DNA from: Mucilaginibacter polytrichastri | GTDB lineage: Bacteria; Bacteroidota; Bacteroidia; Sphingobacteriales; Sphingobacteriaceae | Assembly (NCBI RefSeq): GCF_001911425.1 | Contig: NZ_MPPL01000001.1 | Coordinates: forward strand, 3,636,255 to 3,700,254 | Reading direction: 5' to 3' | DNA: 64,000 bases | Shown here: positions 1-64,000 of the stretch, piece after piece | Layout: every line of letters begins with the position of its first letter | Numbering within the stretch: the first letter of the stretch is position 1 | The notes under the pieces: generated by a model | Seen by the model: the letters and a program-made list of their open reading frames with translations, nothing else | Database searches by the model: none | What the model was told of the DNA's origin: nothing | Position numbers and translations under genes: made by a program

Positions 1-873
1 ATTCATAGGGGCCGAGAAATCGTAATAACTAAAATCATTAAAGCCCGATCGCGGGTCGAACTTGCGGGGTTTAAAACCATCATCAGGCAGTTGAACAAAG
101 GCCTGGTGCATGCGTACCGTTACCGCACTTGGGTCGGCAGCCACACCACCGCCACGGCCAAAACCACGGCCACCGCTTGCGCCACCTGTAAAGGTAATCA
201 ATGCTTCAAACTCACTGTTTTTAGGAAAATTCTTCGTGTTTTCGAGGTTAATAGCAGAGCGCGTTTCATCTAAACGGTAACCGCCCCCGGCAGGTGCTGC
301 ACCACGGCCTGCTGCTGCAATAGCGCTGCCCAGGTTACCACGGCCAGTACCCAGGTTATCGCCTATCTTCTGGCTATCGCGAACCAGGAAAGGGGTAATA
401 TCTACAAGCACTTTATCGCCCTCAACCGCTACCGGGGTAAAACCCCAAAGTATTGATTTGGCAAAAGCATTTTCTACAGCTTTCTTTTCGTCGGCATTGC
501 CATTTACAGAACGGTAATTGGTTACAGGCTGTACCAAAAATACCTTGGGCCCAACCCTGGTAAAATGGGTAATTACCGATGTAGATTGTCCGCGCTCCGG
601 CCCGCCATTACCAACGCCATCAACAAGGGCATTAAAGTAAAGGAAATCTTTATCAAAGCTGCTGATCTCGAGGTAAACCTTTCCGGTTTTATCATCATAG
701 TAGAAGTTGTAAAAGCCTTCGTACTTTTTGAGGTTTTGGGTTATGGAAGCGATGGTTGCCGCAGGCCTGGCTTCGCGGCCAGCGCCTCCGCCATCGGCAG
801 ATGGCCTGTTCTGTGCGAACGACACCCCGCTTAACGCAAGCATAGCCGCAGTTAAGGGTAAATAATACTTCAT
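1..873 (-). CDS. Zinc-dependent metalloprotease, DUF5117 family (N-terminal part, cut by window edge)
   Basis: The reading frame is open from the ATG at 873 down to base 1, about 291 codons, and continues outside the window. It begins with a signal peptide (MKYYLPLTAAMLALSGVSFA, then Gln), so the product is exported. The following segment with YEGFYNFYYDDKTGKVYLEI, then an FLYFNALVDGVGNG stretch and a VRDSQKIGDNLG stretch, looks like the DUF5118/DUF5117 region found at the N-terminus of large Bacteroidota metalloproteases. The HExxH catalytic part would lie in the missing C-terminal portion. A Gly/Ala/Arg-rich low-complexity insertion (GAAPAGG, GGRGFGRGGG) is visible. The family assignment rests on remembered similarity and the catalytic site cannot be seen. 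Confidence 0.75.
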   Translation of the reverse strand, partial: MKYYLPLTAAMLALSGVSFAQNRPSADGGGAGREARPAATIASITQNLKKYEGFYNFYYDDKTGKVYLEISSFDKDFLYFNALVDGVGNGGPERGQSTSVITHFTRVGPKVFLVQPVTNYRSVNGNADEKKAVENAFAKSILWGFTPVAVEGDKVLVDITPFLVRDSQKIGDNLGTGRGNLGSAIAAAGRGAAPAGGGYRLDETRSAINLENTKNFPKNSEFEALITFTGGASGGRGFGRGGGVAADPSAVTVRMHQAFVQLPDDGFKPRKFDPRSGFNDFSYYDFSAPMN

Positions 874-1143
874 AGTTTATTAATTTGAGTAATTAGTTTG
901 TTAGTTTCTATCATAATAAAGCATTAGTATGCCGATTGGCATTAAATTGAAATACTTTTCAAGAAAAGTAACGCTTTTTACTCAAAACCCGATTAAATAT
1001 TATTGGTTTAACAAAAAAGTTACCACTATAATGAAGATACAGGTGTAACTCTCCTGCTTACACTATCAAATTATTAAAAACCAATTATACTTATAGGTCA
1101 TAAATGAACTGAAAGATAAATTAAATCTTCCTACCTTATCCAT

Positions 1144-1578
1144 ATGAAAAATAGCATTTGTGTACTATGTTTCGTAATCCTACTTATTTACCTTATAGGA
1201 TGTGCCTCCCATAACGACATCCACCTGGAGAAAACATTCGAAACATCAGCCTACCTCAAATGCGATAAGGTATTTGCCGTAAACCGAGATTCTATTGTAC
1301 AGTTAAACGAAATCCTGATTCAAACCGGCACGCTTGATACCCTGGAAGATCAGGTAACCAGGGCTTCCGTAATTCATGTTCAGGGTAAAGAATTGATACT
1401 GGATCTAGTTAAGGAACATAAATCGGGCGATAGCCATCAGGAACTTTACCAGGGCAAAGGCTACAAACTGGCCTTGAATTACCAATCTAAAAACACAGGC
1501 TACAAAGGCGAGTGCCAGGTATGGCATGGCAAACTACATTCCTGCATTAAAGTTGAAGGGATAAGAAATAACTTATAA
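1144..1578 (+). CDS. Putative lipoprotein of unknown function
   Basis: 144 residues starting at an ATG. The N-terminus is hydrophobic and ends in a lipobox, LIGC with Cys20, so the mature protein is probably lipid-anchored. The rest is soluble, with many charged residues and a few extra cysteines (residues around 40, 120 and 130). I do not recognise a family. The stop lies 9 bases before the ATG of the next small gene at 1588, so the two are probably co-transcribed. Confidence 0.6.
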   Translation: MKNSICVLCFVILLIYLIGCASHNDIHLEKTFETSAYLKCDKVFAVNRDSIVQLNEILIQTGTLDTLEDQVTRASVIHVQGKELILDLVKEHKSGDSHQELYQGKGYKLALNYQSKNTGYKGECQVWHGKLHSCIKVEGIRNNL

Positions 1579-1587
1579 ATTGGAACC

Positions 1588-1827
1588 ATGAGCACAGAAA
1601 CAAAAAATCATATCATCGTAGTTAAAAAGCTAAAACTAAATACAACAGAAGCCGGGCACCTGGTTACAGAACCCTTTAATTTCGACGATATTAAAGAATC
1701 TGTTAAACCCTATGTATTTGATGAAAAGAACGTAAAGGTTGAAGTGAATGGCGATGAGATCACCTTCATTATCCTTTGTTCTGAAGAGGTAAAACGTCCG
1801 ACTATCGGATTTAGCCAGGGCAGTTAA
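1588..1827 (+). CDS. Small hypothetical protein
   Basis: 79 residues with no signal peptide or membrane segment. It is charged, with alternating beta-strand-like stretches (HIIVVKKLKL, VKVEVNGDEITFIIL). It follows the lipoprotein gene at 1144 with a 9-base gap and reads in the same direction, which supports a two-gene unit. No family is recognised. Coding status is supported by context, the ATG and an amino-acid composition like that of its neighbours. Confidence 0.5.
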   Translation: MSTETKNHIIVVKKLKLNTTEAGHLVTEPFNFDDIKESVKPYVFDEKNVKVEVNGDEITFIILCSEEVKRPTIGFSQGS

Positions 1828-1838
1828 GTATTATAAAA

Positions 1839-1936
1839 CGTCATGCTGAACTTGTTTCAGCACCTCAAACGACAGGTCGCAGACTTGCACACCGAATACT
1901 TAGCATGTGGGATGTTAAAACAAGTTCAACATGACG
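1839..1936. repeat. Dispersed inverted repeat, family A, copy 1
   Basis: Two arms of about 27 bases (left CGTCATGCTGAACTTGTTTC at 1839, right its near reverse complement ending at 1936) enclose about 40 bases with the core ACTTAGCATGTGGG. The same arms and core recur at 18664-18745 and 54757-54883. It sits in the gap after a small gene and could act as a hairpin or a mobile miniature element. Confidence 0.75.
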
Positions 1937-2049
1937 GGCGGAGAATTTAGGCTCATATAAAATGCCGGCAATATGTAAACGGGAGATTTTATTGTAGTGT
2001 CTGTAAAAAAGTTTATAACTAAAAAGGCTAAGGGTAAGGCCGTAATGGT

Positions 2050-2080
2050 TAAATTTGCATTAGTGGCAAATAAGCCACTA
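2050..2080 (+). promoter_or_regulatory. Promoter -7 element with operator-like palindrome
   Basis: TAAATTTG at 2050-2057 matches the Bacteroidota -7 consensus TAnnTTTG exactly. Immediately downstream lies a perfect inverted repeat, TAGTGGC at 2061-2067 and GCCACTA at 2074-2080 with a 6-base spacer, covering the expected transcription start. The gene start is at 2094. Placement suggests an operator for the DUF551 gene or a small leader hairpin. No convincing -33 TTTG is seen. Confidence 0.45.
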
Positions 2081-2093
2081 TTTACACACTACT

Positions 2094-2474
2094 ATGAATT
2101 GGATTTCAATAAAAGATAAATTACCCGCAGAACACGAACCGGTTTTGGTATTAATGACCACGGAAGAGGACGACCATATAAAATTTAACAATATGCAAGT
2201 GGCATACCATGCCGGTAACCAATGGATAGGAAAAGATACCGGCCTACGCGAAGTAAGCCACTGGTTACCATTGCCACCTGCACCTAAAGCACCTAAAGAC
2301 AAGCATTTTGAAGCTGTTAAATTTGCATCAGACACGGTGATGAGCCACTATGTACCGGCAGATACCCATGCACAATCATTTTCATTCGAGATTACTGTTG
2401 AAGGAAAACAGCACACGGCCTATTATGAAAAGGATGCCGACGGTTATTGGGATTTTACGAAATACACGCAATAA
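2094..2474 (+). CDS. DUF551-like protein
   Basis: 126 residues. The N-terminal 61 residues fit the DUF551 pattern: an opening NWISIKDKLP, then EPVLVL, a Gly-Asn-Gln-Trp around 41-44, and a closing SHWLPLPPAP from residue 55. This domain is common in phage and plasmid-borne small proteins, and its function is unknown. The C-terminal half (residues 65-126) is unlike the domain and ends with YYEKDADGYWDFTKY. The 3' end overlaps the convergent membrane-protein gene by 20 bases. It has its own promoter-like site and palindrome upstream. Confidence 0.7.
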   Translation: MNWISIKDKLPAEHEPVLVLMTTEEDDHIKFNNMQVAYHAGNQWIGKDTGLREVSHWLPLPPAPKAPKDKHFEAVKFASDTVMSHYVPADTHAQSFSFEITVEGKQHTAYYEKDADGYWDFTKYTQ

Positions 2475-3462
2475 AAACGTCTACATCATCTACCTGCATC
2501 AATATTGAGCTGTACTGTTTAGATGCACCGTAAAGTTTATCAACCTTAACAGGGTGCTTAAAAGTAACGAGCAAATTGCCGCTGGTTTTAAGCACGCCTC
2601 CTTTAAAATAAGGTTGGTCTGAAGTATAATCGTTTGTTATTTTTTGCAGCGACTGGATATTGGCTAAACCGGTAATGGCCCGCCAGCGTAAGCCGGTACG
2701 CAGAATAATGGTTTCGCCGTTTGTTAACACCCTGCGCTTTAACATGGCCGAAAGGTCTGCTATAAAAATAACAGTGCCATATAGCGAGAATATAGTTAAA
2801 GTTACTGCTGCTGTATGGCTCCACTTCAGTAGTAAAAAATGAACAGCTACGATCTCGATCAGTACTACAGCAAGCAATACGCTCCACATCGCTACATAGC
2901 CGCAGTCCTTATGTGTGCTGAAAGATTGATATTGCGGGTCTGTTTTTTCTTTTTTCCAAAAGAGCAGGCCGTATCTGATGATGGCCACTTCTGCTGCCAG
3001 TAATTTGATGGCTGGCGATTTACCCAACACATCGGCCATGCTTAACCGCAGGTTGTAAATAGGGTCGGCAAATTGTTTTTGATGGAGTTTATAAGCTGCT
3101 CTTAGTTTTTTAATCTGACTAATGGCATAACCGATCACAAATAACTCGGCCAGCACAGAGAGCTTACGGATCTGTAAGATATATCCCCTTTGCTGTTGCG
3201 GCAACAACAGGTAAGCCAGCCCGCAGCAAATGCTAAAAACCAGGAACAAGCTTTTGGCCGAAACCTTTAAAGGCCGCACAATAACAAAGTAAAACAGCAC
3301 CGGGAAAGTAAGTACAAAATCGGCCAGTAAACCATTGGCTACCTTGTCCTTTACCGCTAAAGGCACCGCATGCAATATCATTAATCCCCCGAAAAATATC
3401 GCGAAGGCTATCAGAATCATGGATACCACATTGCGGTTTAAGCGGGGGGAAATAGCAGTCAT
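2455..3462 (-). CDS. Multipass membrane protein of unknown function
   Basis: 335 residues. Hydrophobic segments near residues 11-33, 45-62, 68-85, 95-110 and a pair around 193-240 suggest about six membrane helices. A charged soluble stretch (residues 110-185) lies between them, and a C-terminal soluble part of about 95 residues begins around a MLKRRVLTNGETIILRTG motif and may fold as a PH-like or bPH-type beta domain. The latter is inference only. The gene stops inside the 3' end of the DUF551 gene on the other strand. No family is recognised with confidence. Confidence 0.6.
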   Translation of the reverse strand: MTAISPRLNRNVVSMILIAFAIFFGGLMILHAVPLAVKDKVANGLLADFVLTFPVLFYFVIVRPLKVSAKSLFLVFSICCGLAYLLLPQQQRGYILQIRKLSVLAELFVIGYAISQIKKLRAAYKLHQKQFADPIYNLRLSMADVLGKSPAIKLLAAEVAIIRYGLLFWKKEKTDPQYQSFSTHKDCGYVAMWSVLLAVVLIEIVAVHFLLLKWSHTAAVTLTIFSLYGTVIFIADLSAMLKRRVLTNGETIILRTGLRWRAITGLANIQSLQKITNDYTSDQPYFKGGVLKTSGNLLVTFKHPVKVDKLYGASKQYSSILMQVDDVDVFIACIS

Positions 3463-3530
3463 TACCTTTAAGATTATTGGGTTGCCTTAAAGGTAATGAT
3501 ATTATGTTTTATTAGGATAGGTTGATCTAG

Positions 3531-4529
3531 CTATAACAACTTTCGCACAATAAAAAAGGCGCCAGTTGCAGCCATACCTATTACACCAGCCAGCTTTGCC
3601 CTGCTGGTGGTTACTTTTTTAGAGGCATAACCTCCGGCTATCCTGTTAGCCTCGCCGTTGGGTTCAAATATTGTTCCGTTGGTTACCGGCTCGGGTTCGG
3701 CATTTTTAAAGTAGTGCTGCATAAATTTAAGCAGGCCGTAGCGGGTAATTTTAGGCGATATTAACTGCCCTAATTTAGCCATGTAAGCTGTGCTGCCAAT
3801 CATTACGCTATCTTTTGGATTTTGTATCAGCCTTACAATTTCGGCGGCTACCCTGGTGGTTGGTATTACCGGTGGTATTGGTTTCAGCTTTTTACCTGTA
3901 TAGTTTGCAGCATGAACCGGGCCCGGGGTATCTACAAAACCGGCGTACACATCGCAAATATGAATATGCGGAAAGTCGATCATTTCTGTACGCAGGGCTT
4001 CGGCATAACCGCGTACACCAAACTTACTGGCGGTATAAGCTACCGAGTAAGGCATAGCCACATAACCACCTGCCGAGTTCATGTTAATGATGGTGCCATA
4101 CCTTTGCTTTTTAAAATACGGCATAGCCGCATAGGCGCCGTTTAAGTAACCCATCAAGTTAGTTTGGATTACCTGGCTATGCGCTTCGAGCGGCACAGCG
4201 GTAAATTCGCCAAGCAAGCCAACGCCGGCGATGTTGATCCACACATCTATGCATCTACCGAAAATACAGGCATCCTTAGCCAGTTGCTTTACCGCATCGG
4301 CATCGGTTACATCTGTAACTACGGCAATGGCTTTGGCACCTAGGCGGTCGCAAACATCTACCAATTCATCCAGCGCTTGTTTTTGCCTGGCAGCAAGTAC
4401 CAGCTTACAGCCATACTGCGCCAGCTCAATAGCAGTTGCCCTGCCTATGCCGCTTGATGCGCCGGTGATTACAATGGTTTGTTTGTTTAACGGTTGACGG
4501 ACGTTAATTCTGGAACTCAATAAACTCAT
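3531..4529 (-). CDS. SDR family NAD(P)-dependent oxidoreductase with C-terminal membrane anchor
   Basis: 332 residues. A classical short-chain dehydrogenase core is visible: cofactor motif TGASSGIG at residues 22-29, NIAG at 99-102, catalytic Ser152, and Tyr165-x3-Lys169. The substrate is unknown. The protein is longer than a 250-residue core SDR. The extra C-terminus carries a flexible Pro/Glu/Asn-rich stretch and ends in a hydrophobic segment (LAGVIGMAATGAFFIV), which suggests tail anchoring. The pirin gene lies 91 bases upstream on the same strand. Confidence 0.88.
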   Translation of the reverse strand: MSLLSSRINVRQPLNKQTIVITGASSGIGRATAIELAQYGCKLVLAARQKQALDELVDVCDRLGAKAIAVVTDVTDADAVKQLAKDACIFGRCIDVWINIAGVGLLGEFTAVPLEAHSQVIQTNLMGYLNGAYAAMPYFKKQRYGTIINMNSAGGYVAMPYSVAYTASKFGVRGYAEALRTEMIDFPHIHICDVYAGFVDTPGPVHAANYTGKKLKPIPPVIPTTRVAAEIVRLIQNPKDSVMIGSTAYMAKLGQLISPKITRYGLLKFMQHYFKNAEPEPVTNGTIFEPNGEANRIAGGYASKKVTTSRAKLAGVIGMAATGAFFIVRKLL

Positions 4530-4620
4530 CGGCTATTTTTATTTACAGGGTAAGTTATAAGAACCCGGTTGCTTGTGAAAGGTTTATCAAAAGTTTATTT
4601 TAACCGTTGCTATTATCAGC

Positions 4621-5475
4621 CTAAAAATCCCAGCTACCGAATTTACCTTGCTGATAATCCTGGTAAGCCTGTTTTATTTCTGCCTCCGTATTCATTACAA
4701 ACGGGCCTTGCGATACCACAGGTTCATTATAAGGCATGGCATGGCCAAACAATAAGATACTTTCTGTTGCAGAAGAAATCGTCAACTCGCCGCCTTGCTG
4801 ATCAAACTCGGCCAGGTTTAATGCTTTTACTAATTTGTTGTTAGCATCCAGTTCGCCACAGATCACGTAGAAGAATACATTATGCCCTTCGGGGATGCTA
4901 AACGTTAGCTTACCGCCTGCCTTAAATTTAATGGTATTGATCTGGATACCCAAATCTGACTCAAAAGCCGGTTGAAGTCCCTCCCATTCGCCGAAGATCA
5001 GGTCAACTTCTACCTTACCCTCGTTGAGTATAATCGAAGGTATCTCAGTTTTTTGCTTCTCGACATAAAACGGATCAGACATTTTAAGCCGTGCAGGCAG
5101 GTTGACCCATAGTTGCAGGATCTCTAACGGCCCGCCTTGTTCTTTAAATTCTGCCGATGAGATTTCTGCGTGGATCAATCCGCTCCCGGCGCGCATCCAT
5201 TGTACGCCACCTGCCGTAATTACGCTTTCGTGGCCGCTACTGTCTTTGTGCGAGATATCGCCGTCAATAATAAACGTAACCGTTTCCATGCCCCTGTGCG
5301 GGTGCGGGCCAAAAGGCAGCCCCCGGTTATGTGACTTATAAACCTGCGGACCGTGATGGTTTAAAAACAAAAACGGGTCGATATAATTAACATGCTGGGT
5401 AGGCAGTGCCCGGTAAGTAACCAAATCGGCAATTGGGGCCGATACTGCTGGGTAAATATTTACAATTTGTGGCAT
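4621..5475 (-). CDS. Pirin family protein
   Basis: 284 residues, the usual length for a bacterial pirin (bicupin). The iron ligands are all visible in the N-terminal cupin: His58 and His60 in GPHPHRGMET, and His102 and Glu104 in GSGLIHAE. The C-terminal cupin contains EGHNVFFYVICGE. Family members act as redox-sensing regulators or as quercetin 2,3-dioxygenases, and sequence alone does not choose between these. The product is cytoplasmic, with no signal peptide. It stands upstream of the SDR gene on the same strand and is divergent from the MFS gene. Confidence 0.9.
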   Translation of the reverse strand: MPQIVNIYPAVSAPIADLVTYRALPTQHVNYIDPFLFLNHHGPQVYKSHNRGLPFGPHPHRGMETVTFIIDGDISHKDSSGHESVITAGGVQWMRAGSGLIHAEISSAEFKEQGGPLEILQLWVNLPARLKMSDPFYVEKQKTEIPSIILNEGKVEVDLIFGEWEGLQPAFESDLGIQINTIKFKAGGKLTFSIPEGHNVFFYVICGELDANNKLVKALNLAEFDQQGGELTISSATESILLFGHAMPYNEPVVSQGPFVMNTEAEIKQAYQDYQQGKFGSWDF

Positions 5476-5552
5476 AAAAGCATATTTGTTAAATTACAGT
5501 CGGGACGGTGCAAGGTTTTAAAAATGCTGATTTTAGGCTTTTAAAATTAATG

Positions 5553-5560
5553 TACTTTTG
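5553..5560 (+). promoter_or_regulatory. Bacteroidota -7 promoter element upstream of the MFS gene
   Basis: TACTTTTG matches TAnnTTTG exactly. A T-rich stretch (TTTTAGG at 5531) lies about 19 bases further upstream where a -33 TTTG would be expected. The ATG of the MFS gene is at 5590, giving a leader of about 20-25 bases. Confidence 0.5.
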
Positions 5561-5589
5561 CACCCAACGCACAAAAATATCAATAGTAT

Positions 5590-6756
5590 ATGACAACAGA
5601 GGGGCTCGAGGTAAAATCTGCAGCACTGCGACCGGCAGTATTAAGGGCGGCTGTTGGGGCCATGTTTTTTATGGCTGGTTTGTGCTTTGCCAGTTGGGCG
5701 TCGCGCATTGCCACCATACAGCAAAAGTTATCCCTCTCTGATGCTGCCCTGGGCGGTGTACTTTTTGCCTTACCTGTGGGCTTAATGCTCTCGCTCCCAT
5801 TTTCGGGCTGGGCGGTAAATAAAATAGGCAGCCGGTTGCTGCTAACTATTGCTATTGTTGCTTACAGTATTTTACTTATCAGCCTTGGTTCTGTTAACCA
5901 TGTTTACCAATTGGTTATTTGCCTGGTGGGTTTTGGCTTTGCCAGTAATGCCACCAATATTGCGGTAAACACGCAGGCTGTAGCTACTGAAAAAATGTAT
6001 ACCAAACCCATTATGGCTTCTTTCCACGGGCTATGGAGTTTGGCGGGCTTTACCGGTGCGGGTATAGGCACTTTGATGATCGGTAAAAATATTTTGCCCA
6101 TGTACCATTTCATGCTCATTTGCGGCATGACGGTAATTGTGGTTTTATTTTGCTGGCAATACCTGCATAATGATCGCGACGCGCATACTAACAGCGGACC
6201 TGCATTTGTGCTCCCCGATAAATCATTAATTAAGTTAGGACTGATTGCCTTTTGCTCTATGATTTGCGAGGGTGCCATGTTCGACTGGAGCGTTATTTAC
6301 TTCAAGAAAATAGTACTGGCCGAAAAAGCCTGGATAGCCGCAGGCTACACGGCCTTTATGTGTACCATGGCCACCGGCCGCTTCATAGCCGATTGGTTTG
6401 CTGCGCGTTTTGGCTTAAAAAGAACTTTACAGATCAGCGGAACGCTTACTGCTATCGGGCTAATGATCGCCGTTATATTCCCTACTTTATATACAGCAAT
6501 TGGCGGCTTCTTACTGGTGGGTTTTGGGGTATCATCTGTGGTGCCGATGGTGTACAGTGCAGCAGGGCGGTCAAAAACCATGTCGCCGGGTGCGGCAATT
6601 GCAGCAGTATCTACCATTAGCTTTGTGGGCTTTTTGGTTGGCCCGCCGGTTATCGGCTTTTTGGCCGGGGCATTTACGCTGCGGGTATCATTTACGTTTA
6701 TTGCACTGATGGGGACTTGTGTGGTGATATTGGCTACTAAGGCAAAGGTGGAATAG
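5590..6756 (+). CDS. MFS transporter
   Basis: 388 residues with twelve predicted hydrophobic segments, including AVGAMFFMAGLCFASWASRI near the start, the MFS-type loop around VNKIGSRLLLTIA after TM2, and a second half beginning LIKLGLIAFCSMICEGAMFDWSVIY. The overall pattern resembles the sugar/drug-exporter type MFS proteins related to YbjJ. The substrate cannot be told. It is followed 18 bases later by a VOC-domain gene in the same direction, so the two may be co-transcribed. A promoter element lies at 5553. Confidence 0.88.
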   Translation: MTTEGLEVKSAALRPAVLRAAVGAMFFMAGLCFASWASRIATIQQKLSLSDAALGGVLFALPVGLMLSLPFSGWAVNKIGSRLLLTIAIVAYSILLISLGSVNHVYQLVICLVGFGFASNATNIAVNTQAVATEKMYTKPIMASFHGLWSLAGFTGAGIGTLMIGKNILPMYHFMLICGMTVIVVLFCWQYLHNDRDAHTNSGPAFVLPDKSLIKLGLIAFCSMICEGAMFDWSVIYFKKIVLAEKAWIAAGYTAFMCTMATGRFIADWFAARFGLKRTLQISGTLTAIGLMIAVIFPTLYTAIGGFLLVGFGVSSVVPMVYSAAGRSKTMSPGAAIAAVSTISFVGFLVGPPVIGFLAGAFTLRVSFTFIALMGTCVVILATKAKVE

Positions 6757-6774
6757 AATAATTATTTATAGAAC

Positions 6775-7158
6775 ATGGAAATAAAGCTAAACCTGAATAC
6801 TATTATCCTCTACGTACAAGACGTAGACAACTTAAAATCTTTTTACACCGAAGTTTTCAAACTGAAGGTTATTGAGGAATACCAATCAACCTGGGCATTA
6901 CTAAAGACTGGCAACTGCCATCTCGGACTTCACAAAATTGGCGACCAATACCTCGACAAAACCAAAGGCCCATTCAAATTTGATAACAATGCCAAACTTG
7001 TATTTGAAATTGAGGAAGACCTTAACAAGGTAAGGACTCACTTAATCGATCAAAATGTGGCTATGCGGGAGATTAAGACATTCGATAATTACGCATACTG
7101 GCTGTGTGATGGAGAAGACCCGGAAGGCAATGTTTTTCAGTTAAAGCAACGGAAGTAA
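6775..7158 (+). CDS. VOC (glyoxalase/bleomycin resistance) family protein
   Basis: 127 residues, one VOC-type half-barrel pair. It opens with NLNTIILYVQDVDNLKSFYT, the typical beta-alpha start, and closes with the family's end pattern CDGEDPEGNVFQL (about 111-123). Metal-ligand positions are not fully conserved, so the activity is uncertain. The last ten codons (GNVFQLKQRK and stop) are repeated twice more downstream as part of a 147-bp tandem repeat, with Leu replaced by Phe in the second copy. Confidence 0.85.
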   Translation: MEIKLNLNTIILYVQDVDNLKSFYTEVFKLKVIEEYQSTWALLKTGNCHLGLHKIGDQYLDKTKGPFKFDNNAKLVFEIEEDLNKVRTHLIDQNVAMREIKTFDNYAYWLCDGEDPEGNVFQLKQRK

Positions 7159-7490
7159 TGTATTAAAGCAGTATGTTCATATGCAACCGCATACGTCCCG
7201 CTTGTGATAAATTTGCTGAGTAATAATTAGAATTACACAGTTTCCACAAGCGGGACGCTTGCGGTAGCAAAAGGAAATGTTTTTCAGTTCAAGCAACGGA
7301 AGTAATATATTAGAGCAGCATGTTTATTTGCTACCGCAAGCGTTCCGCTTGTGGTAAGTTTGCTAAGTAAATAATAGAATTACACAGTTTCCACAAGCGG
7401 GACGCTTGCGGTAGCAAAAGGAAATGTTTTTCAGTCCAAGCAACGGAAGTAATATATTAGAGCAGCATGTTTATAAGCTACCGCAAGCTA
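7126..7490. repeat. 147-bp tandem repeat (about 2.5 units) that includes the end of the VOC gene
   Basis: Units begin at 7126, 7273 and 7420, each spaced exactly 147 bases. The third unit is partial and ends near 7490. Each unit starts with the last ten codons plus stop of the VOC gene. It is followed by a spacer and a pair of arms (CCGCAAGCG.TCCGCTTGTGG and its reverse complement at the unit end) that form a long hairpin. Unit 1 is the most diverged, and units 2 and 3 are nearly identical over their shared part. Confidence 0.9.
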
Positions 7491-7495
7491 TTTTA

Positions 7496-7915
7496 TTATT
7501 TAAATATTCGCTTAAGCTCCCTTTTGTAGTTTTTCTTCCCAAGTACTGATCCTAATTCTGCAGATCGTTTGAGCAATTCCATAGAGAAATCGAAGTTCTG
7601 TTGGCATCCCTCTCCTTTTGCATAAAAATTCGATAAATTATTACAGGCTTCAGCATGCCTTTGATTACAAGCTTTAGTATACCAGTATATACACTTCTTG
7701 GCATTGTATATTGGATTTGGAATACCTAAAAAGCTGATATTTTCATATTGTTGCCCCATGTCATAAAGAGCTTCGATATGGCCTTTATAGGCAGCCCTTC
7801 GTATACATTCAAAATATTTGTAATACAACTTATCCCGAACCTCTTTTCCTAGATAGTCTGCATACATTTCGTTGTGAAGTGTAATCGCTAAAGCATAGAT
7901 ATTTTCACCCTTCAT
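7496..7915 (-). CDS. Sel1/TPR-like repeat protein
   Basis: 139 residues, all helical in appearance. Sel1-like repeat features are visible: AAYKGHIEALYDMGQQY (about 47-63), CIYWYTKACNQRHAEACNNLSNFYAKGEG (about 75-103) and FSMELLKRSAELGSVLGKKNY (about 109-129). Such repeats bind partner proteins. There is no signal peptide. It lies 11 bases downstream of the phosphodiesterase gene on the same strand and is probably translated from the same message. Its stop codon is directly beside the tandem repeat. Confidence 0.7.
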   Translation of the reverse strand: MKGENIYALAITLHNEMYADYLGKEVRDKLYYKYFECIRRAAYKGHIEALYDMGQQYENISFLGIPNPIYNAKKCIYWYTKACNQRHAEACNNLSNFYAKGEGCQQNFDFSMELLKRSAELGSVLGKKNYKRELKRIFK

Positions 7916-7926
7916 TACTTAATGAT

Positions 7927-8874
7927 CTACAAAGAAATCGCTTTCCCTTGCTCCGGATATATCAAATGGAGCTGTAATCTATTCTCCGCTTGTAACTGTT
8001 GCTTTATCTTAACAATGTTAGTTTGCGGTAATTTAAGGTGGGTGATAATTACATTGAAGCCTTTTAAGCCGCCTGCACCGGTCAGGGTTTCCAGGTTGGC
8101 AAATTCACTCATTAGCCATTTGGGGGTAAAGTGACCAAACAGGGTCTTATCAGGCTGTTCATCTGGGAAAGATGTTTCGATCATAATGGCCTTTAGGCTT
8201 TTGCTTTTAATCAGCGGGGCAATGGCTTCCCACAGTTTATGCATGTTGGTGCTTTTCTCAATGGCATCGGGGCCGGTATCGCCTAAGTAAAGCACGTAGC
8301 TATTATTGCTCTTTATTAAAAAGGCCGTACTGGTTAGGTTAGAGTGGCTCAGCGGGAAAGCTCTTACCGTCATCTCTGTATTTTTAATTGGTACTTCCTC
8401 GCCTGGGGTTAAGGCTTCGTAGTGGTATTTTTTAAGTACGGGCGCTTCGCCGGCATCGGCAAAGTTGGCCCAACTGGCCCAGGTAAAATAATGGGTTTCG
8501 AGTGTTTTCAGGCAGTCGGCAAAACCGTAAATATTTTTCGTGCTGTCATCGGGCGAATTCAGGATCAAGCCCGATACGTGGTCGAGGTGTGAATGTGAAA
8601 TAAAATACCCTTTAATATATTGCCTTAACACGTGTTCGGCAGGCTCGTTAAATACTTTATTAGCCACTGCTTTTTGGATGCCTGCATGAAGGGTGCCGGC
8701 ATCCAGGCAAATATAATTTTCAGAGCCTTCGGGTGCCAGCATATAAGCCGAAAGGTTGCTTTCATCGGCACCACCCAAAATACCCAGGGGTACCAGTTTA
8801 AAAGCATGTTGCGCTTTAGCCGAAACCATAACAAAACAAAAAAGCAGGGTAATAATGTGTTTTAAACGTAGCAT
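7927..8874 (-). CDS. Class II 3',5'-cyclic nucleotide phosphodiesterase, exported (MBL fold)
   Basis: 315 residues. A signal peptide (to about SAKAQ, residue 22) points to export. The metal site His94-Ser-His96-Leu-Asp98-His99-Val-Ser-Gly, followed by LILNSP, fits the class II cAMP phosphodiesterase signature (HxHLDHxxG). A later SHSNLTSTAFLI and YLGDTGPDAIE supply further metallo-beta-lactamase-type ligands, and TAFLI precedes a strand pair. Members hydrolyse cAMP or cGMP in the periplasm in other bacteria. The neighbour is a Sel1-like protein downstream. An ordinary MBL hydrolase is the alternative, but the signature is close. Confidence 0.82.
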   Translation of the reverse strand: MLRLKHIITLLFCFVMVSAKAQHAFKLVPLGILGGADESNLSAYMLAPEGSENYICLDAGTLHAGIQKAVANKVFNEPAEHVLRQYIKGYFISHSHLDHVSGLILNSPDDSTKNIYGFADCLKTLETHYFTWASWANFADAGEAPVLKKYHYEALTPGEEVPIKNTEMTVRAFPLSHSNLTSTAFLIKSNNSYVLYLGDTGPDAIEKSTNMHKLWEAIAPLIKSKSLKAIMIETSFPDEQPDKTLFGHFTPKWLMSEFANLETLTGAGGLKGFNVIITHLKLPQTNIVKIKQQLQAENRLQLHLIYPEQGKAISL

Positions 8875-8946
8875 TACAGTATTAAAATATTAAAGTACCG
8901 CAATGTATAAAACTAAAATTACAGGAATGTTAAATATCAGAAAAGA

Positions 8947-9150
8947 TCATCTTACCCCGTTATTTTTTGCCAAAACATACCGGTTTTTAAGGCAATTGGT
9001 GCAGAAGTATCTTTTAATAGGCAACCAAAACAACAGTAACTTAACCAAAGGGCCGCGGGGCACTCTTAAATGCAATATTTGTTTGCACTTTTTACAGCTA
9101 TGGTACGTTTGCTTTTGTTGAATTGGGGTCACATTCATTTGAGCAATCAT
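8947..9150 (-). CDS. Small zinc-ribbon-like protein
   Basis: 67 residues with two Cys pairs, CKKC around residue 19 and CTNC around residue 49, a likely zinc-binding knuckle, separated by a basic and hydrophobic stretch. It could also start at the second Met (residue 5). No family is recognised. A divergent shorter frame at 8903-9121 on the other strand has no such pattern and is taken as its shadow. Confidence 0.45.
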   Translation of the reverse strand: MIAQMNVTPIQQKQTYHSCKKCKQILHLRVPRGPLVKLLLFWLPIKRYFCTNCLKNRYVLAKNNGVR

Positions 9151-9329
9151 GCTAATTTTTTAAAAAATCAATAGTAAAGTTTGCCAACGGAGAAACCAGG
9201 CAGATACCGACTTAAAACAGCCGATATTTTTGTTTTATTAGGGCACAACTTTAATATTACATATTAAATTATATTATAAAATTAGTGCTTTGTACGGTGG
9301 GAAAGCCGTTTTTGGTATTAACAAATTAG

Positions 9330-9351
9330 TATGTAACATAAAAGTTACATA
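9330..9351. promoter_or_regulatory. Perfect inverted repeat in the gap downstream of the AI-2E permease gene
   Basis: TATGTAAC and GTTACATA form 8-base arms around a 6-base ATAAAA centre. The 251-base gap 9151-9401 is very AT-rich and otherwise holds nothing I can name. The repeat could be a regulator site for the small zinc-ribbon gene or a weak hairpin terminator for the permease gene, which ends at 9402. There is no T-run directly after it. Confidence 0.35.
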
Positions 9352-9401
9352 TCAATTAACTATACGTTAACCAATAAAACAATTTATCGCAAGGATTAAT
9401 T

Positions 9402-10496
9402 TTATTCTATTTCAATCTGATTTTTTGCCTCAATTTTATGCTCATAATCGCCGCCAAACAGGTATCCCCAAGGCTTGAGGGTTTCAACTCTGTCGAAAAT
9501 GATTTTAAGTATAGCGATAGTAGGAATAGAAAGAAACATGCCCGAAAGGCCCCATAACATTTCGCCAATTAATATACCCAAAAAAGTAATTAATGCATTC
9601 AATCTAACCTTAGAGCCCACAATTACAGGGAGTAAAAAATTAGCATCAACCGCATGTATAGCAATTACGCAAACAGCAACCAGTAACGCTTTGCTAATTG
9701 CACCTGTGGCAAATGTAATAATGGTACTAAGTATGAGTGCTGTAAAAATACCTATGTAAGGTATTATATTAAATAACCCGGTAATGATGCCCAGCAATGC
9801 GGCGTATTTTATACCAATGATCCAAAAAACGGCGCAGGCAATGCACGATACCAGCAACATCTCGAGCAACAAGCCTATAATGTATTGCCGTATGATAGAC
9901 TGGATATTCTCTGCTATTTCATGTACCAGCAGGGTATGCTTTTGGCCAAATACCTTAAGTACAAATTGCAGCAGCAACCGACGGTATAGCATCAGCAAAA
10001 AAGTAAATATGATGATGAAGGCAAAAAATAGCATTAAAGAGGATACCGACAAAAAGGTTTGCCCTATAACTGCAGTACCAGATGACATTAACTTGTTGGT
10101 AGTGGTATGTACATAAGCCATTTGCTTATCCATGTTTAAATGGAAGGTACTTTCTACCCATTGTTGTATATCTGCGGTTGATTGGTCTATCTGTTTTTTC
10201 AGCATCGGCCAGTCATCGGCCAGGCTGGATATACGGGTACCAACCAGGTAACAAATACCTGCAATAAAAGCAATAAGAATAAGTATGGATATAAAAGCAC
10301 CTGCGCTGCGTGGCAGCCTGCATTTATTTTCGAGAAAGTTGGATAGTGGCAGTAATAATATGGCAAACAAAAAACCAAACATCAGCGGATCCAGTATTTC
10401 CTTGCCAATAATAATCAGGTAACCAAGTACAACAATGCCAATAAGCGTAAGCGCAAGTTTAGCATAAAATGGCATAGTAGGTAGTTTTGTAATCAT
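9402..10496 (-). CDS. AI-2E family transporter (PerM-type permease)
   Basis: About 364 residues from the chosen ATG at 10496. An upstream ATG at 10586 would add 30 residues, but these lack the expected pattern and run into the ligA promoter region, so the shorter form is preferred. The family layout is clear: two membrane hairpins at the N-terminus (LTLIGIVVLGYLIIIGKEILDPL, then FLFAILLLPLSNFLE), a soluble middle with the WVESTFHLNMDKQMAYV stretch, and four or more C-terminal helices including NIIPYIGIF and GEMLWGLSGMFLSIP. Members include AI-2 exporters, Na+/H+ antiporters and others, so the substrate is open. Divergent from ligA. Confidence 0.88.
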   Translation of the reverse strand: MITKLPTMPFYAKLALTLIGIVVLGYLIIIGKEILDPLMFGFLFAILLLPLSNFLENKCRLPRSAGAFISILILIAFIAGICYLVGTRISSLADDWPMLKKQIDQSTADIQQWVESTFHLNMDKQMAYVHTTTNKLMSSGTAVIGQTFLSVSSLMLFFAFIIIFTFLLMLYRRLLLQFVLKVFGQKHTLLVHEIAENIQSIIRQYIIGLLLEMLLVSCIACAVFWIIGIKYAALLGIITGLFNIIPYIGIFTALILSTIITFATGAISKALLVAVCVIAIHAVDANFLLPVIVGSKVRLNALITFLGILIGEMLWGLSGMFLSIPTIAILKIIFDRVETLKPWGYLFGGDYEHKIEAKNQIEIE

Positions 10497-10589
10497 AATT
10501 GAACTGCTGGCCGGGTAATTTACAATCATTAAATATAGCGCTTTTAACGTCAATTTGATTTTTATGTTTTGATGACCAAACATCATTAA

Positions 10590-12647
<2,058 letters not shown>

Positions 12648-13005
12648 GGAATGTGCAGATAAGAGGATGTGCAAGTATGCAGATGCTCATATCCACCCCA
12701 TCATTGCTGTAAGGTACGAAGACAACCGACTATAGGGAGCTCATTAATACCGATGAAAATAGACACGGAATTAATAATCCCCGACCTACAGAGCAGTTCT
12801 ATATAGTTCGCGATTGCTTCGCACCAATTACGGGCTTTGGGCAAAGACTTCTCCTTGCGAACGTTTCCAACGCGTGATTAACGCTTCTTGGCGTTTGTAT
12901 CGCCTCATAAACATTTGCACATCTAAATTCTCTTTAACACAATTTAACACCCCACCTTACGGTAACCTAACAGATTTTTCACATCTTTAGGGTTATTACC
13001 TATCT
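12648..13005. other. Gene-free stretch after ligA with hairpins
   Basis: 358 bases without a supported gene. Several short hairpins occur, such as GTTCGC/GCGAAC (12807-12862), CTTTGGGCAAAG (12835-12846) and AACGC/GCGTT (12869-12895). A reverse-strand frame of about 60 codons shows no recognisable protein. The last 50 bases hold the leader of the next gene. Confidence 0.4.
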
Positions 13006-15483
13006 ATGCTGAAAAAACAGGTTATCGCATTCCTATTTTTTATTTTTAGCTATGCAATTGCATCGGCCCAACAACTCACTATTAGTGGCACTATTACAGA
13101 TGATACCGGCAAACCGGTTCCGTTCGCCAGTATCTTAATCCGCAATACGACCAAGGGGACATCGGCCAATGGCGATGGTGTTTACAGCATTAACGTTACT
13201 GCCGGTAATTATGATTTACTATTTAAAGCCATCGGTTTTCAGCAGGAAACACGGAAGGCAACAGTGAACCAAAATGTGGTTTTAGATGTTAAACTGGCCA
13301 TAGCATCGTACCAGTTAAATGATGTGGTTGTACATGCCGGTGGCGAAGACCCCGCTTATGGCATTATCCGCAAGGCTATCCGTAAGCGTAAAACTTATTT
13401 AAACGAGGTTAATGCTTACAGTGCCGATGTTTACCTTAAAGGTTTACAAAAGCTGCTGGCTGCACCCAAAAAGTTTCTGGGCCGGGATATTAACCAGATA
13501 GGCCGTGAAATAGGGCTCGACTCTAACCGCCGTGGCATCGTTTATTTATCAGAGTCTCAATCTAAACTCAGCTTTATAAAACCGGACTTGTTTCACGAAG
13601 AAATGATCTCGTCTAAAGTATCGGGCAGCAACCAGGCATTCAGCTTTAACCGGGCGTCGGACATTAGGGTGAATATGTACGAAAACTTCCAGTACTGGGA
13701 CCAGTTGAGCAACCGCCCGCTGATATCGCCCATTGCCGATAATGCCCTCAATTTTTATAACTACAAATGGCTGGGCACTATTGAAGAGAACGGCGAAACC
13801 ATTAACAAGATCCAGCTGATTCCCAAGCATGCCTTCGAGCCTGTATTCAGCGGTTTGATCTACATTGTAGAAAATAGCTGGCGTATCCACAGTTTCGATA
13901 TACAGATTACCAAAAGCGCCAACCTTAATATTGTAGATACCTTAAAGGTAAAGGAGCAGTACATGCCTGTCGGCAGTAAAGTGTGGATGCCGGCTTCGGT
14001 AAAGTTTGAGTTTACCGGCGGCTTTTTAGGCTTTAAATTTGGCGGCTACTTTATTGCCGTTTACAGCAATTACGACCTCAACCCTACCCTTAATAAAAAA
14101 GATTTTGCCGAGGTGCTACGCGTGCCTAAGGGTGTTAACAAAAAAGATTCTACCTACTGGCAGCAGGAACGGCCCATCCCATTAACTACCGAAGAAACTA
14201 CCGATTACCAGAAAAAAGCGATACTGGCTACCAAGCGCGAATCAAAATCATATCTCGATTCGTTAGACAGGGTTTATAATAAAATAACACCGGGCAAATT
14301 TTTGCTAACCGGTATGCCGCACCGCAACCGTTACAAAAAAGAATACCTGCTTCTAGATCCTGTTATCCCGGCTTTGCTGTATAATACTGTAGAAGGTTTT
14401 GCAATTAATTACGGTGCCACTTTTGTAAAGCAAATAGATACCGTTACCAATAAATATATTCGGCTGAGCAGCCACGTGCGCTATGGCTTTGCAGATCACC
14501 TGTTCCATGCCAATACCAATGGTACCATCCCCCTGGGCGATTTTAATCTCGGTTTTAGCGGGGGTACGGGCATGTATGATCTTAACAACCTCGAACCAAT
14601 TTCGGTATTATCAAACACTTACAATACGTTGCTAAGAAGGCGCAATCTTCAAAAAATTTACGAAAAAGAGTTTGGCCAGCTCTCGTTATCGCACCGTATT
14701 GTGGGCGGTTGGCAGGCTAGCGTATCAACAGAATATGCCAACCGTAAATGGTATCCAAATAGTTCTTTTTACAGTTTCTTCAAAAGAGACAAGGCTTTTA
14801 CCGCCAACAACCCTTACACGCCAGATTCTGATCAGCCCCTGTTTCCAGAAAACCAATCATTTACAGTAAACCTGCGCACCAGCTATAACTTCAGTAACAA
14901 ATACGTAAGCTACCCAAGCGGCAAATATTATTTACCGTCAGACTATCCAACCCTCGAGCTTAATTATACCAAGGGTATTAAAAACGTTTTCGGGTCTGAC
15001 GTTGATTATAATTTACTGGCGGTTAGTTTGGCTAAAGATGATATTGGCATGGGCAAGTTTGGTAAATCGGCCTTTTATATTGGCGCAGGCAAATTTTTTA
15101 ATGCTAAAAAACTGTACTACCCAGATTATGCCCAGTTTTTTGGTAGCGATGGTTTTGGATACAGCATAGCCACCAGCCGTTTTATTTTATTGGACATGTA
15201 CGACTATAGCACACCCGATAAATATTTTGAGGCCCACCTGGAGCAAAATTTTCATGGCTACTTCCTCAACAACATCCCGCTAATCCGCAAATTAAAACTC
15301 CAGGAAATTGTAAATTTCAACTATTTGGGCAACCCAACAGCCCATAATTATTACGAGGCAGCGGCGGGTGTGCACTACCTTAACTTTAGGGTAATGTATG
15401 CCATGTCATTTAAAGATGGTGTGCGGTTAAATTCGGGCGTACGTATTGGTATTCTCTTGCCACAGCGCAGGGGTTCTCGCTAA
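13006..15483 (+). CDS. Outer-membrane protein, carboxypeptidase-regulatory-like plus DUF5686
   Basis: 825 residues. Signal peptide (to SYAIASAQ), then a carboxypeptidase-regulatory-like domain at about 24-103 (ISGTITDDTGKPVPFASILIRNTTKGTS, FKAIGFQQE). A long DUF5686-type region follows, with an internal lipoprotein-like beta segment and a barrel ending in the aromatic-rich stretch near residues 640-825. This family is exported and probably barrel-forming. The ligand is unknown, but similar genes neighbour transport or processing functions in Bacteroidota. It begins a same-strand run that continues to 18576. The gap to the next gene is 37 bases. Confidence 0.8.
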   Translation: MLKKQVIAFLFFIFSYAIASAQQLTISGTITDDTGKPVPFASILIRNTTKGTSANGDGVYSINVTAGNYDLLFKAIGFQQETRKATVNQNVVLDVKLAIASYQLNDVVVHAGGEDPAYGIIRKAIRKRKTYLNEVNAYSADVYLKGLQKLLAAPKKFLGRDINQIGREIGLDSNRRGIVYLSESQSKLSFIKPDLFHEEMISSKVSGSNQAFSFNRASDIRVNMYENFQYWDQLSNRPLISPIADNALNFYNYKWLGTIEENGETINKIQLIPKHAFEPVFSGLIYIVENSWRIHSFDIQITKSANLNIVDTLKVKEQYMPVGSKVWMPASVKFEFTGGFLGFKFGGYFIAVYSNYDLNPTLNKKDFAEVLRVPKGVNKKDSTYWQQERPIPLTTEETTDYQKKAILATKRESKSYLDSLDRVYNKITPGKFLLTGMPHRNRYKKEYLLLDPVIPALLYNTVEGFAINYGATFVKQIDTVTNKYIRLSSHVRYGFADHLFHANTNGTIPLGDFNLGFSGGTGMYDLNNLEPISVLSNTYNTLLRRRNLQKIYEKEFGQLSLSHRIVGGWQASVSTEYANRKWYPNSSFYSFFKRDKAFTANNPYTPDSDQPLFPENQSFTVNLRTSYNFSNKYVSYPSGKYYLPSDYPTLELNYTKGIKNVFGSDVDYNLLAVSLAKDDIGMGKFGKSAFYIGAGKFFNAKKLYYPDYAQFFGSDGFGYSIATSRFILLDMYDYSTPDKYFEAHLEQNFHGYFLNNIPLIRKLKLQEIVNFNYLGNPTAHNYYEAAAGVHYLNFRVMYAMSFKDGVRLNSGVRIGILLPQRRGSR

Positions 15484-15520
15484 AAATTATAAATTAGCGT
15501 CATAAAAACCAATATATCAT

Positions 15521-16510
15521 ATGACCTACCTACCATCGGTTGATCGTTACAAAAATATGGAATACCGCCGTTGCGGTAAAAGTGGCATCAAATTGCCTGC
15601 AGTATCATTAGGCCTGTGGCATAACTTTGGCCATGTGGATGTTTTACAGCACTTCCGCAAAACTGTTCAGCTGGCGTTTGATAGTGGCATTACCCACTTC
15701 GATCTGGCTAACAATTACGGCCCGCCTCCGGGTTCGGCCGAAGAAAACTTTGGTAAATTATTGAAAGATGATTTCCGCGGCTACCGCGATGAAATGATCA
15801 TATCAACCAAAGCCGGTTACACCATGTGGGATGGCCCATATGGCGACTGGGGTTCTAAAAAATACCTGATAGCCAGTTTAGACCAGAGCCTTAAACGCAT
15901 GGAGCTGGATTATGTAGACATTTTTTACCATCACCGCCCCGATCCCGAAACACCGCTGGAAGAAACCATGGCAGCCTTGGATCTTATCGTTCGCCAAGGT
16001 AAGGCCCTGTACGTAGGTATTTCTAACTACCCCGAAGCCGAAGCCCAAAAAGCCATTGATATATTAAAAGAACTGGGCACTCCGTGTTTAATCCATCAAC
16101 CTAAATACTCGATGTTTGAACGTTGGGTTGAAGGTGGCTTGCTGGATGTTTTAGAGAAAGATGGCGTTGGCTGTATCCCATTCTCACCGTTGGCGCAAGG
16201 TTTGCTAACCAATAAATATTTACACGGCATCCCGGATGATTCGCGTGCGGCCCGGTCAACAGGCTTTTTACAAGCCAGCCAGGTTACACCCGAAAGGATC
16301 AAACAGATCAGCGCGCTGAATGACATCGCCTTGCAACGCAACCAAACGCTGGCGCAAATGGCTTTATCGTGGTTGTTAAAAGATCCGCGTGTTACTTCTG
16401 TATTAATTGGCGCAAGCAAACCAGAGCAACTGGCAGATTCATTGAAATGTTTGGATAATACCAGGTTCGATGCTGAGGAATTAGCGAAAATTGAAGCCAT
16501 TTTAAAATAA
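15521..16510 (+). CDS. Aldo/keto reductase, YghZ/MgrA-like
   Basis: 329 residues, the size of the L-glyceraldehyde 3-phosphate reductase group. NADPH-dependent carbonyl reduction is the family reaction. Visible features are THFDLANNYGPPPGSAEENFG (catalytic Asp and Tyr region), MIISTKAGYTMWDGPYGDWGSKK (catalytic Lys, followed by the group-typical insert), FYHHRPDPETP (catalytic His), and the cofactor part VLIGASKPEQL. The insert with W and GPYG is typical of YghZ-type enzymes. The next gene starts 3 bases after its stop, so it is co-transcribed with the oxidoreductase at 16514. Confidence 0.93.
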   Translation: MTYLPSVDRYKNMEYRRCGKSGIKLPAVSLGLWHNFGHVDVLQHFRKTVQLAFDSGITHFDLANNYGPPPGSAEENFGKLLKDDFRGYRDEMIISTKAGYTMWDGPYGDWGSKKYLIASLDQSLKRMELDYVDIFYHHRPDPETPLEETMAALDLIVRQGKALYVGISNYPEAEAQKAIDILKELGTPCLIHQPKYSMFERWVEGGLLDVLEKDGVGCIPFSPLAQGLLTNKYLHGIPDDSRAARSTGFLQASQVTPERIKQISALNDIALQRNQTLAQMALSWLLKDPRVTSVLIGASKPEQLADSLKCLDNTRFDAEELAKIEAILK

Positions 16511-16513
16511 CCG

Positions 16514-17491
16514 ATGAAGCAGATTAAATGGGGAATTATTGGCTGCGGAAACGTAACCGAACTTAAAAGCGGACCTGCTTTTAACAAAGTACCCAATAGC
16601 AAGCTGGCAGCCGTAATGCGCAGAGATGCCATTAAGGCTGCCGAATATGCCCAGCGCCACGGCGTTGAGCAATGGTTTGATGATGCCGAAAAAATGATGG
16701 ACGAGGCCGGACTGGATGCCGTTTATGTAGCCACTCCCCCAGCCCAGCATTTAGAATACGTATTGCGCGGACTGGAAAAGGGTTTCGATATGTATGTAGA
16801 AAAACCGGTTACCCGCAACGCCGAAGAAGCCCGCCAAATGGCCGAAGCTGTTGCCAAAAGCAGTAAAAAGCTCACGGTTGCCCATTATCGCCGGGCATTG
16901 CCCATGTTTCTGCATGTAAAAAAGCTGATTGATGATAAAGCCGTGGGCGAAATTCGCACAGTGCAGATCAGGATGTGGAAAACCGAAAATGCCGAGATGA
17001 TTGCCAAAACAGATACCAACTGGCGCGTACACCCCGAATTATCGGGCGGCGGTTATTTTCATGACCTGGCCCCGCATCAGCTGGACTTAATGTTGTATTA
17101 CTTCGGCAAACCGAAGGCATCGCACGGCTACTCGCTTAACCAAACCAAAAAATACCCGGCAGACGACCATGTTTGCGGCCAAATTTTGTTCGAGAATGGC
17201 ATTGTAGTCAATGGCTCCTGGTGTTTTAACGTGGGCGAAAGCCAGGTTACCGATACCTGCGAAATTGTGGGTACCAAAGGCAAGATTACCTTCCCCTTCT
17301 TTGGCAACACCGTTACGCTGGAAGATGAAGCCGGCAAGGACACTGTTACGTTTACCCACCCGCAGCACATTCAGCAGCCCATGATCGAAAAGATAGTAGC
17401 CTATTTTAATGGCGAGGGCGACAATCCTTGCAGCATTGAGCAAGCGGTTACGCTGATGGAAATAATAGATACCTTTACTAAAAATCAATAA
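16514..17491 (+). CDS. Gfo/Idh/MocA family oxidoreductase
   Basis: 325 residues. N-terminal Rossmann motif IGCGNVTE, then VYVATPPAQHLEYVLRGLEKGFDMYVEKPVTRN, where EKP is the family's catalytic Lys motif. The C-terminal domain has GGGYFHDLAPHQLDLMLYYFG with the usual His and Asp. These enzymes oxidise or reduce sugar derivatives with NAD(P). The substrate is not predictable. It lies 3 bases after the aldo/keto reductase gene and 23 bases before the DUF2911 gene, so it may act in the same sugar or aldehyde step. Confidence 0.93.
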   Translation: MKQIKWGIIGCGNVTELKSGPAFNKVPNSKLAAVMRRDAIKAAEYAQRHGVEQWFDDAEKMMDEAGLDAVYVATPPAQHLEYVLRGLEKGFDMYVEKPVTRNAEEARQMAEAVAKSSKKLTVAHYRRALPMFLHVKKLIDDKAVGEIRTVQIRMWKTENAEMIAKTDTNWRVHPELSGGGYFHDLAPHQLDLMLYYFGKPKASHGYSLNQTKKYPADDHVCGQILFENGIVVNGSWCFNVGESQVTDTCEIVGTKGKITFPFFGNTVTLEDEAGKDTVTFTHPQHIQQPMIEKIVAYFNGEGDNPCSIEQAVTLMEIIDTFTKNQ

Positions 17492-17514
17492 TCTACCTAC
17501 TTATTTAACTTAAA

Positions 17515-18039
17515 ATGAAAAAACTAATTCTATTCGCGTTGCTAACTATTGGCAGTTTTAGCGCCTTCAACGCATCGGCACAAATGGCTGCACCTAAAGG
17601 CCCGCGCCCAAGCCCGGCAGATACCGTAAAAGCAACCACTAAAAATGGCGTAGCCATTGAAATAGCTTACAGTCAGCCTGCCGTAAAAGGCCGTACCATT
17701 GGTAAAGATATTGCTCCTTATGGTAAGGTTTGGCGCACAGGTGCTAATGAGGCTACCACCATATCATTCAGCAAGGATGTAAAAGTTGAAGGCAAAGCAC
17801 TACCTGCCGGCAAGTACAGTTTATATTCTATCCCCGGCGAAAAGGAATGGGTGATTATTATCAACAAAACCGCCATGCAATCGGGCACCGAATATAAAGA
17901 AGCCGATGATGCATTGCGCGTAACGGTAAAAACAGATAAATCTGCCGAAACGGTAGAGCGTTTTAAATTCAGTATTGAAACTTCTGGTAAAGTTTCTTTT
18001 GTTTGGGGCGATAAAAAGGTTTCTTTTGTAGTTAAATAA
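17515..18039 (+). CDS. DUF2911 domain-containing exported protein
   Basis: 174 residues with a signal peptide (ends near NASAQ). The DUF2911 pattern is visible: IEIAYSQPAVKGRTIGKDIAPYGKVWRTGANEATTISFSKDVKVEGKALPAGKYSLYSIPG. Function is unknown. It is common in Bacteroidota and is probably periplasmic. It is in the middle of a same-strand run, 23 bases after the oxidoreductase and 21 bases before the next gene. Confidence 0.9.
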   Translation: MKKLILFALLTIGSFSAFNASAQMAAPKGPRPSPADTVKATTKNGVAIEIAYSQPAVKGRTIGKDIAPYGKVWRTGANEATTISFSKDVKVEGKALPAGKYSLYSIPGEKEWVIIINKTAMQSGTEYKEADDALRVTVKTDKSAETVERFKFSIETSGKVSFVWGDKKVSFVVK

Positions 18040-18060
18040 CTACTGAACAACACTTTGCAC

Positions 18061-18576
18061 ATGAAAAGGCACGGCATGCTCACTTTTATATTATTGTTGT
18101 TAGCGGGTGCAACCGTTAAGGCGCAATCTTATACCGTGCCTGTGGGGTACAAAATGGCAAGCCAGGCAGATTATGTAAAATATGAGCCCAACGTAGTTGC
18201 CACGGTTGACTGGCTGCAGGAAACCTCCTGGACCGAAGAGTTACAGAAACGCCGCGCCGCCACAGACTTTTTATTTAAGTGGATACAGGACACGCCAACC
18301 ATTACCGTTGAACTAATGCCCGAGCTGATGACCCTTACCGATAGAAATAATAAGCTATTGGCCATTTTTATGGGCACTTACGCCAAGTATGCTATTGAGC
18401 ACCCGGCATTTACTAAAGACGAGGCAAACTTGGCAGCCATTAAAGCGCTCATTGCAAAATATAAAGCTGAGCCAACCCATATTAAGGATTCTGATATAGA
18501 ACGCTTGATCAGGAAAGATAAAGCAGGCGAACTGGAAGACTGGATACGTAACGAGTACAACAAGTCGGCCTCCTGA
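18061..18576 (+). CDS. Exported protein of unknown function
   Basis: About 171 residues. The ATG at 18061 is taken as start. An upstream TTG at 18055 would add two residues and is less likely. A signal peptide (MLTFILLLLAGATVKAQS) is followed by a helical, charged protein (WLQETSWTEELQKRRAATDF, EAIKALIAKYKAE type stretches). No family is recognised. It ends directly at a strong terminator, so it closes the operon beginning at 13006 or 15521. Confidence 0.7.
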   Translation: MKRHGMLTFILLLLAGATVKAQSYTVPVGYKMASQADYVKYEPNVVATVDWLQETSWTEELQKRRAATDFLFKWIQDTPTITVELMPELMTLTDRNNKLLAIFMGTYAKYAIEHPAFTKDEANLAAIKALIAKYKAEPTHIKDSDIERLIRKDKAGELEDWIRNEYNKSAS

Positions 18577-18613
18577 AAACAAAGAAACCTGCTGATTGCG
18601 GGTTTCTTTGTTT
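18577..18613 (+). terminator. Rho-independent terminator
   Basis: A 13-base stem (AAACAAAGAAACC and GGTTTCTTTGTTT) encloses a loop of about 11 bases, directly after the stop at 18576. It is A-rich on the left and T-rich on the right, so it can work in both directions, but only the plus-strand gene ends here. Confidence 0.75.
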
Positions 18614-18663
18614 AGATTATGATTTTCTTTTCCTAACCCTCCCCTATGCAGGGAAGAAAAATA

Positions 18664-18745
18664 TGTCGTGCTGAACTTGTTTCAGCATCTCACAATACAT
18701 GTAGCAGACTTAGCATGTGGGCTACCGAAACAAGTTCGGGACGAC
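18664..18745. repeat. Dispersed inverted repeat, family A, copy 2
   Basis: Left arm GTCGTGCTGAACTTGTTTC and right arm ending GTTCGGGACGAC enclose the family core ACTTAGCATGTGGG. It is a shorter, more diverged version of the copies at 1839 and 54757. It lies between the terminator of the plus-strand operon and the 3' end of the acetyltransferase gene. Confidence 0.7.
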
Positions 18746-18760
18746 GGGTGGAAATAGTTT

Positions 18761-19408
18761 TTACAAAACACGCTCCAATTCATCCACATCTCCCAAGTTA
18801 ACCACCCTAATATTTTCACTGATCTTCTCAGCGCTCCACTTCCACCAGGCAATTCTGAGCAAGCGGGCAATGGTTGCCTCATCAAACCGCATGCGGATAA
18901 TCTGTGCGGGGTTGCCACCTATAATAGCATAGTCGGGTACGTTTTTAGTTACTACAGACATCGTGGCTATAATAGCACCGTTGCCAATGTTAACACCGGG
19001 CATTATAGTAGCGCCATAACCCAGCCAAACATCATTACCGATAATGGTATCGCCCTTAAAAGGATATTTGTTAAGATGATCTGCCCCTTCGTTTACTTTT
19101 TCCCAACCATTGCCAAATATGGCGAATGGGAAGGTTGATATCGGTTTAGTTTCATGATTAGCGCCGTTCATGATAAACTTTACGCCCGATGCAATGGCAC
19201 AAAACCTACCGATTACCAGTTTATCGCCCAGGAAATCGAAATGGTATAAAACATTCTTTTCAAAGTTATAGGGGTCATCGTGATCATCGTAATAGGTATA
19301 GTCGCCCACAATAATATTGGGGCGGGTAATAATATTTTTAAGGAAAACCAAATTGGTATAAGTAGCCAGCGGATGCACCACAGCCACATCAGGACCATGT
19401 TCTGTCAT
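18761..19408 (-). CDS. CatB-related O-acetyltransferase (left-handed beta-helix)
   Basis: 215 residues. The sequence shows hexapeptide-repeat strands and the Vat/CatB-type layout: YDDHDDPYNFEKNVLYHF, GDKLVIGRFCAIASGVKFIMNGANHET (catalytic His in GANHET), and the coil IGNDVWLGYGATIMPGVNIGNGAIIATMSVVTKNVPDYAIIGGNPA. The family acetylates streptogramin A, chloramphenicol or other acceptors. The true acceptor here is unknown, and drug resistance should not be assumed. Confidence 0.9.
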   Translation of the reverse strand: MTEHGPDVAVVHPLATYTNLVFLKNIITRPNIIVGDYTYYDDHDDPYNFEKNVLYHFDFLGDKLVIGRFCAIASGVKFIMNGANHETKPISTFPFAIFGNGWEKVNEGADHLNKYPFKGDTIIGNDVWLGYGATIMPGVNIGNGAIIATMSVVTKNVPDYAIIGGNPAQIIRMRFDEATIARLLRIAWWKWSAEKISENIRVVNLGDVDELERVL

Positions 19409-19616
19409 ATAAATTTAATGCTTGAAAATTTTAATGGAATATGCTATTTGTTAAACAGCACGATGAAATTTAAGCGACCTGCGATCCCTAATTAAGGTTG
19501 AAATAATAACTTATTGCCTGCAGGCCGTTTATATTACCATTGGAGTAATGCCTTATGTTATAAGGACATTACGAAGATAAGATTTTTGTTAGACAAACCA
19601 GAAGCTTGATATTATT

Positions 19617-19740
19617 CCCCCTTGGGGAGGGAAATAAAATACTCATCTTGTCATTCCGAACGTAGTAATGAATCTTCTTCGATAAGCAAATCGGCTTAGC
19701 ATGGCGAAGAAGATCCTTCGCTATCGCTCTGGATGACAAA
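19617..19740. repeat. Dispersed repeat, family C copy 1, beside a C-rich fragment
   Basis: A pair of arms, TTGTCATTCCGAACG at 19648 and GCTCTGGATGACAAA ending at 19740, enclose AATCTTCTTC and GAAGAAGATCC segments. The same pattern occurs at 34071 and 45461. Just upstream, 19617-19634 is a short palindrome of the CCCC/GGGG type seen in family D. This sits in the 367-base gap 19409-19774, which otherwise holds nothing named. Confidence 0.7.
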
Positions 19741-19774
19741 ATAAGTAATCAAAGCTTTGCATTGATTCTAGTAA

Positions 19775-21532
19775 CTATTTCTTCTTCAGCATCAACTCGC
19801 TGATATATTTAACAGGCGCGCTGCCATAGCCCAGGAATTTTTCGTTGAAGTCCTTTAGCTTAAACAGCTTATCGCCTACTTTCTTTTTATAGGCTTCGCG
19901 CAGGTCTATGATCTCTTTGTAGCCGCTGTAGTAGCTGGTTAATTGCACGCTGGTTACGCTTACACGCTTCCATTTGTTGTCAGCTTCGGCTTGCTGCTGG
20001 AAAGCCTCATGGGTCAGCATTTTAACTACCTGTTCTTTGGTCATGGTGCCGGTGTGTACGCTGTAGTCAACTATGGTATTACAAACCGAACGCAGGTTCC
20101 ATTTGTACCACATCAGCCACATTTCGGGTTCATTATTACCGTAGCCGTTTTCCAGCATCATTTGCTCGGTGTATACGGCCCAGCCTTCTATCATGGCCCC
20201 ATTACCCAAAATAGACTTGATTAAACTTGGCGATTTGTTAGCGTAAACCAGTTGCGTATAATGGCCCGGTATAGCTTCGTGAATACACAAGATCTGTAAA
20301 ATGTACTGATTGTACTCGCGCAGGTAGCTTTCGGCTTTTGCAGCAGGCCAGCCACTGAGGCTCCCCACGTTAAAATAAGTATTCCCGGTTTTATCATAAG
20401 GGCCCGGCGAAGTTACCGAAGCACCGGCAACACCAGCCATGTAAGCCGGCTCTTTACGCACTACCAATGGTTTGGATGGATCTATATACAGCAGATCTTT
20501 GCTCTTCACAAAAGCAGTAAGTTTTGGGATCTGCGCCGAAATAGCCGATTGAAACTCATCCGGCTGCACATGCTTAGCAGACAGTGTATCTATCATCTTA
20601 CCAATCAGTTCCAGCGTATCTGTTGGCATGGCTGCTTTGCCAAAATATTTAGGCCAAAGCTGCTTACTGTATTTGGCCATCTCTTTATGCAGATATTTTT
20701 TGCGTTCTATAGCGGCATTATAGATCTGCTGCGGTGTGCTGGCAGACTGTACTTCGTACTTAAATTTATCCTGGTACAGCTCCTTACCCAAACGGAAACT
20801 GCGGGGATGGTCATTCTTCATGCCCTTTAACCAGGCAGCATATCCCTTTATGGCATCGGCAGATAGCTTGGCCCTATCCAGCATCTTTTGCTTTTCGGGT
20901 TGAGGGATGGTGGTTTTCTTCAATGAGTCTGCAAAGTCCGACTCAAAAACCGATACCCCGCCGGTATGCTGATCTATCGCCAAAGCAGTTAGCTCGGCAA
21001 CCGGGTTTTTAAGTTGCTTTTCGGCTTCTTTGTAGTAAACCGGGATGTTAAGCATCTTCATATAAAAATTACGCAGGCGCTTATCTAAGGGCTCGTATTT
21101 CTCATTCAATATAAAAGCGAACGTACCAATCACATTATAGGCAGATGGGTCCCACTCGTATGCTTTTTCCTGCTGCAGCCCCCACTGGGTATACTGCATC
21201 TGGTTTTCCATCAAATGGTAATCAATTTTCCCATTATCAGTCAGGCTGTTTAAGTCGAAGTTACCCAGCGAGTCGAGCGTTTTGCGGGTAAAGGTAAGCT
21301 GCTTTTGGCGGCTGTCTGCATTGGGAATAATCAGGATGCTATCATATTTATGGTAGCCAACCTGCGTAGCCAAATCAGGGTTAATTTTCCATAAACCGTC
21401 TAAAAAACGTTCTTCATATGCGCCAAAGGCCGTACTATCTTTCTGTTGCGGTGCTACACCTGCGCCATCTTTTTTACAACCTATAAAAAAGGTAAGCGCC
21501 GCTGCGACTATTAAAACTGACTTTTTGATCAC
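19775..21532 (-). CDS. DUF885 lipoprotein, metallopeptidase-like
   Basis: 585 residues with a GTG start. Lipoprotein signal (VAAALTFFIGC, Cys19) indicates an anchored extracytoplasmic protein. The DUF885 family shows a HEAIPGHYTQ motif (HExxGH-type zinc site) and, further on, a MIEGWAVYTEQMM segment, both present here. These proteins are related to peptidases of the M2/M3-like metzincin group, so peptide hydrolysis is likely but unproven. Its divergent partner is the DinB gene across a 139-base gap. Confidence 0.88.
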   Translation of the reverse strand: MIKKSVLIVAAALTFFIGCKKDGAGVAPQQKDSTAFGAYEERFLDGLWKINPDLATQVGYHKYDSILIIPNADSRQKQLTFTRKTLDSLGNFDLNSLTDNGKIDYHLMENQMQYTQWGLQQEKAYEWDPSAYNVIGTFAFILNEKYEPLDKRLRNFYMKMLNIPVYYKEAEKQLKNPVAELTALAIDQHTGGVSVFESDFADSLKKTTIPQPEKQKMLDRAKLSADAIKGYAAWLKGMKNDHPRSFRLGKELYQDKFKYEVQSASTPQQIYNAAIERKKYLHKEMAKYSKQLWPKYFGKAAMPTDTLELIGKMIDTLSAKHVQPDEFQSAISAQIPKLTAFVKSKDLLYIDPSKPLVVRKEPAYMAGVAGASVTSPGPYDKTGNTYFNVGSLSGWPAAKAESYLREYNQYILQILCIHEAIPGHYTQLVYANKSPSLIKSILGNGAMIEGWAVYTEQMMLENGYGNNEPEMWLMWYKWNLRSVCNTIVDYSVHTGTMTKEQVVKMLTHEAFQQQAEADNKWKRVSVTSVQLTSYYSGYKEIIDLREAYKKKVGDKLFKLKDFNEKFLGYGSAPVKYISELMLKKK

Positions 21533-21671
21533 TTGGGTAGGGGTTTAAAATCGAGCATAAACTTAAACATTTACGTTAAATATTTATAATTACTACCATT
21601 GTGTAAAAACAGCTTTACAATTACAACGCAACTATTACCAATTAACATTGTTAACCTACAAATAAAAACCA

Positions 21672-22145
21672 ATGGATAAACAACATAATATATTAATTGA
21701 CGAACTGGTTAAATTGTTGCGCGGCGGCAGTGCCCATGCCTCGTTAAAAGATGCCATTAAAGATTTACCGGCCGAACTACGCGGTGTTAAACCCTATGAT
21801 CTTCCCTACAGTATCTGGCAACTGGTAGAGCACATCCGTATTGCACAATGGGATATGCTGGAGTTTAGTCGCGACCCTAACCACCAATCGCCGAAATGGC
21901 CGGATGGTTATTGGCCCAAGGAAGCAGCCCCGGCCGATGAAACTGCCTGGAAAAACGCCATCCACCAAATTGACCTCGACCTCGAAAACTTTATCAACCT
22001 GATTCAGCAAGATGATATCTACAAAGAGCTTTCGCATGGCGACGGGCAAACTATTTTGCGCGAGGCCCTGCAAATGGCAGATCATACCAGCTATCACATC
22101 AGCGAGATCATCATTATTCGACGCTTGTTTAAGGCATGGAAATAA
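21672..22145 (+). CDS. DinB family protein
   Basis: 157 residues, four-helix bundle by pattern. The DinB-like metal ligands are probably the His in LVEHIRIAQWD (about residue 52) and the His pair in MADHTSYHISEIIIIRRL. Members include bacillithiol-dependent transferases. A bacillithiol biosynthesis gene, bshC, is present at 43851, which makes that role worth testing. It is followed by a strong hairpin at 22166 shared with the convergent hydrolase gene. Confidence 0.82.
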   Translation: MDKQHNILIDELVKLLRGGSAHASLKDAIKDLPAELRGVKPYDLPYSIWQLVEHIRIAQWDMLEFSRDPNHQSPKWPDGYWPKEAAPADETAWKNAIHQIDLDLENFINLIQQDDIYKELSHGDGQTILREALQMADHTSYHISEIIIIRRLFKAWK

Positions 22146-22165
22146 GAAAATTTATATTATAAAAC

Positions 22166-22207
22166 TAAAATGCCCCTTACCAAAATAGCTTTATAAGGGG
22201 CATTTTA
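22166..22207. terminator. Bidirectional terminator
   Basis: A 14-base stem (TAAAATGCCCCTTA against its exact or near reverse complement) encloses a loop of about 14 bases. It lies between the convergent DinB and alpha/beta hydrolase genes and has A/T runs on both sides, so it serves both. Confidence 0.78.
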
Positions 22208-22224
22208 TTATAGCGTTATTTAAA

Positions 22225-23532
22225 TTATTTCAGCTTATTAATAAAATCTACCACGCCGGTAACCAGCTCGGGTTTAATTGGGAGGTCGGGCTGGCTGTAG
22301 GTGGCCAGGTTTTTATCTTTATCAGCAGGCGCGTCCTTTAATACATGATTCATGTTGGGGATAATCAGCAAGGTAGCTTCCGTTTTAGCCTTTTTCAGTT
22401 TATCAGCTTCTTCTGTTTTTATCTGTAAATCTGTTGTACCCTGAACGATCAATATCGGCATTTTTAACTTTTTGATCTCCCTTAATGGGGCATACCTCAT
22501 CCATGATAACAGGAAAGGCTGTATGCTTGGGCGTACATACGGATATAATGAGGCATCTACATCGGGCTGCAATTTACCCTTGCGGGCCAAACTGTCTACA
22601 ATATTTCCAAACCGGGTAGAGATATAATCAGGCAAAGCTTTTACCTGGTCTTTTAATAAATAATAAGCAGGCTGTGCGGCACCACCAACAGAAATAAAGG
22701 CACTCACCGGGTTTTCTGCAGAAGCAAGCATCCCAACTAATGAGCCTTCGTTGTGGCCAAATACAATTATTTTAGAAAAACGGGTATCATCATGCAGCTT
22801 ATTAATCAGGCTCATGGCATCCTCTGCATAATCTTCTATCCGCAATTGATCTTCTTTAGTACTGCTAGTGCTTTCGCCTACCATACGCTTATCATAACGT
22901 AAACTGGCAATGCCGCTTTTGCTCAAGGCTTCGGCCAGTTGTTTATAGGCATTGGTGTTTAAACCCTGTTTAGCATTGTTGCCATTACGGTCTGTAGGGC
23001 CGGCACCGGCAATAATAAGTACCAAAGGCACTTTTGCAGCAGCATTGGCAGGCATGGTTAATGTGCCGGCAATGGTGCCCGAAAAACCTTTTACCGTGTA
23101 AGCAGATTCGCCGAGCGATGGGTCAACATTTAACAGTTTAAGCGCTTCGGCAGCTTTAGCAGCGTCAGATGGGCTGGTATAGTTATCAAAAAGTAACCCT
23201 CCCATCTGGTCTTTATCGTTAAGGCTCACTTTCATGGCCAGTACAGATTTGGTAAAGCTAACCTTATAAGTGGCTATATTTTTATCAATACCCACAAATG
23301 AGATTTGCTGCAACCGGCCCAATTGCGATTGAAGCTGATTAATCATCACCTGGTTTTTATCCTCAGGCAAGGCAGTACGCACTTCGGGCGCAAACATATT
23401 AAATATACTATCGGGCTGGTTAAGGTTATAATATTGCTGAAAACGGGTAATAGCAACCTTATAATTCTTAGGCTCAGACTGGGCATGTGCATTTACTGCA
23501 ATCACAATAAATACTAAAAGCAATTTCTTCAT
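22225..23532 (-). CDS. Alpha/beta hydrolase with DUF3887 domain; nucleophile Ser replaced by Asn
   Basis: 435 residues with a signal peptide (NAHAQS). The N-terminal about 110 residues look like DUF3887. The rest is an alpha/beta hydrolase. The usual nucleophile elbow GHSxGS reads GHNEGS at residues 259-264, so position 261 is Asn rather than Ser. The oxyanion-side motif LIIAGAGPTDRNGNN and the late Asp/His segments (GTTDLQIKTEEAD, PNMNHVLK) are kept. The loss of the serine predicts a changed or missing hydrolase activity, if the base is correct. It is convergent with the DinB gene. Confidence 0.85.
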   Translation of the reverse strand: MKKLLLVFIVIAVNAHAQSEPKNYKVAITRFQQYYNLNQPDSIFNMFAPEVRTALPEDKNQVMINQLQSQLGRLQQISFVGIDKNIATYKVSFTKSVLAMKVSLNDKDQMGGLLFDNYTSPSDAAKAAEALKLLNVDPSLGESAYTVKGFSGTIAGTLTMPANAAAKVPLVLIIAGAGPTDRNGNNAKQGLNTNAYKQLAEALSKSGIASLRYDKRMVGESTSSTKEDQLRIEDYAEDAMSLINKLHDDTRFSKIIVFGHNEGSLVGMLASAENPVSAFISVGGAAQPAYYLLKDQVKALPDYISTRFGNIVDSLARKGKLQPDVDASLYPYVRPSIQPFLLSWMRYAPLREIKKLKMPILIVQGTTDLQIKTEEADKLKKAKTEATLLIIPNMNHVLKDAPADKDKNLATYSQPDLPIKPELVTGVVDFINKLK

Positions 23533-23752
23533 TCTTGTACTTGTATCAGGGGCGAAGTTAATTATACTTCATCAAAATTAATCATTTAACTAAAGGTCTT
23601 ATTGCCGGCTTAAAATCTAGTAAAATAAGTCTCAGTTAAATAATTTGTAACCAAATTAAGATAAAAACGTAAAAAACGGACTTGTATGTCAGAAACTTAT
23701 TATATTAAATTTTTAATTTAGCGAACCAGACCGCACAATACTAAGTTTTTGG

Positions 23753-26197
23753 ATGAAAAAAACGTTTACTTTTCTATTATTGCTCATTCTAGCCAGTATT
23801 GTTTACCATACCTATGCTCAAACTAAAATCTCCGGGCTTCAGGGTAAAATAATTAATGAAAAAGATGCCGTTGCCGAAGCTGCTACTATTCTATTAAGGC
23901 GCTTTCGAGATTCGGCCATGGTTCAATCAACCATCAGCAATAATAATGGCGTTTTTGAATTTAACGGTGTAAAGCCCGATAAATACATTTTACAGGTCAC
24001 TAAAACAGGCTATCACAAAATGGTGAGTGGCCCTTACCTGGTTACTGCAGGCCGCATTATTATTATAGACCCCATTAAACTACAAATAGCTGAAGTTAGT
24101 TTGCGCGAGGTTGTGATAACCGATAAACGTAAATATTACGAAGTAAGGCCCGATAAAACCGTTTTAAATGTAGACCGGAGCATACTGGCAAGCGGCTCAA
24201 CAGTATTTAATATATTAAGCACTTCGCCCGGCGTAAAGGTTAACGGCAGCGGCGATATATTTTTACGTGCCGGGCTAAGGGCTACCATATTTGTAAACGG
24301 CAAACAAATACGTTTAGAAGGCGACGACCTTACCGCTTACCTGCAAACCCTGGCCACTGCAGATGTAGAGCAAATAGAACTGATCCAAAACCCAACCGCA
24401 AAATACGATGCAACAGGTAGCGGGGGTATTATTAACGTGATATTAAAAAGGGGCAAAAACGTTGGTTTTAATGGCAATATAACCACCAACGCCGATTATG
24501 GCACTTTTGGAAAAGCCGGCGCTTCATTTAACGGCAACTACCGTACAGAAAAAATAAATGTATTTGGAGGCTTTGGTTATAAATACGTTAAAACAGACCA
24601 TACTATTAACAACCTGCGCAACGTAAACGCAGCCGACGTTACCACCTTTGATACCTATTATTACAATACCCAGCGCACACCTTCTTTTAACTACACCCTA
24701 GGTACCGACTATGCAATTAATGCTACCCACACCATCGGTTTTTTAATTAAAGGCAGCCATGAAACCAACCGGTTTGATAAAGCAACCAACAGCTACATGT
24801 ATTTTAAAGGTGTGGGCGATACCACCATCACTACCCTATCAAACTTAAAACGGTCGAGAGAAAACATTAATTACAATATTAACTATGCAGGCACACTTGG
24901 GCATACCAAACAAACCCTGAGTGCCGATGCAGATCTGTCTATCCTTAACCGGCATTCGTACGAGGATATAATTAGCAGTACCTATCCAACAGCGGCGGTA
25001 AACTCAAGCCCAAGCGTTTACAATAATGATACCTTGCGCAATGTTGCCCCTACCCGCATCATCAATGAATCTGTTAAGGTAGATTACAGCAACCCCATTA
25101 CTAAAAACAGCAGGCTGGAAGCCGGCGTAAAAGCAAGCTATGTAAAAAGCGATAACACCCAAACATTTAACGTACTGGTTAACAATATATTCCAACCTGT
25201 AAATATATTAACAAATCAGTTTTTTTACACCGAAAAAAAGGGAGCCGCTTACGTCAACTACGCAGGCACCAGCAATAAATTTAGCTATAATGCAGGCTTA
25301 AGGCTAGAGCGTACCATATCAGACGCTAATACGCAAACAGTGGGGGTTGATATTAAACGTACTTTTACCAAGCTGTTTCCATCTGTAAGGCTTACTTACA
25401 ATTTAGATCAGGCGCAGCAGCTTACTTTTATTTATAATCGCCGTATTGATCCTCCGGCTTATGAGAACCTTAACACAACCATATCTTACCAGGATAATTA
25501 TAATTACCGCACAGGCAATGCTTACTTAAAGCCACAGTATACCGATAATTTTGAATTAGCGTACAAGGGTAAATCAAACTACAGAATAACAGTACACGCC
25601 CTAACAGTGGCCGACTTTTTTGATTTCAGCTACTTTTTACAAAGTAACACAAGCAATATACTGGTTACAACCAAGCGTAATTTAAAAAGGGTAAACAACT
25701 ATGGCGCTAAATTGGATTTGCCGTTGCGACCGGCTAAATGGTGGGATATTAATTTCAACCCCGATTTTTCTTACTATCAGTTTAAAGACTATTCGGGTAA
25801 CTTAAATAAATGGTCTAAAGACTTGATTCTGGATCTTAGCCAGAATTTTGAGCTCACCAAAACCATCTCTGCAACTTTATACACCCATTACGAATCGGAT
25901 GTGTTTTATGGTATTTCTGATAATAAACCTGTTTTTTATGCAACGCCCGGCATCCGGAAGCAATTGTTTAATAAAGCGGGCAGTATCAGCTTTACCTGCA
26001 GCGATATTTTTAATACCCTGCGCGACCGCACCACCACTACTTACAGAAACCTGGACATTAGCACCTACGATAAAAAAGAAAGCAGGATTGCGCGCCTTAC
26101 CTTTGTTTACAACTTTGGCAAGCACACCGTAAAGGCAGCACGTAAGCATGCCGTTGGTAATAATGAGGAATTAAAACGAATGAGTGGCAGTAATTAA
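23753..26197 (+). CDS. TonB-dependent receptor-like outer-membrane beta-barrel protein
   Basis: 814 residues. Signal peptide (IVYHTYAQ), carboxypeptidase-regulatory-like domain at about 28-105 (GLQGKIINEKDAVAEAATILLRR), a plug domain containing NILSTSPGVKV and IELIQNPTAKYDATGSGGIINVILKRG, then a barrel to the C-terminus (FNYTLGTDY, TYNLDQAQQLTFIYNRR, ITVHALTVADF). This is the outer-membrane beta-barrel family 3 type. Ligand is unknown. It ends 4 bases into the convergent DUF1634 gene. Confidence 0.92.
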   Translation: MKKTFTFLLLLILASIVYHTYAQTKISGLQGKIINEKDAVAEAATILLRRFRDSAMVQSTISNNNGVFEFNGVKPDKYILQVTKTGYHKMVSGPYLVTAGRIIIIDPIKLQIAEVSLREVVITDKRKYYEVRPDKTVLNVDRSILASGSTVFNILSTSPGVKVNGSGDIFLRAGLRATIFVNGKQIRLEGDDLTAYLQTLATADVEQIELIQNPTAKYDATGSGGIINVILKRGKNVGFNGNITTNADYGTFGKAGASFNGNYRTEKINVFGGFGYKYVKTDHTINNLRNVNAADVTTFDTYYYNTQRTPSFNYTLGTDYAINATHTIGFLIKGSHETNRFDKATNSYMYFKGVGDTTITTLSNLKRSRENINYNINYAGTLGHTKQTLSADADLSILNRHSYEDIISSTYPTAAVNSSPSVYNNDTLRNVAPTRIINESVKVDYSNPITKNSRLEAGVKASYVKSDNTQTFNVLVNNIFQPVNILTNQFFYTEKKGAAYVNYAGTSNKFSYNAGLRLERTISDANTQTVGVDIKRTFTKLFPSVRLTYNLDQAQQLTFIYNRRIDPPAYENLNTTISYQDNYNYRTGNAYLKPQYTDNFELAYKGKSNYRITVHALTVADFFDFSYFLQSNTSNILVTTKRNLKRVNNYGAKLDLPLRPAKWWDINFNPDFSYYQFKDYSGNLNKWSKDLILDLSQNFELTKTISATLYTHYESDVFYGISDNKPVFYATPGIRKQLFNKAGSISFTCSDIFNTLRDRTTTTYRNLDISTYDKKESRIARLTFVYNFGKHTVKAARKHAVGNNEELKRMSGSN

Positions 26198-26583
26198 CCT
26201 CCGTGCCCTGTTAACATGCCGGTAATAATAATACACAACACCAGCAGTGTAATGCCCACATACAGATAGTCTTTTTCTATAATAAAGCCTATGGCAGAAA
26301 ATATGATCCTGACTACCGGTGTGGCTATCAGCAAAATAATACCTGCCTGTATAATTGCCCGGCCGCGGCCTGCCAGTATACCATGGAAAATCCCAGGCAG
26401 GGTATGCACAAAATCTGGCACGCCTTTAAAATCGTGGTAATCTATATGCTCGGTGCTGTGGCGGCTCAGGTAAATTACCCCGCCAATAAAAACAACAATC
26501 ATCGATACAAAAACCCCGATGCGCAACACCCAGCCAATAAGGGCTTCTATGTCGGTATCTTTAAATTTAGTTTGGTTTGCCAT
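26194..26583 (-). CDS. DUF1634 membrane protein
   Basis: 129 residues with three membrane helices (WVLRIGVFVSMIVVFIGGVIY, IIQAGIILLIATPVVRIIFSA, YVGITLLVLCIIITGML), the DUF1634 pattern. It lies 3 bases after the TauE/SafE gene on the same strand, a pairing often seen. A role as accessory subunit to the exporter is inference. Confidence 0.88.
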   Translation of the reverse strand: MANQTKFKDTDIEALIGWVLRIGVFVSMIVVFIGGVIYLSRHSTEHIDYHDFKGVPDFVHTLPGIFHGILAGRGRAIIQAGIILLIATPVVRIIFSAIGFIIEKDYLYVGITLLVLCIIITGMLTGHGG

Positions 26584-26586
26584 TGT

Positions 26587-27423
26587 TTAAATTTTACCGG
26601 TTAAACCATTGTATATCATTTGCCCGGCCAGTATGGTTACAATAACCGCAAATACCCAACGCAACCACCCCGATGAGGTAGATTTGACCAATATTTTAGA
26701 TCCCGTTAAAGCGCCCAGCAATACACCTATTACTACAGGCATAGCAAGTGCCGGGTCAATATATCCTCTTTGTAAATAAACCACCGCGCTTGCAGCAGCG
26801 GTAACACCTATCATAAAATTACTGGTTGTTGTTGATACCTTAAACGGGATGCGCATAATACTATCCATAGCCACCACTTTAAGTGAACCCGAGCCAATGC
26901 CCAGCAAGCCCGAGATAACACCGGCAAAAAGCATCATTACAAAACCGCCGCCTACTTTGCGTACACCATATTTTACTTCGCCATCGGCAGTGGGGTAGCT
27001 TCCGTTTAATTTGAGTTTTTCAGCCCAAACGCTTTCTGTCTGCAAAACAGTGGTATCTTTTTTACGCAGCGACATGATGGCCGAAAAGATAAGGATCACC
27101 CCAAATATTACAGCAATAATAGGTGCGTGGATCACCAACGAAAGCATGGCCCCTATCAAAGCACCTGTTGTGGTGGCAATTTCCAGAAACATCCCAATCC
27201 GCATGTTGGTTATCCCCTCCTTAACATAAGCCGCTGCCGAACCCGATGAGGTGGCAATAACAGATACCAGCGAAGCACCTATAGCATAATGGATATTTAT
27301 CCCCAAACCAATGGTTAATAAAGGGATAATAACCACACCGCCGCCCAGACCGGTTAATGAACCCAAAAGGCCTGCGAAATAAGCGCCCACCAGTATAATT
27401 AATGTTAAAACGAGTACCGACAT
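26587..27423 (-). CDS. Sulfite exporter TauE/SafE family protein
   Basis: 278 residues with about eight hydrophobic segments and the TauE duplicated GxGGG motifs: GSLTGLGGGVVIIPLLTIGLG near the start and GLLGIGSGSLKV near residue 180. The substrate is an organic or sulfur-containing anion in known members, but it cannot be told here. It is the first gene of a two-gene unit with DUF1634. Confidence 0.9.
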   Translation of the reverse strand: MSVLVLTLIILVGAYFAGLLGSLTGLGGGVVIIPLLTIGLGINIHYAIGASLVSVIATSSGSAAAYVKEGITNMRIGMFLEIATTTGALIGAMLSLVIHAPIIAVIFGVILIFSAIMSLRKKDTTVLQTESVWAEKLKLNGSYPTADGEVKYGVRKVGGGFVMMLFAGVISGLLGIGSGSLKVVAMDSIMRIPFKVSTTTSNFMIGVTAAASAVVYLQRGYIDPALAMPVVIGVLLGALTGSKILVKSTSSGWLRWVFAVIVTILAGQMIYNGLTGKI

Positions 27424-27549
27424 ATAGTGGTGATGGTGTTGAAGTTGCTAAAGTAATAAATACTTTTTTAGGCACCGGGTTTTTAGTGTAACGTTAATTT
27501 TAACTTTAAATTAGATAGAAATGGCTACTTTAACCGTTTATAACATCGT

Positions 27550-28917
27550 ATGAAAATCAAGTATTTCCTGTTTATAATATGCTGCCTGGTTAGTTGCCGG
27601 CTTTTTGCCCAAAGCAAGCTACCTGCTAATATGTTTTTACACAAGCTGCCCAATGGCCTGGATGTATTGGTAATTGAAGACAATAGCGTACCCCTGGCTA
27701 CTGTGATGATTACCTGTAAAAACGGCTCGTTTACCGAAACGCCTAAGTTTAATGGACTGAGCCATTTATACGAGCACATGTTTTTTAAGGCCAATAAAGA
27801 TTACCCCACTCAGGAAGATTTGATGAACCGCATCAGTGAGCTGGGGATTGATTTTAACGGATCGACCACTTACGAAAACGTGAACTACTTTTTTACCCTT
27901 CCAAGCGCTAATCTTAAACCCGGCTTAGAGCTCATGAACTCGGCCATCCGCTACCCGCTTTTTAACCCCGAAGAAATGGCTAAGGAAAACATTGTGGTTG
28001 ATGACGAGTTTCAACGCCATGAATCTACCCCGGCCTTTGCTTTAATTGATAGCATGGACCACCGCATGTGGGGCAAGCTGTACAGCCGCAAAAACCCAAC
28101 CGGTGACCATAATGTGATCCGATCTGCCACGCCTGCGCTGATGGATTCGATCAAGAATAAATATTATTACCCCAACAATTCGCTGCTTACCATTGCCGGT
28201 GCGGTAAAGCATGAAGATGTTTTTAACGAGGTAGCTACGATCTTTAACAGTTGGCCTGCCTCAACATTCGACCCTTTTAAAAAATGGCCGATACCAGAGT
28301 TTAAACCCCTAACCAAGGTGGATTATTTTGTGGTAAAATCCAGCCTCACCAATATTCCATTTATCCAGATGAGCTGGTTTGGGCCCGATACCCGTACCGA
28401 TATTCCATCTACTTATGCGGCCGATGTGTTCTCTTATATCCTCGACCAAAATTCATCTAAACTGAGTAAGGCGCTCATCCAATCGGGTCTGGCACTTAAC
28501 GTGGATTTTAGTTATTTAACCCTTAGCCATACCGGGCCAATTACCCTTACCGTGGTGCCTAACCCTAATAAGGTAGAAGCTTGCTTTGCCGAAATTAAGC
28601 ACCAGATAGCCCTTTGGGATACGCCCGATTATGTAACCGACGAACAGTTGGAAACAGCCAAACGCAAGCTGGAAATTAAACAGATCCGCGAAGCAGAGGT
28701 AACCAGCGATTTTACACAGGTACTTTCGTTCTGGTGGGCATCGGCTTCTATCGATTATTTTACGACCTATAATGATAACCTGAAGAAGATGACGAAGGAT
28801 AACCTGCGGGCTTATGTGCGTAAGTACATCATCAACAAACCATATTGTGCGGGCTTATTGATTAACCCAAACATGCAACAGCAGATAATGCCCGAAACAT
28901 TTTTTAAAGCAAAGTAG
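27550..28917 (+). CDS. M16 family zinc peptidase (active half)
   Basis: 455 residues, exported by a signal peptide (about MKIKYFLFIICCLVSCRLFAQ). The inverted zinc motif HxxEH is present at His72-Leu-Tyr-Glu75-His76, with a third-ligand candidate at Glu153 in VDDEFQRHES, about 77 residues later as expected. The C-terminal half is the usual inactive M16 fold. It stands next to an M16 protein without the motif, and the two probably form one heterodimeric or cooperating peptidase. Confidence 0.93.
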   Translation: MKIKYFLFIICCLVSCRLFAQSKLPANMFLHKLPNGLDVLVIEDNSVPLATVMITCKNGSFTETPKFNGLSHLYEHMFFKANKDYPTQEDLMNRISELGIDFNGSTTYENVNYFFTLPSANLKPGLELMNSAIRYPLFNPEEMAKENIVVDDEFQRHESTPAFALIDSMDHRMWGKLYSRKNPTGDHNVIRSATPALMDSIKNKYYYPNNSLLTIAGAVKHEDVFNEVATIFNSWPASTFDPFKKWPIPEFKPLTKVDYFVVKSSLTNIPFIQMSWFGPDTRTDIPSTYAADVFSYILDQNSSKLSKALIQSGLALNVDFSYLTLSHTGPITLTVVPNPNKVEACFAEIKHQIALWDTPDYVTDEQLETAKRKLEIKQIREAEVTSDFTQVLSFWWASASIDYFTTYNDNLKKMTKDNLRAYVRKYIINKPYCAGLLINPNMQQQIMPETFFKAK

Positions 28918-29059
28918 GTAAAAACGCAAGAGACGAGAATCAAGAAACAAGACAGAAACTCAGGAAACAATAATTCGGTTAATTCCTAGAAATTATCAAT
29001 TCGGGTTAAAGACAACAATTAATATTTTGTTAATCCTTAAATTCTATAAATTCTGATCA

Positions 29060-30376
29060 ATGAAGAAATTTATAACCACCATATTTTCCCTGTGCCTTAT
29101 CATTAGTGCAGGTACAGCCCAATCCTTGCCTACCAATACCACCACCTCTTTTATGGTGAATGGACTAAAAGTAATATTTAAGCCCACAGTTAAAGATGTG
29201 ATCAGCGTGCGGATGTATTACCGTGGCGGCGTATACAATTACCCGGGCATGCAGGCTGGTATAGAAAGTCTGGCCCTGAAAGCGGCTACTGAATGCGGCA
29301 CCAAGAAATATAATGCCGACAAATTCCGCGACCTGGCCGATGAATTTGGGGTATCCATAGGCGGTACATCAACCTACGATTATGGTAATATTGGTATTGA
29401 TTGCGTAGCCAAATACTTTAACCAAAGCTGGGATCTGTTTGCCGAGGCCATCAACAACCCGGTATTTGAAGAAGCCGAAGTACAACTACTGAAATCGAAA
29501 CAGATTACTTACGCCAACGGCCAGCAAAGCGACCCCGACCAGCACCTGGATGATCTGCTGGCACAAAACGCCTTTGCCGGTACACCTTACGCTACCGATC
29601 CTGATGGTAACGAGCAAACCTTAAGCACCTTCAACAGCGCCGATCTGAAAGAATACTATTACAACTTGCTGAATAAGAACCGCATGTTTATTGTAGTGGC
29701 GGGCAACGTTACCCGGCAGCAAATTGAAGAAAAGATCAAAGCTAGTTTTGCCACCCTCCCAGAAAAACCATATACCGCGCCAAGCCCTAAACCACCGGTT
29801 TGGAAAGAGAATAAATTGGATGTAGAAAGCCGCCAGCTGGCTACTAATTATATAGCGGCTGCCTTTAATGCACCACCTGTAAACAGTCCCGATTTTTTGG
29901 CCTACCGGATGGGTATTTCGGCCTTTGGCGGTACCTTATTTAATGAGCTGCGCACCAAGCTCAACCTGTCTTATGATCCTGCTGCTTATGCCGTATCCTT
30001 ACAAATGGCTTATGGCGTACTCAAGGTGAGTACAAACAGCCCCAAACAAGCCGTAGAAGCAACCGACAGAACCCTGAGCCGCCTGAAAGAACTGGGCATC
30101 TCAGACGATGGTTTAAAATACCTGAAGAGCAGTTTTATCACCTCTAACTACATAAAACAGCAAGGCTCCGGAGCTATAACCTCCAACTTAGGCTCGGCCG
30201 AAATTAACGGAGGATGGGAGTTTGCCGAAAAAATGCCCGAACTGATTAATGCCGTAACCACAGAACAGATTAACGCAGCCATGCTAAAATACATTGGCGG
30301 CTTGCGCTGGACTTACCTTGGCGACCCTGACCTTGCCAAACAAGCATTAGATGCCTTTAGCACCCAGGTACATTAA
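29060..30376 (+). CDS. M16 family protein without zinc motif (inactive partner)
   Basis: 438 residues with a signal peptide (ISAGTAQ). The M16 fold is recognisable (VKDVISVRMYYRGGVYNYPG, EYYYNLLNKNRMFIVVAGNVT, GGTLFNELRTKLNLSYDPAAYA). The place of the HxxEH motif reads GIESLAL at residues 67-73, so no metal site. The C-terminal FNELRTKLNLSYD holds the R/Y pair that in other M16 proteins completes the partner's active site. It follows the active M16 gene after a 142-base gap. Confidence 0.9.
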   Translation: MKKFITTIFSLCLIISAGTAQSLPTNTTTSFMVNGLKVIFKPTVKDVISVRMYYRGGVYNYPGMQAGIESLALKAATECGTKKYNADKFRDLADEFGVSIGGTSTYDYGNIGIDCVAKYFNQSWDLFAEAINNPVFEEAEVQLLKSKQITYANGQQSDPDQHLDDLLAQNAFAGTPYATDPDGNEQTLSTFNSADLKEYYYNLLNKNRMFIVVAGNVTRQQIEEKIKASFATLPEKPYTAPSPKPPVWKENKLDVESRQLATNYIAAAFNAPPVNSPDFLAYRMGISAFGGTLFNELRTKLNLSYDPAAYAVSLQMAYGVLKVSTNSPKQAVEATDRTLSRLKELGISDDGLKYLKSSFITSNYIKQQGSGAITSNLGSAEINGGWEFAEKMPELINAVTTEQINAAMLKYIGGLRWTYLGDPDLAKQALDAFSTQVH

Positions 30377-30837
30377 TAGTGATGGATAATGGTAAAATAA
30401 AAAGTCCAGAATATTAAAAAGATCTGTAGCGGCAACCTAAAAAGCAGGTAATACATACCGGGGCCGCTAAAGTCGCCCTCTTCCATATTTACCCTTCGCT
30501 GTGTGGCATACACATTGGCGGGCAGCATGGCTATTAAAAAAACCACCAGCAGGTAACCTGCTGTAACCCTTGTTTCGGCAATCATTATCCCTGCGGCGCC
30601 AGCTATTTCAATTAAACCGGTAATAATAACAATCAGCTTTTTAACGGCATTGGGTATAAACGGCGGCACCATCAAAATCATGCCTTTTATAAATACAAAA
30701 TGCGCCAGTGAGGTAAATAGCAGCATCACGCACAAAGCCAGCCGCCCGCTAAAAAACAAGTCTTCGCGTTGCTGAAAGGCGTAGGTAAAAAGCATTGTTA
30801 ATCCAAAAACCGAGGCTAAAACTATAAGTGGTTTCAT
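30373..30837 (-). CDS. DoxX-like membrane protein
   Basis: About 154 residues from the ATG at 30837. An upstream GTG extension to 30918 is not supported by family length. Four hydrophobic segments (VLASVFGLTMLFTYAF, LALCVMLLFTSLAHFVF, IVIITGLIEIAGAAGIMI, LLVVFLIAMLPANVYATQRRV) match DoxX-like proteins of unknown function in Bacteroidota. It overlaps the convergent M16 gene by 4 bases. Confidence 0.72.
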   Translation of the reverse strand: MKPLIVLASVFGLTMLFTYAFQQREDLFFSGRLALCVMLLFTSLAHFVFIKGMILMVPPFIPNAVKKLIVIITGLIEIAGAAGIMIAETRVTAGYLLVVFLIAMLPANVYATQRRVNMEEGDFSGPGMYYLLFRLPLQIFLIFWTFYFTIIHHY

Positions 30838-31114
30838 CTGAAAAACATAAGGGGTAAATAATTTACAATTGGTTAACATAAATGTAGTCAATCCGGCACT
30901 ATTTAACACTTTCTGCACAAACTTTTCTCAACAAATAACAGGTACGGCCTGTTGTATTTTGTAAGTTTGATATAAAAAAATTGCCACCCTGTAAGCCCAT
31001 AAAATTGCTGCTAAATGTGCTTTGAACTTCACTTTTGATCAATAAAGTTTCAGCTTTTGGATAGCTCTCAGGCTTGGCAGATCATCACATTAATACCCTT
31101 AACAAAACATAGCT

Positions 31115-32173
31115 ATGTCGTACCAAAAAATCACAGACCTGTTAGGTAAAGAAGCGGACTCCCTTTTACAGCACGCATGTAAAACCTTCCCTAAAGAGCT
31201 GTTACATGCCCCATCCCCCGATTTTATTGACAACGTATTTGTAAACAGCAACCGCAACCCGCAGGTGTTACGTAACCTGGCTGCTATTTACAACCACGGC
31301 CGCTTAGGCGGTACGGGCTATTTGTCGATACTACCGGTAGACCAGGGCATTGAGCATACCGCAGGTGCATCGTTCGCCAAGAACCCGATGTACTTCGACC
31401 CGGAAAATATTATTAAGCTGGCACTGGAAGCCGGATCAAACGCGGTGGCTACCACCTTTGGCAACCTGGCCAGTGTGGCCCGTAAATATGCCCACAAAAT
31501 CCCTTTCCTGGTAAAGCTAAACCATAACGAACTGCTGACCTACCCAACCAAGTACGACCAGATTATGTTCGGTTCGGTAGAAGATGCATGGAACTTGGGT
31601 GCAGCCGCAGTTGGCGCTACCATTTATTTCGGTTCCGAAGAATCCGACCGCCAGATTGTGGAAGTTGCCAAAGCTTTTGAACGTGCCCACCAACTAGGCC
31701 TGCCTACCGTTTTGTGGTGCTACACACGCAACAACGCCTTTAAAAAAGACGGCGTGAATTATGAAACCGCCGCCGATATTACCGCACAGGCCAACCACCT
31801 TGGTGTAACCATACAGGCCGACATTATTAAACAAAAAATGCCGGATGTAAACGCAGGCTTTACCACCATCGGTTTCTCTAAAACAGACCCATTGATGTAC
31901 AGTGAACTCACCACCGACCACCCGATTGATATGTGCCGCTACCAGGTAGCCAACTGCTACATGGGCCGTGCCGGGCTCATCAACTCAGGAGGCGAATCCA
32001 AAGGCGCAAGCGACCTGGCCGATTCTGTAAAAAACGCCGTGATTAACAAACGCGCCGGTGGCTCGGGGTTAATATTAGGCCGCCGCTCTTTCCAACGCCC
32101 TTTTGCTGAGGGTGTAGACTTTTTGCATAATATACAGGATGTGTATTTGGCAAAGGAGATAGGGTTAGCGTAA
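31115..32173 (+). CDS. fbaB: Class I fructose-bisphosphate aldolase (DhnA/FbaB type)
   Basis: 352 residues. It cleaves fructose 1,6-bisphosphate to the two triose phosphates through a lysine Schiff base. The archaeal-type class I aldolase pattern is visible: LSILPVDQGIEHTAGASFA (about 69-87), FLVKLNHNELLTYPT, VGATIYFGSEESDRQI, and the later WCYTRNN and INSGGESKGA segments. The N-terminal helix matches the long form used in many bacteria. No operon partner. A C-rich inverted repeat lies 17 bases after its stop. Confidence 0.9.
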   Translation: MSYQKITDLLGKEADSLLQHACKTFPKELLHAPSPDFIDNVFVNSNRNPQVLRNLAAIYNHGRLGGTGYLSILPVDQGIEHTAGASFAKNPMYFDPENIIKLALEAGSNAVATTFGNLASVARKYAHKIPFLVKLNHNELLTYPTKYDQIMFGSVEDAWNLGAAAVGATIYFGSEESDRQIVEVAKAFERAHQLGLPTVLWCYTRNNAFKKDGVNYETAADITAQANHLGVTIQADIIKQKMPDVNAGFTTIGFSKTDPLMYSELTTDHPIDMCRYQVANCYMGRAGLINSGGESKGASDLADSVKNAVINKRAGGSGLILGRRSFQRPFAEGVDFLHNIQDVYLAKEIGLA

Positions 32174-32190
32174 GCGTTAAATAATAACCC

Positions 32191-32324
32191 AATTCCCTCC
32201 CCTGGGAGGGGTGTGATGGAATTGTGTAGTGGCAGGGAGGGGTTTGTACAGTTTGATTAGCAAACTTCATAAACCCCTCCCTGCATTTGCGCTCAGTCAG
32301 CCGCCCCCTCCCCGAGGAGGGAAT
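32191..32324. repeat. C-rich inverted repeat, family D, copy 1
   Basis: Outer arms AATTCCCTCCCCTGGGAGGG at 32191 and its counterpart CCCCGAGGAGGGAAT ending near 32324. An inner hairpin has arms GGCAGGGAGGGGTTT and AAACCCCTCCCTGC. The nested arrangement resembles the copies at 34391 and 41217. It lies between the convergent aldolase and M28 genes and could also terminate both. Confidence 0.7.
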
Positions 32325-32335
32325 GATAAAATTGT

Positions 32336-33988
32336 CTACCTCTTCAAATAACTTTCCCTTACCGCTTTAAACTCCGATCCTGATTTCCATTGCGGCCATT
32401 CGTTGCTGTAGGCTAATTTTTTGCCGACTAAAAACACCAGTTGCAGATCCTGTATGGTTCCGCTTACATCCCATTTGGCGGCATCGTACTCGTCGTTAGG
32501 TTTGTGGTATACGCTGGTGTTATAGTAATCGTGCATTTTCAGGCCGGCTTCTTTGCCCTGGGTTACCAGGTCTGTGCCGGTTTCGATGTATAGCGCAGGG
32601 ACGCCAATTTTGGCAAAGTTAAAGTGATCTGACCGAAAATACATCCCTTTAGACGGCACAGCTTCGGGCTCTATATGGCGACCTTGCGTTTTGGCAGCGG
32701 CCGACAAGTAATCTTCGAGCTGCGATTGCCCGTAACCTACTACAGATATATCTTTGGTTTTCCCGTAAGGATAAAACATGTCCATATTGATATCGGCCAC
32801 CGTTTTATTTTTGGGGAACACCGGGTTCTCGGCATAATAGGCAGATCCCCAAAGGCCCTGCTCTTCTGCTGTAACCGACAGGAATATGATGGTACGTTCG
32901 GGCTTAACTTTTAAACCTTTAAATACCTTGGCCAGTTCCAGTAAACCTGCTGTTCCGCTGCCATTGTCAATAGCGCCATTGTAAATACTATCGCCTTTTG
33001 CATCCGGTTTGCTGATACCGAAGTGGTCCCAATGTGCAGAATAAATAATGCATTCATCAGCATGTTTGGTACCGGTAATTTTGGCAATTACGTTATGCGA
33101 TTGGTTATAGGTGCAAGTTGTACTCAGGCCGGTAGTGATGTTTAATTTCAAAGATTCGCCTTTAAAACCCGGGGCCAAAGCTTTAGCAAGCATCGTTTTA
33201 TAATCTGTGCCGATGGTAGCAAACAACTTTTCGGAAGCAGGCAGGGTTAACCAACCTTCAAAAGCACTTTTGTAGCTTTCGTGCCCGCGCGGGTCGAGGT
33301 ATAGTTTTGATGCCTTCCAGCTATTAGCCACAACGCTGAAACCATAGGCAGCCGGGGCTGTATCGTGAATAATTAAACAACCTTTGGCACCGTGTTTTGC
33401 AGCCTCGTCATACTTGTAAGTCCAGCGGCCATAGTAGGTCATGGTTTTGCCTTTAAACTGTTTGGCATCATAATAACCGGGGTCATTAACAAGCACTACC
33501 ACAATTTTGCCTTTCACATCCAGCCCGGCATAATCATCGTGGTTAAACTCCGGCGCCGAGATACCAAAACCTGCAAATACCAGTTCTTCATTCTTCAGGT
33601 CGATGCGGGCATCGGTTCTGCGCGTCCACAAAACGTAATCTTTTAAACCTTCCAGGTCGAAACTGGCATTGGCACCAGTCACTTTCATTTGTGGGTCGGG
33701 GTTTGTATAAATAGATACCATCGGCACGGGCTGCAAAAAGCTGCCTTTATTGCCCGGCTCTAAGCCCAAAGCTTTAAACTGCTGTTCTAAATAGTTTAGC
33801 GTTGCGGTTTCTCCTTTGCTAAATGGCAGGCGGCCCATTAATTTATCAGATGATACCTCGCTTACGTATTTGCGGTAACTAGCCTCACTGAAGCTATTTA
33901 ATCCGTCGGCCGTTTGAGCCAGTGCCGGGTATAAGCTGCCTGTTAAGCAGGCTGTAAGCAGAGATAACTTTATGTTTTTGATATTCAT
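32336..33988 (-). CDS. M28 family metallopeptidase
   Basis: 550 residues with signal peptide (GSLYPALAQT). The M28 zinc ligands are visible: IIYSAHWDHFG (His-x-Asp), IDNGSGTAGLLELAK (bridging Asp), VTAEEQGLWGS (Glu-Glu), MDMFYPY (Asp), and FRSDHFNFAKIG (His). An inserted domain with PA-like sequence (VKGKIVVVLVNDPGY) sits at 160-250. It is an exported aminopeptidase by family, and the specificity is unknown. Confidence 0.93.
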   Translation of the reverse strand: MNIKNIKLSLLTACLTGSLYPALAQTADGLNSFSEASYRKYVSEVSSDKLMGRLPFSKGETATLNYLEQQFKALGLEPGNKGSFLQPVPMVSIYTNPDPQMKVTGANASFDLEGLKDYVLWTRRTDARIDLKNEELVFAGFGISAPEFNHDDYAGLDVKGKIVVVLVNDPGYYDAKQFKGKTMTYYGRWTYKYDEAAKHGAKGCLIIHDTAPAAYGFSVVANSWKASKLYLDPRGHESYKSAFEGWLTLPASEKLFATIGTDYKTMLAKALAPGFKGESLKLNITTGLSTTCTYNQSHNVIAKITGTKHADECIIYSAHWDHFGISKPDAKGDSIYNGAIDNGSGTAGLLELAKVFKGLKVKPERTIIFLSVTAEEQGLWGSAYYAENPVFPKNKTVADINMDMFYPYGKTKDISVVGYGQSQLEDYLSAAAKTQGRHIEPEAVPSKGMYFRSDHFNFAKIGVPALYIETGTDLVTQGKEAGLKMHDYYNTSVYHKPNDEYDAAKWDVSGTIQDLQLVFLVGKKLAYSNEWPQWKSGSEFKAVRESYLKR

Positions 33989-34070
33989 AGATGCGTTATT
34001 TTATTGGGCCGGCAAAATACGCATCAGAATTCTCAGAATTAATGAATTATCAGAATTCTTTTTTCGTTAT

Positions 34071-34152
34071 GTCATATCTAACGTATGCGAAATATTTTCT
34101 TCAACATGGTGAGCATAGCGAAGAAGATCCTTCACTCCGTTCCGGATGACAA
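34071..34152. repeat. Dispersed inverted repeat, family C, copy 2
   Basis: GTCATATCTAACG at 34071 and GTTCCGGATGACAA ending 34152 flank GAAATATTTTCTTC and GAAGAAGATCC, matching the copies at 19648 and 45461. It belongs to the 536-base gap 33989-34524, which also holds a -7 promoter element and a family D repeat. Confidence 0.65.
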
Positions 34153-34369
34153 TTTTAAGTAAATATTTAAAGTGAATAACTAAACTATTAATATCCGTTC
34201 CGGGCCTGGCCCGAACACCTGCAATTGAATACAGATAATTTCCCTCATTCTATTTCATTTTAAAACAGGTTTGTTAATACCCTCGGCATTAAGAGCATTA
34301 CAAAGAAAACAAACAGAATAATAACTTTTCGTGACGTAAGTGTGTCACAAGTAAAATCACATTAATTAT

Positions 34370-34377
34370 TACTTTTG
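34370..34377 (+). promoter_or_regulatory. Bacteroidota -7 promoter element upstream of the UbiD-type gene
   Basis: TACTTTTG matches TAnnTTTG exactly. A small palindrome (GTGAC 34331-34335 and GTCAC 34344-34348) lies just upstream of where a -33 element would be. The gene starts at 34525, so the message would have a leader of about 150 bases that includes the family D repeat. An alternative is a promoter closer to the gene that I do not see. Confidence 0.35.
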
Positions 34378-34390
34378 AGGCAGTCTGAAT

Positions 34391-34497
34391 GGCCCGTGCG
34401 ATTCCCCTCTTAAGAGGGGCAAGGGTGTGTCTTTCTACCGAATAACACACCCCCTGCCATCACACAATTCCGGCCCGCCCCCTCTCAAGAGGGGAAT
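34391..34497. repeat. C-rich inverted repeat, family D, copy 2
   Basis: Outer arms ATTCCCCTCTTAAGAGGGG at 34401 and CCCTCTCAAGAGGGGAAT ending 34497. An inner pair GGGTGTGT and ACACACCC sits around a CTTTCTACCG-like centre. It is an intact counterpart of the copy that the insertion sequence at 46690 interrupts. Confidence 0.72.
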
Positions 34498-34524
34498 TGA
34501 AAAAGCTCAGACTTATTACATTAC

Positions 34525-36354
34525 ATGGGTTACAAAAGCTTACAAGCCTGTATTACCGATCTGGAAAAACACGGTCACCTCATCCGCATTAAAGAAGAGG
34601 TTGACCCTTATTTAGAAATGGCTGCCATACACCTGCGTGTGTTTGAGCAGCAGGGCCCTGCCCTGCTTTTTGAAAAAGTAAAGGGCAGCAAATTCCCGGC
34701 AGTATCTAACCTGTTTGGCACGCTGGAGCGGTCGGAGTTTATTTTCAGGGATACGCTAGAGAAGATCAAAACGCTGGTTGACATTAAAAGCGACCCCATG
34801 CTGGCCATCAAAAACCCTTTTAAATATGCCAACGTTGCACTAACCGCCCTCTCTGCCCTGCCCATGAAATTGAGCAGCAGTTATATTAAAAATTTCAGCA
34901 AAACTACCATCAGCGCTTTACCGCAGATTGTAAACTGGCCCATGGATGGCGGCCCATTTGTAACCATGCCCCAGGTTTACACCGAAGACATACACAAGCC
35001 AGGCATCATGAACGCCAACCTGGGTATGTACCGCATCCAGTTGGGTGGTAACGACTATATTCAGGATAAAGAGATCGGTTTGCACTATCAATTGCACCGG
35101 GGTATCGGCATCCATCAAACCAAGGCTAATGCCAAAGGCGAACCGCTTAAAGTAAGCATTTTTGTAGGTGGACCACCATCGCACCCTGTTGGCGCAGTTA
35201 TGCCCCTGCCCGAAGGTTTGTCTGAAATGATTTTTGCCGGCGCTTTGGGTAATCGCCGTTTCCGCTACTTCTATGATCCCGAAGGTTTCTGTATTTCTGC
35301 CGACGCCGATTTCGTGATCACCGGCACAGTAATGCCGCATGAGAATAAACCCGAAGGTCCGTTTGGCGATCACCTGGGGTATTATAGCTTAACGCATCCT
35401 TTCCCGCTGATGAAGGTGCATAACGTGTACCACCGCAAGGATGCTATCTGGTCGTTCACAGTGGTAGGCCGTCCACCGCAGGAGGATACCAGCTTCGGCG
35501 CGCTCATTCATGAGATCACAGGTTCGGCATTGCCAAAAGAGATCCCCGGCCTGCATGCTGTTAACGCGGTTGATGCTGCGGGTGTACACCCTTTATTATT
35601 TGCCACAGGCAGCGAGCGTTATACCCCTTATATTAAAGAGCGTAAACCGCAAGAGATATTGACCATTGCCAACCACATTTTCGGCAAAAACCAGCTGAGT
35701 TTGGCTAAGTACCTGTTTATTGCTGCACAGGAGGACGACCCAACATTGGATGTGAACAACATCTATGCGTTTCTGAAACATTGTCTCGAGCGGATTGATT
35801 TAACCCGCGACCTGCACTTCCATACCCGTACCACCATAGATACCCTCGACTACAGCGGCAGCAGCCTGAACAGCGGCAGTAAAGTAGCCATAACCGTAGC
35901 TGGTGATGTAAAAAGAGACCTTTGGACTATTACACCTACCGACTTTACTTTACCCGGAATTTTTACGGTCCATCAATTAGCTATGCCTGGAGTACTGGCC
36001 GTTAAAGCACCTAAATACATTAACGAACAAGAAACAGAAAAGCTGATATCTGTATTGAACGATCATCTCCAAGCTGCAGATCTTAACGGCCTGCCATTAA
36101 TAGTTTTATGTGACGATGCCGAATTTACCGCTGCAACCATCAATAACCTGGTTTGGGTTACGTTTACACGCAGCAACCCATCGCACGATATTTTTGGTAT
36201 CAATAGTTTTACAGAGCATAAACACTGGGGTTGCAAAGGCCCGCTGATTATTGATGCCCGCATGAAACCGCACCACGCACCCGAGCTGATTAAAGACCCT
36301 GAAGTGGAAAAGAAAGTGGATTTATTAGTTGACAACGCATGGTTTAAGAAGTAG
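34525..36354 (+). CDS. UbiD family decarboxylase
   Basis: 609 residues, the size of the Bacteroidota UbiD-type enzyme often named menaquinone biosynthesis decarboxylase. UbiD enzymes use prenylated FMN to decarboxylate aromatic or polyprenyl substrates. Motifs include GPALLFEKVKGSKFPAVSNLFGT, QLGGNDYIQDKEIGLHYQLHRGIG, VSIFVGGPPSHPVGAVMPLPEG and NKPEGPFGDHLGYYSLTHPFPLM (catalytic Glu in PEGPFGDHLGYY). A partner UbiX-type prenyltransferase is not in the window. dapA follows after 122 bases, with no obvious link. Confidence 0.9.
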   Translation: MGYKSLQACITDLEKHGHLIRIKEEVDPYLEMAAIHLRVFEQQGPALLFEKVKGSKFPAVSNLFGTLERSEFIFRDTLEKIKTLVDIKSDPMLAIKNPFKYANVALTALSALPMKLSSSYIKNFSKTTISALPQIVNWPMDGGPFVTMPQVYTEDIHKPGIMNANLGMYRIQLGGNDYIQDKEIGLHYQLHRGIGIHQTKANAKGEPLKVSIFVGGPPSHPVGAVMPLPEGLSEMIFAGALGNRRFRYFYDPEGFCISADADFVITGTVMPHENKPEGPFGDHLGYYSLTHPFPLMKVHNVYHRKDAIWSFTVVGRPPQEDTSFGALIHEITGSALPKEIPGLHAVNAVDAAGVHPLLFATGSERYTPYIKERKPQEILTIANHIFGKNQLSLAKYLFIAAQEDDPTLDVNNIYAFLKHCLERIDLTRDLHFHTRTTIDTLDYSGSSLNSGSKVAITVAGDVKRDLWTITPTDFTLPGIFTVHQLAMPGVLAVKAPKYINEQETEKLISVLNDHLQAADLNGLPLIVLCDDAEFTAATINNLVWVTFTRSNPSHDIFGINSFTEHKHWGCKGPLIIDARMKPHHAPELIKDPEVEKKVDLLVDNAWFKK

Positions 36355-36476
36355 CAGTGGCAAGTGGCAGTAGCAGTTTTGTTTGTCAATTCCATAAACA
36401 TGGGCACGCATTCAACCTAATAAACGCAGTCAACTATTCACTTATTTGATTAAATTAGCACCCTTTATATTAAACC

Positions 36477-37361
36477 ATGAACAAATTTTACGGTACAGGG
36501 GTAGCCATGGTAACCCCATTTGACGGGAGCGGACAAGTTGATTACAACGCCCTGAAAAAGTTGATCGACTACCTGATTGAGGGTGGCATCGATTACCTGG
36601 TTTCATTAGGTACAACCGGCGAGAGCGCCACTTTAAATAAGGACGAGAAGAAGAAGGTTTGGGCATTTACTGCCGAAGTTAATAATGGCCGTGTACCATT
36701 GGTAGCCGGCATTGGCGGCAACAATACTGCCGAAGTTGTGGAAGAAATTAAAGCTTTTGATACCACAGGTTATGATGCCATACTTTCTGCCAGCCCTAAC
36801 TACAATAAGCCAACACAACAAGGTATTTACCTGCATTACAAAGCTATTGCCGAAGCAGCAACCCTGCCCATCATTTTATATAACGTACCCAGCCGTACCG
36901 GCAGCAACATCAGCGCCGATACTACGGTAAAACTGGCTAAAGATTTTAAGAATATTATCGGTATCAAAGAAGCATCAGGCAACTTCGATCAGCTGAATCA
37001 TATTATGCGCGATAAGCCCGAAGAGTTTTTGATGATCTCCGGCGATGACCCGATCTCGTTCCCGATGATTGCCATGGGGGCTGTGGGTGTGATCTCTGTG
37101 GTAGGTAATGCGTTGCCTAAACAGTTTTCTACCATGATTGATCTTTGCCTCGAAGGCAAATTTAAAGAAGCCCAACATGGCCATTTCGACCTGATTGAGT
37201 TTACCCGTTTAATGTTTGTTGACGGCAGCCCGGCCGGTGTTAAAACTGCGCTGAAAGAGATTGGCGTTTGCGATGATACGGTACGGTTGCCATTGGTACA
37301 AGTTAATGAGGACATTAAGGCGAAGATTATTGCGGAGACTAAACGCATAATTGGCGCTTAA
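36477..37361 (+). CDS. dapA: 4-hydroxy-tetrahydrodipicolinate synthase
   Basis: 294 residues, normal length. It condenses pyruvate with aspartate semialdehyde in the lysine and meso-diaminopimelate pathway. The active-site pieces are GTTGESATL (Thr-Thr), ILYNVPSRTG (Tyr), and GIKEASGN with the Schiff-base Lys of IGIKEASG. It is followed by a family B repeat and a very strong hairpin at 37469. Confidence 0.95.
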   Translation: MNKFYGTGVAMVTPFDGSGQVDYNALKKLIDYLIEGGIDYLVSLGTTGESATLNKDEKKKVWAFTAEVNNGRVPLVAGIGGNNTAEVVEEIKAFDTTGYDAILSASPNYNKPTQQGIYLHYKAIAEAATLPIILYNVPSRTGSNISADTTVKLAKDFKNIIGIKEASGNFDQLNHIMRDKPEEFLMISGDDPISFPMIAMGAVGVISVVGNALPKQFSTMIDLCLEGKFKEAQHGHFDLIEFTRLMFVDGSPAGVKTALKEIGVCDDTVRLPLVQVNEDIKAKIIAETKRIIGA

Positions 37362-37370
37362 ATAAAAATT

Positions 37371-37458
37371 TGGCATTGCGAGCGATAGCGTGGCAACCTC
37401 GTAGCTATACAAATCGAACAATGCATGCGACGAGATTGCTTCGTACCTCGCAAAGACA
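37371..37458. repeat. Dispersed inverted repeat, family B, copy 1
   Basis: TGGCATTGCGAGCGATAGCG at 37371 and ATTGCTTCGTACCTCGCAAA ending near 37454 form arms around GTGGCAACCTCGTAGCTATAC and ACGAGATTGC. Close relatives lie at 42349, 54208 (part) and 56913. Confidence 0.75.
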
Positions 37459-37468
37459 CAGGGGGATT

Positions 37469-37512
37469 AAAAGAGAAAGCCTCAAACGTTTCCGTTTGAG
37501 GCTTTCTCTTTT
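37469..37512. terminator. Strong bidirectional terminator
   Basis: A perfect 20-base stem (starting AAAAGAGAAAGCC at 37469, its reverse complement ending at 37512) with a 4-base TTTC loop, between the convergent dapA and CsbD-like genes. A and T runs at the stem ends allow termination in both directions. Confidence 0.88.
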
Positions 37513-37553
37513 ATGATTCGGTATTCAAATCCGAAATCGAGATTCCGAAATGA

Positions 37554-37739
37554 TTATAAACTATTAATCCACTTCACCAGCTCTTCGCGGGTTTTACCGG
37601 TTTTCTGTTGAAGCTTGCCCAGCGTTTCATCGTCTTTGCCCTCTTCGTGTGTTAAATCATCTTCGGTTAAATCACCGTAAGCTTGTTTTATCTTACCTTT
37701 CAACTCATTCCAGGTACCTTTTATTTCTAACTTATCCAT
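37554..37739 (-). CDS. CsbD family stress protein
   Basis: 61 residues from the ATG at 37739. The longer frame to 37817 adds a non-conserved N-terminus. The CsbD pattern is complete: [53 protein letters not shown]. Members are small general-stress proteins. It shares the strong bidirectional hairpin at 37469 with dapA. Confidence 0.9.
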
Positions 37740-37806
37740 GTTGGTTTTATTTAGATGTGTGTGTATAACAGTGCTAAATAAAATTGGTTTTAAGTTTTCT
37801 ATGAGA

Positions 37807-38166
37807 CTATCTTTCAACCTTTGCGCTAAAGAAGCTTTTCACAACCTCTATTACACCAACAATATGGTCATTAAAGATTTCAAGTTCTTCTGCAGGCACC
37901 CATAATTCATTATGAATAGGTCCACCCACATTTTGGACAGCAAATTTCTTTAAATATTCTTCATCAATAGCAAATTTGGTAACATGCCCAGATCCTGAAG
38001 CCGGCACATTCCAATCTCTTGCTATCTGTATTGCATAATCCTCGTTCATAACAGGATAAAAAATGGGCTGCTCTGGTAGTCTTGGCGGAAATTTCTTCCA
38101 GCCGGATGCTTCAATTAATGCAAGTTCCTCCGGCCCAACTGGCCTGTACAAAATAGTCTCTTTCAT
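37807..38166 (-). CDS. Conserved protein of unknown function (ADP-ribosylation/crystallin J1-like by name)
   Basis: 119 residues with no signal peptide. It has a compact pattern of [30 protein letters not shown] and [26 protein letters not shown] recall similar proteins being named ADP-ribosylation/crystallin J1 in annotations, but no catalytic motif supports that name. It lies 9 bases downstream of acs on the same strand and may be co-transcribed with it. Confidence 0.7.
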
Positions 38167-38175
38167 ATATTTAAA

Positions 38176-40089
38176 TTACAACGCCCCAGCCTTAATTTCA
38201 TCCACCACACTCGGATCTAACAGCGTACTGGTGTCACCGAGGTTAGCTGTATCGCCTTCGGCGATCTTTCTTAATATACGGCGCATAATTTTGCCTGATC
38301 GTGTTTTGGGTAAACCGCTTACAAACTGAATTTTATCGGGTTTGGCAATCGGGCCGATGATACGCTGAACGGTCATGATGATGTCCTTCTTATTCAGCTC
38401 TGCATCACCACCATGCTGATTAGGGCTTACCACAAAGGCATATACGCCCTGGCCTTTAATATCATGAGGGTAACCAACCACGGCCGATTCTACCACGCTG
38501 CTGTGCATATTGATGGCGTTTTCTACCTCAGCCGTACCAATACGGTGGCCGGATACATTGAGCACGTCATCTACACGGCCGGTTATTCTATAATAGCCAT
38601 CGTCGTCGCGCAGGCAACCGTCGCCGGTAAAATACATATTCTCATAAGTGGCAAAATAAGTCAGGCGGCAGCGCTCGTGATCGCCGTAGGTGGTACGCAA
38701 AATACCCGGCCAAGGGAACTTGATACACAGGTTACCGCTTACGCCGTTGCCTTCAATCTCTTTACCGTTCTCATCAACCAAAACAGGCTGTATACCTGGT
38801 AAAGGCAATGTAGCGTACCCCGGCTTGGTTGGCGTGATACCAGCAATAGGCGTAATCATGTGTCCGCCGTTTTCGGTTTGCCACCAGGTATCCACAATGG
38901 GCGCTTTATTGTAGCCAATATGGTCATCAAACCAATGCCATGCTTCCTCATTAATGGGCTCGCCTACAGAGCCTAAAACTTTGATCGAACTCAAGTCCTT
39001 ATCTTTTAAAGGATCGAGGCCAAAGCTCATCAGCGAGCGGATAGCCGTTGGAGCCGTGTACAGTATATTTACTTTATATTTTTCTACAATGTCCCAAAAA
39101 CGGCCGGCATCCGGGTAGGTCGGGATCCCTTCAAATATCAATGTTGTTGCCCCCTGCGAAAGCGGGCCGTATACTATATAGGAGTGGCCGGTAATCCAGC
39201 CAATATCTGCCGTACAGAAATAAACATCGCCAGGGTTGTACTGGAAAGTGTTGGCAAAGGTATAACCAGCATATACCATGTAACCACCACAAGTATGCAC
39301 TACCCCCTTAGGTTTACCGGTAGAGCCGGATGTATACAGGATAAACAACATATCCTCAGCGTCCATTTCTTCTGCCGGGCATTCGGGATTGCCCTGTGTT
39401 TCTACTTTCTTGATCTCATCCTCCCACCAAACATCGCGGCCTTTAATCATAGACACAGGCGTGCGGCTACGGGTAAGTACAATTACGCGCTTAACAGAGG
39501 GGCATTGCACAAGGGCATCATCAATTACCGATTTTAAGGGCAAATCCTTTGTGCCGCGAAAACCGCCATCGGCAGTAATTACTACTTTGCATTCGGCATC
39601 CTTAATCCGGTCGGCGATTGATTGGGCCGAAAAGCCGCCAAAAACTACTGAATGGATGGCGCCGATACGGGCACAGGCCAAAACAGCAATAGCCAGTTCG
39701 GGCAGCATGGGCATATAAATACAAATGCGGTCGCCTTTTTGTACGCCATTATTTTTCAATACATTGGCAAACTGGCAAACTTTATCGTGCAGTTGTTTAT
39801 AGGTTAATACGCGGTGGTTTTCGGTGGGGTCATTAGGCTCCCAGATAATGGCAGGTGTATCGCCAAGGGTTTCCAGATGGCGGTCGAGGCAATTTTCGGT
39901 AATGTTGAGCTTAGCACCTTCAAACCACTTAATATTAGGTTCTTTGAAGTTCCAGCTTAAAACATTATCCCACTTTTTTCGCCATTGAAAGTTATCGGCT
40001 ATGCCTGCCCAAAATTCTTCGGGCTGCTCAATACTATGTTTATAAACCTGGTGGTATTCTTCAAAGGATGATATTTTCATGTTACTCAT
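38176..40089 (-). CDS. acs: Acetyl-CoA synthetase
   Basis: 637 residues, normal size. It activates acetate to acetyl-CoA using ATP. Visible motifs: LFILYTSGSTGKPKGVVH (P-loop-like AMP-binding signature), WWQTENGGHMITP, YFTGDGCLRDDDGYYRITGRVDDVLNVSGHRIGTAEVE, and the C-terminal TRSGKIMRRILRKI with the Lys that is acetylated in homologues. The second Met (residue 4) is also a possible start. A 280-base gap separates it from the divergent rpmB. Confidence 0.97.
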   Translation of the reverse strand: MSNMKISSFEEYHQVYKHSIEQPEEFWAGIADNFQWRKKWDNVLSWNFKEPNIKWFEGAKLNITENCLDRHLETLGDTPAIIWEPNDPTENHRVLTYKQLHDKVCQFANVLKNNGVQKGDRICIYMPMLPELAIAVLACARIGAIHSVVFGGFSAQSIADRIKDAECKVVITADGGFRGTKDLPLKSVIDDALVQCPSVKRVIVLTRSRTPVSMIKGRDVWWEDEIKKVETQGNPECPAEEMDAEDMLFILYTSGSTGKPKGVVHTCGGYMVYAGYTFANTFQYNPGDVYFCTADIGWITGHSYIVYGPLSQGATTLIFEGIPTYPDAGRFWDIVEKYKVNILYTAPTAIRSLMSFGLDPLKDKDLSSIKVLGSVGEPINEEAWHWFDDHIGYNKAPIVDTWWQTENGGHMITPIAGITPTKPGYATLPLPGIQPVLVDENGKEIEGNGVSGNLCIKFPWPGILRTTYGDHERCRLTYFATYENMYFTGDGCLRDDDGYYRITGRVDDVLNVSGHRIGTAEVENAINMHSSVVESAVVGYPHDIKGQGVYAFVVSPNQHGGDAELNKKDIIMTVQRIIGPIAKPDKIQFVSGLPKTRSGKIMRRILRKIAEGDTANLGDTSTLLDPSVVDEIKAGAL

Positions 40090-40287
40090 GATCGTGTATA
40101 ATGGTGGCGTAAATTAGTAAAAATTGGCATAATAGCTGTTAAGTAAACGTTTCCTTTTAGGGTTTATGTTTATTCATTCCCTATTCAGGCACTTAAACCA
40201 GTATTTAACATCTCCGATATATTTACGCGATAAGCCCCTTGTTTTCAACAAAGAAGGGCTCTGGGCTATGTTAATATCTTTTTGAAT

Positions 40288-40295
40288 TATTTTTG
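40288..40295 (+). promoter_or_regulatory. Bacteroidota -7 promoter element for the rpmB cluster
   Basis: TATTTTTG matches TAnnTTTG exactly, 84 bases before the rpmB start codon. A second, weaker candidate (GATATTTG, one mismatch) ends at 40334. No clear -33 TTTG sits at the usual distance of either. Confidence 0.4.
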
Positions 40296-40378
40296 AGGCA
40301 CTGTTGACTTTTTGAAAGAAAAAGCTGATATTTGCAAACTCTTTTGAGAAAAAGCGTAATCAATTTAAAAGATTTGTC

Positions 40379-40612
40379 ATGTCAAGAATTTGTGATTTAA
40401 CAGGAAAAAGCCCATTGAGCGGCCATAACGTTTCTAATTCAAACGTTAAGACTAACCGTAAGTTTTATCCTAATTTACAGATCAAGAAGTTTTATATACC
40501 AGAAGAAGACAAATGGATCACCTTAAAAGTATCTACTTCGGCTGTGAAAACCATCAGCAAAAATGGTATAACTGCTTGCATCAATAAATTTGTAAAAAAA
40601 GGATATATTTAG
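40379..40612 (+). CDS. rpmB: 50S ribosomal protein L28
   Basis: 77 residues. The L28 pattern is clear: [33 protein letters not shown], then [13 protein letters not shown]. It is the first gene of rpmB-rpmG-DUF4295-ftsY-rimO, an order found in other Bacteroidota. A tRNA-like spacing is absent. The 105-base spacer to rpmG carries an imperfect GTTATT-rich hairpin. Confidence 0.97.
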
Positions 40613-40627
40613 TAGATCGTTACGAGG

Positions 40628-40710
40628 TAAACCGGTTATTGGGTTGATTAAGTTGTTAAATAATAACTGAGTAACCAATAACTTAATAACAACCGAATAA
40701 CATAATAACC
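40628..40710. repeat. Imperfect inverted repeat in the rpmB-rpmG spacer
   Basis: GTTATTGGGTTGATTAAGTT is followed by ATAATAACTGAG and AACCAATAAC-type segments that can pair with it. A similar but not identical run is found in the rpmG-DUF4295 spacer (40904-40990). Both are low in GC and rich in TTATT and AATAA, and could form weak structures that tune expression of single genes. Confidence 0.4.
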
Positions 40711-40717
40711 CAAGAAA

Positions 40718-40900
40718 ATGGCTAAAAAAGGCAACAGAGTTCAGGTAATATTAGAGTGCACCGAGCATAAAGAAAGCGGTATGCCAGGAATGTCACGTTA
40801 CATTACCACTAAGAACAAGAAAAATACAACTGAAAGATTAGAGTTAAAGAAATTTAACCCGGTTTTAAGAAAAGTAACCGTTCATAAAGAAATTAAGTAA
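40718..40900 (+). CDS. rpmG: 50S ribosomal protein L33
   Basis: 60 residues. [49 protein letters not shown] is the L33 pattern. A zinc-binding CxxC pair is not obvious, so this looks like the Cys-lacking (zinc-independent) type. It sits between rpmB and the DUF4295 gene, each spacer about 100 bases long and hairpin-rich. Confidence 0.97.
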
Positions 40901-40996
40901 TTGTTATTGGTTGATTAGTTGATTGAGTTACCAAGTTGATTAGATTCAATTTAAGCTCAAATAACTCATAACCCACTAACTCAATAACCAAAAAAG

Positions 40997-41158
40997 ATGG
41001 CAAAGAAAGTAGTTGCAACCCTGAAAACAGGTAAAGGTAAAGAGTACTCGAAAGTGATTACCATGATTAAATCACCTAAAACTGGTGCTTATTCATTTAA
41101 AGAAGCAATTGTACATAACGATCACGTTAAAGATGCAATTAACGAAGCTAAAGCTTAA
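40997..41158 (+). CDS. DUF4295 small protein
   Basis: 53 residues, too short for many gene finders. Sequence begins MAKKVVATLKTGKGKEYSKV and ends with HNDHVKDAINEAKA, matching the DUF4295 family that follows rpmG in Bacteroidota. Its very basic N-terminal half suggests binding to RNA or the ribosome. It is followed 22 bases later by a terminator, which separates the ribosomal cluster from ftsY at least in part. Confidence 0.9.
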   Translation: MAKKVVATLKTGKGKEYSKVITMIKSPKTGAYSFKEAIVHNDHVKDAINEAKA

Positions 41159-41180
41159 TTAAACCTTTACTTTAAAGTAT

Positions 41181-41218
41181 AAAAGCCGTCTTGCGTTAGC
41201 CAGAGGGCTTTTTTTTGG
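41181..41218 (+). terminator. Rho-independent terminator after the ribosomal cluster
   Basis: Stem AAAAGCC (41181-41187) and GGCTTTT (41206-41212), followed by a T run. It ends where the family D repeat at 41217 begins. Moderate strength, because the stem is short and the loop long. Confidence 0.6.
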
Positions 41219-41328
41219 CCCCACCCAACCCTCCCCAGAGGAGAGGGCTTTTTAAATTTAAAGAGTAAAATTTACTTTCAAAGTATACTAAAGTCTTCCC
41301 TTCCGGGGAGGATTTAGGTGGGGCTGCC
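41217..41328. repeat. C-rich inverted repeat, family D, copy 4
   Basis: Left arm GGCCCCACCCAACCCTCCCC at 41217 and right arm GGGGAGGATTTAGGTGGGGC ending about 41326. Between lies an A/T-rich part with arms AGAGGGCTTTTTAAATTT and AAAGTCTTCCC-like sequence. It occupies most of the 215-base gap between DUF4295 and ftsY. Confidence 0.65.
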
Positions 41329-41373
41329 TAATTTATTCGCACATTTGCAAATCATCACATCTGCACATTAAAT

Positions 41374-42339
41374 ATGGGATTATTTGATTTTTTCAAGAAA
41401 AAAGAAAGTACACCACTAGAACAGCAGGCGCTGGATACCGGGCTGGAAAAAACCAAAGACAATTTCCTTTCCAAAATATCCAAAGCCATCGCCGGTAAAT
41501 CAACCGTTGATGATGATGTGCTGGATGAGTTGGAAGAAATACTGGTTACCAGCGACGTTGGTGTTAGTACCACCCTTAAAATTATCGGGCGGATACAAGA
41601 ACGCGTTGCCCGCGATAAATATGTAAGCACAACCGAGCTGAATACCCTGCTGCGCGACGAGATCCAGCATCTTTTAGCAGAAAATAACAGCAACGATTTT
41701 AATAGCTTTGAATACGGCACCCATAAACCTTATGTAATTATGGTAGTGGGCGTTAATGGTGTTGGTAAAACTACCACCATCGGTAAGCTGGCGCATCAGC
41801 TTAAGCAGGCCGGTAACAAAGTGGTTTTAGGCGCTGCAGATACATTTCGTGCTGCCGCGGTCGACCAGATTTTACTTTGGGGCAAGCGTGTTGATGTACG
41901 CGTTGTAGCACAGCCCATGGGGTCTGACCCCGCTTCGGTAGCTTATGACACCCTGAAATCGGCAGTTGCCAACGGCGACGATGTAGCTATTATAGATACA
42001 GCAGGCCGTTTGCATAACAAGGTGAACCTGATGAACGAGCTTACCAAAATTAAAAACGTAATGCAAAAGGTTGTTCCGGGCGCCCCGCATGAGATTTTGT
42101 TGGTACTGGATGCATCAACCGGGCAAAACGCCATTGAGCAATGCAAACAGTTTACCCAGGCAACCGATGTAAACGCCCTTGCCCTAACCAAACTGGATGG
42201 CACCGCCAAAGGTGGTGTGGTTATCGGCATCTCAGATCAGTTTAAGATCCCGGTAAAATACATCGGTGTTGGCGAAGGTGTCAATGATTTACAGCTATTT
42301 GATAGGAAAGCATTCGTCAATAGTTTATTCAATAAGTAA
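41374..42339 (+). CDS. ftsY: Signal recognition particle receptor FtsY
   Basis: 321 residues. It docks SRP-ribosome complexes at the membrane via GTP hydrolysis. The G-domain motifs are GVNGVGKTT at residues 126-134 (P-loop), DTFRAAAVDQ, DTAGRLHNK, and TKLDGTAKGG. The acidic A-domain of E. coli FtsY is nearly absent, leaving a short N-terminus, so this is the compact NG form. rimO follows after a family B repeat. Confidence 0.97.
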   Translation: MGLFDFFKKKESTPLEQQALDTGLEKTKDNFLSKISKAIAGKSTVDDDVLDELEEILVTSDVGVSTTLKIIGRIQERVARDKYVSTTELNTLLRDEIQHLLAENNSNDFNSFEYGTHKPYVIMVVGVNGVGKTTTIGKLAHQLKQAGNKVVLGAADTFRAAAVDQILLWGKRVDVRVVAQPMGSDPASVAYDTLKSAVANGDDVAIIDTAGRLHNKVNLMNELTKIKNVMQKVVPGAPHEILLVLDASTGQNAIEQCKQFTQATDVNALALTKLDGTAKGGVVIGISDQFKIPVKYIGVGEGVNDLQLFDRKAFVNSLFNK

Positions 42340-42348
42340 AATATACCC

Positions 42349-42442
42349 TATTTGTCATTGCGAGCGACAGCGTGGCAATCTCGTCGTAAGCATATCCGAT
42401 TTGTATAGCTACGAGATTGCTTCGTACCTCGCAATGACAAAT
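42349..42442. repeat. Dispersed inverted repeat, family B, copy 2
   Basis: The clearest copy. Terminal arms TATTTGTCATTGCGAG at 42349 and CTCGCAATGACAAATA ending at 42442 are perfect. They flank CGTGGCAATCTCG and CGAGATTGC segments around a TATAGCTAC centre. It sits in the 129-base gap between ftsY and rimO. Confidence 0.8.
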
Positions 42443-42468
42443 ATGATATAGTGAGATAAGAAAAATTA

Positions 42469-43803
42469 ATGAGAACAAAAGCAATAGACAAAACCATTAT
42501 TACCGCAAAACCCCGTGTAAACGTAGTTACCCTCGGTTGCTCTAAAAACACATACGACTCGGAAATACTGATGGGTCAGCTCAAAGGTAATATGTTTGAT
42601 GTGGTGCACGAGAGCGACCGTGTGGGCAAAAACGACATTGTGGTAATTAACACCTGCGGTTTTATTGATAATGCCAAGCAGGAATCTATTGATACTATTC
42701 TTCAATACAGCCAGCTGAAAGAGCAGGGTAAGGTTGGCAAGGTAATTGTTACCGGTTGTCTTTCTGAACGTTACAAACCTGAATTAGAAGCCGAAATACC
42801 CAACATTGATAATTACTTTGGTACCAATGATCTGCAAAATTTACTGCAATCCATCGGTGCCGATTATAAATACGAGTTACTGGGCGAACGCCTTTTAACT
42901 ACCCCTTCGCACTTTGCTTATTTTAAAATTGCTGAAGGCTGTAACCGCCCGTGCTCTTTCTGTGCCATCCCGCTGATGCGTGGTAAGCACGTAAGCACGC
43001 CGATGGATCAGCTGGTTAAAAATGCAGAGTCGCTAGCTAAACAAGGCACTAAAGAACTGATCCTGATTGCTCAGGATCTAACTTATTATGGTTTAGATCT
43101 ATACGGTAAGCGTAACCTCGACGAGCTGCTTCGCCGCTTGTCTGACGTTAACGGTATCGAGTGGATCCGCTTGCAATACGCCTACCCTTCCGGCTTCCCG
43201 ATGGAAATTCTGGATGCGATGAACGAACGCGATAACATTTGCAAATACCTGGATATGCCGTTACAGCACATTACAGATAACATGCTTAAATCGATGCGCC
43301 GTGGCATCACCAAGCAAAAAACCATCGACATTGTTAACCAGATCCGTGATAAAGTACCGGGCATTGCCATGCGTACTACCCTTATTACAGGTTATCCTGG
43401 CGAAACCCAACAGGATTTTGAAGAAATGGCCCAATGGGTTGAGGATACTAAGTTTGATCGCTTAGGATGCTTCACCTACTCGCACGAAGAAAAAACTGCT
43501 GCCCATAACCTGATTGATGATGTACCCGAAGAAGTAAAACAGGAACGTGCTGATGCTATTATGGAAATTCAGCAAGGTATTTCGTTCGATAAAAACCAGG
43601 AAAAAATTGGCATTACTTACAAAGTATTAATTGATAAAATGGAAGGCGGCTATTTTGCGGGCCGAACCGAATATGATTCGCCGGAAGTTGATAACGAGGT
43701 TTTAATCGATGCTACTACGCAATATGCTACCATTGGTACCTTTGTAAACGTGGAGATTCAAAATGCCGAGGATTTTGATCTTTATGGACAAATTGTAAAA
43801 TAA
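42469..43803 (+). CDS. rimO: Ribosomal protein S12 methylthiotransferase RimO
   Basis: 444 residues. Radical SAM enzyme that methylthiolates the conserved Asp of ribosomal protein S12. The N-terminal UPF0004 cluster Cys occur in TLGCSKNTYDSE, VINTCGFIDNAKQES and VTGCLSERY. The radical SAM site is CNRPCSFCAIP. The C-terminal TRAM-like domain has YFAGRTEYDSPEVDNEVLID. MiaB is the close relative, but the YFGT and S12-type motifs and the ribosomal gene context favour RimO. Confidence 0.95.
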   Translation: MRTKAIDKTIITAKPRVNVVTLGCSKNTYDSEILMGQLKGNMFDVVHESDRVGKNDIVVINTCGFIDNAKQESIDTILQYSQLKEQGKVGKVIVTGCLSERYKPELEAEIPNIDNYFGTNDLQNLLQSIGADYKYELLGERLLTTPSHFAYFKIAEGCNRPCSFCAIPLMRGKHVSTPMDQLVKNAESLAKQGTKELILIAQDLTYYGLDLYGKRNLDELLRRLSDVNGIEWIRLQYAYPSGFPMEILDAMNERDNICKYLDMPLQHITDNMLKSMRRGITKQKTIDIVNQIRDKVPGIAMRTTLITGYPGETQQDFEEMAQWVEDTKFDRLGCFTYSHEEKTAAHNLIDDVPEEVKQERADAIMEIQQGISFDKNQEKIGITYKVLIDKMEGGYFAGRTEYDSPEVDNEVLIDATTQYATIGTFVNVEIQNAEDFDLYGQIVK

Positions 43804-43837
43804 TTACACATGTAGCATGGCATTTCAATCAATCCTA

Positions 43838-43845
43838 TACATTTG
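43838..43845 (+). promoter_or_regulatory. Bacteroidota -7 promoter element right before bshC
   Basis: TACATTTG matches TAnnTTTG exactly and ends only 5 bases before the bshC start codon at 43851. If transcription starts 4-7 bases after this element, the message begins at or next to the ATG. Confidence 0.45.
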
Positions 43846-43850
43846 ACCCA

Positions 43851-45449
43851 ATGGATGCTACCTGCATAAGCTATAAAGACACCGGATATTTTTCGAAAAC
43901 GGTTACAGATTACCTGGAAGATCAACCCAATCTCCGTTCATTCTATTCTTATCGCCCGGATCTGAAAGGTTTTGCTGAAATTTTCAGTGATAAAAAGGTA
44001 ACTGCCGACCGCCCTTTGCTGGTTAACGTACTTACCCAACAATATCAAAGCATCTCTGCTGTTAATGCCGAAGCTGTTATCCCGCAGGGAAACATTACTG
44101 CATTAGCTGACGAAAACACGTACACCGTTACCACCGGCCACCAGCTCAATATTTTTGCCGGTCCGCTGTATTTTATTTACAAAATAATCAGCGCTATTAA
44201 GCTGGCCCGCCAGTTAAAGGATGCTTTCCCTGATAAAAACTTTGTCCCGGTTTATTGGATGGCTACCGAAGATCACGACTTTGCCGAGATCAACTATACC
44301 AACATCGGTGGTAAAAAAGTTCAGTGGAGCCTTGACGCTGCAGGTGCAACCGGCCGTTTAAATACTAAAACCATTCGCGATGCCCTTAACCAATATAAAG
44401 GTGTTTTAGGGATGGAGGGTCACGGTGCCGAGCTAGCCGAAATTATGGAAACGGCTTATGCAAAATTTGATAACCTTGCCGATAGTACCCGTTATTTAGC
44501 CAATGCTTTATTTGGCCAATATGGCTTGGTAATTATTGATGCTGACGATGCCCGATTGAAAAAACACTTTGCCGAAATCATTACCCGCGATGTTATTGAG
44601 CAAAACAGCTATAAAAACATCATGGCTACTACGGCTTTGCTGCAATTGCTTAATGTACATATACAGGTTAACCCGCGCGAGATCAACTTCTTTTACCTCA
44701 CTGACGGCTTGCGCGAACGTATTGTTTTCGAGAACAACCGTTATCACATCCTAAACACAGAAATCAGCTTTAGCGAGGCAGAACTGCGCACAGAAATTAA
44801 CGAATACCCCGAACGCTTTAGCCCCAACGTAGCTATGCGCCCCCTATACCAGGAATATATTTTGCCAAACCTGGCCTACATTGGCGGCGGAGGCGAGCTG
44901 GTTTACTGGTTAGAACTGAAAGCAAACTTCGATCATTATCAGATTGATTTTCCGCTATTGATTCTCCGTAACTCGGGCTTGGTAATGAGCCAGGAAACTG
45001 CCACCAAGGTTAAAAAAATGGGGCTCTGCCATGTAGACCTATTTAAAAGCGCCGACGCCATTAAAAGCGATTGGGTAAAGAAACATACCGATCACGACCT
45101 GTCCCTCAAAGATGAATGGCGTGAATTAAGCCTCATTTTCGAGAAAATAAAACTCCGCGCCTGTAAAATCGACGAAACTCTTTCACCATCAGCAGCAGCC
45201 GTACAAGCGCGTTTAAAACACGCGATAGATAACCTCGAAAAGAAATTACTTCGTGCCGAAAAACGCAACTATAGCACCCGTCTGGAGCAAATAGACAGCA
45301 TCAAAGCAGACCTTTTCCCCAGCGGCGGTTTGCAGGAGCGTAACGAAAACTTCGGATTATTTTACGTTAAATATGGGCAGGCTTTTATTGATGAATTGAT
45401 CAATAATTTTGAGCCGTTGGCGTTTAAGTTTGATGTGTTAACAGCATAG
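43851..45449 (+). CDS. bshC: Bacillithiol biosynthesis cysteine-adding enzyme BshC
   Basis: 532 residues, full length. It adds cysteine to glucosaminyl-malate in bacillithiol synthesis. Features include the N-terminal ATCISYKDTGYFSK, then VTTGHQLNIFAGPLYFIYKIISAIKLA, FVPVYWMATEDHDFAEINYT and YIGGGGELVYWLEL. A long helical stretch follows (about 395-500). bshA and bshB are not in the window. The start is fixed by family N-terminal length. The promoter-like TACATTTG is just 5 bases upstream. Confidence 0.95.
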   Translation: MDATCISYKDTGYFSKTVTDYLEDQPNLRSFYSYRPDLKGFAEIFSDKKVTADRPLLVNVLTQQYQSISAVNAEAVIPQGNITALADENTYTVTTGHQLNIFAGPLYFIYKIISAIKLARQLKDAFPDKNFVPVYWMATEDHDFAEINYTNIGGKKVQWSLDAAGATGRLNTKTIRDALNQYKGVLGMEGHGAELAEIMETAYAKFDNLADSTRYLANALFGQYGLVIIDADDARLKKHFAEIITRDVIEQNSYKNIMATTALLQLLNVHIQVNPREINFFYLTDGLRERIVFENNRYHILNTEISFSEAELRTEINEYPERFSPNVAMRPLYQEYILPNLAYIGGGGELVYWLELKANFDHYQIDFPLLILRNSGLVMSQETATKVKKMGLCHVDLFKSADAIKSDWVKKHTDHDLSLKDEWRELSLIFEKIKLRACKIDETLSPSAAAVQARLKHAIDNLEKKLLRAEKRNYSTRLEQIDSIKADLFPSGGLQERNENFGLFYVKYGQAFIDELINNFEPLAFKFDVLTA

Positions 45450-45460
45450 AGAAACTCTAC

Positions 45461-45553
45461 TTGTCATTCAAAGCGATAGCGAAGAATCTTCTCCGATCTG
45501 TATAGCCACATAGTATGGCGCAGAAGATTCTTCACTACGTTCTGAATGACAAA
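45461..45553. repeat. Dispersed inverted repeat, family C, copy 3
   Basis: Arms TTGTCATTCAAAGCG at 45461 and CGTTCTGAATGACAAA ending 45553 flank GAAGAATCTTC and GAAGATTCTTC. Copies with the same arms lie at 19648 and 34071. It is in the 130-base gap between bshC and the Ldh-type gene. Confidence 0.7.
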
Positions 45554-45567
45554 AAACACATAAATAC

Positions 45568-45575
45568 TATCTTTG
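45568..45575 (+). promoter_or_regulatory. Bacteroidota -7 promoter element right before the Ldh-type gene
   Basis: TATCTTTG matches TAnnTTTG exactly and ends 4 bases before the ATG at 45580. The pattern matches that at bshC and suggests a leaderless message. Confidence 0.45.
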
Positions 45576-45579
45576 CCCC

Positions 45580-46665
45580 ATGCTCATCCCCCAATCTACC
45601 CTTCGCACCTTTGCCAAAAATGTATTTTTAGCCATTGGCTGCTCGCAAGAGCATGCAAAACTTGCTGCTGATGTATTAATCAAGGCAGATCTGCGCGGCA
45701 TCGACTCACACGGTGTGGCCCGTTTAAGCGGCTACGTAAGGCTATGGGAGAAACAACGAATTAACGCCACACCCACTATCCGTATTGTACACGAAACAGC
45801 CACTACAGCCACTGTAGATGGCGATGCCGGGCTGGGGTTGGTAGTTGCGCCATTTGCCATGCAGATTGCAATACAGAAAGCCGAAAAATATGGTTCGGGA
45901 TGGGTTGCTGTACGCAATTCTAATCACTTCGGTATTGCGGGTTATCATGCGTTGATGGCTGTTGAGCAAGATATGATTGGTTATGCGCTAACCAACGCCA
46001 GTCCGCTGGTGGCACCTACTTTCTCTAACGAGCGGATGTTGGGTACCAACCCTATTTGCTATGCTTTCCCCGCAGGTAAATATCCGCCTGTAATTGTTGA
46101 TATGGCAACTTCGGCCGCGGCTAATGGTAAACTGGAGATAGCCCAGCGCAAAGGTATCGATGTACCCGAAGGATGGATTCAAGACAAACAAGGTAATGCC
46201 GTAACCGATCCGCATAGCTTGAAATCTGGCGGCTCATTGTTACCATTGGGTAGCGACCGCGATCATGGCAGCCATAAAGGTTTTGGATTGGGGTCGATAG
46301 TAGATATTCTATCAGGTGTGTTATCCGGCGCAGCTTATGGGCCATGGGTACCTCCTTTTGTGGCTTTCCTGGAGCCATCAGCCAATCCTCCGGGGCAAGG
46401 TATTGGCCATTTTGTAGGCGCTATGCGGGTAGATGGTTTCCGCCCGGCACAGGAGTTTAAAGACAACCTCGATAACTGGATAGAACGCTTTAAATCGGCA
46501 GAAACAATTAACCCAGATCAAAAAGTAATTATCCCCGGCGAACCCGAACTGGAAGCAGAAACTGACCGTATAAAAAATGGCATCCCGCTGGTAGATACCG
46601 TGATAAATGATTTGAATGAATTGGCGGTGAGGTTTGGAATGGAAGGGTTAAAAGATAAAGCATAG
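45580..46665 (+). CDS. Ldh family oxidoreductase (malate/L-lactate dehydrogenase type)
   Basis: 361 residues, matching the Ldh-2 family. They oxidise malate, lactate, ureidoglycolate or similar 2-hydroxyacids with NAD(P). The N-terminal LIKADLRGIDSHGVARL contains the family's His, and NSNHFGIAGYHALMA plus GTNPICYAFPAG are the cofactor-binding segments. The substrate cannot be fixed. The family D repeat carrying the insertion sequence lies immediately downstream. Confidence 0.92.
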   Translation: MLIPQSTLRTFAKNVFLAIGCSQEHAKLAADVLIKADLRGIDSHGVARLSGYVRLWEKQRINATPTIRIVHETATTATVDGDAGLGLVVAPFAMQIAIQKAEKYGSGWVAVRNSNHFGIAGYHALMAVEQDMIGYALTNASPLVAPTFSNERMLGTNPICYAFPAGKYPPVIVDMATSAAANGKLEIAQRKGIDVPEGWIQDKQGNAVTDPHSLKSGGSLLPLGSDRDHGSHKGFGLGSIVDILSGVLSGAAYGPWVPPFVAFLEPSANPPGQGIGHFVGAMRVDGFRPAQEFKDNLDNWIERFKSAETINPDQKVIIPGEPELEAETDRIKNGIPLVDTVINDLNELAVRFGMEGLKDKA

Positions 46666-46689
46666 GGCTCGCGCGATTCCCCTCTTGAG

Positions 46690-47653
46690 AGTAATAGCCT
46701 ATGAAAAGACAGGAGTATTGTTTTGTAAGGCGCATTTGTTAATTAGTGTATCAAATATTGATTTGTTATCCCTATGATTATATTTAAAGGTGAACTCATT
46801 TAGATAGGCTTGGAGGTGCTTTACAGATACTTTGTGGTATTGTCCATAAACGCCTCGTTTGAGTAGCGTCCAAAAGCCTTCTATCGTATTAGTATGGTAC
46901 TTACCTCTTGTATATTCCTCCTTCTCCTTATTAAGTATCTGGTGTTCTTTGTATTGTTTACCTAAGCCCGCGTAGCCGCCAAAGCCGTCAGTGACCAGAC
47001 TTGCATCCTTGCTTACTGTTTGCTCAATAACAGGCTTGATCGTTTTTCCTTGCGCCTTGTCAAGTACCTGGAGTTTTATCCGACCCGAACGCTCCAGCAT
47101 ACCGAGAACAGCTTGTTTATCCTGCATTCCTGTGATCTGCAATCCATTATCGCGTCTTTCCTGACGCTTTTTTTTTGAATGGTTTGCTTTCTTACCACCG
47201 ATATACGTCTCATCTATCTCCACGATGCCAGTAAACAGATCCTGATCTTCGCCCTCCTGCATCGCCTTGCGGATGCGCATTTGCAAATACCATGCGGTGT
47301 TACGGTTAACATCTATATCACGCCCTAATTGCAAAGAAGATAATCCCTTCTTTGCATTCAGAATAAGCGTTATTGCCAGGAACCATTTGGGCAGGGGCAA
47401 TTTAGTGGCTTCAAAAATAGTCCCAACCAAAACGCTATAGCTCTTATTACAGCCATTACACTGATAACGCGATGTTTCTTTTCGTTTTGTACTTTGTTTG
47501 CTCTTACAATAAGGGCATTGCGGCGCCCCTTGCCATCTAATGCTTTCCAAATGTTCAATGCAGGTGTCCTGTTCAAAATACCTTGCAAGCACTTCTATTA
47601 TATTCATTATCATAAAGATAACTTTTTATCCTGTCTTTTCATAGGCTATTACT
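46690..47653 (-). mobile_element. IS1595-type insertion sequence
   Basis: 964 bases. Terminal inverted repeats of about 24 bases start AGTAATAGCCTATGAAAAGA at the left and end with the reverse complement at the right. An 8-base direct repeat, CTCTTGAG, flanks it at 46682-46689 and 47654-47661, which is the target size of the IS1595 family. It holds one transposase gene on the minus strand. The complete ends and intact gene suggest recent insertion. Confidence 0.92.
46699..47613 (-). CDS. IS1595 family transposase (ISXO2-like)
   Basis: 304 residues. An N-terminal zinc ribbon has Cys33-x2-Cys36 and Cys52-x2-Cys55. The DDE domain carries VEIDETYIGGKK with Asp134 as first acidic residue, then LVTDGFGGYAGLG and the segment NTIEGFWTLLKRGVYGQYH. 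It moves its element by cut-and-paste. The stop codon lies inside the left terminal repeat. No frameshift is seen. Confidence 0.93.
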   Translation of the reverse strand: MIMNIIEVLARYFEQDTCIEHLESIRWQGAPQCPYCKSKQSTKRKETSRYQCNGCNKSYSVLVGTIFEATKLPLPKWFLAITLILNAKKGLSSLQLGRDIDVNRNTAWYLQMRIRKAMQEGEDQDLFTGIVEIDETYIGGKKANHSKKKRQERRDNGLQITGMQDKQAVLGMLERSGRIKLQVLDKAQGKTIKPVIEQTVSKDASLVTDGFGGYAGLGKQYKEHQILNKEKEEYTRGKYHTNTIEGFWTLLKRGVYGQYHKVSVKHLQAYLNEFTFKYNHRDNKSIFDTLINKCALQNNTPVFS

Positions 47654-47751
47654 CTCTTGAGAGGGGTGCAGGGGTGTGTTCTTGTTTGGCCTAACAACAC
47701 ACCCCTGCCATACACCATTCCACCGCGCGCCCTCTCAAAAGGGGATTTTCT

Positions 47752-48261
47752 TTATTTCTTCCCTATTCTTTTATAAACCGAGTGCTTATTAAAAACTATA
47801 GCCGGTTTACCATCATCCTGCTCTCTTAGCTCGGTTGCATCTATTTTGTATAATAACGAATCTGTAATTTTCACCACATCAAAATTATAGTAATGCCTGG
47901 TGGTGTCTTTTCCCTTAATTTTCAAATTTGGGATCAGCGATACACTCGCTATTTCGCGCTGCGGGGTTATAGCAACGGTATATTTGCCCGAATCATCGTG
48001 GCCTACATCGCCGCTCCAATGATTGCGCACAAAGTTCATTTCTTTATCAAACACCACCACGTCGATGCCATTAGTATCAACCCGGTGATATTTACCGTCG
48101 TTTTCTAACACACTATCCAGTTTCCAGGTACCGGCCAGCTTGTTAACTATTTTGCGCTCCGGCTTATTATTAATGTAGGAGCAGGCACTAAACAACAATA
48201 CCACCAGCAAAGTTAATGCTGATGGTATTATTGCCGGAAAACGATTAGCCGATATGGTCAT
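47752..48261 (-). CDS. Putative lipoprotein
   Basis: 169 residues. Hydrophobic N-terminus with lipobox LFSAC (Cys27). The rest has strand-like segments (AGTWKLDSVLENDGKYH, YTVAITPQREIASVSLIP, HYYNFDVVKITDSLLYKIDA) and may be a lipocalin-like beta barrel. This is inference. The gene is the last in a three-gene unit after the M1 peptidase, with a 5-base gap. Confidence 0.65.
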   Translation of the reverse strand: MTISANRFPAIIPSALTLLVVLLFSACSYINNKPERKIVNKLAGTWKLDSVLENDGKYHRVDTNGIDVVVFDKEMNFVRNHWSGDVGHDDSGKYTVAITPQREIASVSLIPNLKIKGKDTTRHYYNFDVVKITDSLLYKIDATELREQDDGKPAIVFNKHSVYKRIGKK

Positions 48262-48266
48262 GTAAT

Positions 48267-49937
48267 TTAATCTATCAAAACACCGATATAATAGTTAAAC
48301 GTATCAACCTCCAAATTGTCTTTAGTTAATCCATTTATTTCTATCGGCTTAAAAGATCGCGTTGGTTTGATGAATTGATATTGGCCGCCTTTAACTTTAA
48401 TAAGTACAGGCATTTCAAAATTATCAACATCGGCTATCCAGCGCGCATAGGTTTTACCCTGGCTAAACCGAAACTCCAGCGTAGGGATGTTTACATGGCG
48501 CAGGTACTGATCGAAAATCGGTGTTAAATCCATACCCGATTGCTGGTTAATGTAAGTAACAACCTGTTCGGTAGTTACCGTTTGGTGATAGAAGGTTTTA
48601 TTCAATCCGCGTAGGATTGAGCGCCATTTTTCATCATCATTAATAACCGTGCGGATCATGTTGAGCATGTTACCGCCTTTATCATACATATCGCCCGAAC
48701 CATCTTCGTTTACACCCAAATGAGGCGCAATAACAGGTTCCTTGTTTTGTATTAAATGCCGCTGACCGTGGGTATACTCCTGCCCTCCCTGCTTGCCCCA
48801 CATGCTTTCGGTAAATAACGCTTCCGAATAATTGGTAAAGCCTTCATGAATCCAGCTATCGGCCAAATCTTTTGAGGTAATGTTATTGCCAAACCACTCG
48901 TGGCCGCTTTCATGTATGATGATAAAATCCCATTTCAACCCCCAGCCGGTTTGCGAGCGGTCGGTACCCGAGTAACCGTTTTTGTATTTGTTACCATAAG
49001 CTACGGCGCTTTGGTGTTCCATACCCAGGTGCGGGGTTTCTACCAGTTTGTAGCCGTCCTCATAAAAAGGATATGGACCAAACCAGTGCTCAAAAGCCTT
49101 AATCATTGGCTTAACATCCCGGCCGAATTGTTTTTTGGCTTTTTCCAGGTTATAAGGAAGCACCCAGTAATCCAAAGTCAGCTTGCCTTTTTCACCGTCA
49201 TAAATGTCATTAAAGTGCGTATAGTCGCCAATGTTAGCGGCTATATCATAGTTATTAATGGGGTTGCTTACAAACCAATCGAAACGGGTATAGCCATCTT
49301 TTAATTTGGTTACTTTACGCAGTCGACCGTTCGATACATCTTTTAAGCCATTAGGTACGCTGATGCTGATCAACACGCTATCCACCTCATCTGCTTGCTG
49401 ATCTTTATTAGGCCACCACACGCTGGCACCCATTCCTTGGCAAGCCGAGGCTACCCATGGTTTACCTAACGAATCGGTACTAAACATAATGCCGCCATCC
49501 CAGGGCGCATGTTTAGCCACGGTTGGGTTACCCGAATAGTAGACCGTAAATTCATCCTTAACACCTTGCTTTATCGTTTGCGGAAAGCTTACAAACACCG
49601 CGTTAAACTCGCGGGTGTATGGAAGCTCTTTTCCCTTGTAGATGATCTTCTCCACCTTTAAATTAGCAAACAGATCAAACTGCAGCTTATCAAAATCCTG
49701 CGTAGCAGTAAACTTAAACAAGTTGCTGCCGCTGATAAATTTTTGATCGATATTAAACTTCACATCCAGGTGATAGTAATTAATATCGTAACAGGTACGT
49801 AGTGGGCTGGTTAACGATCCGCGCAAACTATCGGCACGGGTGAACATTCCTGCATGGCCTAACAATTGTGCGTCAGCCGTAAACGAAACAAGAGCAGCAA
49901 AGGCCGCTCCTGTTAGTATTGCTTTTAATTTAAGCAT
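48267..49937 (-). CDS. M1 family aminopeptidase, exported
   Basis: 556 residues with signal peptide (to FTADAQ). The zinc site is His342-Glu-Ser-Gly-His346, with the third ligand Glu365 in WIHEGFTNYSEA, giving HExxH-x18-E. The exopeptidase GxMEN motif reads LGMEHQSAVAYG here, so Asn is replaced by His. This variant occurs in related Bacteroidota enzymes as far as I recall. It is the middle of the CocE-M1-lipoprotein unit, with 5-base gaps on each side. Confidence 0.9.
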   Translation of the reverse strand: MLKLKAILTGAAFAALVSFTADAQLLGHAGMFTRADSLRGSLTSPLRTCYDINYYHLDVKFNIDQKFISGSNLFKFTATQDFDKLQFDLFANLKVEKIIYKGKELPYTREFNAVFVSFPQTIKQGVKDEFTVYYSGNPTVAKHAPWDGGIMFSTDSLGKPWVASACQGMGASVWWPNKDQQADEVDSVLISISVPNGLKDVSNGRLRKVTKLKDGYTRFDWFVSNPINNYDIAANIGDYTHFNDIYDGEKGKLTLDYWVLPYNLEKAKKQFGRDVKPMIKAFEHWFGPYPFYEDGYKLVETPHLGMEHQSAVAYGNKYKNGYSGTDRSQTGWGLKWDFIIIHESGHEWFGNNITSKDLADSWIHEGFTNYSEALFTESMWGKQGGQEYTHGQRHLIQNKEPVIAPHLGVNEDGSGDMYDKGGNMLNMIRTVINDDEKWRSILRGLNKTFYHQTVTTEQVVTYINQQSGMDLTPIFDQYLRHVNIPTLEFRFSQGKTYARWIADVDNFEMPVLIKVKGGQYQFIKPTRSFKPIEINGLTKDNLEVDTFNYYIGVLID

Positions 49938-49942
49938 GTGTA

Positions 49943-51826
49943 TTATTTTATAACTTGTACATCAACATAACTGTCGTTGTAAACAGTTTCTGTCGCTTTT
50001 ACATAATCGCTTTCGTTTGCTTTGTAAGGGTTAGCCACAAATGTTTGTGGGTTACGCGCAAACAGCGGGAAAGCGGTGCTTTGTACCTGGATCATAATGC
50101 GGTGGCCTTTTTTGAAGGTATGCAGCACATCTTGCAAACGTACATTAACATCCGTTTTTTGTCCGGGAACCATCGCTACTGGTGTCTCGAAACTATTGCG
50201 GAAACGTGCCGGCATAATTTCAGAACGTACCATTTGCCAGTAATTGCTCAGGATGATATTTTTGTTCGGCATGTAATCGTTGTTTTTCTCATCCATTGGG
50301 TAAACGTCGATCAGCTTCACAATATAATCTGCATCAGTGCTGCTGTTGGCCACTTTAAGGTGCGCTATAATCTGGCCACCCAGGGTTACATCATCCGCTA
50401 AAACTTCTGATTGGTACACCAGCACATCTGTACGGCGACCGGCAAAACGCTGATCTTCGCTCATGTAGTTGTGCGGGGTGAAGCCCATGGTAGTTGTGTT
50501 ATCCTCAGTGTAAGGAACCGGTTTTAACGGATCGCTCACATAAGATACTGAACCGCTTGAAGCAGGTTGCTCTTTAGCCAATTTACCATCAGCATTCAGG
50601 AATAACTTTTGGCTTGTTGCGTTTGCAGCCGGCCACTGCGCAAATTTCTCCCATTCCTTCTTACCTGTATCGTACATGTAAGCTTTAGGCAGATCAGAAG
50701 TTTTTTTGTCGCCGCTACCTTTCAGGAAATGTTCGAAGAATTTAGCCTCGATATCTTTTTGGTAAAAGGTAGCAATGCTATCGCCAAAGTATACGTTGCT
50801 GTGCATAGTATGCCCTGTCTCGCGCGACCAGCGGCCATGACCAAATGGCCCCATCACGATAGTATTATAAGCGTTAGGGTCTGTTTTGTTGATCTTTTTA
50901 AACATATCCAGCGGGCCGCTTAAATCTTCGGCATCATACCAGCCGCCTACAAACATAACCGCCGGCATAACCTTGCCGTAATGCTGGGTTAGTCCGCGTG
51001 CTTTCCAAAACTCATCATAGTTAGGGTGGTTCACGGTTTCTTGCCAGTAAAAGTTGTCTTTATAATATTTGTCAGCATTTTTAAGCGGGCCCATATCTAA
51101 CAAAAACTGGTAGCCATCGCGGGTATTAGCTTTAATATTTTGGTCGTTATACCAGGCTTTGCTGGTGGTATCTTTCTTTTGTACACCAAATACAGGATAT
51201 GTGAAGAAATAACTCTCTAACAAAGCACCATTGTGGTGAAAATCATCAAACCAAAAATCAGAAATCGGTGCCTGCGGCGATGAGGCTTTCAATGCCGGGT
51301 GGTTTGACAGGATACCCGCTGCAGTGTAAAAACCCGGATATGAGATACCCCACTGCCCTACGCGGCCATTATTAAAGGCGGCATTTTTAACTAGCCAATC
51401 GATGGTATCGTAGGTATCAGAACCTTCGTCAACATCTTTTTTAGTTTTTTTATTGTCTATAACCGGGGTCATGTTGGTCCAGGTGCCTTCGCTTTTGTAG
51501 CGGCCGCGCACATCCTGGTAAACCACAATGTAACCCTGCTTCATCATAATTTCTGACGGGCCTAAACGCGCCGGAATTTTATCTTCGCCATAAGGAGCAA
51601 TGCTGTAGCAGGTACGCTGCATCACAATTGGATATTTCTTCTGCGCCGAAGCATCCTTTGGCGTATAAATGGAAGTGAACAGCTTGATACCATCGCGCAT
51701 GGTAATGTAAACTTCTTTCTTGGTGTAGTTTTCTTTAGCGTAGGTCGACGCTGGAGAAGTGCTTTGCGCCTGGGTTACAACATGGGTAACCAATAAGGCC
51801 AGCACTAAAACATAAATTTTCTTCAT
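49943..51826 (-). CDS. CocE/NonD family hydrolase, exported
   Basis: 627 residues with signal peptide (HVVTQAQS). This is an X-Pro dipeptidyl-peptidase-like serine hydrolase. Visible parts are the nucleophile elbow GQWGISYPGFYTAAG (catalytic Ser in GISYPG), VVYQDVRGRYKSEG (oxyanion Tyr), GGWYDAEDLSGPLDMFKK, GPFGHGRWSRE (His region), and the C-terminal jelly-roll part with DVNVRLQDVLHTFKKGHRIMIQVQS. It is first in the unit with M1 and the lipoprotein. Confidence 0.93.
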   Translation of the reverse strand: MKKIYVLVLALLVTHVVTQAQSTSPASTYAKENYTKKEVYITMRDGIKLFTSIYTPKDASAQKKYPIVMQRTCYSIAPYGEDKIPARLGPSEIMMKQGYIVVYQDVRGRYKSEGTWTNMTPVIDNKKTKKDVDEGSDTYDTIDWLVKNAAFNNGRVGQWGISYPGFYTAAGILSNHPALKASSPQAPISDFWFDDFHHNGALLESYFFTYPVFGVQKKDTTSKAWYNDQNIKANTRDGYQFLLDMGPLKNADKYYKDNFYWQETVNHPNYDEFWKARGLTQHYGKVMPAVMFVGGWYDAEDLSGPLDMFKKINKTDPNAYNTIVMGPFGHGRWSRETGHTMHSNVYFGDSIATFYQKDIEAKFFEHFLKGSGDKKTSDLPKAYMYDTGKKEWEKFAQWPAANATSQKLFLNADGKLAKEQPASSGSVSYVSDPLKPVPYTEDNTTTMGFTPHNYMSEDQRFAGRRTDVLVYQSEVLADDVTLGGQIIAHLKVANSSTDADYIVKLIDVYPMDEKNNDYMPNKNIILSNYWQMVRSEIMPARFRNSFETPVAMVPGQKTDVNVRLQDVLHTFKKGHRIMIQVQSTAFPLFARNPQTFVANPYKANESDYVKATETVYNDSYVDVQVIK

Positions 51827-52015
51827 GAACTTATATCAGTTGGGTATTTAGTTGAGCTAAAATATAAAGTAAAACTGACTTAATAACTATTTTAAGTAGT
51901 TAATGCATCTAAGTTGCACTAAACGCGGGGATTGTATTAAAATTATTACGACTGTTTGTAAAACAGCACCTTGTAAACTAACGGTATATTAATAAAACCA
52001 CAACCTCTGATTTAC

Positions 52016-52023
52016 TATATTTG
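52016..52023 (+). promoter_or_regulatory. Bacteroidota -7 promoter element before the PNPOx-like gene
   Basis: TATATTTG matches TAnnTTTG exactly, 28 bases before the ATG at 52052. The other promoter half is not clear. The gap 51827-52051 also serves the divergent CocE gene. Confidence 0.45.
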
Positions 52024-52051
52024 ATTATCACACATCAGAAACCCAATCAAT

Positions 52052-52597
52052 ATGGCCAAGTTTTTCGATACGATCCTCCCAGCCCATACCAAATTTATCG
52101 AACACCAAAAGATGTTCTTTGTGGCCTCTGCTCCACTGAGCGCAAACGGGCATGTTAATGTTTCGCCCAAAGGGCTGGATAGTTTCCGCGTCATCAACCC
52201 CAACAAGGTAGCTTATATGGATATTACCGGCAGCGGTAATGAAACATCGGCACACATCCTGGAGAATGGGCGAATCACGATTATGTTTTGCGCCTTTGAC
52301 GGCGCGCCTAATATTATGCGCCTGTTTGGACAAGGTCGAACAGTTTTACCCGTCGATGAAGAATGGGCCGAACTATCCGCACACTTTAGCCTGCACCCCT
52401 CCACCCGGCAAATTATTGTGGCCGATGTTGACAAGGTTCAAACATCCTGTGGTTTTGGCGTACCAATTTATGAGTACACCGGCGAACGAGATCAATCATA
52501 CAAATGGGCCGAAAACAAGGGCGAGGATGGTTTATTAGCCTATCGCGAAGAGAAAAACCGGGTGAGTTTGGACGGGTTACCAACTGCAATGTTTTAA
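52052..52597 (+). CDS. Pyridoxamine 5'-phosphate oxidase family protein
   Basis: 181 residues. Flavin-binding split-barrel fold: FIEHQKMFFVASAPLSANGHVNVSPKGLDSFRVINPNKVAYMDITGSGNET and GRITIMFCAFDGAPNIMRLFGQGRTV. Typical of FMN or F420-like binding proteins of the PNPOx group. Substrate is unknown. lpd starts 85 bases downstream with its own promoter-like site, so a shared message is possible but not needed. Confidence 0.88.
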   Translation: MAKFFDTILPAHTKFIEHQKMFFVASAPLSANGHVNVSPKGLDSFRVINPNKVAYMDITGSGNETSAHILENGRITIMFCAFDGAPNIMRLFGQGRTVLPVDEEWAELSAHFSLHPSTRQIIVADVDKVQTSCGFGVPIYEYTGERDQSYKWAENKGEDGLLAYREEKNRVSLDGLPTAMF

Positions 52598-52654
52598 CTG
52601 ACATTTTGTTACCAAAAGCGGACAAAAAAGGGCATGGTAATTTTGCAGAATGTT

Positions 52655-52662
52655 TACCTTTG
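52655..52662 (+). promoter_or_regulatory. Bacteroidota -7 promoter element for lpd
   Basis: TACCTTTG matches TAnnTTTG exactly, 20 bases before the ATG at 52683. A TTTG at 52642-52645 lies too close to be a normal -33 element. Confidence 0.42.
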
Positions 52663-52682
52663 CAACAATTTAAAAACCTACT

Positions 52683-54086
52683 ATGCAGTACGATGTGATT
52701 GTTATTGGCTCGGGACCAGGTGGCTATGTGGCTGCCATCCGTTGCGCCCAGCTTGGCTTAAAAACAGCCTGTATCGAAAAATATTCAACTTTTGGCGGCA
52801 CCTGCTTAAACGTAGGCTGTATCCCATCAAAAGCATTGCTCGATTCGTCTGAACATTTTTATAATGCTTCGCACACCTTTAAAACCCACGGTATCAGCCT
52901 GGATAACCTAAAGGTTGATTTTGAACAAATGATTAAAAGGAAGAGCGAAGTGGTAGCGCAAACTACTGGTGGGATCTCTTTCTTGTTCAAAAAAAACAAG
53001 ATCACCTCGTACCAGGGTATGGGTTCGTTTATTGATAAAAACACTATCAAGATCACTAAAACCGATGGCACTGAAGAAACCATCAGCGGTAAAAATGTAA
53101 TTATTGCTACCGGTTCTAAACCATCTAACCTGCCGTTTTTACCAATTGATAAAAAACGCATCATAACATCTACCGAAGCTTTAACGCTTAAAGAAGTACC
53201 TAAACACCTGATACTGATTGGTGGCGGTGTTATTGGCCTGGAGCTGGGTTCTGTTTATGCCCGCTTAGGCGCCAAGGTGTCTGTGATAGAATACATGGAT
53301 TCTATTATCCCTACCATGGATAAATCATTGGGGAAAGAGTTGCAAAAGGTATTGGCCAAACAAGGTATGGAGTTTTACCTGGGCCACAAGGTTACCGGTG
53401 CCAGTGTTAAAGGCACCAACGTTACCGTAACGTTTGATACACCTAAAGGCGAAAAGAAAGAACTAAAAGGCGATTATTGCCTGGTAGCTGTTGGCCGTGT
53501 TGCCTACACAGATAAATTAGACTTAGAAAACATTGGCCTTACCGTTGAAGAACGTGGCCGCAAAATTACGGTTGACGAGCATCTGGAAACCAGCGTTAAA
53601 GGCGTTTACGCCATTGGCGATGTGGTACGCGGTGCTATGCTGGCCCACAAAGCCGAAGATGAAGGTACTTTTGTGGCAGAAATTATAGCCGGACAAAAAC
53701 CACACATTAACTATAACCTGATACCGGGTGTAGTTTACACCTGGCCAGAAGTTGCCAGCGTGGGTTATACCGAAGAGCAGCTGAAAGAAAAAGGCGTTAA
53801 GTTTAAACTGGGTGTATTCCCTTTCAAAGCCAGCGGACGCGCCCGTGCAAGTATGGATACCGACGGTTTTGTTAAAGTACTGGCCGATGAAGCTACAGAC
53901 GAAATTTTAGGTGTACACATGATAGGCCCGCGTGCGGCAGATATGATTGCCGAAGCCGTAGTTGCCATGGAGTACCGTGCCAGCGCCGAAGATATTTCGC
54001 GCATGAGCCACGCCCACCCAACTTATACCGAAGCTATACGCGAGGCCTGCCTAGATGCAACTGCTAAGCGTGCGATACATATTTAG
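52683..54086 (+). CDS. lpdA: Dihydrolipoyl dehydrogenase
   Basis: 467 residues. It reoxidises dihydrolipoamide in 2-oxoacid dehydrogenase or glycine cleavage complexes. FAD site GSGPGGYVAAIR at 9-20, redox disulfide Cys41 and Cys46 in GGTCLNVGCIPSK, NAD site LIGGGVIGLELGSVYARLG, and C-terminal SHAHPTYTEAIREAC with the catalytic His-Glu pair. No partner subunit genes are nearby. Ends at a hairpin terminator. Confidence 0.97.
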   Translation: MQYDVIVIGSGPGGYVAAIRCAQLGLKTACIEKYSTFGGTCLNVGCIPSKALLDSSEHFYNASHTFKTHGISLDNLKVDFEQMIKRKSEVVAQTTGGISFLFKKNKITSYQGMGSFIDKNTIKITKTDGTEETISGKNVIIATGSKPSNLPFLPIDKKRIITSTEALTLKEVPKHLILIGGGVIGLELGSVYARLGAKVSVIEYMDSIIPTMDKSLGKELQKVLAKQGMEFYLGHKVTGASVKGTNVTVTFDTPKGEKKELKGDYCLVAVGRVAYTDKLDLENIGLTVEERGRKITVDEHLETSVKGVYAIGDVVRGAMLAHKAEDEGTFVAEIIAGQKPHINYNLIPGVVYTWPEVASVGYTEEQLKEKGVKFKLGVFPFKASGRARASMDTDGFVKVLADEATDEILGVHMIGPRAADMIAEAVVAMEYRASAEDISRMSHAHPTYTEAIREACLDATAKRAIHI

Positions 54087-54139
54087 TTAATAGTGAGCTG
54101 TTGATTAGGTGAGTTTTGCCTGGTTGATTAAGTTATTAT

Positions 54140-54176
54140 AAGGTTGCAGGAAACATATCCTGCAGCCTTTTGTATT
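54140..54176 (+). terminator. Rho-independent terminator after lpd
   Basis: A 12-base stem (AAGGTTGCAGGA and TCCTGCAGCCTT, one wobble pair) with a 6-base loop, followed by TTTGTATTTTT. It lies 53 bases after the stop. Confidence 0.72.
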
Positions 54177-54207
54177 TTTAGAGAATATAAAAAGATTTAC
54201 AACTTTG

Positions 54208-54240
54208 CCGTCATTGCTTCGTACCTCGCAGCAGTGACGG
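54208..54240. repeat. Partial family B repeat
   Basis: CCGTCATTGCTTCGTACCTC and GCAGTGACGG form a short hairpin that matches only the right-hand part of the family B unit. It is probably a decayed copy just before crtZ. Confidence 0.55.
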
Positions 54241-54280
54241 GCAGAGTTTAGAACGATCGGACCGGGCTTAGACAATATAA

Positions 54281-54724
54281 ATGAACATCACAACTTACAT
54301 AGCCATCACCCTCCTCACCATCGCCATAATGGAAGCACTCTCATGGGCGATGCATAAGTACTTGTTCCATGGGCCACTATGGTTTATCCATAAAACACAT
54401 CACGGGCACAACAAGCACAAATGGTTTGAATTGAATGATATATTTAGTATCCTGTTTGCCGGGTTATCCTTATGGCTGATGTGGGCTGGTCATTTTAATT
54501 TAGATTATCGAATGTGGATTGGTGTCGGTATTAGCTTATATGGTATAATATACTTCATTTTTCACGATTGGTTTATTCATAACCGCTTTAAGCCTTTTAA
54601 AACCAACAATGGCTATCTGCTAAATATCCGCAGGGCGCACAAGATCCATCATAAAAGTATGAAGAAATGGCCAAGTGAAGAGTTCGGGTTGCTGGTGGCG
54701 AGCAAGAAGTATGGGAAGAAGTAG
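54281..54724 (+). CDS. crtZ: Beta-carotene hydroxylase (CrtZ-like, sterol desaturase superfamily)
   Basis: 147 residues. It hydroxylates beta-ionone rings to give zeaxanthin-type products. The histidine motifs of the non-haem di-iron hydroxylases are complete: His25-x4-His30 (HKYLFH), His37-x2-His40-His41 (HKTHH), HDWFIH around residue 88, and HKIHH near 122-126. Two or more membrane helices are visible. Although 4 kb from crtI/crtB, its presence fits the carotenoid cluster. murB follows after a family A repeat. Confidence 0.9.
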   Translation: MNITTYIAITLLTIAIMEALSWAMHKYLFHGPLWFIHKTHHGHNKHKWFELNDIFSILFAGLSLWLMWAGHFNLDYRMWIGVGISLYGIIYFIFHDWFIHNRFKPFKTNNGYLLNIRRAHKIHHKSMKKWPSEEFGLLVASKKYGKK

Positions 54725-54756
54725 GAAGCGATTTTAATACAAGTGCCCTCTCCACC

Positions 54757-54883
54757 CGTCATGCCGAACTTGTTTCGGCACCCCACAGGACAGGTTTACA
54801 CGTGGATATTCACCTTTACATTGCCATATACTTATCGCTTTTATACTTAGCATTTGGGATGCCGAAACAAGTTCGGCATGACG
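54757..54883. repeat. Dispersed inverted repeat, family A, copy 3
   Basis: The arms CGTCATGCCGAACTTGTTTC at 54757 and GAAACAAGTTCGGCATGACG ending 54883 are perfect. The core TACTTAGCATTTGGGATG recurs in the other copies. It is the least diverged copy in the window and occupies the crtZ-murB gap. Confidence 0.85.
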
Positions 54884-54956
54884 ATGTAATATATTGGAAT
54901 GACAAACTGGTTTAACAAATTAATTCCGAAATTCGCCCCAAACACCAATACACGCC

Positions 54957-55976
54957 ATGCTTCAGATACAGGAAAACGCTTCACTTACAAACTTCAACAC
55001 CTTTGGTATAGCGGCTAACGCACGTTATTTTACTGAGATTACCCACGAAGATGATTTGGTTGAGCTATTCCTGGATGAGCAATGGCGGCACCTGCCACGA
55101 CTAATTTTGGGCGGAGGCAGCAATATGCTGTTCGTTACTGATTTTGATGGGCTGGTGATCCGCATGAATATTCGTGGTATTGAGCACCGTATTAGCCATG
55201 ACCATGTTATTGTTGAAGCAGGTGCAGGCGAAGTTTGGAATGAGCTAGTAACCTACTGTGTTAACTATGGCTTTGCCGGCATGGAAAACCTGAGTTTGAT
55301 TCCCGGTTCGGTTGGGGCATCTCCTATCCAAAATATCGGTGCTTATGGTGTGGAATTAAAAGATGTATTCCATAGCTGCCGCGCGTTTGAGATTGCAACA
55401 GGTGAATTTAAAACTTTCCTGAAGGATGAGTGCGGTTTCGGTTATCGGGAAAGTGTATTTAAATCGGCACTCAAAGGGCAATACATTATTACACAGGTTA
55501 AGTTTGAGCTCTCTTTAAACCCTAACCTCAATTTGGGTTACGGTGCGATACAACAGGAACTCGAAAAAAACAATATTGCCAATCCTACTATTAAGGATAT
55601 ATCAGCAGTGGTGTCGCGCATTAGGGTATCAAAACTACCAGATCCATCTACCATTGGTAATGCGGGCAGTTTTTTTAAAAACCCGGTAATTGGCGAGGAG
55701 TTGTTTAAACAGATCCACAACCAGTTTCCGGATGTGGTGAACTACCCTACTACTGATGGCGTTATTAAACTGGCTGCAGGCTGGCTTATTGAACAGTGTG
55801 GCTGGAAGGGTAAAACTGTAGGCAATACCGGCACCTGGAAAAACCAGGCTTTGGTATTAGTGAACCACGGAGGGGCCACCGGAAGCGAAGTGTATACATT
55901 ATCGTCGCAAATCATAGACAGTGTGTACACTAAATTTGGCGTTATACTGGAGAGAGAAGTAAATATTATTAGTTAA
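54957..55976 (+). CDS. murB: UDP-N-acetylenolpyruvoylglucosamine reductase
   Basis: 339 residues, matching the type I MurB of E. coli length. It makes UDP-N-acetylmuramate in cell-wall synthesis. FAD site LILGGGSNML, substrate site IPGSVGASPIQNIGAYGVELKDV, catalytic Ser in GNAGSFFKNPVI, and AAGWLIEQCGWKGK near the C-terminus. No other cell-wall genes adjoin it. ftsZ is 7 kb away. Confidence 0.96.
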   Translation: MLQIQENASLTNFNTFGIAANARYFTEITHEDDLVELFLDEQWRHLPRLILGGGSNMLFVTDFDGLVIRMNIRGIEHRISHDHVIVEAGAGEVWNELVTYCVNYGFAGMENLSLIPGSVGASPIQNIGAYGVELKDVFHSCRAFEIATGEFKTFLKDECGFGYRESVFKSALKGQYIITQVKFELSLNPNLNLGYGAIQQELEKNNIANPTIKDISAVVSRIRVSKLPDPSTIGNAGSFFKNPVIGEELFKQIHNQFPDVVNYPTTDGVIKLAAGWLIEQCGWKGKTVGNTGTWKNQALVLVNHGGATGSEVYTLSSQIIDSVYTKFGVILEREVNIIS

Positions 55977-56178
55977 TTTTATTATTCTGAAAGAAATATT
56001 ACACCTCTGTAAAGTGTACCATTATTGTTACAAAACAAATTTCAAGCCCTTTTTACACGATACACCTTAGCTATAAAACTCATAAAACCTTCATAAAAGT
56101 ACTTATTTACAGACATTTACATGACGGAGGAAAAAATATCGCTAAACAATAATTATACACGTTAAATCATCTTACGCC

Positions 56179-56214
56179 ATTGTTAACAATAAGCTAATGC
56201 CATGTTTGGCCAAA
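56179..56214. promoter_or_regulatory. Two palindromes in the leader region of the sigma-factor gene
   Basis: ATTGTTAACAAT at 56179-56190 is a perfect 12-base palindrome. TTTGGCCAAA at 56205-56214 is a perfect 10-base palindrome. They lie 45-80 bases before the sigma-factor ATG, in the 282-base gap 55977-56258, which holds no gene. Confidence 0.35.
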
Positions 56215-56258
56215 ACGGCACCGTGTTTGTTTAAGTATTAATACAAAACACAAACAAT

Positions 56259-56798
56259 ATGACAAAGATTGAGTTTAACACCATGGTGCTTCGTCAGGCC
56301 AGTTCACTACGTTCATACGCATTGCACTTCACACATGATGCAGATGATGCTAACGATCTTGTGCAGGATACAATGCTTAAGGCAATAACTTATTATAATA
56401 AGTTTAAAGAAGGCACAAATTTAAAAGGATGGTTATACACCATCATGAAAAATACTTTCATAAACAACTATCGTCGTTTTGTGAAAATGAGCACATTCGT
56501 AACCAAGTCCGAAGAAATATCTTCTGCTAATCTGGTTTTCAGCTCAACAAAAAATCAAGGTGAAGCTAAATTTGTGATGGATGATATCCGCCGCGCTTTA
56601 GACAAGTTACCTGAAGATTATTATGTACCCTTCACCATGTATTTTGAAGGCCATAAATACCACGAAATTGCAGACCACTTGATCATACCTATTGGAACCG
56701 TTAAAACACGTATCCACGTTGCCCGCAAATTGCTTAAGAAAAATTTAAAGGCTTACGATAGTGGTGTTAAAAAACCGGTATACGCCGAAGAAGAATAA
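56259..56798 (+). CDS. RNA polymerase sigma factor, ECF-like
   Basis: 179 residues. Region 2 is visible as LRSYALHFTHDADDANDLVQDTMLKAITYYNKF and LKGWLYTIMKNTFINNYRRF, and region 4 as LPEDYYVPFTMYFEGHKYHEIADHLIIPIGTVKTRIHVARKLLK with the helix-turn-helix. It lacks regions 1 and 3, so it is a group 4 (ECF) type. No anti-sigma factor gene follows, as the next feature is a terminator. It may control the carotenoid genes beside it, by position only. Confidence 0.93.
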   Translation: MTKIEFNTMVLRQASSLRSYALHFTHDADDANDLVQDTMLKAITYYNKFKEGTNLKGWLYTIMKNTFINNYRRFVKMSTFVTKSEEISSANLVFSSTKNQGEAKFVMDDIRRALDKLPEDYYVPFTMYFEGHKYHEIADHLIIPIGTVKTRIHVARKLLKKNLKAYDSGVKKPVYAEEE

Positions 56799-56830
56799 TT
56801 GATATTTAAACTCAACAATATATAAATGAG

Positions 56831-56861
56831 AAGGTCGGGCTTAGTTAGCCCGACCTTTTTT
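56831..56861 (+). terminator. Strong terminator after the sigma-factor gene
   Basis: An 11-base stem (AAGGTCGGGCT and AGCCCGACCTT) with a 5-base loop, followed by TTTTT. It lies 32 bases after the stop codon. Confidence 0.88.
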
Positions 56862-56912
56862 GTTGATTAAAAATTGCGTTATTGCTGAAGAGGAACGACT
56901 AAAAATCCCGTA

Positions 56913-56957
56913 GCGACACATGCGTCGAGATTGCCACGCTATCGCTCGCAATCACAA
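56913..56957. repeat. Partial family B repeat
   Basis: CGACACATGCGTCGAGATTG and CCACGCTATCGCTCGCAATC match the inverted order of the family B unit, one half only. It sits just before the 3' end of crtI. Confidence 0.55.
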
Positions 56958-56968
56958 TTTTAGACAGC

Positions 56969-58459
56969 TCACTTATCCTTAAAATACTTAATCACCTCCC
57001 CTGCCGCAACCTGCCCGGATATTAATGCAGGCGGCACACCCGGGCCCGGCACCGTAAGCTGACCGGTATATAACATATTCTTAACCTTCCTGGCGCGCAT
57101 ACTTGGTTTAAAAAATGCCGTTTGTGACAGGATATTCGATAATCCGTAAGCATTACCTTTAAACGAATGGTAATCTGCCTTAAAATCATCCAGTGCATAG
57201 CTACGCTTTACTACAATATGGTTGCGGATATTGGAACCGGTAATTCGCTCAAAACGATCCAGCATCAGGTCGAAGTATTTTTCACGGGTATCGGCATTGT
57301 CTTCCAGTCCGGGAGCAATGGGCATCAGAAAAAAAAGATTCTCACCATTAGCCGGGGCAACATTATCATCAGTTTTAGAAGTGCAGGCAACATAAAACAA
57401 AGGCTTATCCGGCCACTTAGGCTGGGTGTAAATATCGGCAGCATGCTGTTCAAAATCTTCGTCGAAGAATAAGTTATGATGCTGGATGCCCTCTATCTTA
57501 CAATTAGTGCCAATATAGAATAATAAGCTCGATGGAGACATAACCCGCTTGTCCCAATATTCTGGACTGTAATTACGATCTGCTTTCGTTAACAGAGTTT
57601 GGTCTACGTGCTCATAATCGGCACCGGCTACTACAAAATCGGCTTTAAAATCTCCTTGGTTAGTTTTTATATTAGAGACAACTCCGGCTGCCGTTTCAAT
57701 CGAAAGCACCTCTGTATTTAGTTTAATCTCTACGCCTAGTTCCTCGGCAGTTTTAACCATGGCTTTCACAATTTCGTGCATGCCACCCATTGGGTACCAG
57801 GTACCCAATGCCAGGTCGGCATAGTTCATCATGCTGTACATTGCCGGAGTGTCCTGTGCCGTGGCACCCAGAAACAATACCGGGAACTCCAGCATTTTAA
57901 TCAGCTTCGGGTTTTTAAAGTATTTACGCACATGCTTGCTCATGCTGGTAAGCAATTGGATACTGAAACTTTTTTTAATAAGGTTCCAATCAATAAACTC
58001 ACCTATATTATGCGAAGGGCGAAATACGTATTCGCCCATGCCAACCTTATATTTATATTCGGCTTGCTGTAAAAATTCTTTTAGTCTGGTGCTGCTGCCG
58101 GGTTCCAGTTCTTCAAACAAGGCTTCGAGTTGCTGCATATCGGCAGGCACATCCATAAAATCAGCTTTACCGTAATAAATGCGGTAACCTGGATCAAGGC
58201 GTTTCAAATCATAAAAATCTGACGGCTTGTGCCCAAACAAAGCAAAATAATTTTCGAACACATCCGGCATCCAATACCAGCTGGGGCCCATATCAAACTT
58301 AAAACCATCAGATTCCCAGATGCGTGCACGCCCACCAGGCTGATCGTTTTTTTCTAAAATAGTAACTTTAAAGCCCGCCTTAGCCAAAACGCTGGCGGCA
58401 GACAGGCCGGCAAAACCGGCACCGATAATAATAATATTGGGGGGTGTGCTATTATTCAT
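56969..58459 (-). CDS. crtI: Phytoene desaturase
   Basis: 496 residues, full size. It converts phytoene to lycopene by several FAD-dependent steps. The N-terminal FAD site is IIGAGFAGLSAASVLAKAG and EKNDQPGGRARIW, and the C-terminal YTGQLTVPGPGVPPALISGQVAA is the family's signature. It is divergent from crtB across 93 bases that must hold both promoters. The region before it shows no other gene. Confidence 0.95.
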   Translation of the reverse strand: MNNSTPPNIIIIGAGFAGLSAASVLAKAGFKVTILEKNDQPGGRARIWESDGFKFDMGPSWYWMPDVFENYFALFGHKPSDFYDLKRLDPGYRIYYGKADFMDVPADMQQLEALFEELEPGSSTRLKEFLQQAEYKYKVGMGEYVFRPSHNIGEFIDWNLIKKSFSIQLLTSMSKHVRKYFKNPKLIKMLEFPVLFLGATAQDTPAMYSMMNYADLALGTWYPMGGMHEIVKAMVKTAEELGVEIKLNTEVLSIETAAGVVSNIKTNQGDFKADFVVAGADYEHVDQTLLTKADRNYSPEYWDKRVMSPSSLLFYIGTNCKIEGIQHHNLFFDEDFEQHAADIYTQPKWPDKPLFYVACTSKTDDNVAPANGENLFFLMPIAPGLEDNADTREKYFDLMLDRFERITGSNIRNHIVVKRSYALDDFKADYHSFKGNAYGLSNILSQTAFFKPSMRARKVKNMLYTGQLTVPGPGVPPALISGQVAAGEVIKYFKDK

Positions 58460-58523
58460 ATGTTGCAGACATCACAAAGTAAGCAATTGTTTGTTGTAGC
58501 TACACGCTAATCCTTAAAATATG

Positions 58524-58531
58524 TACATTTG
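58524..58531 (+). promoter_or_regulatory. Bacteroidota -7 promoter element for the crtB operon
   Basis: TACATTTG matches TAnnTTTG exactly. It lies 12 bases before the ATG at 58544 and 21 before the ATG at 58553. It overlaps the TTG at 58529, which argues against that codon as the crtB start. On the other strand TTACTTTG, one mismatch, may serve crtI. Confidence 0.5.
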
Positions 58532-58552
58532 ATTATAGCGCTGATGACCCCC

Positions 58553-59386
58553 ATGACATTATACGATGAAACTTGTTTCGAGTGCAGTAAGCTAATCACA
58601 GCCAAATACAGCACATCTTTCAGTAAAGGAATTAAATCTTTTGATAAACGTTTTCGTAATCCTATTTACGCCATCTATGGCTTTGTAAGGTATGCCGATG
58701 AGATAGTAGACACCTTCCATGAACACGATAAATTACAACTGATCAGTGAGTTCAGAGCCGATGCTTTTGAGGCTATTTCTCGCGGTATCAGTACCAACCC
58801 TGTGCTGCAATCTTTCCAACAGGTGGTTAATCAATATGGCATCCATCATGATCTTATCGATTCGTTTTTACGATCTATGGAAATGGACCTGGATAACAAG
58901 GTTTATAACCGCGAAAGTTATTGCACCTACATCTACGGCTCGGCCGAAGTAATTGGACTAATGTGCCTGCAGGTGTTTTGCGAAAACGACACCGTATTAT
59001 ACGAGCAACTGCGACCCAAAGCATGCAGCCTTGGAGCGGCATTTCAAAAAATCAACTTTTTGCGCGACGTAAAGTCAGATTTTGAAGAGCGTGGCCGTAC
59101 CTACTTTCCTAACATTGATTTTAATAACTTTACAGAAACAGATAAGCAACATATAGAAAAGGAGATAAAACGCGATTTTGATGCAGCTTTAGAAGGCATT
59201 ATAAAACTGCCCACTGGCGCTAAACTGGGTGTTTATGTGGCTTACGTATATTACCTGCAGCTCTTTAAAAAAATAAGCCAGACACCAGCAAGTATCATCG
59301 TACAAAAACGCATCCGGATATCTAACAGGCGTAAAATAGCGTTGTACTTTAAAGCAGTGTTGCAGCAAAAGTTAAAAGCAATTTAA
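58553..59386 (+). CDS. crtB: Phytoene synthase
   Basis: About 277 residues from the ATG at 58553. The ATG at 58544 is three codons longer and also possible. It joins two geranylgeranyl diphosphates to phytoene. The two Asp-rich motifs are GFVRYADEIVDTFHEHD and INFLRDVKSDFEERGRTYF. The rest matches trans-isoprenyl diphosphate synthase folds (FRADAFEAISRG, SAEVIGLMCLQVFC). The stop codon overlaps the ATG of the next gene by one base (TAATG). Confidence 0.95.
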   Translation: MTLYDETCFECSKLITAKYSTSFSKGIKSFDKRFRNPIYAIYGFVRYADEIVDTFHEHDKLQLISEFRADAFEAISRGISTNPVLQSFQQVVNQYGIHHDLIDSFLRSMEMDLDNKVYNRESYCTYIYGSAEVIGLMCLQVFCENDTVLYEQLRPKACSLGAAFQKINFLRDVKSDFEERGRTYFPNIDFNNFTETDKQHIEKEIKRDFDAALEGIIKLPTGAKLGVYVAYVYYLQLFKKISQTPASIIVQKRIRISNRRKIALYFKAVLQQKLKAI

Positions 59387-59928
59387 TGATTAAAAAGTAT
59401 TTACTATTCCTGGTGCTTATTCTAACCACTGTAATTGGTTTGGCAGACAGTCCGCAGCCCAATATAGCCAACCTGCGTAAACAGCTGATGCAAGCCATTG
59501 ACCGTAAACAAACCACAGATTCATTATACCAAAGCCTGGGCTCAATGGAACAACGGTCGGGCTTAATTAATGGCTATATGGGTGCTTTAGAGGCGCTCAA
59601 AGCCAAACATACCTGGAACCCATACTACAAAATCAAATACCTTAATGACGCCGAAGGCACCTTTAAACAGGCCGTTTCACAAGATCCGCATAACATAGAG
59701 ATCAGGTTTATGCGATTTTCTGTTGAGCATAATGTACCGGGCTTTTTGGGCTATAACAAAAACCTAGCTATAGACAAGCAAGAAATGATCCGCCAGATTG
59801 AGTTAAAAAACTATGGCACTGCAGATAAAGAACTGGTAGTAACGGTTATTAAATTTATGATCGATTCCAAACAGTGTAATAGTGATGAAAACACAAGCCT
59901 CCATAAACAGTTAGCTGCCCTAAAGTGA
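59386..59928 (+). CDS. Unknown exported protein in the carotenoid operon
   Basis: 180 residues with a hydrophobic N-terminus (LLFLVLILTTVIGLADS) that looks like a signal peptide. The mature part is helical (ANLRKQLMQAIDRKQTTDSLYQSLGSM; MGALEALKAKHTWNPYYKIKYL; DPHNIEIRFMRFSVEHNVPGFLGYN). I do not recognise a family. It overlaps crtB by one base upstream and the lycopene cyclase gene by 4 bases downstream, so it is translated with them and is likely to act with carotenoids. Confidence 0.85.
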   Translation: MIKKYLLFLVLILTTVIGLADSPQPNIANLRKQLMQAIDRKQTTDSLYQSLGSMEQRSGLINGYMGALEALKAKHTWNPYYKIKYLNDAEGTFKQAVSQDPHNIEIRFMRFSVEHNVPGFLGYNKNLAIDKQEMIRQIELKNYGTADKELVVTVIKFMIDSKQCNSDENTSLHKQLAALK

Positions 59929-60608
59929 AATATACCTACCTGCTTATTAACTTGCTAACGGTTATTTTCCCAATTGCGCTGTCGTTTGATAAAAGGGTGC
60001 ATTTTTATAAAAACTGGCGGTTTATATGGCCGGGCATGGCTATTACCGGTTTAATCTTTTTATTTTGGGATGTGTTATTCACTGTTAAAGGCGTATGGTC
60101 ATTTAACGATCATTACATTATCGGCATCCGTATATTTCAGCTTCCGCTGGAAGAAGTACTTTTTTTCCTCACGGTGCCTTTCTCCTGCATTTTTATTTAC
60201 GAATGCCTTAACTATTACGTTAAATGGCAAATACCACAGGGGTTTAGTAAAGCTATATCAGTTGCACTAATGCTGGTTAGCTTAGTGCTTGCGGTTGTGT
60301 ACCCAAACAGCTTATATACCATAGTTACCTTCAGCCTGCTTTATGCCTTAACAGGTTTGGTGCAGTTAATATTTAAAGCACAATGGCTTAACCGTTTTTA
60401 TTTGGCCTTTATAGTAAGCCTGATACCATTTTATGTTGTGAATGGCATATTAACATCTATCCCGATTGTACTATACAATAATCATCAAAATATGGGCTTA
60501 AGGATAGGCACTATTCCCTTTGAAGATCATTTTTACTCTATGACCCTATTGATGATGAATGTAGGCTTTTTTGAATACTTCAGGCATAAAAAAACCAGCC
60601 CTGTATGA
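59925..60608 (+). CDS. Lycopene cyclase, fused small-subunit type
   Basis: 227 residues from a GTG at 59925 that overlaps the previous stop (GTGA). Seven or so membrane helices. Two repeats of the short lycopene cyclase domain are visible, each with a PLEE-like motif: FQLPLEEVLFFLTVPFSCIF at about 67-86 and TIPFEDHFYSMTLLMMNVGF near 195-215. This is the CrtYcd fused form related to CarR/CrtYc-CrtYd heterodimers and lycopene epsilon/beta cyclases. It overlaps the next gene by 4 bases. Confidence 0.9.
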   Translation: MKYTYLLINLLTVIFPIALSFDKRVHFYKNWRFIWPGMAITGLIFLFWDVLFTVKGVWSFNDHYIIGIRIFQLPLEEVLFFLTVPFSCIFIYECLNYYVKWQIPQGFSKAISVALMLVSLVLAVVYPNSLYTIVTFSLLYALTGLVQLIFKAQWLNRFYLAFIVSLIPFYVVNGILTSIPIVLYNNHQNMGLRIGTIPFEDHFYSMTLLMMNVGFFEYFRHKKTSPV

Positions 60609-60841
60609 GCGAACTACCTGTGTATACCAAATCGCAGCTGGCCTTGCGTAACGGGCAGGATAAGCCACAGATATGGGTTGCCCTCAACGGCATTATTTAT
60701 GACGTTACCGAAAGCCGACTGTGGCGCAACGGCAAACATTACGAGCATTGGGCCGGCCAGGATTTAACAGCCGAACTGGCTGACGCCCCACATACAGAAA
60801 CAGTATTTGAGAAGTTTGTAGTTGTGGGGAGTTTGGGCTAA
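60605..60841 (+). CDS. Small cytochrome b5-like heme-binding domain protein
   Basis: 78 residues. The fold pattern YTKSQLALRNGQDKPQIWVALNGIIYDVTESRLW and HYEHWAGQDLTAELADAPHTETVFEKFVVVG fits cytochrome b5-like domains of the MAPR-like bacterial type. The classical HPGG is absent. The nearest His are in KHYEHWAG and PHTET. It may bind heme or a steroid or carotenoid. It is translated with the cyclase gene (ATGA overlap) and ends before a terminator. Confidence 0.8.
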   Translation: MSELPVYTKSQLALRNGQDKPQIWVALNGIIYDVTESRLWRNGKHYEHWAGQDLTAELADAPHTETVFEKFVVVGSLG

Positions 60842-60908
60842 TTCCCCCATTATTATTGCGGAATATGAAGCAATGACAATTTGAAGCAATACGTTTCGCA
60901 TATTACTA

Positions 60909-60944
60909 AAAAACCCCGCGACAATAGAGTAACGGGGTTCTTTA
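60909..60944 (+). terminator. Terminator of the crtB operon
   Basis: Stem AAACCCCG and CGGGGTT with a loop of about 14 bases, followed by TTTAGTATTTTA. It is 68 bases after the last stop. Confidence 0.7.
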
Positions 60945-60993
60945 GTATTTTACTTTACGCTGCAAAGCAATGTAAAAAGCGCTAATAATATAA

Positions 60994-61176
60994 TTATTTA
61001 GTCGCTGTGTTTTTTGATTCCTGAACTTCTAAACGGATAGCCTGAGCTAAGTTTTTTAAGTCTTGCATACCCTTACGAACGCGTGTTCCGGCAGCGCTGT
61101 TACCTTTGTTGTAGAATTTGTCCGCATCACCTTCCAAAGAGGCGATCAGATCTTTCACTTCAGTAAATTTTTTCAT
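60994..61176 (-). CDS. Histone H1-like small protein
   Basis: 60 residues, highly basic with balanced acids. Sequence KKFTEVKDLIASLEGDADKFYNKGNSAAGTRVRKGMQDLKNLAQAIRLEVQE matches the small proteins called histone H1 in Sphingobacteriaceae, thought to bind DNA. The ATG is preceded by GGAGTAAC at about 61182-61189, an unusually good Shine-Dalgarno sequence for this group, which fits a highly expressed protein. Confidence 0.85.
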   Translation of the reverse strand: MKKFTEVKDLIASLEGDADKFYNKGNSAAGTRVRKGMQDLKNLAQAIRLEVQESKNTATK

Positions 61177-61470
61177 TTTAAGTTACTCCTTTAATTAGTT
61201 GAGGTTTAATTGTTTTAACTAAGGCTAATCTAAACTCTTTTTTTATTAAAAAAAAATTTACAGGTCGAAATATGGCTCTAAAGTGCTTTTTTAGCATTTT
61301 TCGGGATGCTAAATAGTATTCCTCATCATTATTTTAACAGATGCCCTATAATTTTAAAACTTATAATAAACGAGCGGTATTTTAAGCACGTATTAATACC
61401 CGCTCAACAACGTATTTATACCTACAAGGCCTCCCGGTCAAGGCATTAGGCTTGAACAGCGTTATATAGT
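61177..61470. other. Gene-free region upstream of the histone H1-like gene
   Basis: About 290 bases without a gene. It includes a hairpin with 8-base arms (TTTAGCAT 61290-61297 and ATGCTAAA 61306-61313), and an imperfect pair GAGCGGTATT near 61372 and AATACCCGCTC near 61395. These could be part of the leader or regulatory RNA. No T-run supports a terminator for either. Confidence 0.4.
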
Positions 61471-61513
61471 AAACAAAAAAGACTTTCAGCTAGCTGAAAG
61501 TCTTTTTTGTTTA
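61471..61513. terminator. Strong hairpin after the alpha-oxoamine synthase gene
   Basis: A stem GACTTTCAGC and GCTGAAAGTC with a 2-base loop, extended by A runs on the left and T runs on the right (TAAACAAAAA and TTTTTTGTTTA). It is 17 bases past the stop of the minus-strand gene at 61530, and A-rich left side gives the minus-strand U tract. Confidence 0.8.
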
Positions 61514-61529
61514 TGATGGTGTTATTGTA

Positions 61530-62771
61530 TTAAGCTACAACAACATTTTCTTTATAATCACCCGCTTTAAGCTTTTCATGTACAATGCTCAGGGCTTTTA
61601 AAGTAGCCTCAACATCTTCGATGGTATGCAATGCGGTAGGTATCAAACGCAATTCTATTAAACCTTTAGGTATAACCGGATAAACCACTATTGAGCAGAA
61701 GATACTGTGATTTTCGCGCAGGTCGCGGGTTAAACTGGTTGCTTCCAGCAGATCGCCTTTTAAAAATACCGGGGTAACCATGGTATTGGTGATACCGATA
61801 TCAAAACCGTTATCCTTTAAACCATTTTGCAGGGTAGTGGCAATTTTCCACAGGTTATCGCGTAACTCGGGGCGTGATTTTAGCAGTTCGAAACGCTTCT
61901 GTAAACCAATTACCATTGGCATAGGCAATGCCTTGGCAAATGTTTGCGAACGCATGTTATAACGTAAGTAGTTTACAATATCCTGGTTGGCGGCCACAAA
62001 CGCACCTATACCGGCCATTGATTTGGCAAACGTACCAAAGTAAACATCTATATCTTCAATACAATCCTGTTCTTCGTGCGTGCCGGCGCCTGTTTTACCC
62101 ATGGTACCAAAACCATGTGCATCATCTATCAGCAAACGGAAGTTAAATTTCTGCTTTAAGGCAATGATCTCTTTAAGCTTACCCTGCGCACCCGACATGC
62201 CAAATACACCTTCGGTAATTACCAGGATACCGCCGCCGGTTTGGCCAGTTAAGCGAGTTGCACGCTCCAGTTGCTTCTCAAAGCTTTCGATATCATTATG
62301 CTGGTAAACAAAGCGTTTACCCATATGCAGGCGTACACCATCAATAATACAGGCATGCGATTCGGCATCGTACACAATTACATCATTACGATCAACCAGT
62401 GCATCTATAATAGATACCATGCCCTGGTAACCGTAGTTCAGTAGAAATGCATCTTCTTTACCTACAAACTCGGCCAGGCCTTTTTCAAGGGTTTCATGCT
62501 GCGTAGAGTTACCAGACATCATGCGGGCACCCATTGGGTACGCCATACCGTAATCTGCAGCTGCTTTTGCATCTGCCGCTCTTACTTCGGGATGATTGGC
62601 CAGGCCCAGATAGTTATTTAAACTCCACACCAAATGCTCTTTCCCTTTAAAATACATGTGCGGCGCTATTTCACCCTCCAGTTTGGGGAATGAAAAATAT
62701 CCGTGCGACCATTTTTGATGCTGGCCCAGCGGCCCGCCCATGCTTTTTGCTATCTTGTCAAATAAATCCAA
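61530..62771 (-). CDS. PLP-dependent alpha-oxoamine synthase family enzyme
   Basis: 413 residues. These enzymes join an amino acid with an acyl-CoA or acyl-ACP with loss of CO2 (serine palmitoyltransferase, AONS, KBL, cysteate acyltransferases). Visible features are LVWSLNNYLGLANHPEV, GARMMSGNSTQHETLEKGLAEFVGKEDAFLL, DAESHACIIDGVRLHMG, LLIDDAHGFGTMGKTGAGT and the PLP Lys in FGTFAKSMAGIGAFVA. Sphingobacteriaceae make sphingolipids and sulfonolipids, so a lipid-base role is plausible, but the substrate is not decided by the sequence. Two GGTTATAAC sites lie upstream. Confidence 0.9.
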   Translation of the reverse strand: MDLFDKIAKSMGGPLGQHQKWSHGYFSFPKLEGEIAPHMYFKGKEHLVWSLNNYLGLANHPEVRAADAKAAADYGMAYPMGARMMSGNSTQHETLEKGLAEFVGKEDAFLLNYGYQGMVSIIDALVDRNDVIVYDAESHACIIDGVRLHMGKRFVYQHNDIESFEKQLERATRLTGQTGGGILVITEGVFGMSGAQGKLKEIIALKQKFNFRLLIDDAHGFGTMGKTGAGTHEEQDCIEDIDVYFGTFAKSMAGIGAFVAANQDIVNYLRYNMRSQTFAKALPMPMVIGLQKRFELLKSRPELRDNLWKIATTLQNGLKDNGFDIGITNTMVTPVFLKGDLLEATSLTRDLRENHSIFCSIVVYPVIPKGLIELRLIPTALHTIEDVEATLKALSIVHEKLKAGDYKENVVVA

Positions 62772-62834
62772 AACTTCTTATTCTAAATTTTGCCAATAAT
62801 ATACAAATATAACCGTATTTAACGCTCAGACAAT

Positions 62835-62863
62835 GGTTATAACTTTTTATAATGGGTTATAAC
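62835..62863. promoter_or_regulatory. Two identical palindromic sites upstream of the alpha-oxoamine synthase gene
   Basis: GGTTATAAC occurs at 62835-62843 and 62855-62863, each containing the palindrome GTTATAAC. Their starts are 20 bases apart, two helical turns, as expected for a cooperatively bound operator. They sit 64-92 bases upstream of the gene's ATG at 62771. Confidence 0.45.
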
Positions 62864-62895
62864 AAAAAAGCCTTTGTAAAGTTATATAAAGGCTT
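62864..62895 (-). terminator. Terminator of ftsZ
   Basis: Stem AAGCCTTT and AAAGGCTT (62868-62895), followed on the minus strand by a run of T from the A-tract at 62864-62869. It lies 21 bases after the ftsZ stop. Confidence 0.7.
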
Positions 62896-62916
62896 AGTTT
62901 ATCATTGGTTAGCAAA

Positions 62917-64000
62917 TTAATCTACATTGTCATGCAAAAACGAGTTGTTCTTTCTGATCTCGGTTTGCCCATCAGTATCAGTTAATGAGAATCTGGAGAT
63001 CTGGCTCTCGTCTGACATTGGTGTTTGCTGCAACGCAATTTCTTTACGTTTATAGGCAGGTACGTTTTCCAACTCCTGCAAATTACCATTGCGCAGCTTC
63101 ATGCTCAGGTCTTTTAAGCGCATAATACGCTCGCGAGATTTACGCAACTGCTCCTCGATAGTTTCGTCTGTCTTATGGTCGTCTGCTCCTGCAACCGGTT
63201 CTGGTTCGGGTTCAGGCTGTGCCACAGGCTCTGCTTGCGCCACCGGTGCAAAATTCATTACAGATTCTGTTACCTTAAAGGTAAATTCCATGCCCGGGTC
63301 TGTTTCTGCAACTGGTGCTGCAGGCTCTTCCGGCATTAAGCTGTGCTTAATAACCGCGGGCTGTTGCTGCTGTTGTGCTTCTTCGCCTTTGGCAAACAGG
63401 TCAAATAAACCGGTTTGTTTTTGTCCCTCTTTTTTCAGGAACATCTCGGCATTAGCATTTGCCTCTTCTGTTTTTGGCGTTACAAACTCATTAATCGGTC
63501 TAATCAGCGGTGCATTCTCGGGCACCAGCATAGATACTACCTTTTTATTGTTATGCTCTTTTTCGCGTTCGTCTTTAGTTTGGAAGCCGGTTGCAATGAT
63601 GGTTACCGAAAGCTTATCGCCCAGGGCCTCATCTTTACAGTTACCCCAGATCAGGTCGGCAGCTAAACCGGCTTCTTCCTGTATGTAGTCTGTAATTACA
63701 GATACCTCATCCATCGTAACCTCTTTATCGCCAGAGCTGATGTTTAACAGGATGTAGCGTGCGCCTTCAATCTCGTTATCTTTCAACAACGGAGATGATA
63801 AAGCACCTTCTACAGCGCGCAATGCACGGTTTTCACCTTCTGCTGCGCAGCTACCCATTATAGATACACCACTGTCGCGCATTACTGTGCGCACATCTTT
63901 AAAGTCTACGTTGATATAACCCGGTAAGGTGATAATCTCGGCAATACCTTTGGCGGCAGTAGTTAATATATCATCGGCCTGCGCAAAGGCAGAACCTAGT
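62917..64000 (-). CDS. ftsZ: Cell division protein FtsZ (C-terminal part, cut by window edge)
   Basis: The frame is open to base 64000, about 360 codons, and starts outside the window. The first residues read LGSAFAQADDILTTAAKGIAEIITLPGYINVDFKDVRTVMRDSG, the end of the FtsZ GTPase domain. The C-terminal domain (GARYILLNISSGDKEVTMDEVSVITDYIQEEAG, SVTIIATGF) follows. A long Pro/Glu/Gln-rich variable linker (about 170 residues) comes next, with the repeated stretch PVAQPEPEPEPVAGA. The C-terminal peptide shows AYKRKEIAL as a possible partner-binding motif. A repeat-rich linker of this size is typical for Bacteroidota FtsZ. Confidence 0.95.
   Translation of the reverse strand, partial: LGSAFAQADDILTTAAKGIAEIITLPGYINVDFKDVRTVMRDSGVSIMGSCAAEGENRALRAVEGALSSPLLKDNEIEGARYILLNISSGDKEVTMDEVSVITDYIQEEAGLAADLIWGNCKDEALGDKLSVTIIATGFQTKDEREKEHNNKKVVSMLVPENAPLIRPINEFVTPKTEEANANAEMFLKKEGQKQTGLFDLFAKGEEAQQQQQPAVIKHSLMPEEPAAPVAETDPGMEFTFKVTESVMNFAPVAQAEPVAQPEPEPEPVAGADDHKTDETIEEQLRKSRERIMRLKDLSMKLRNGNLQELENVPAYKRKEIALQQTPMSDESQISRFSLTDTDGQTEIRKNNSFLHDNVD

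Follow-up and report, generated by a model that had tools for sequence, protein, structure and literature searches.

An exported protein family linked to carotenoid and flexirubin gene clusters, and its cytochrome-b5-like neighbor in Mucilaginibacter polytrichastri

An exported protein encoded in the carotenoid operon of M. polytrichastri, here called X, belongs to a family, spread over the Bacteroidota, whose tie to carotenoid operons, and to flexirubin and dialkylresorcinol clusters, is well supported by gene neighborhoods. We favor, with a probability of roughly 40%, the reading that X is exported by the Sec route, is loosely TPR-like and serves polyene pigments in the periplasm, and that the cytochrome-b5-like protein encoded in the same operon is a separate resident and no dedicated electron donor to CrtZ. 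The operon lies in the window analyzed here, a stretch of 64,000 nucleotides (assembly GCF_001911425.1, contig NZ_MPPL01000001.1, positions 3,636,255 to 3,700,254 of the forward strand).

The crtB-X-crtYcd-b5 operon

Four genes follow one another on the plus strand of the window. The first is crtB, encoding phytoene synthase (58544..59386; PF00494, E 3e-44), for which the sequence alone is compatible with a start at ATG 58544 (280 aa) or at ATG 58553 (277 aa). It is followed by X (59386..59928), encoding a predicted all-helical exported protein of 180 aa with a hydrophobic N-terminus, and by crtYcd (59925..60608; 227 aa, GTG start), whose product resembles a fused, heterodimer-type lycopene cyclase (PF18916, E 3e-41; TIGR03462, E 2e-30). 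Both of these models match two stretches of the product, indicating two CarR/CrtYc-d domains in a single chain, and by this domain criterion the gene qualifies as a fused CrtYcd cyclase. The last gene, b5, encodes a small protein of the cytochrome b5 fold (60605..60841; 78 aa; PF00173, E 3e-9; PDB 6nzx, E 3e-17). The overlaps are 1 base for crtB/X and 4 bases for both X/crtYcd and crtYcd/b5, in agreement with the preliminary description, which had reported overlaps of 1-4 bases. The divergent crtI gene (56969..58459, minus strand) matches, above cut-off, the NCBIfam model CrtID for bifunctional phytoene desaturase/3,4-desaturase (NF058655, E 2e-227). A crtZ-like gene for a beta-carotene hydroxylase of 147 aa (54281..54724, plus strand; PF04116 FA_hydroxylase, E 2e-10) lies in the same neighborhood, outside the overlapping unit; the label CrtZ, used in the preliminary description and by us, is backed by no profile. 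The locus maps show crtZ-like homologues near X in many related loci.

The order crtI, crtB, X, crtYcd, b5, with crtI divergent, is kept in all 34 related loci from named genomes (33 Mucilaginibacter and one Sphingobacteriaceae MAG), which are close relatives because they were retrieved using X itself. On this basis, the arrangement is not due to chance. Of 72 crtB-adjacent loci, 49 have crtB and X overlapping or abutting (by exactly 4 or 1 bases in 31 of the 72), and the same holds for crtYcd and b5 in 33 of 41 (by exactly 4 or 1 bases in 23 of the 41), counts of 49 and 33 that lean high because the longest possible ORF was used in both. Overlap among the operon members is common but not fixed, and the earlier statement that it forces co-translation was too strong. 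The carotenoid clusters of Algoriphagus sp. KK10202C and oki45 share crtB, crtI and the fusion-type crtYcd with the window, but, unlike in the window operon, neither an exported protein nor a b5 gene is described in the excerpted account of these clusters (PMC10784355).

The X family and its genomic contexts

X had been called unrecognized, and our profile searches agree: no Pfam or NCBIfam model matched the window protein above threshold, and none matched 56 family members consistently. A hydrophobic N-terminal segment is present in 121 of the 122 unfused members; the one that lacks it is a contig-end fragment. The AF2 models of X (pLDDT 85.5 and 87.3) are all-helical and loosely TPR-like. 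At the curated cut-off, X was not recognized by the TPR profile (the best, TPR_19, gave E 0.094, below cut-off), and among the 56 members TPR-type profiles yielded one match to TPR_19 at E 0.0056 and one to YfiO at E 1e-4. In structure comparison, the best Z score of the X model was 12.6, to the TPR domain of PTPIP51 (93 residues, rmsd 2.9), and 14-3-3 gave 11.9 over 154 residues (rmsd 3.6) in an alignment that takes in the signal region, both values lying within the range of helical models. None of the fold matches was significant (best Foldseek E 0.05). A PDB sequence search with X alone returned merely a designed protein at E 6, and the best match of a broad X profile was a designed repeat protein at E 0.067. 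We therefore rejected membership of X among TPR proteins, given the profile score below cut-off and the lack of a significant fold match. A LolA-like identity was likewise rejected, as PF03548 matched neither X nor any of the 56 members and the X model is all-helical. A further comparison was with BstC (PDB 7T1S), which is presented in the available part of its report as a small helical TPR-like sterol-binding protein of a hydrophobic-lipid transport system (PMC10942540). Against 7t1s, the X model gave Foldseek E 0.29 and Z 9.5 over 95 residues, which is not significant, and membership was not accepted here either. BstC differs from X in its 230-residue chain, in its absence from the X-profile matches and in coming from another phylum. 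X belongs to an undescribed exported family, predicted to be all-helical and loosely TPR-like. Among the papers listed in our literature searches, and in the excerpted texts, we found no description of it; a mention by locus tag in supplements is possible.

We mapped 125 X loci, consisting of 120 of the 178 distinct match places, picked to spread over genera, and 5 further loci. Pigment genes surround 116 of them: 91 have a carotenoid context, 15 a flexirubin context and 7 a dialkylresorcinol context, and 3 are fused behind CruF-CrtB. X does not, therefore, occur mostly without carotenoid genes, the finding that the preliminary description had named as fatal to its proposal. X directly follows crtB in 72 of the 91 carotenoid loci, a tally that scores L150 and L189 as lacking an adjacent crtB although crtB (L150) or CruF-CrtB (L189) adjoins X. 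The crtB-adjacent arrangement was seen in eleven family groups (f1, f3, f4, f5, f7, f9, f13, f14, f17, f30 and f35) and in five named Sphingobacteriaceae loci, with downstream genes varying between groups. In three genomes (L182, L190 and L194), X forms the C-terminal part of a CruF-CrtB-X fusion (PF04240 plus PF00494), in which a signal-like segment precedes it. At L093-L098, L100, L102 and L103, X adjoins crtYcd while crtB is elsewhere in the genome, and at L097, L102 and L103 crtI is likewise absent from the locus. Eight mapped copies have no recognized pigment context, seven of them in genus g16 and one in L164; a contig-end fragment (L106) was tallied as "other" and excluded from the X tree. 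Three loci (L186, L188 and L189), probably from Rhodothermus, carry CruF-CrtB, X, an acyltransferase and a crtI-like gene. They resemble the salinixanthin operon of Rhodothermus marinus, which is reported to have four genes, including those for CrtB, CrtI and the acyltransferase CruD, the fourth being given without a name in the excerpted text, and a crtBI knock-out of this species exists (PMC5822342).

In the 15 flexirubin loci, X has a gene for a FabA-like dehydratase as a neighbor and is immediately followed by one for a family-2 glycosyltransferase; LolA is nearby in 14, and a CrtI-family oxidoreductase lies near X in 14. The seven dialkylresorcinol copies lie beside DarB-type genes. Curated models support the identity of these clusters in representatives, namely DarB in L197, LolB2 of flexirubin clusters in L177, LolA in L175 and MMPL in L172. 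These contexts resemble the flx/dar clusters described in Chitinophaga pinensis and Flavobacterium johnsoniae, for which LolA, LolB, an acyltransferase, a glycosyltransferase and an exporter have been proposed to act in export, X going unmentioned in the excerpts (PMC3992019; PMC11885536). The X tree (quick method, SH-aLRT) sorts by pathway, the flexirubin copies forming one clade (support 97) and the dialkylresorcinol copies another (99), with 5 changes of context as opposed to 28.9 in shuffles. Over 68 loci, tree distances correlate at 0.71 between X and crtB, compared with 0.73 between crtB and crtI.

Among 395 genomes of the phylum, 58 had both X and a strong crtB match, 12 had X alone and 51 had crtB alone. 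The odds ratio for co-occurrence was 26 in this sample and 27 in the family sample; the genomes of all samples are mutually related, and p-values therefore overstate the association. X was next to crtB in 31 of the 109 strong-crtB genomes, as judged by eye from match coordinates after removal of nine genomes whose sole X match was weaker than E 1e-20. Since 51 of the 109 have no clear X match, X is dispensable for possessing carotenoid genes. Match coordinates place crtB and crtZ so close together in G037, G063 and G090 that X cannot lie between them, and in G038, G052, G078 and G117 the approximately 500 bases between the two genes, matched by neither X profile, could hold a diverged copy.

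Possible roles of X

Carotenoids and flexirubins arise by unrelated chemistries and are both long, water-insoluble polyenes, and X therefore most likely comes into play once the backbone is complete. We infer that periplasmic handling or placing of polyene pigments is the best reading of the family. On the periplasmic side of the inner membrane, X would take over the polyene, complete or almost so, and would hold it or hand it on to its position in the envelope. The earlier proposal that X carries or places carotenoids in the envelope is thereby strengthened in part: linkage to pigment genes across families, the three fusions and the flexirubin and dialkylresorcinol clusters make a pigment-handling role in the envelope reasonable. 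The excerpted reports locate flexirubin in the outer membrane and propose export genes within its gene cluster (PMC3992019; PMC11885536); the first of these, as excerpted, calls the export mechanism unknown (PMC3992019). A broader version, in which this single exported helical family is a general carrier or chaperone that binds chemically unrelated polyenes, namely isoprenoid carotenoids (also those of CruF-CrtB fusions) and polyketide-type flexirubin, and places them in the envelope, we regard as tentative. Among the papers listed in our searches we found no example of a polyene carrier or chaperone for bacterial carotenoid operons and nothing useful on carotenoid transport in Bacteroidetes. 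The best-conserved residues over the 56 members (Arg31, Lys82, Glu105, Arg110, Pro118 and Asp130) are mostly charged; they give no plain pointer to a hydrophobic pocket and would count against a carrier. In the fusions X would be tethered to the membrane, which is hard to reconcile with a free shuttle without cleavage of the signal-like segment. The CrtI-family oxidoreductases of the flexirubin loci point to a step common to both pathways, and it may be this step that X serves.

Alternatively, X might work in the periplasm as a scaffold or assembly factor, joining membrane-bound pigment enzymes through TPR-like protein contacts and never touching the pigment. The predicted TPR-like helical fold would suit such a role, as would the charged conserved residues, the co-inheritance of X with crtB, the CruF-CrtB fusion that holds X at an enzyme, and the presence of CrtI-family oxidoreductases near X in carotenoid and flexirubin clusters alike. 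We consider a scaffold somewhat less likely than pigment handling. The family serves flexirubin too, and that backbone is made by enzymes of the fatty-acid-synthase type in the excerpted account (PMC3992019); moreover, X keeps to crtYcd at loci without crtB, three of which (L097, L102 and L103) lack crtI as well.

Another scenario, which we judge improbable, would make X a polyene enzyme or ligand sensor, concerned for instance with isomer state or with photo-oxidized products. The handful of polar residues that hardly vary among the 56 diverse members could be read in this way; X matches no enzyme family consistently, however, and helical-repeat folds are rarely catalytic. The least probable view of X is that of a passenger without any part in pigment biology. 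The 51 strong-crtB genomes lacking a clear X and the eight copies outside pigment clusters would allow it, but a passenger does not easily account for the fusion, the pathway-sorted tree, the linkage in eleven family groups and the retention of X at loci that crtB has left.

The b5 protein and its neighborhood

The b5 protein scores 37.4 bits against PF00173 (gathering score 23.7) and, judged by this profile, is a genuine relative of the b5 fold. His45, Tyr46, His48 and His63 are invariant in 14 aligned sequences and are candidate axial ligands. The HPGG motif of cytochrome b5 domains was not found by eye. Length, family and conserved histidines are shared with the small cytochromes b5 of archaea and bacteria (6NZX, 6VZ6). 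A literature search on bacterial b5 proteins gave nothing of use beyond a review that names 6NZX.

The preliminary description had proposed that b5 passes electrons to CrtZ or to a ketolase. The invariant histidines are compatible with this idea, and so are the overlap or abutment with crtYcd in 33 of 41 loci, the presence of crtB in 76 of 95 b5 genomes, and the homologue 6nzx, which the excerpted report gives as a b-type cytochrome (PMC7096707). The distribution of b5 argues against it. Among 121 genomes of the family, 65 had b5 and crtZ, 30 b5 alone, 17 crtZ alone and 9 neither, so that no association was seen (odds ratio 1.15, p 0.81). Of the 95 genomes with b5, 19 lacked crtB and 30 lacked crtZ; eighteen lacked both, and 17 of these are given as at least 99% complete. 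In 9 of 11 inspected among the eighteen, b5 lies behind the same ECF sigma gene in the absence of crt genes; besides this sigma gene, it usually retains murB and a pfkB kinase gene as neighbors. (On the maps, antisense ORFs mask b5 in L031, L101, L111, L113, L114 and L117, all of which carry it, and likewise crtYcd in L101.) The tie of b5 to carotenoid genes looks positional, and the protein looks like a resident of a murB-ecf-b5-pfkB locus beside the crt genes that is not specific to pigment formation. We therefore rejected b5 as a CrtZ partner and consider the donor role very unlikely, and among the matches listed in a literature search on b5 with carotenoid hydroxylases no title concerned bacterial CrtZ with b5. 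A general redox protein that also helps CrtZ may be envisioned.

It had also been suggested that the four overlapping genes share one job. The b5 gene is not found mostly without carotenoid genes, yet its co-occurrence with crtB is not significantly above chance (p 0.12); the shared job is therefore unsupported, and we rejected the four genes as a single functional unit. Operon overlap alone had made b5 look pigment-related, and the comparison of 121 genomes does not support this. Little is understood of how insoluble carotenoids and flexirubins, once synthesized, travel to their place in the Gram-negative envelope, and the X family, which marks both pathways and is sometimes fused to CruF-CrtB, offers a concrete gene handle on that route.

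The window operon and its conservation

Four overlapping genes had been claimed in the preliminary description, and we found them on the plus strand: crtB, the gene of the 180-residue exported protein (X; 59386-59928), a fused CrtYcd lycopene cyclase gene and that of the 78-residue cytochrome-b5-fold protein (b5; 60605-60841), with overlaps of 1, 4 and 4 bases. The crtI gene (56969-58459) lies divergently on the minus strand, and a crtZ-like gene (54281-54724) is positioned about 4 kb upstream of the operon, with murB and then an ECF sigma gene following it; murB and CrtZ are what we take these window genes to be, the names not being derived from any profile. CrtB, CrtI, the cyclase and b5 each matched a curated family, and X matched none above threshold. 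Using X as the query in the genome collection, we found 34 related loci (33 from Mucilaginibacter and one from a Sphingobacteriaceae MAG), all of which preserve the order of divergent crtI followed by crtB, X, crtYcd and b5; in one of them (L011), b5 runs past the contig end. In another, a Mucilaginibacter MAG (L016, 7569-9068), crtI is in two ORFs, which reflects either gene disruption or faulty assembly.

The window crtI product scored well over the cut-off of the NCBIfam bifunctional phytoene desaturase/3,4-desaturase model, and this match suggests that the pathway may yield a 3',4'-didehydro carotenoid instead of plain zeaxanthin. Just past the operon, a 60-residue Hc1 histone-H1-like gene (PF07432, E 1e-26) is located on the minus strand (60994-61176). 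According to the sections consulted of two papers, fused CrtYcd in Bacteroidota is already known (PMC2889829; PMC10784355), and no description of X was found in the literature searched, which included parts of flexirubin and carotenoid papers. The operon is, therefore, of a type described before, and one of its components is undescribed.

The b5 protein as a neighbor of carotenoid genes

The small protein is a true b5-family relative (PF00173; PDB 6nzx, E 3e-17), and His45, Tyr46, His48 and His63 are invariant in 14 aligned sequences. It had been proposed to donate electrons to CrtZ, which the distribution of the two genes does not support. Among 121 genomes of the family, 95 of which possess b5, there was no association with crtZ (65 with both, 30 with b5 only, 17 with crtZ only, 9 with neither; p 0.81); the counts for crtB were 76, 19, 17 and 9, respectively (p 0.12). 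Eighteen b5 genomes lack both crtB and crtZ, and all are listed at 99% completeness or more except G009 (71%).

We read 20 b5 loci, picked since b5 seemed apart from X. The gene directly upstream of b5 was crtYcd in 8, an ECF sigma gene (mostly with murB) was upstream with no crt gene between in 10, and b5 was located elsewhere in two (L221 and L222); a pfkB kinase gene resides within three genes downstream in 14. Of the 20 loci, 11 belong to the eighteen genomes that lack both crtB and crtZ, and the ECF neighborhood is present in nine of these 11. A phylum sample of 198 genomes contained b5 in 13, of which five belong to the window's family and eight to family groups f8 and f9. These locus and co-occurrence data demonstrate that b5 is a neighbor of crt genes at a shared locus and that it occurs also where crt genes are missing. 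It is possible that b5 is a general redox protein that also aids CrtZ in some species. One genome (G071, listed as 99% complete; L228) keeps crtYcd and b5 at the murB-ECF locus, with no crtB or crtZ found in the genome; judged by this gene content, its crtYcd is an orphan cyclase.

Genomic contexts and phylogeny of the X family

A profile built from Mucilaginibacter-type X proteins (A1) detected X in 99 of the 121 family genomes and, in the phylum sample, in 69 of 395. With a broader profile built on 56 diverse members (A4), the numbers were 99 and 79, respectively, with 9 of the 79 matches weaker than 1e-20. The 56 members showed no consistent Pfam family, four families matching one member each (YfiO, E 1e-4; TPR_19, E 0.006; and two others), and no consistent NCBIfam match (four single matches). 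By sequence comparison, X constitutes a separate family.

We mapped 125 X loci, comprising 120 of the 178 match places of the A1 searches (our count from the tables) and five named genomes, and assigned their contexts by rule. The association of X with crt genes was borne out: X is directly behind crtB in 72 loci and belongs to a carotenoid locus but does not adjoin crtB in 19, although maps of two of the latter (L150 and L189) show X adjoining crtB or CruF-CrtB. The remainder are flexirubin-type clusters (15), loci in which X precedes darA/darB (7), fusions (3) and other contexts (9). Copies adjacent to crtB are spread over eleven family groups, in addition to five named Sphingobacteriaceae loci, and the downstream genes vary (crtYcd, idi, crtZ and others); thus, crtB-X is the constant unit. 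Where crtB is elsewhere, X keeps to crtYcd and mostly also to crtI (L093-L098, L100, L102, L103).

In all 15 flexirubin loci, the gene directly after X encodes a family-2 glycosyltransferase and a FabA-like dehydratase gene lies within three genes; an MMPL-type protein is encoded within three genes in 11, and LolA and a CrtI-family oxidoreductase within seven genes in 14 each. No crtB was found among the neighbors in any of the 15. Curated models support the names FabA, GT2, LolA, MMPL and LolB2 in representative flexirubin clusters, and DarB in a representative dar locus. No NCBIfam model matched the DarA-like proteins that were scanned, and the name DarA is, therefore, presumptive. The MMPL-type protein beside X in one flexirubin locus (L172, 3886-7572) has an extra acyltransferase domain (PF01553) toward its C-terminus. 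The window's genome carries another, distant copy of X (24% identity, E 8e-5) preceding darA/darB-like genes (L199, G000:C1:4945100-4963300), and so seems to have a dialkylresorcinol-type cluster too; L002 likewise has a second, distant X directly before such genes.

In the three fusions (L182, L190 and L194), which are from different family groups, X forms the C-terminal portion of a protein of 810-853 residues, in which PF04240 (CruF-type carotenoid biosynthesis protein) and PF00494 (phytoene synthase) are also present. By our reading of the sequence, a hydrophobic signal-like stretch closing with an Ala-x-Ala-like motif precedes X in each. In L186, L188 and L189, whose genomes we infer to be Rhodothermus, the gene for a CruF-CrtB protein (confirmed with Pfam for L188) has a stand-alone X, an acyltransferase gene and a crtI-like gene downstream. 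The CruF-type domain is fused N-terminal to phytoene synthase in L182, L188, L190 and L194. The part consulted of a paper on Rhodothermus marinus carotenoids states that the 1',2'-hydratase was not found (PMC5822342); if these four loci belong to Rhodothermia, the CruF-CrtB protein could be the missing enzyme.

A tree of 125 X domains, built by a quick method with SH-aLRT support only, required 5 context changes compared with 28.9 when contexts were shuffled. All 15 flexirubin copies fall into a single clade (97), and so do the 7 dar copies (99). L205, a flexirubin copy belonging to the window's family, groups with flexirubin copies from other families, and X there, therefore, followed the pathway, not host taxonomy. 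One locus classed as other (L106) is a contig-end fragment. Six copies (L139, L141, L144, L147, L203, L208) form one clade of genus g16 (support 100). They are additional X copies situated outside pigment clusters, with neighboring DUF3307 genes (L139, L141 and L208) or DUF2807 genes (L144 and L203), and may point to a non-pigment role of the family. The copies in L207 (g16) and L164 cluster with carotenoid copies and have no recognized context.

Tree-distance correlations over 68 loci were 0.71 for X-crtB, 0.73 for crtB-crtI and 0.57 for X-crtI. X and crtB co-occur in the family (88 genomes with both, 11 with X alone, 5 with crtB alone and 17 with neither; odds ratio 27, p 1.5e-9). For clear X and strong crtB (at least 230 bits) in the 395 phylum genomes, the counts were 58, 12, 51 and 274 (odds ratio 26). 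Because genomes are not independent, the p-values given here for co-occurrence, those for b5 included, overstate significance. Six of the 12 X-only genomes are of the CruF-CrtB type (G122, G127, G149, G270, G333, G368), their synthase being absent from the strong crtB matches. Two observations count against X being essential: a clear X match is missing from 51 of the 109 genomes with strong crtB, and crtB and crtZ are only about 50 bases apart or less in G037, G063 and G090.

Predicted structure and possible role of X

AlphaFold2 predicted an all-helical fold (pLDDT 85.5 and pTM 0.80 for full-length X; 87.3 and 0.77 for mature X), and a simple hydropathy rule identified a hydrophobic N-terminal stretch in 121 of 122 unfused members. 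No Foldseek match was significant (for full-length X the best was to a TPR protein at E 0.05; for the mature form the best E was 0.21). The best VIA-align scores, to 14-3-3 for full-length X (Z 11.9 over 154 residues, the signal region among them, rmsd 3.6) and to the PTPIP51 TPR domain for mature X (Z 12.6, 93 residues, rmsd 2.9), lie in the range that unrelated helical models reach. Three comparisons are leads, not evidence: BstC, described in the part consulted of PMC10942540 as a TPR-like bacterial sterol-binding protein, aligned with the X model (Z 9.5, 95 residues, rmsd 3.4); the haemophore HusA matched mature X at Foldseek E 1.2; and the MMPL protein of L172 fell far under cut-offs against models of the sterol/hopanoid transporters BstA and HpnN.

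Carotenoids and flexirubins are made by unrelated chemistries, the flexirubin backbone by enzymes of the fatty-acid-synthase type (PMC3992019), yet both pathways give long water-insoluble polyenes. One could envision X as a scaffold, given that the fusions show it can form one chain with an enzyme and that CrtI-family oxidoreductases are present in both kinds of cluster; we consider this somewhat less likely than the carrier-like reading that follows. Because X is exported, as predicted, and common to carotenoid and flexirubin systems, the simplest reading, to which we assign a probability of about 40%, is that it would serve both as a periplasmic polyene-handling factor.
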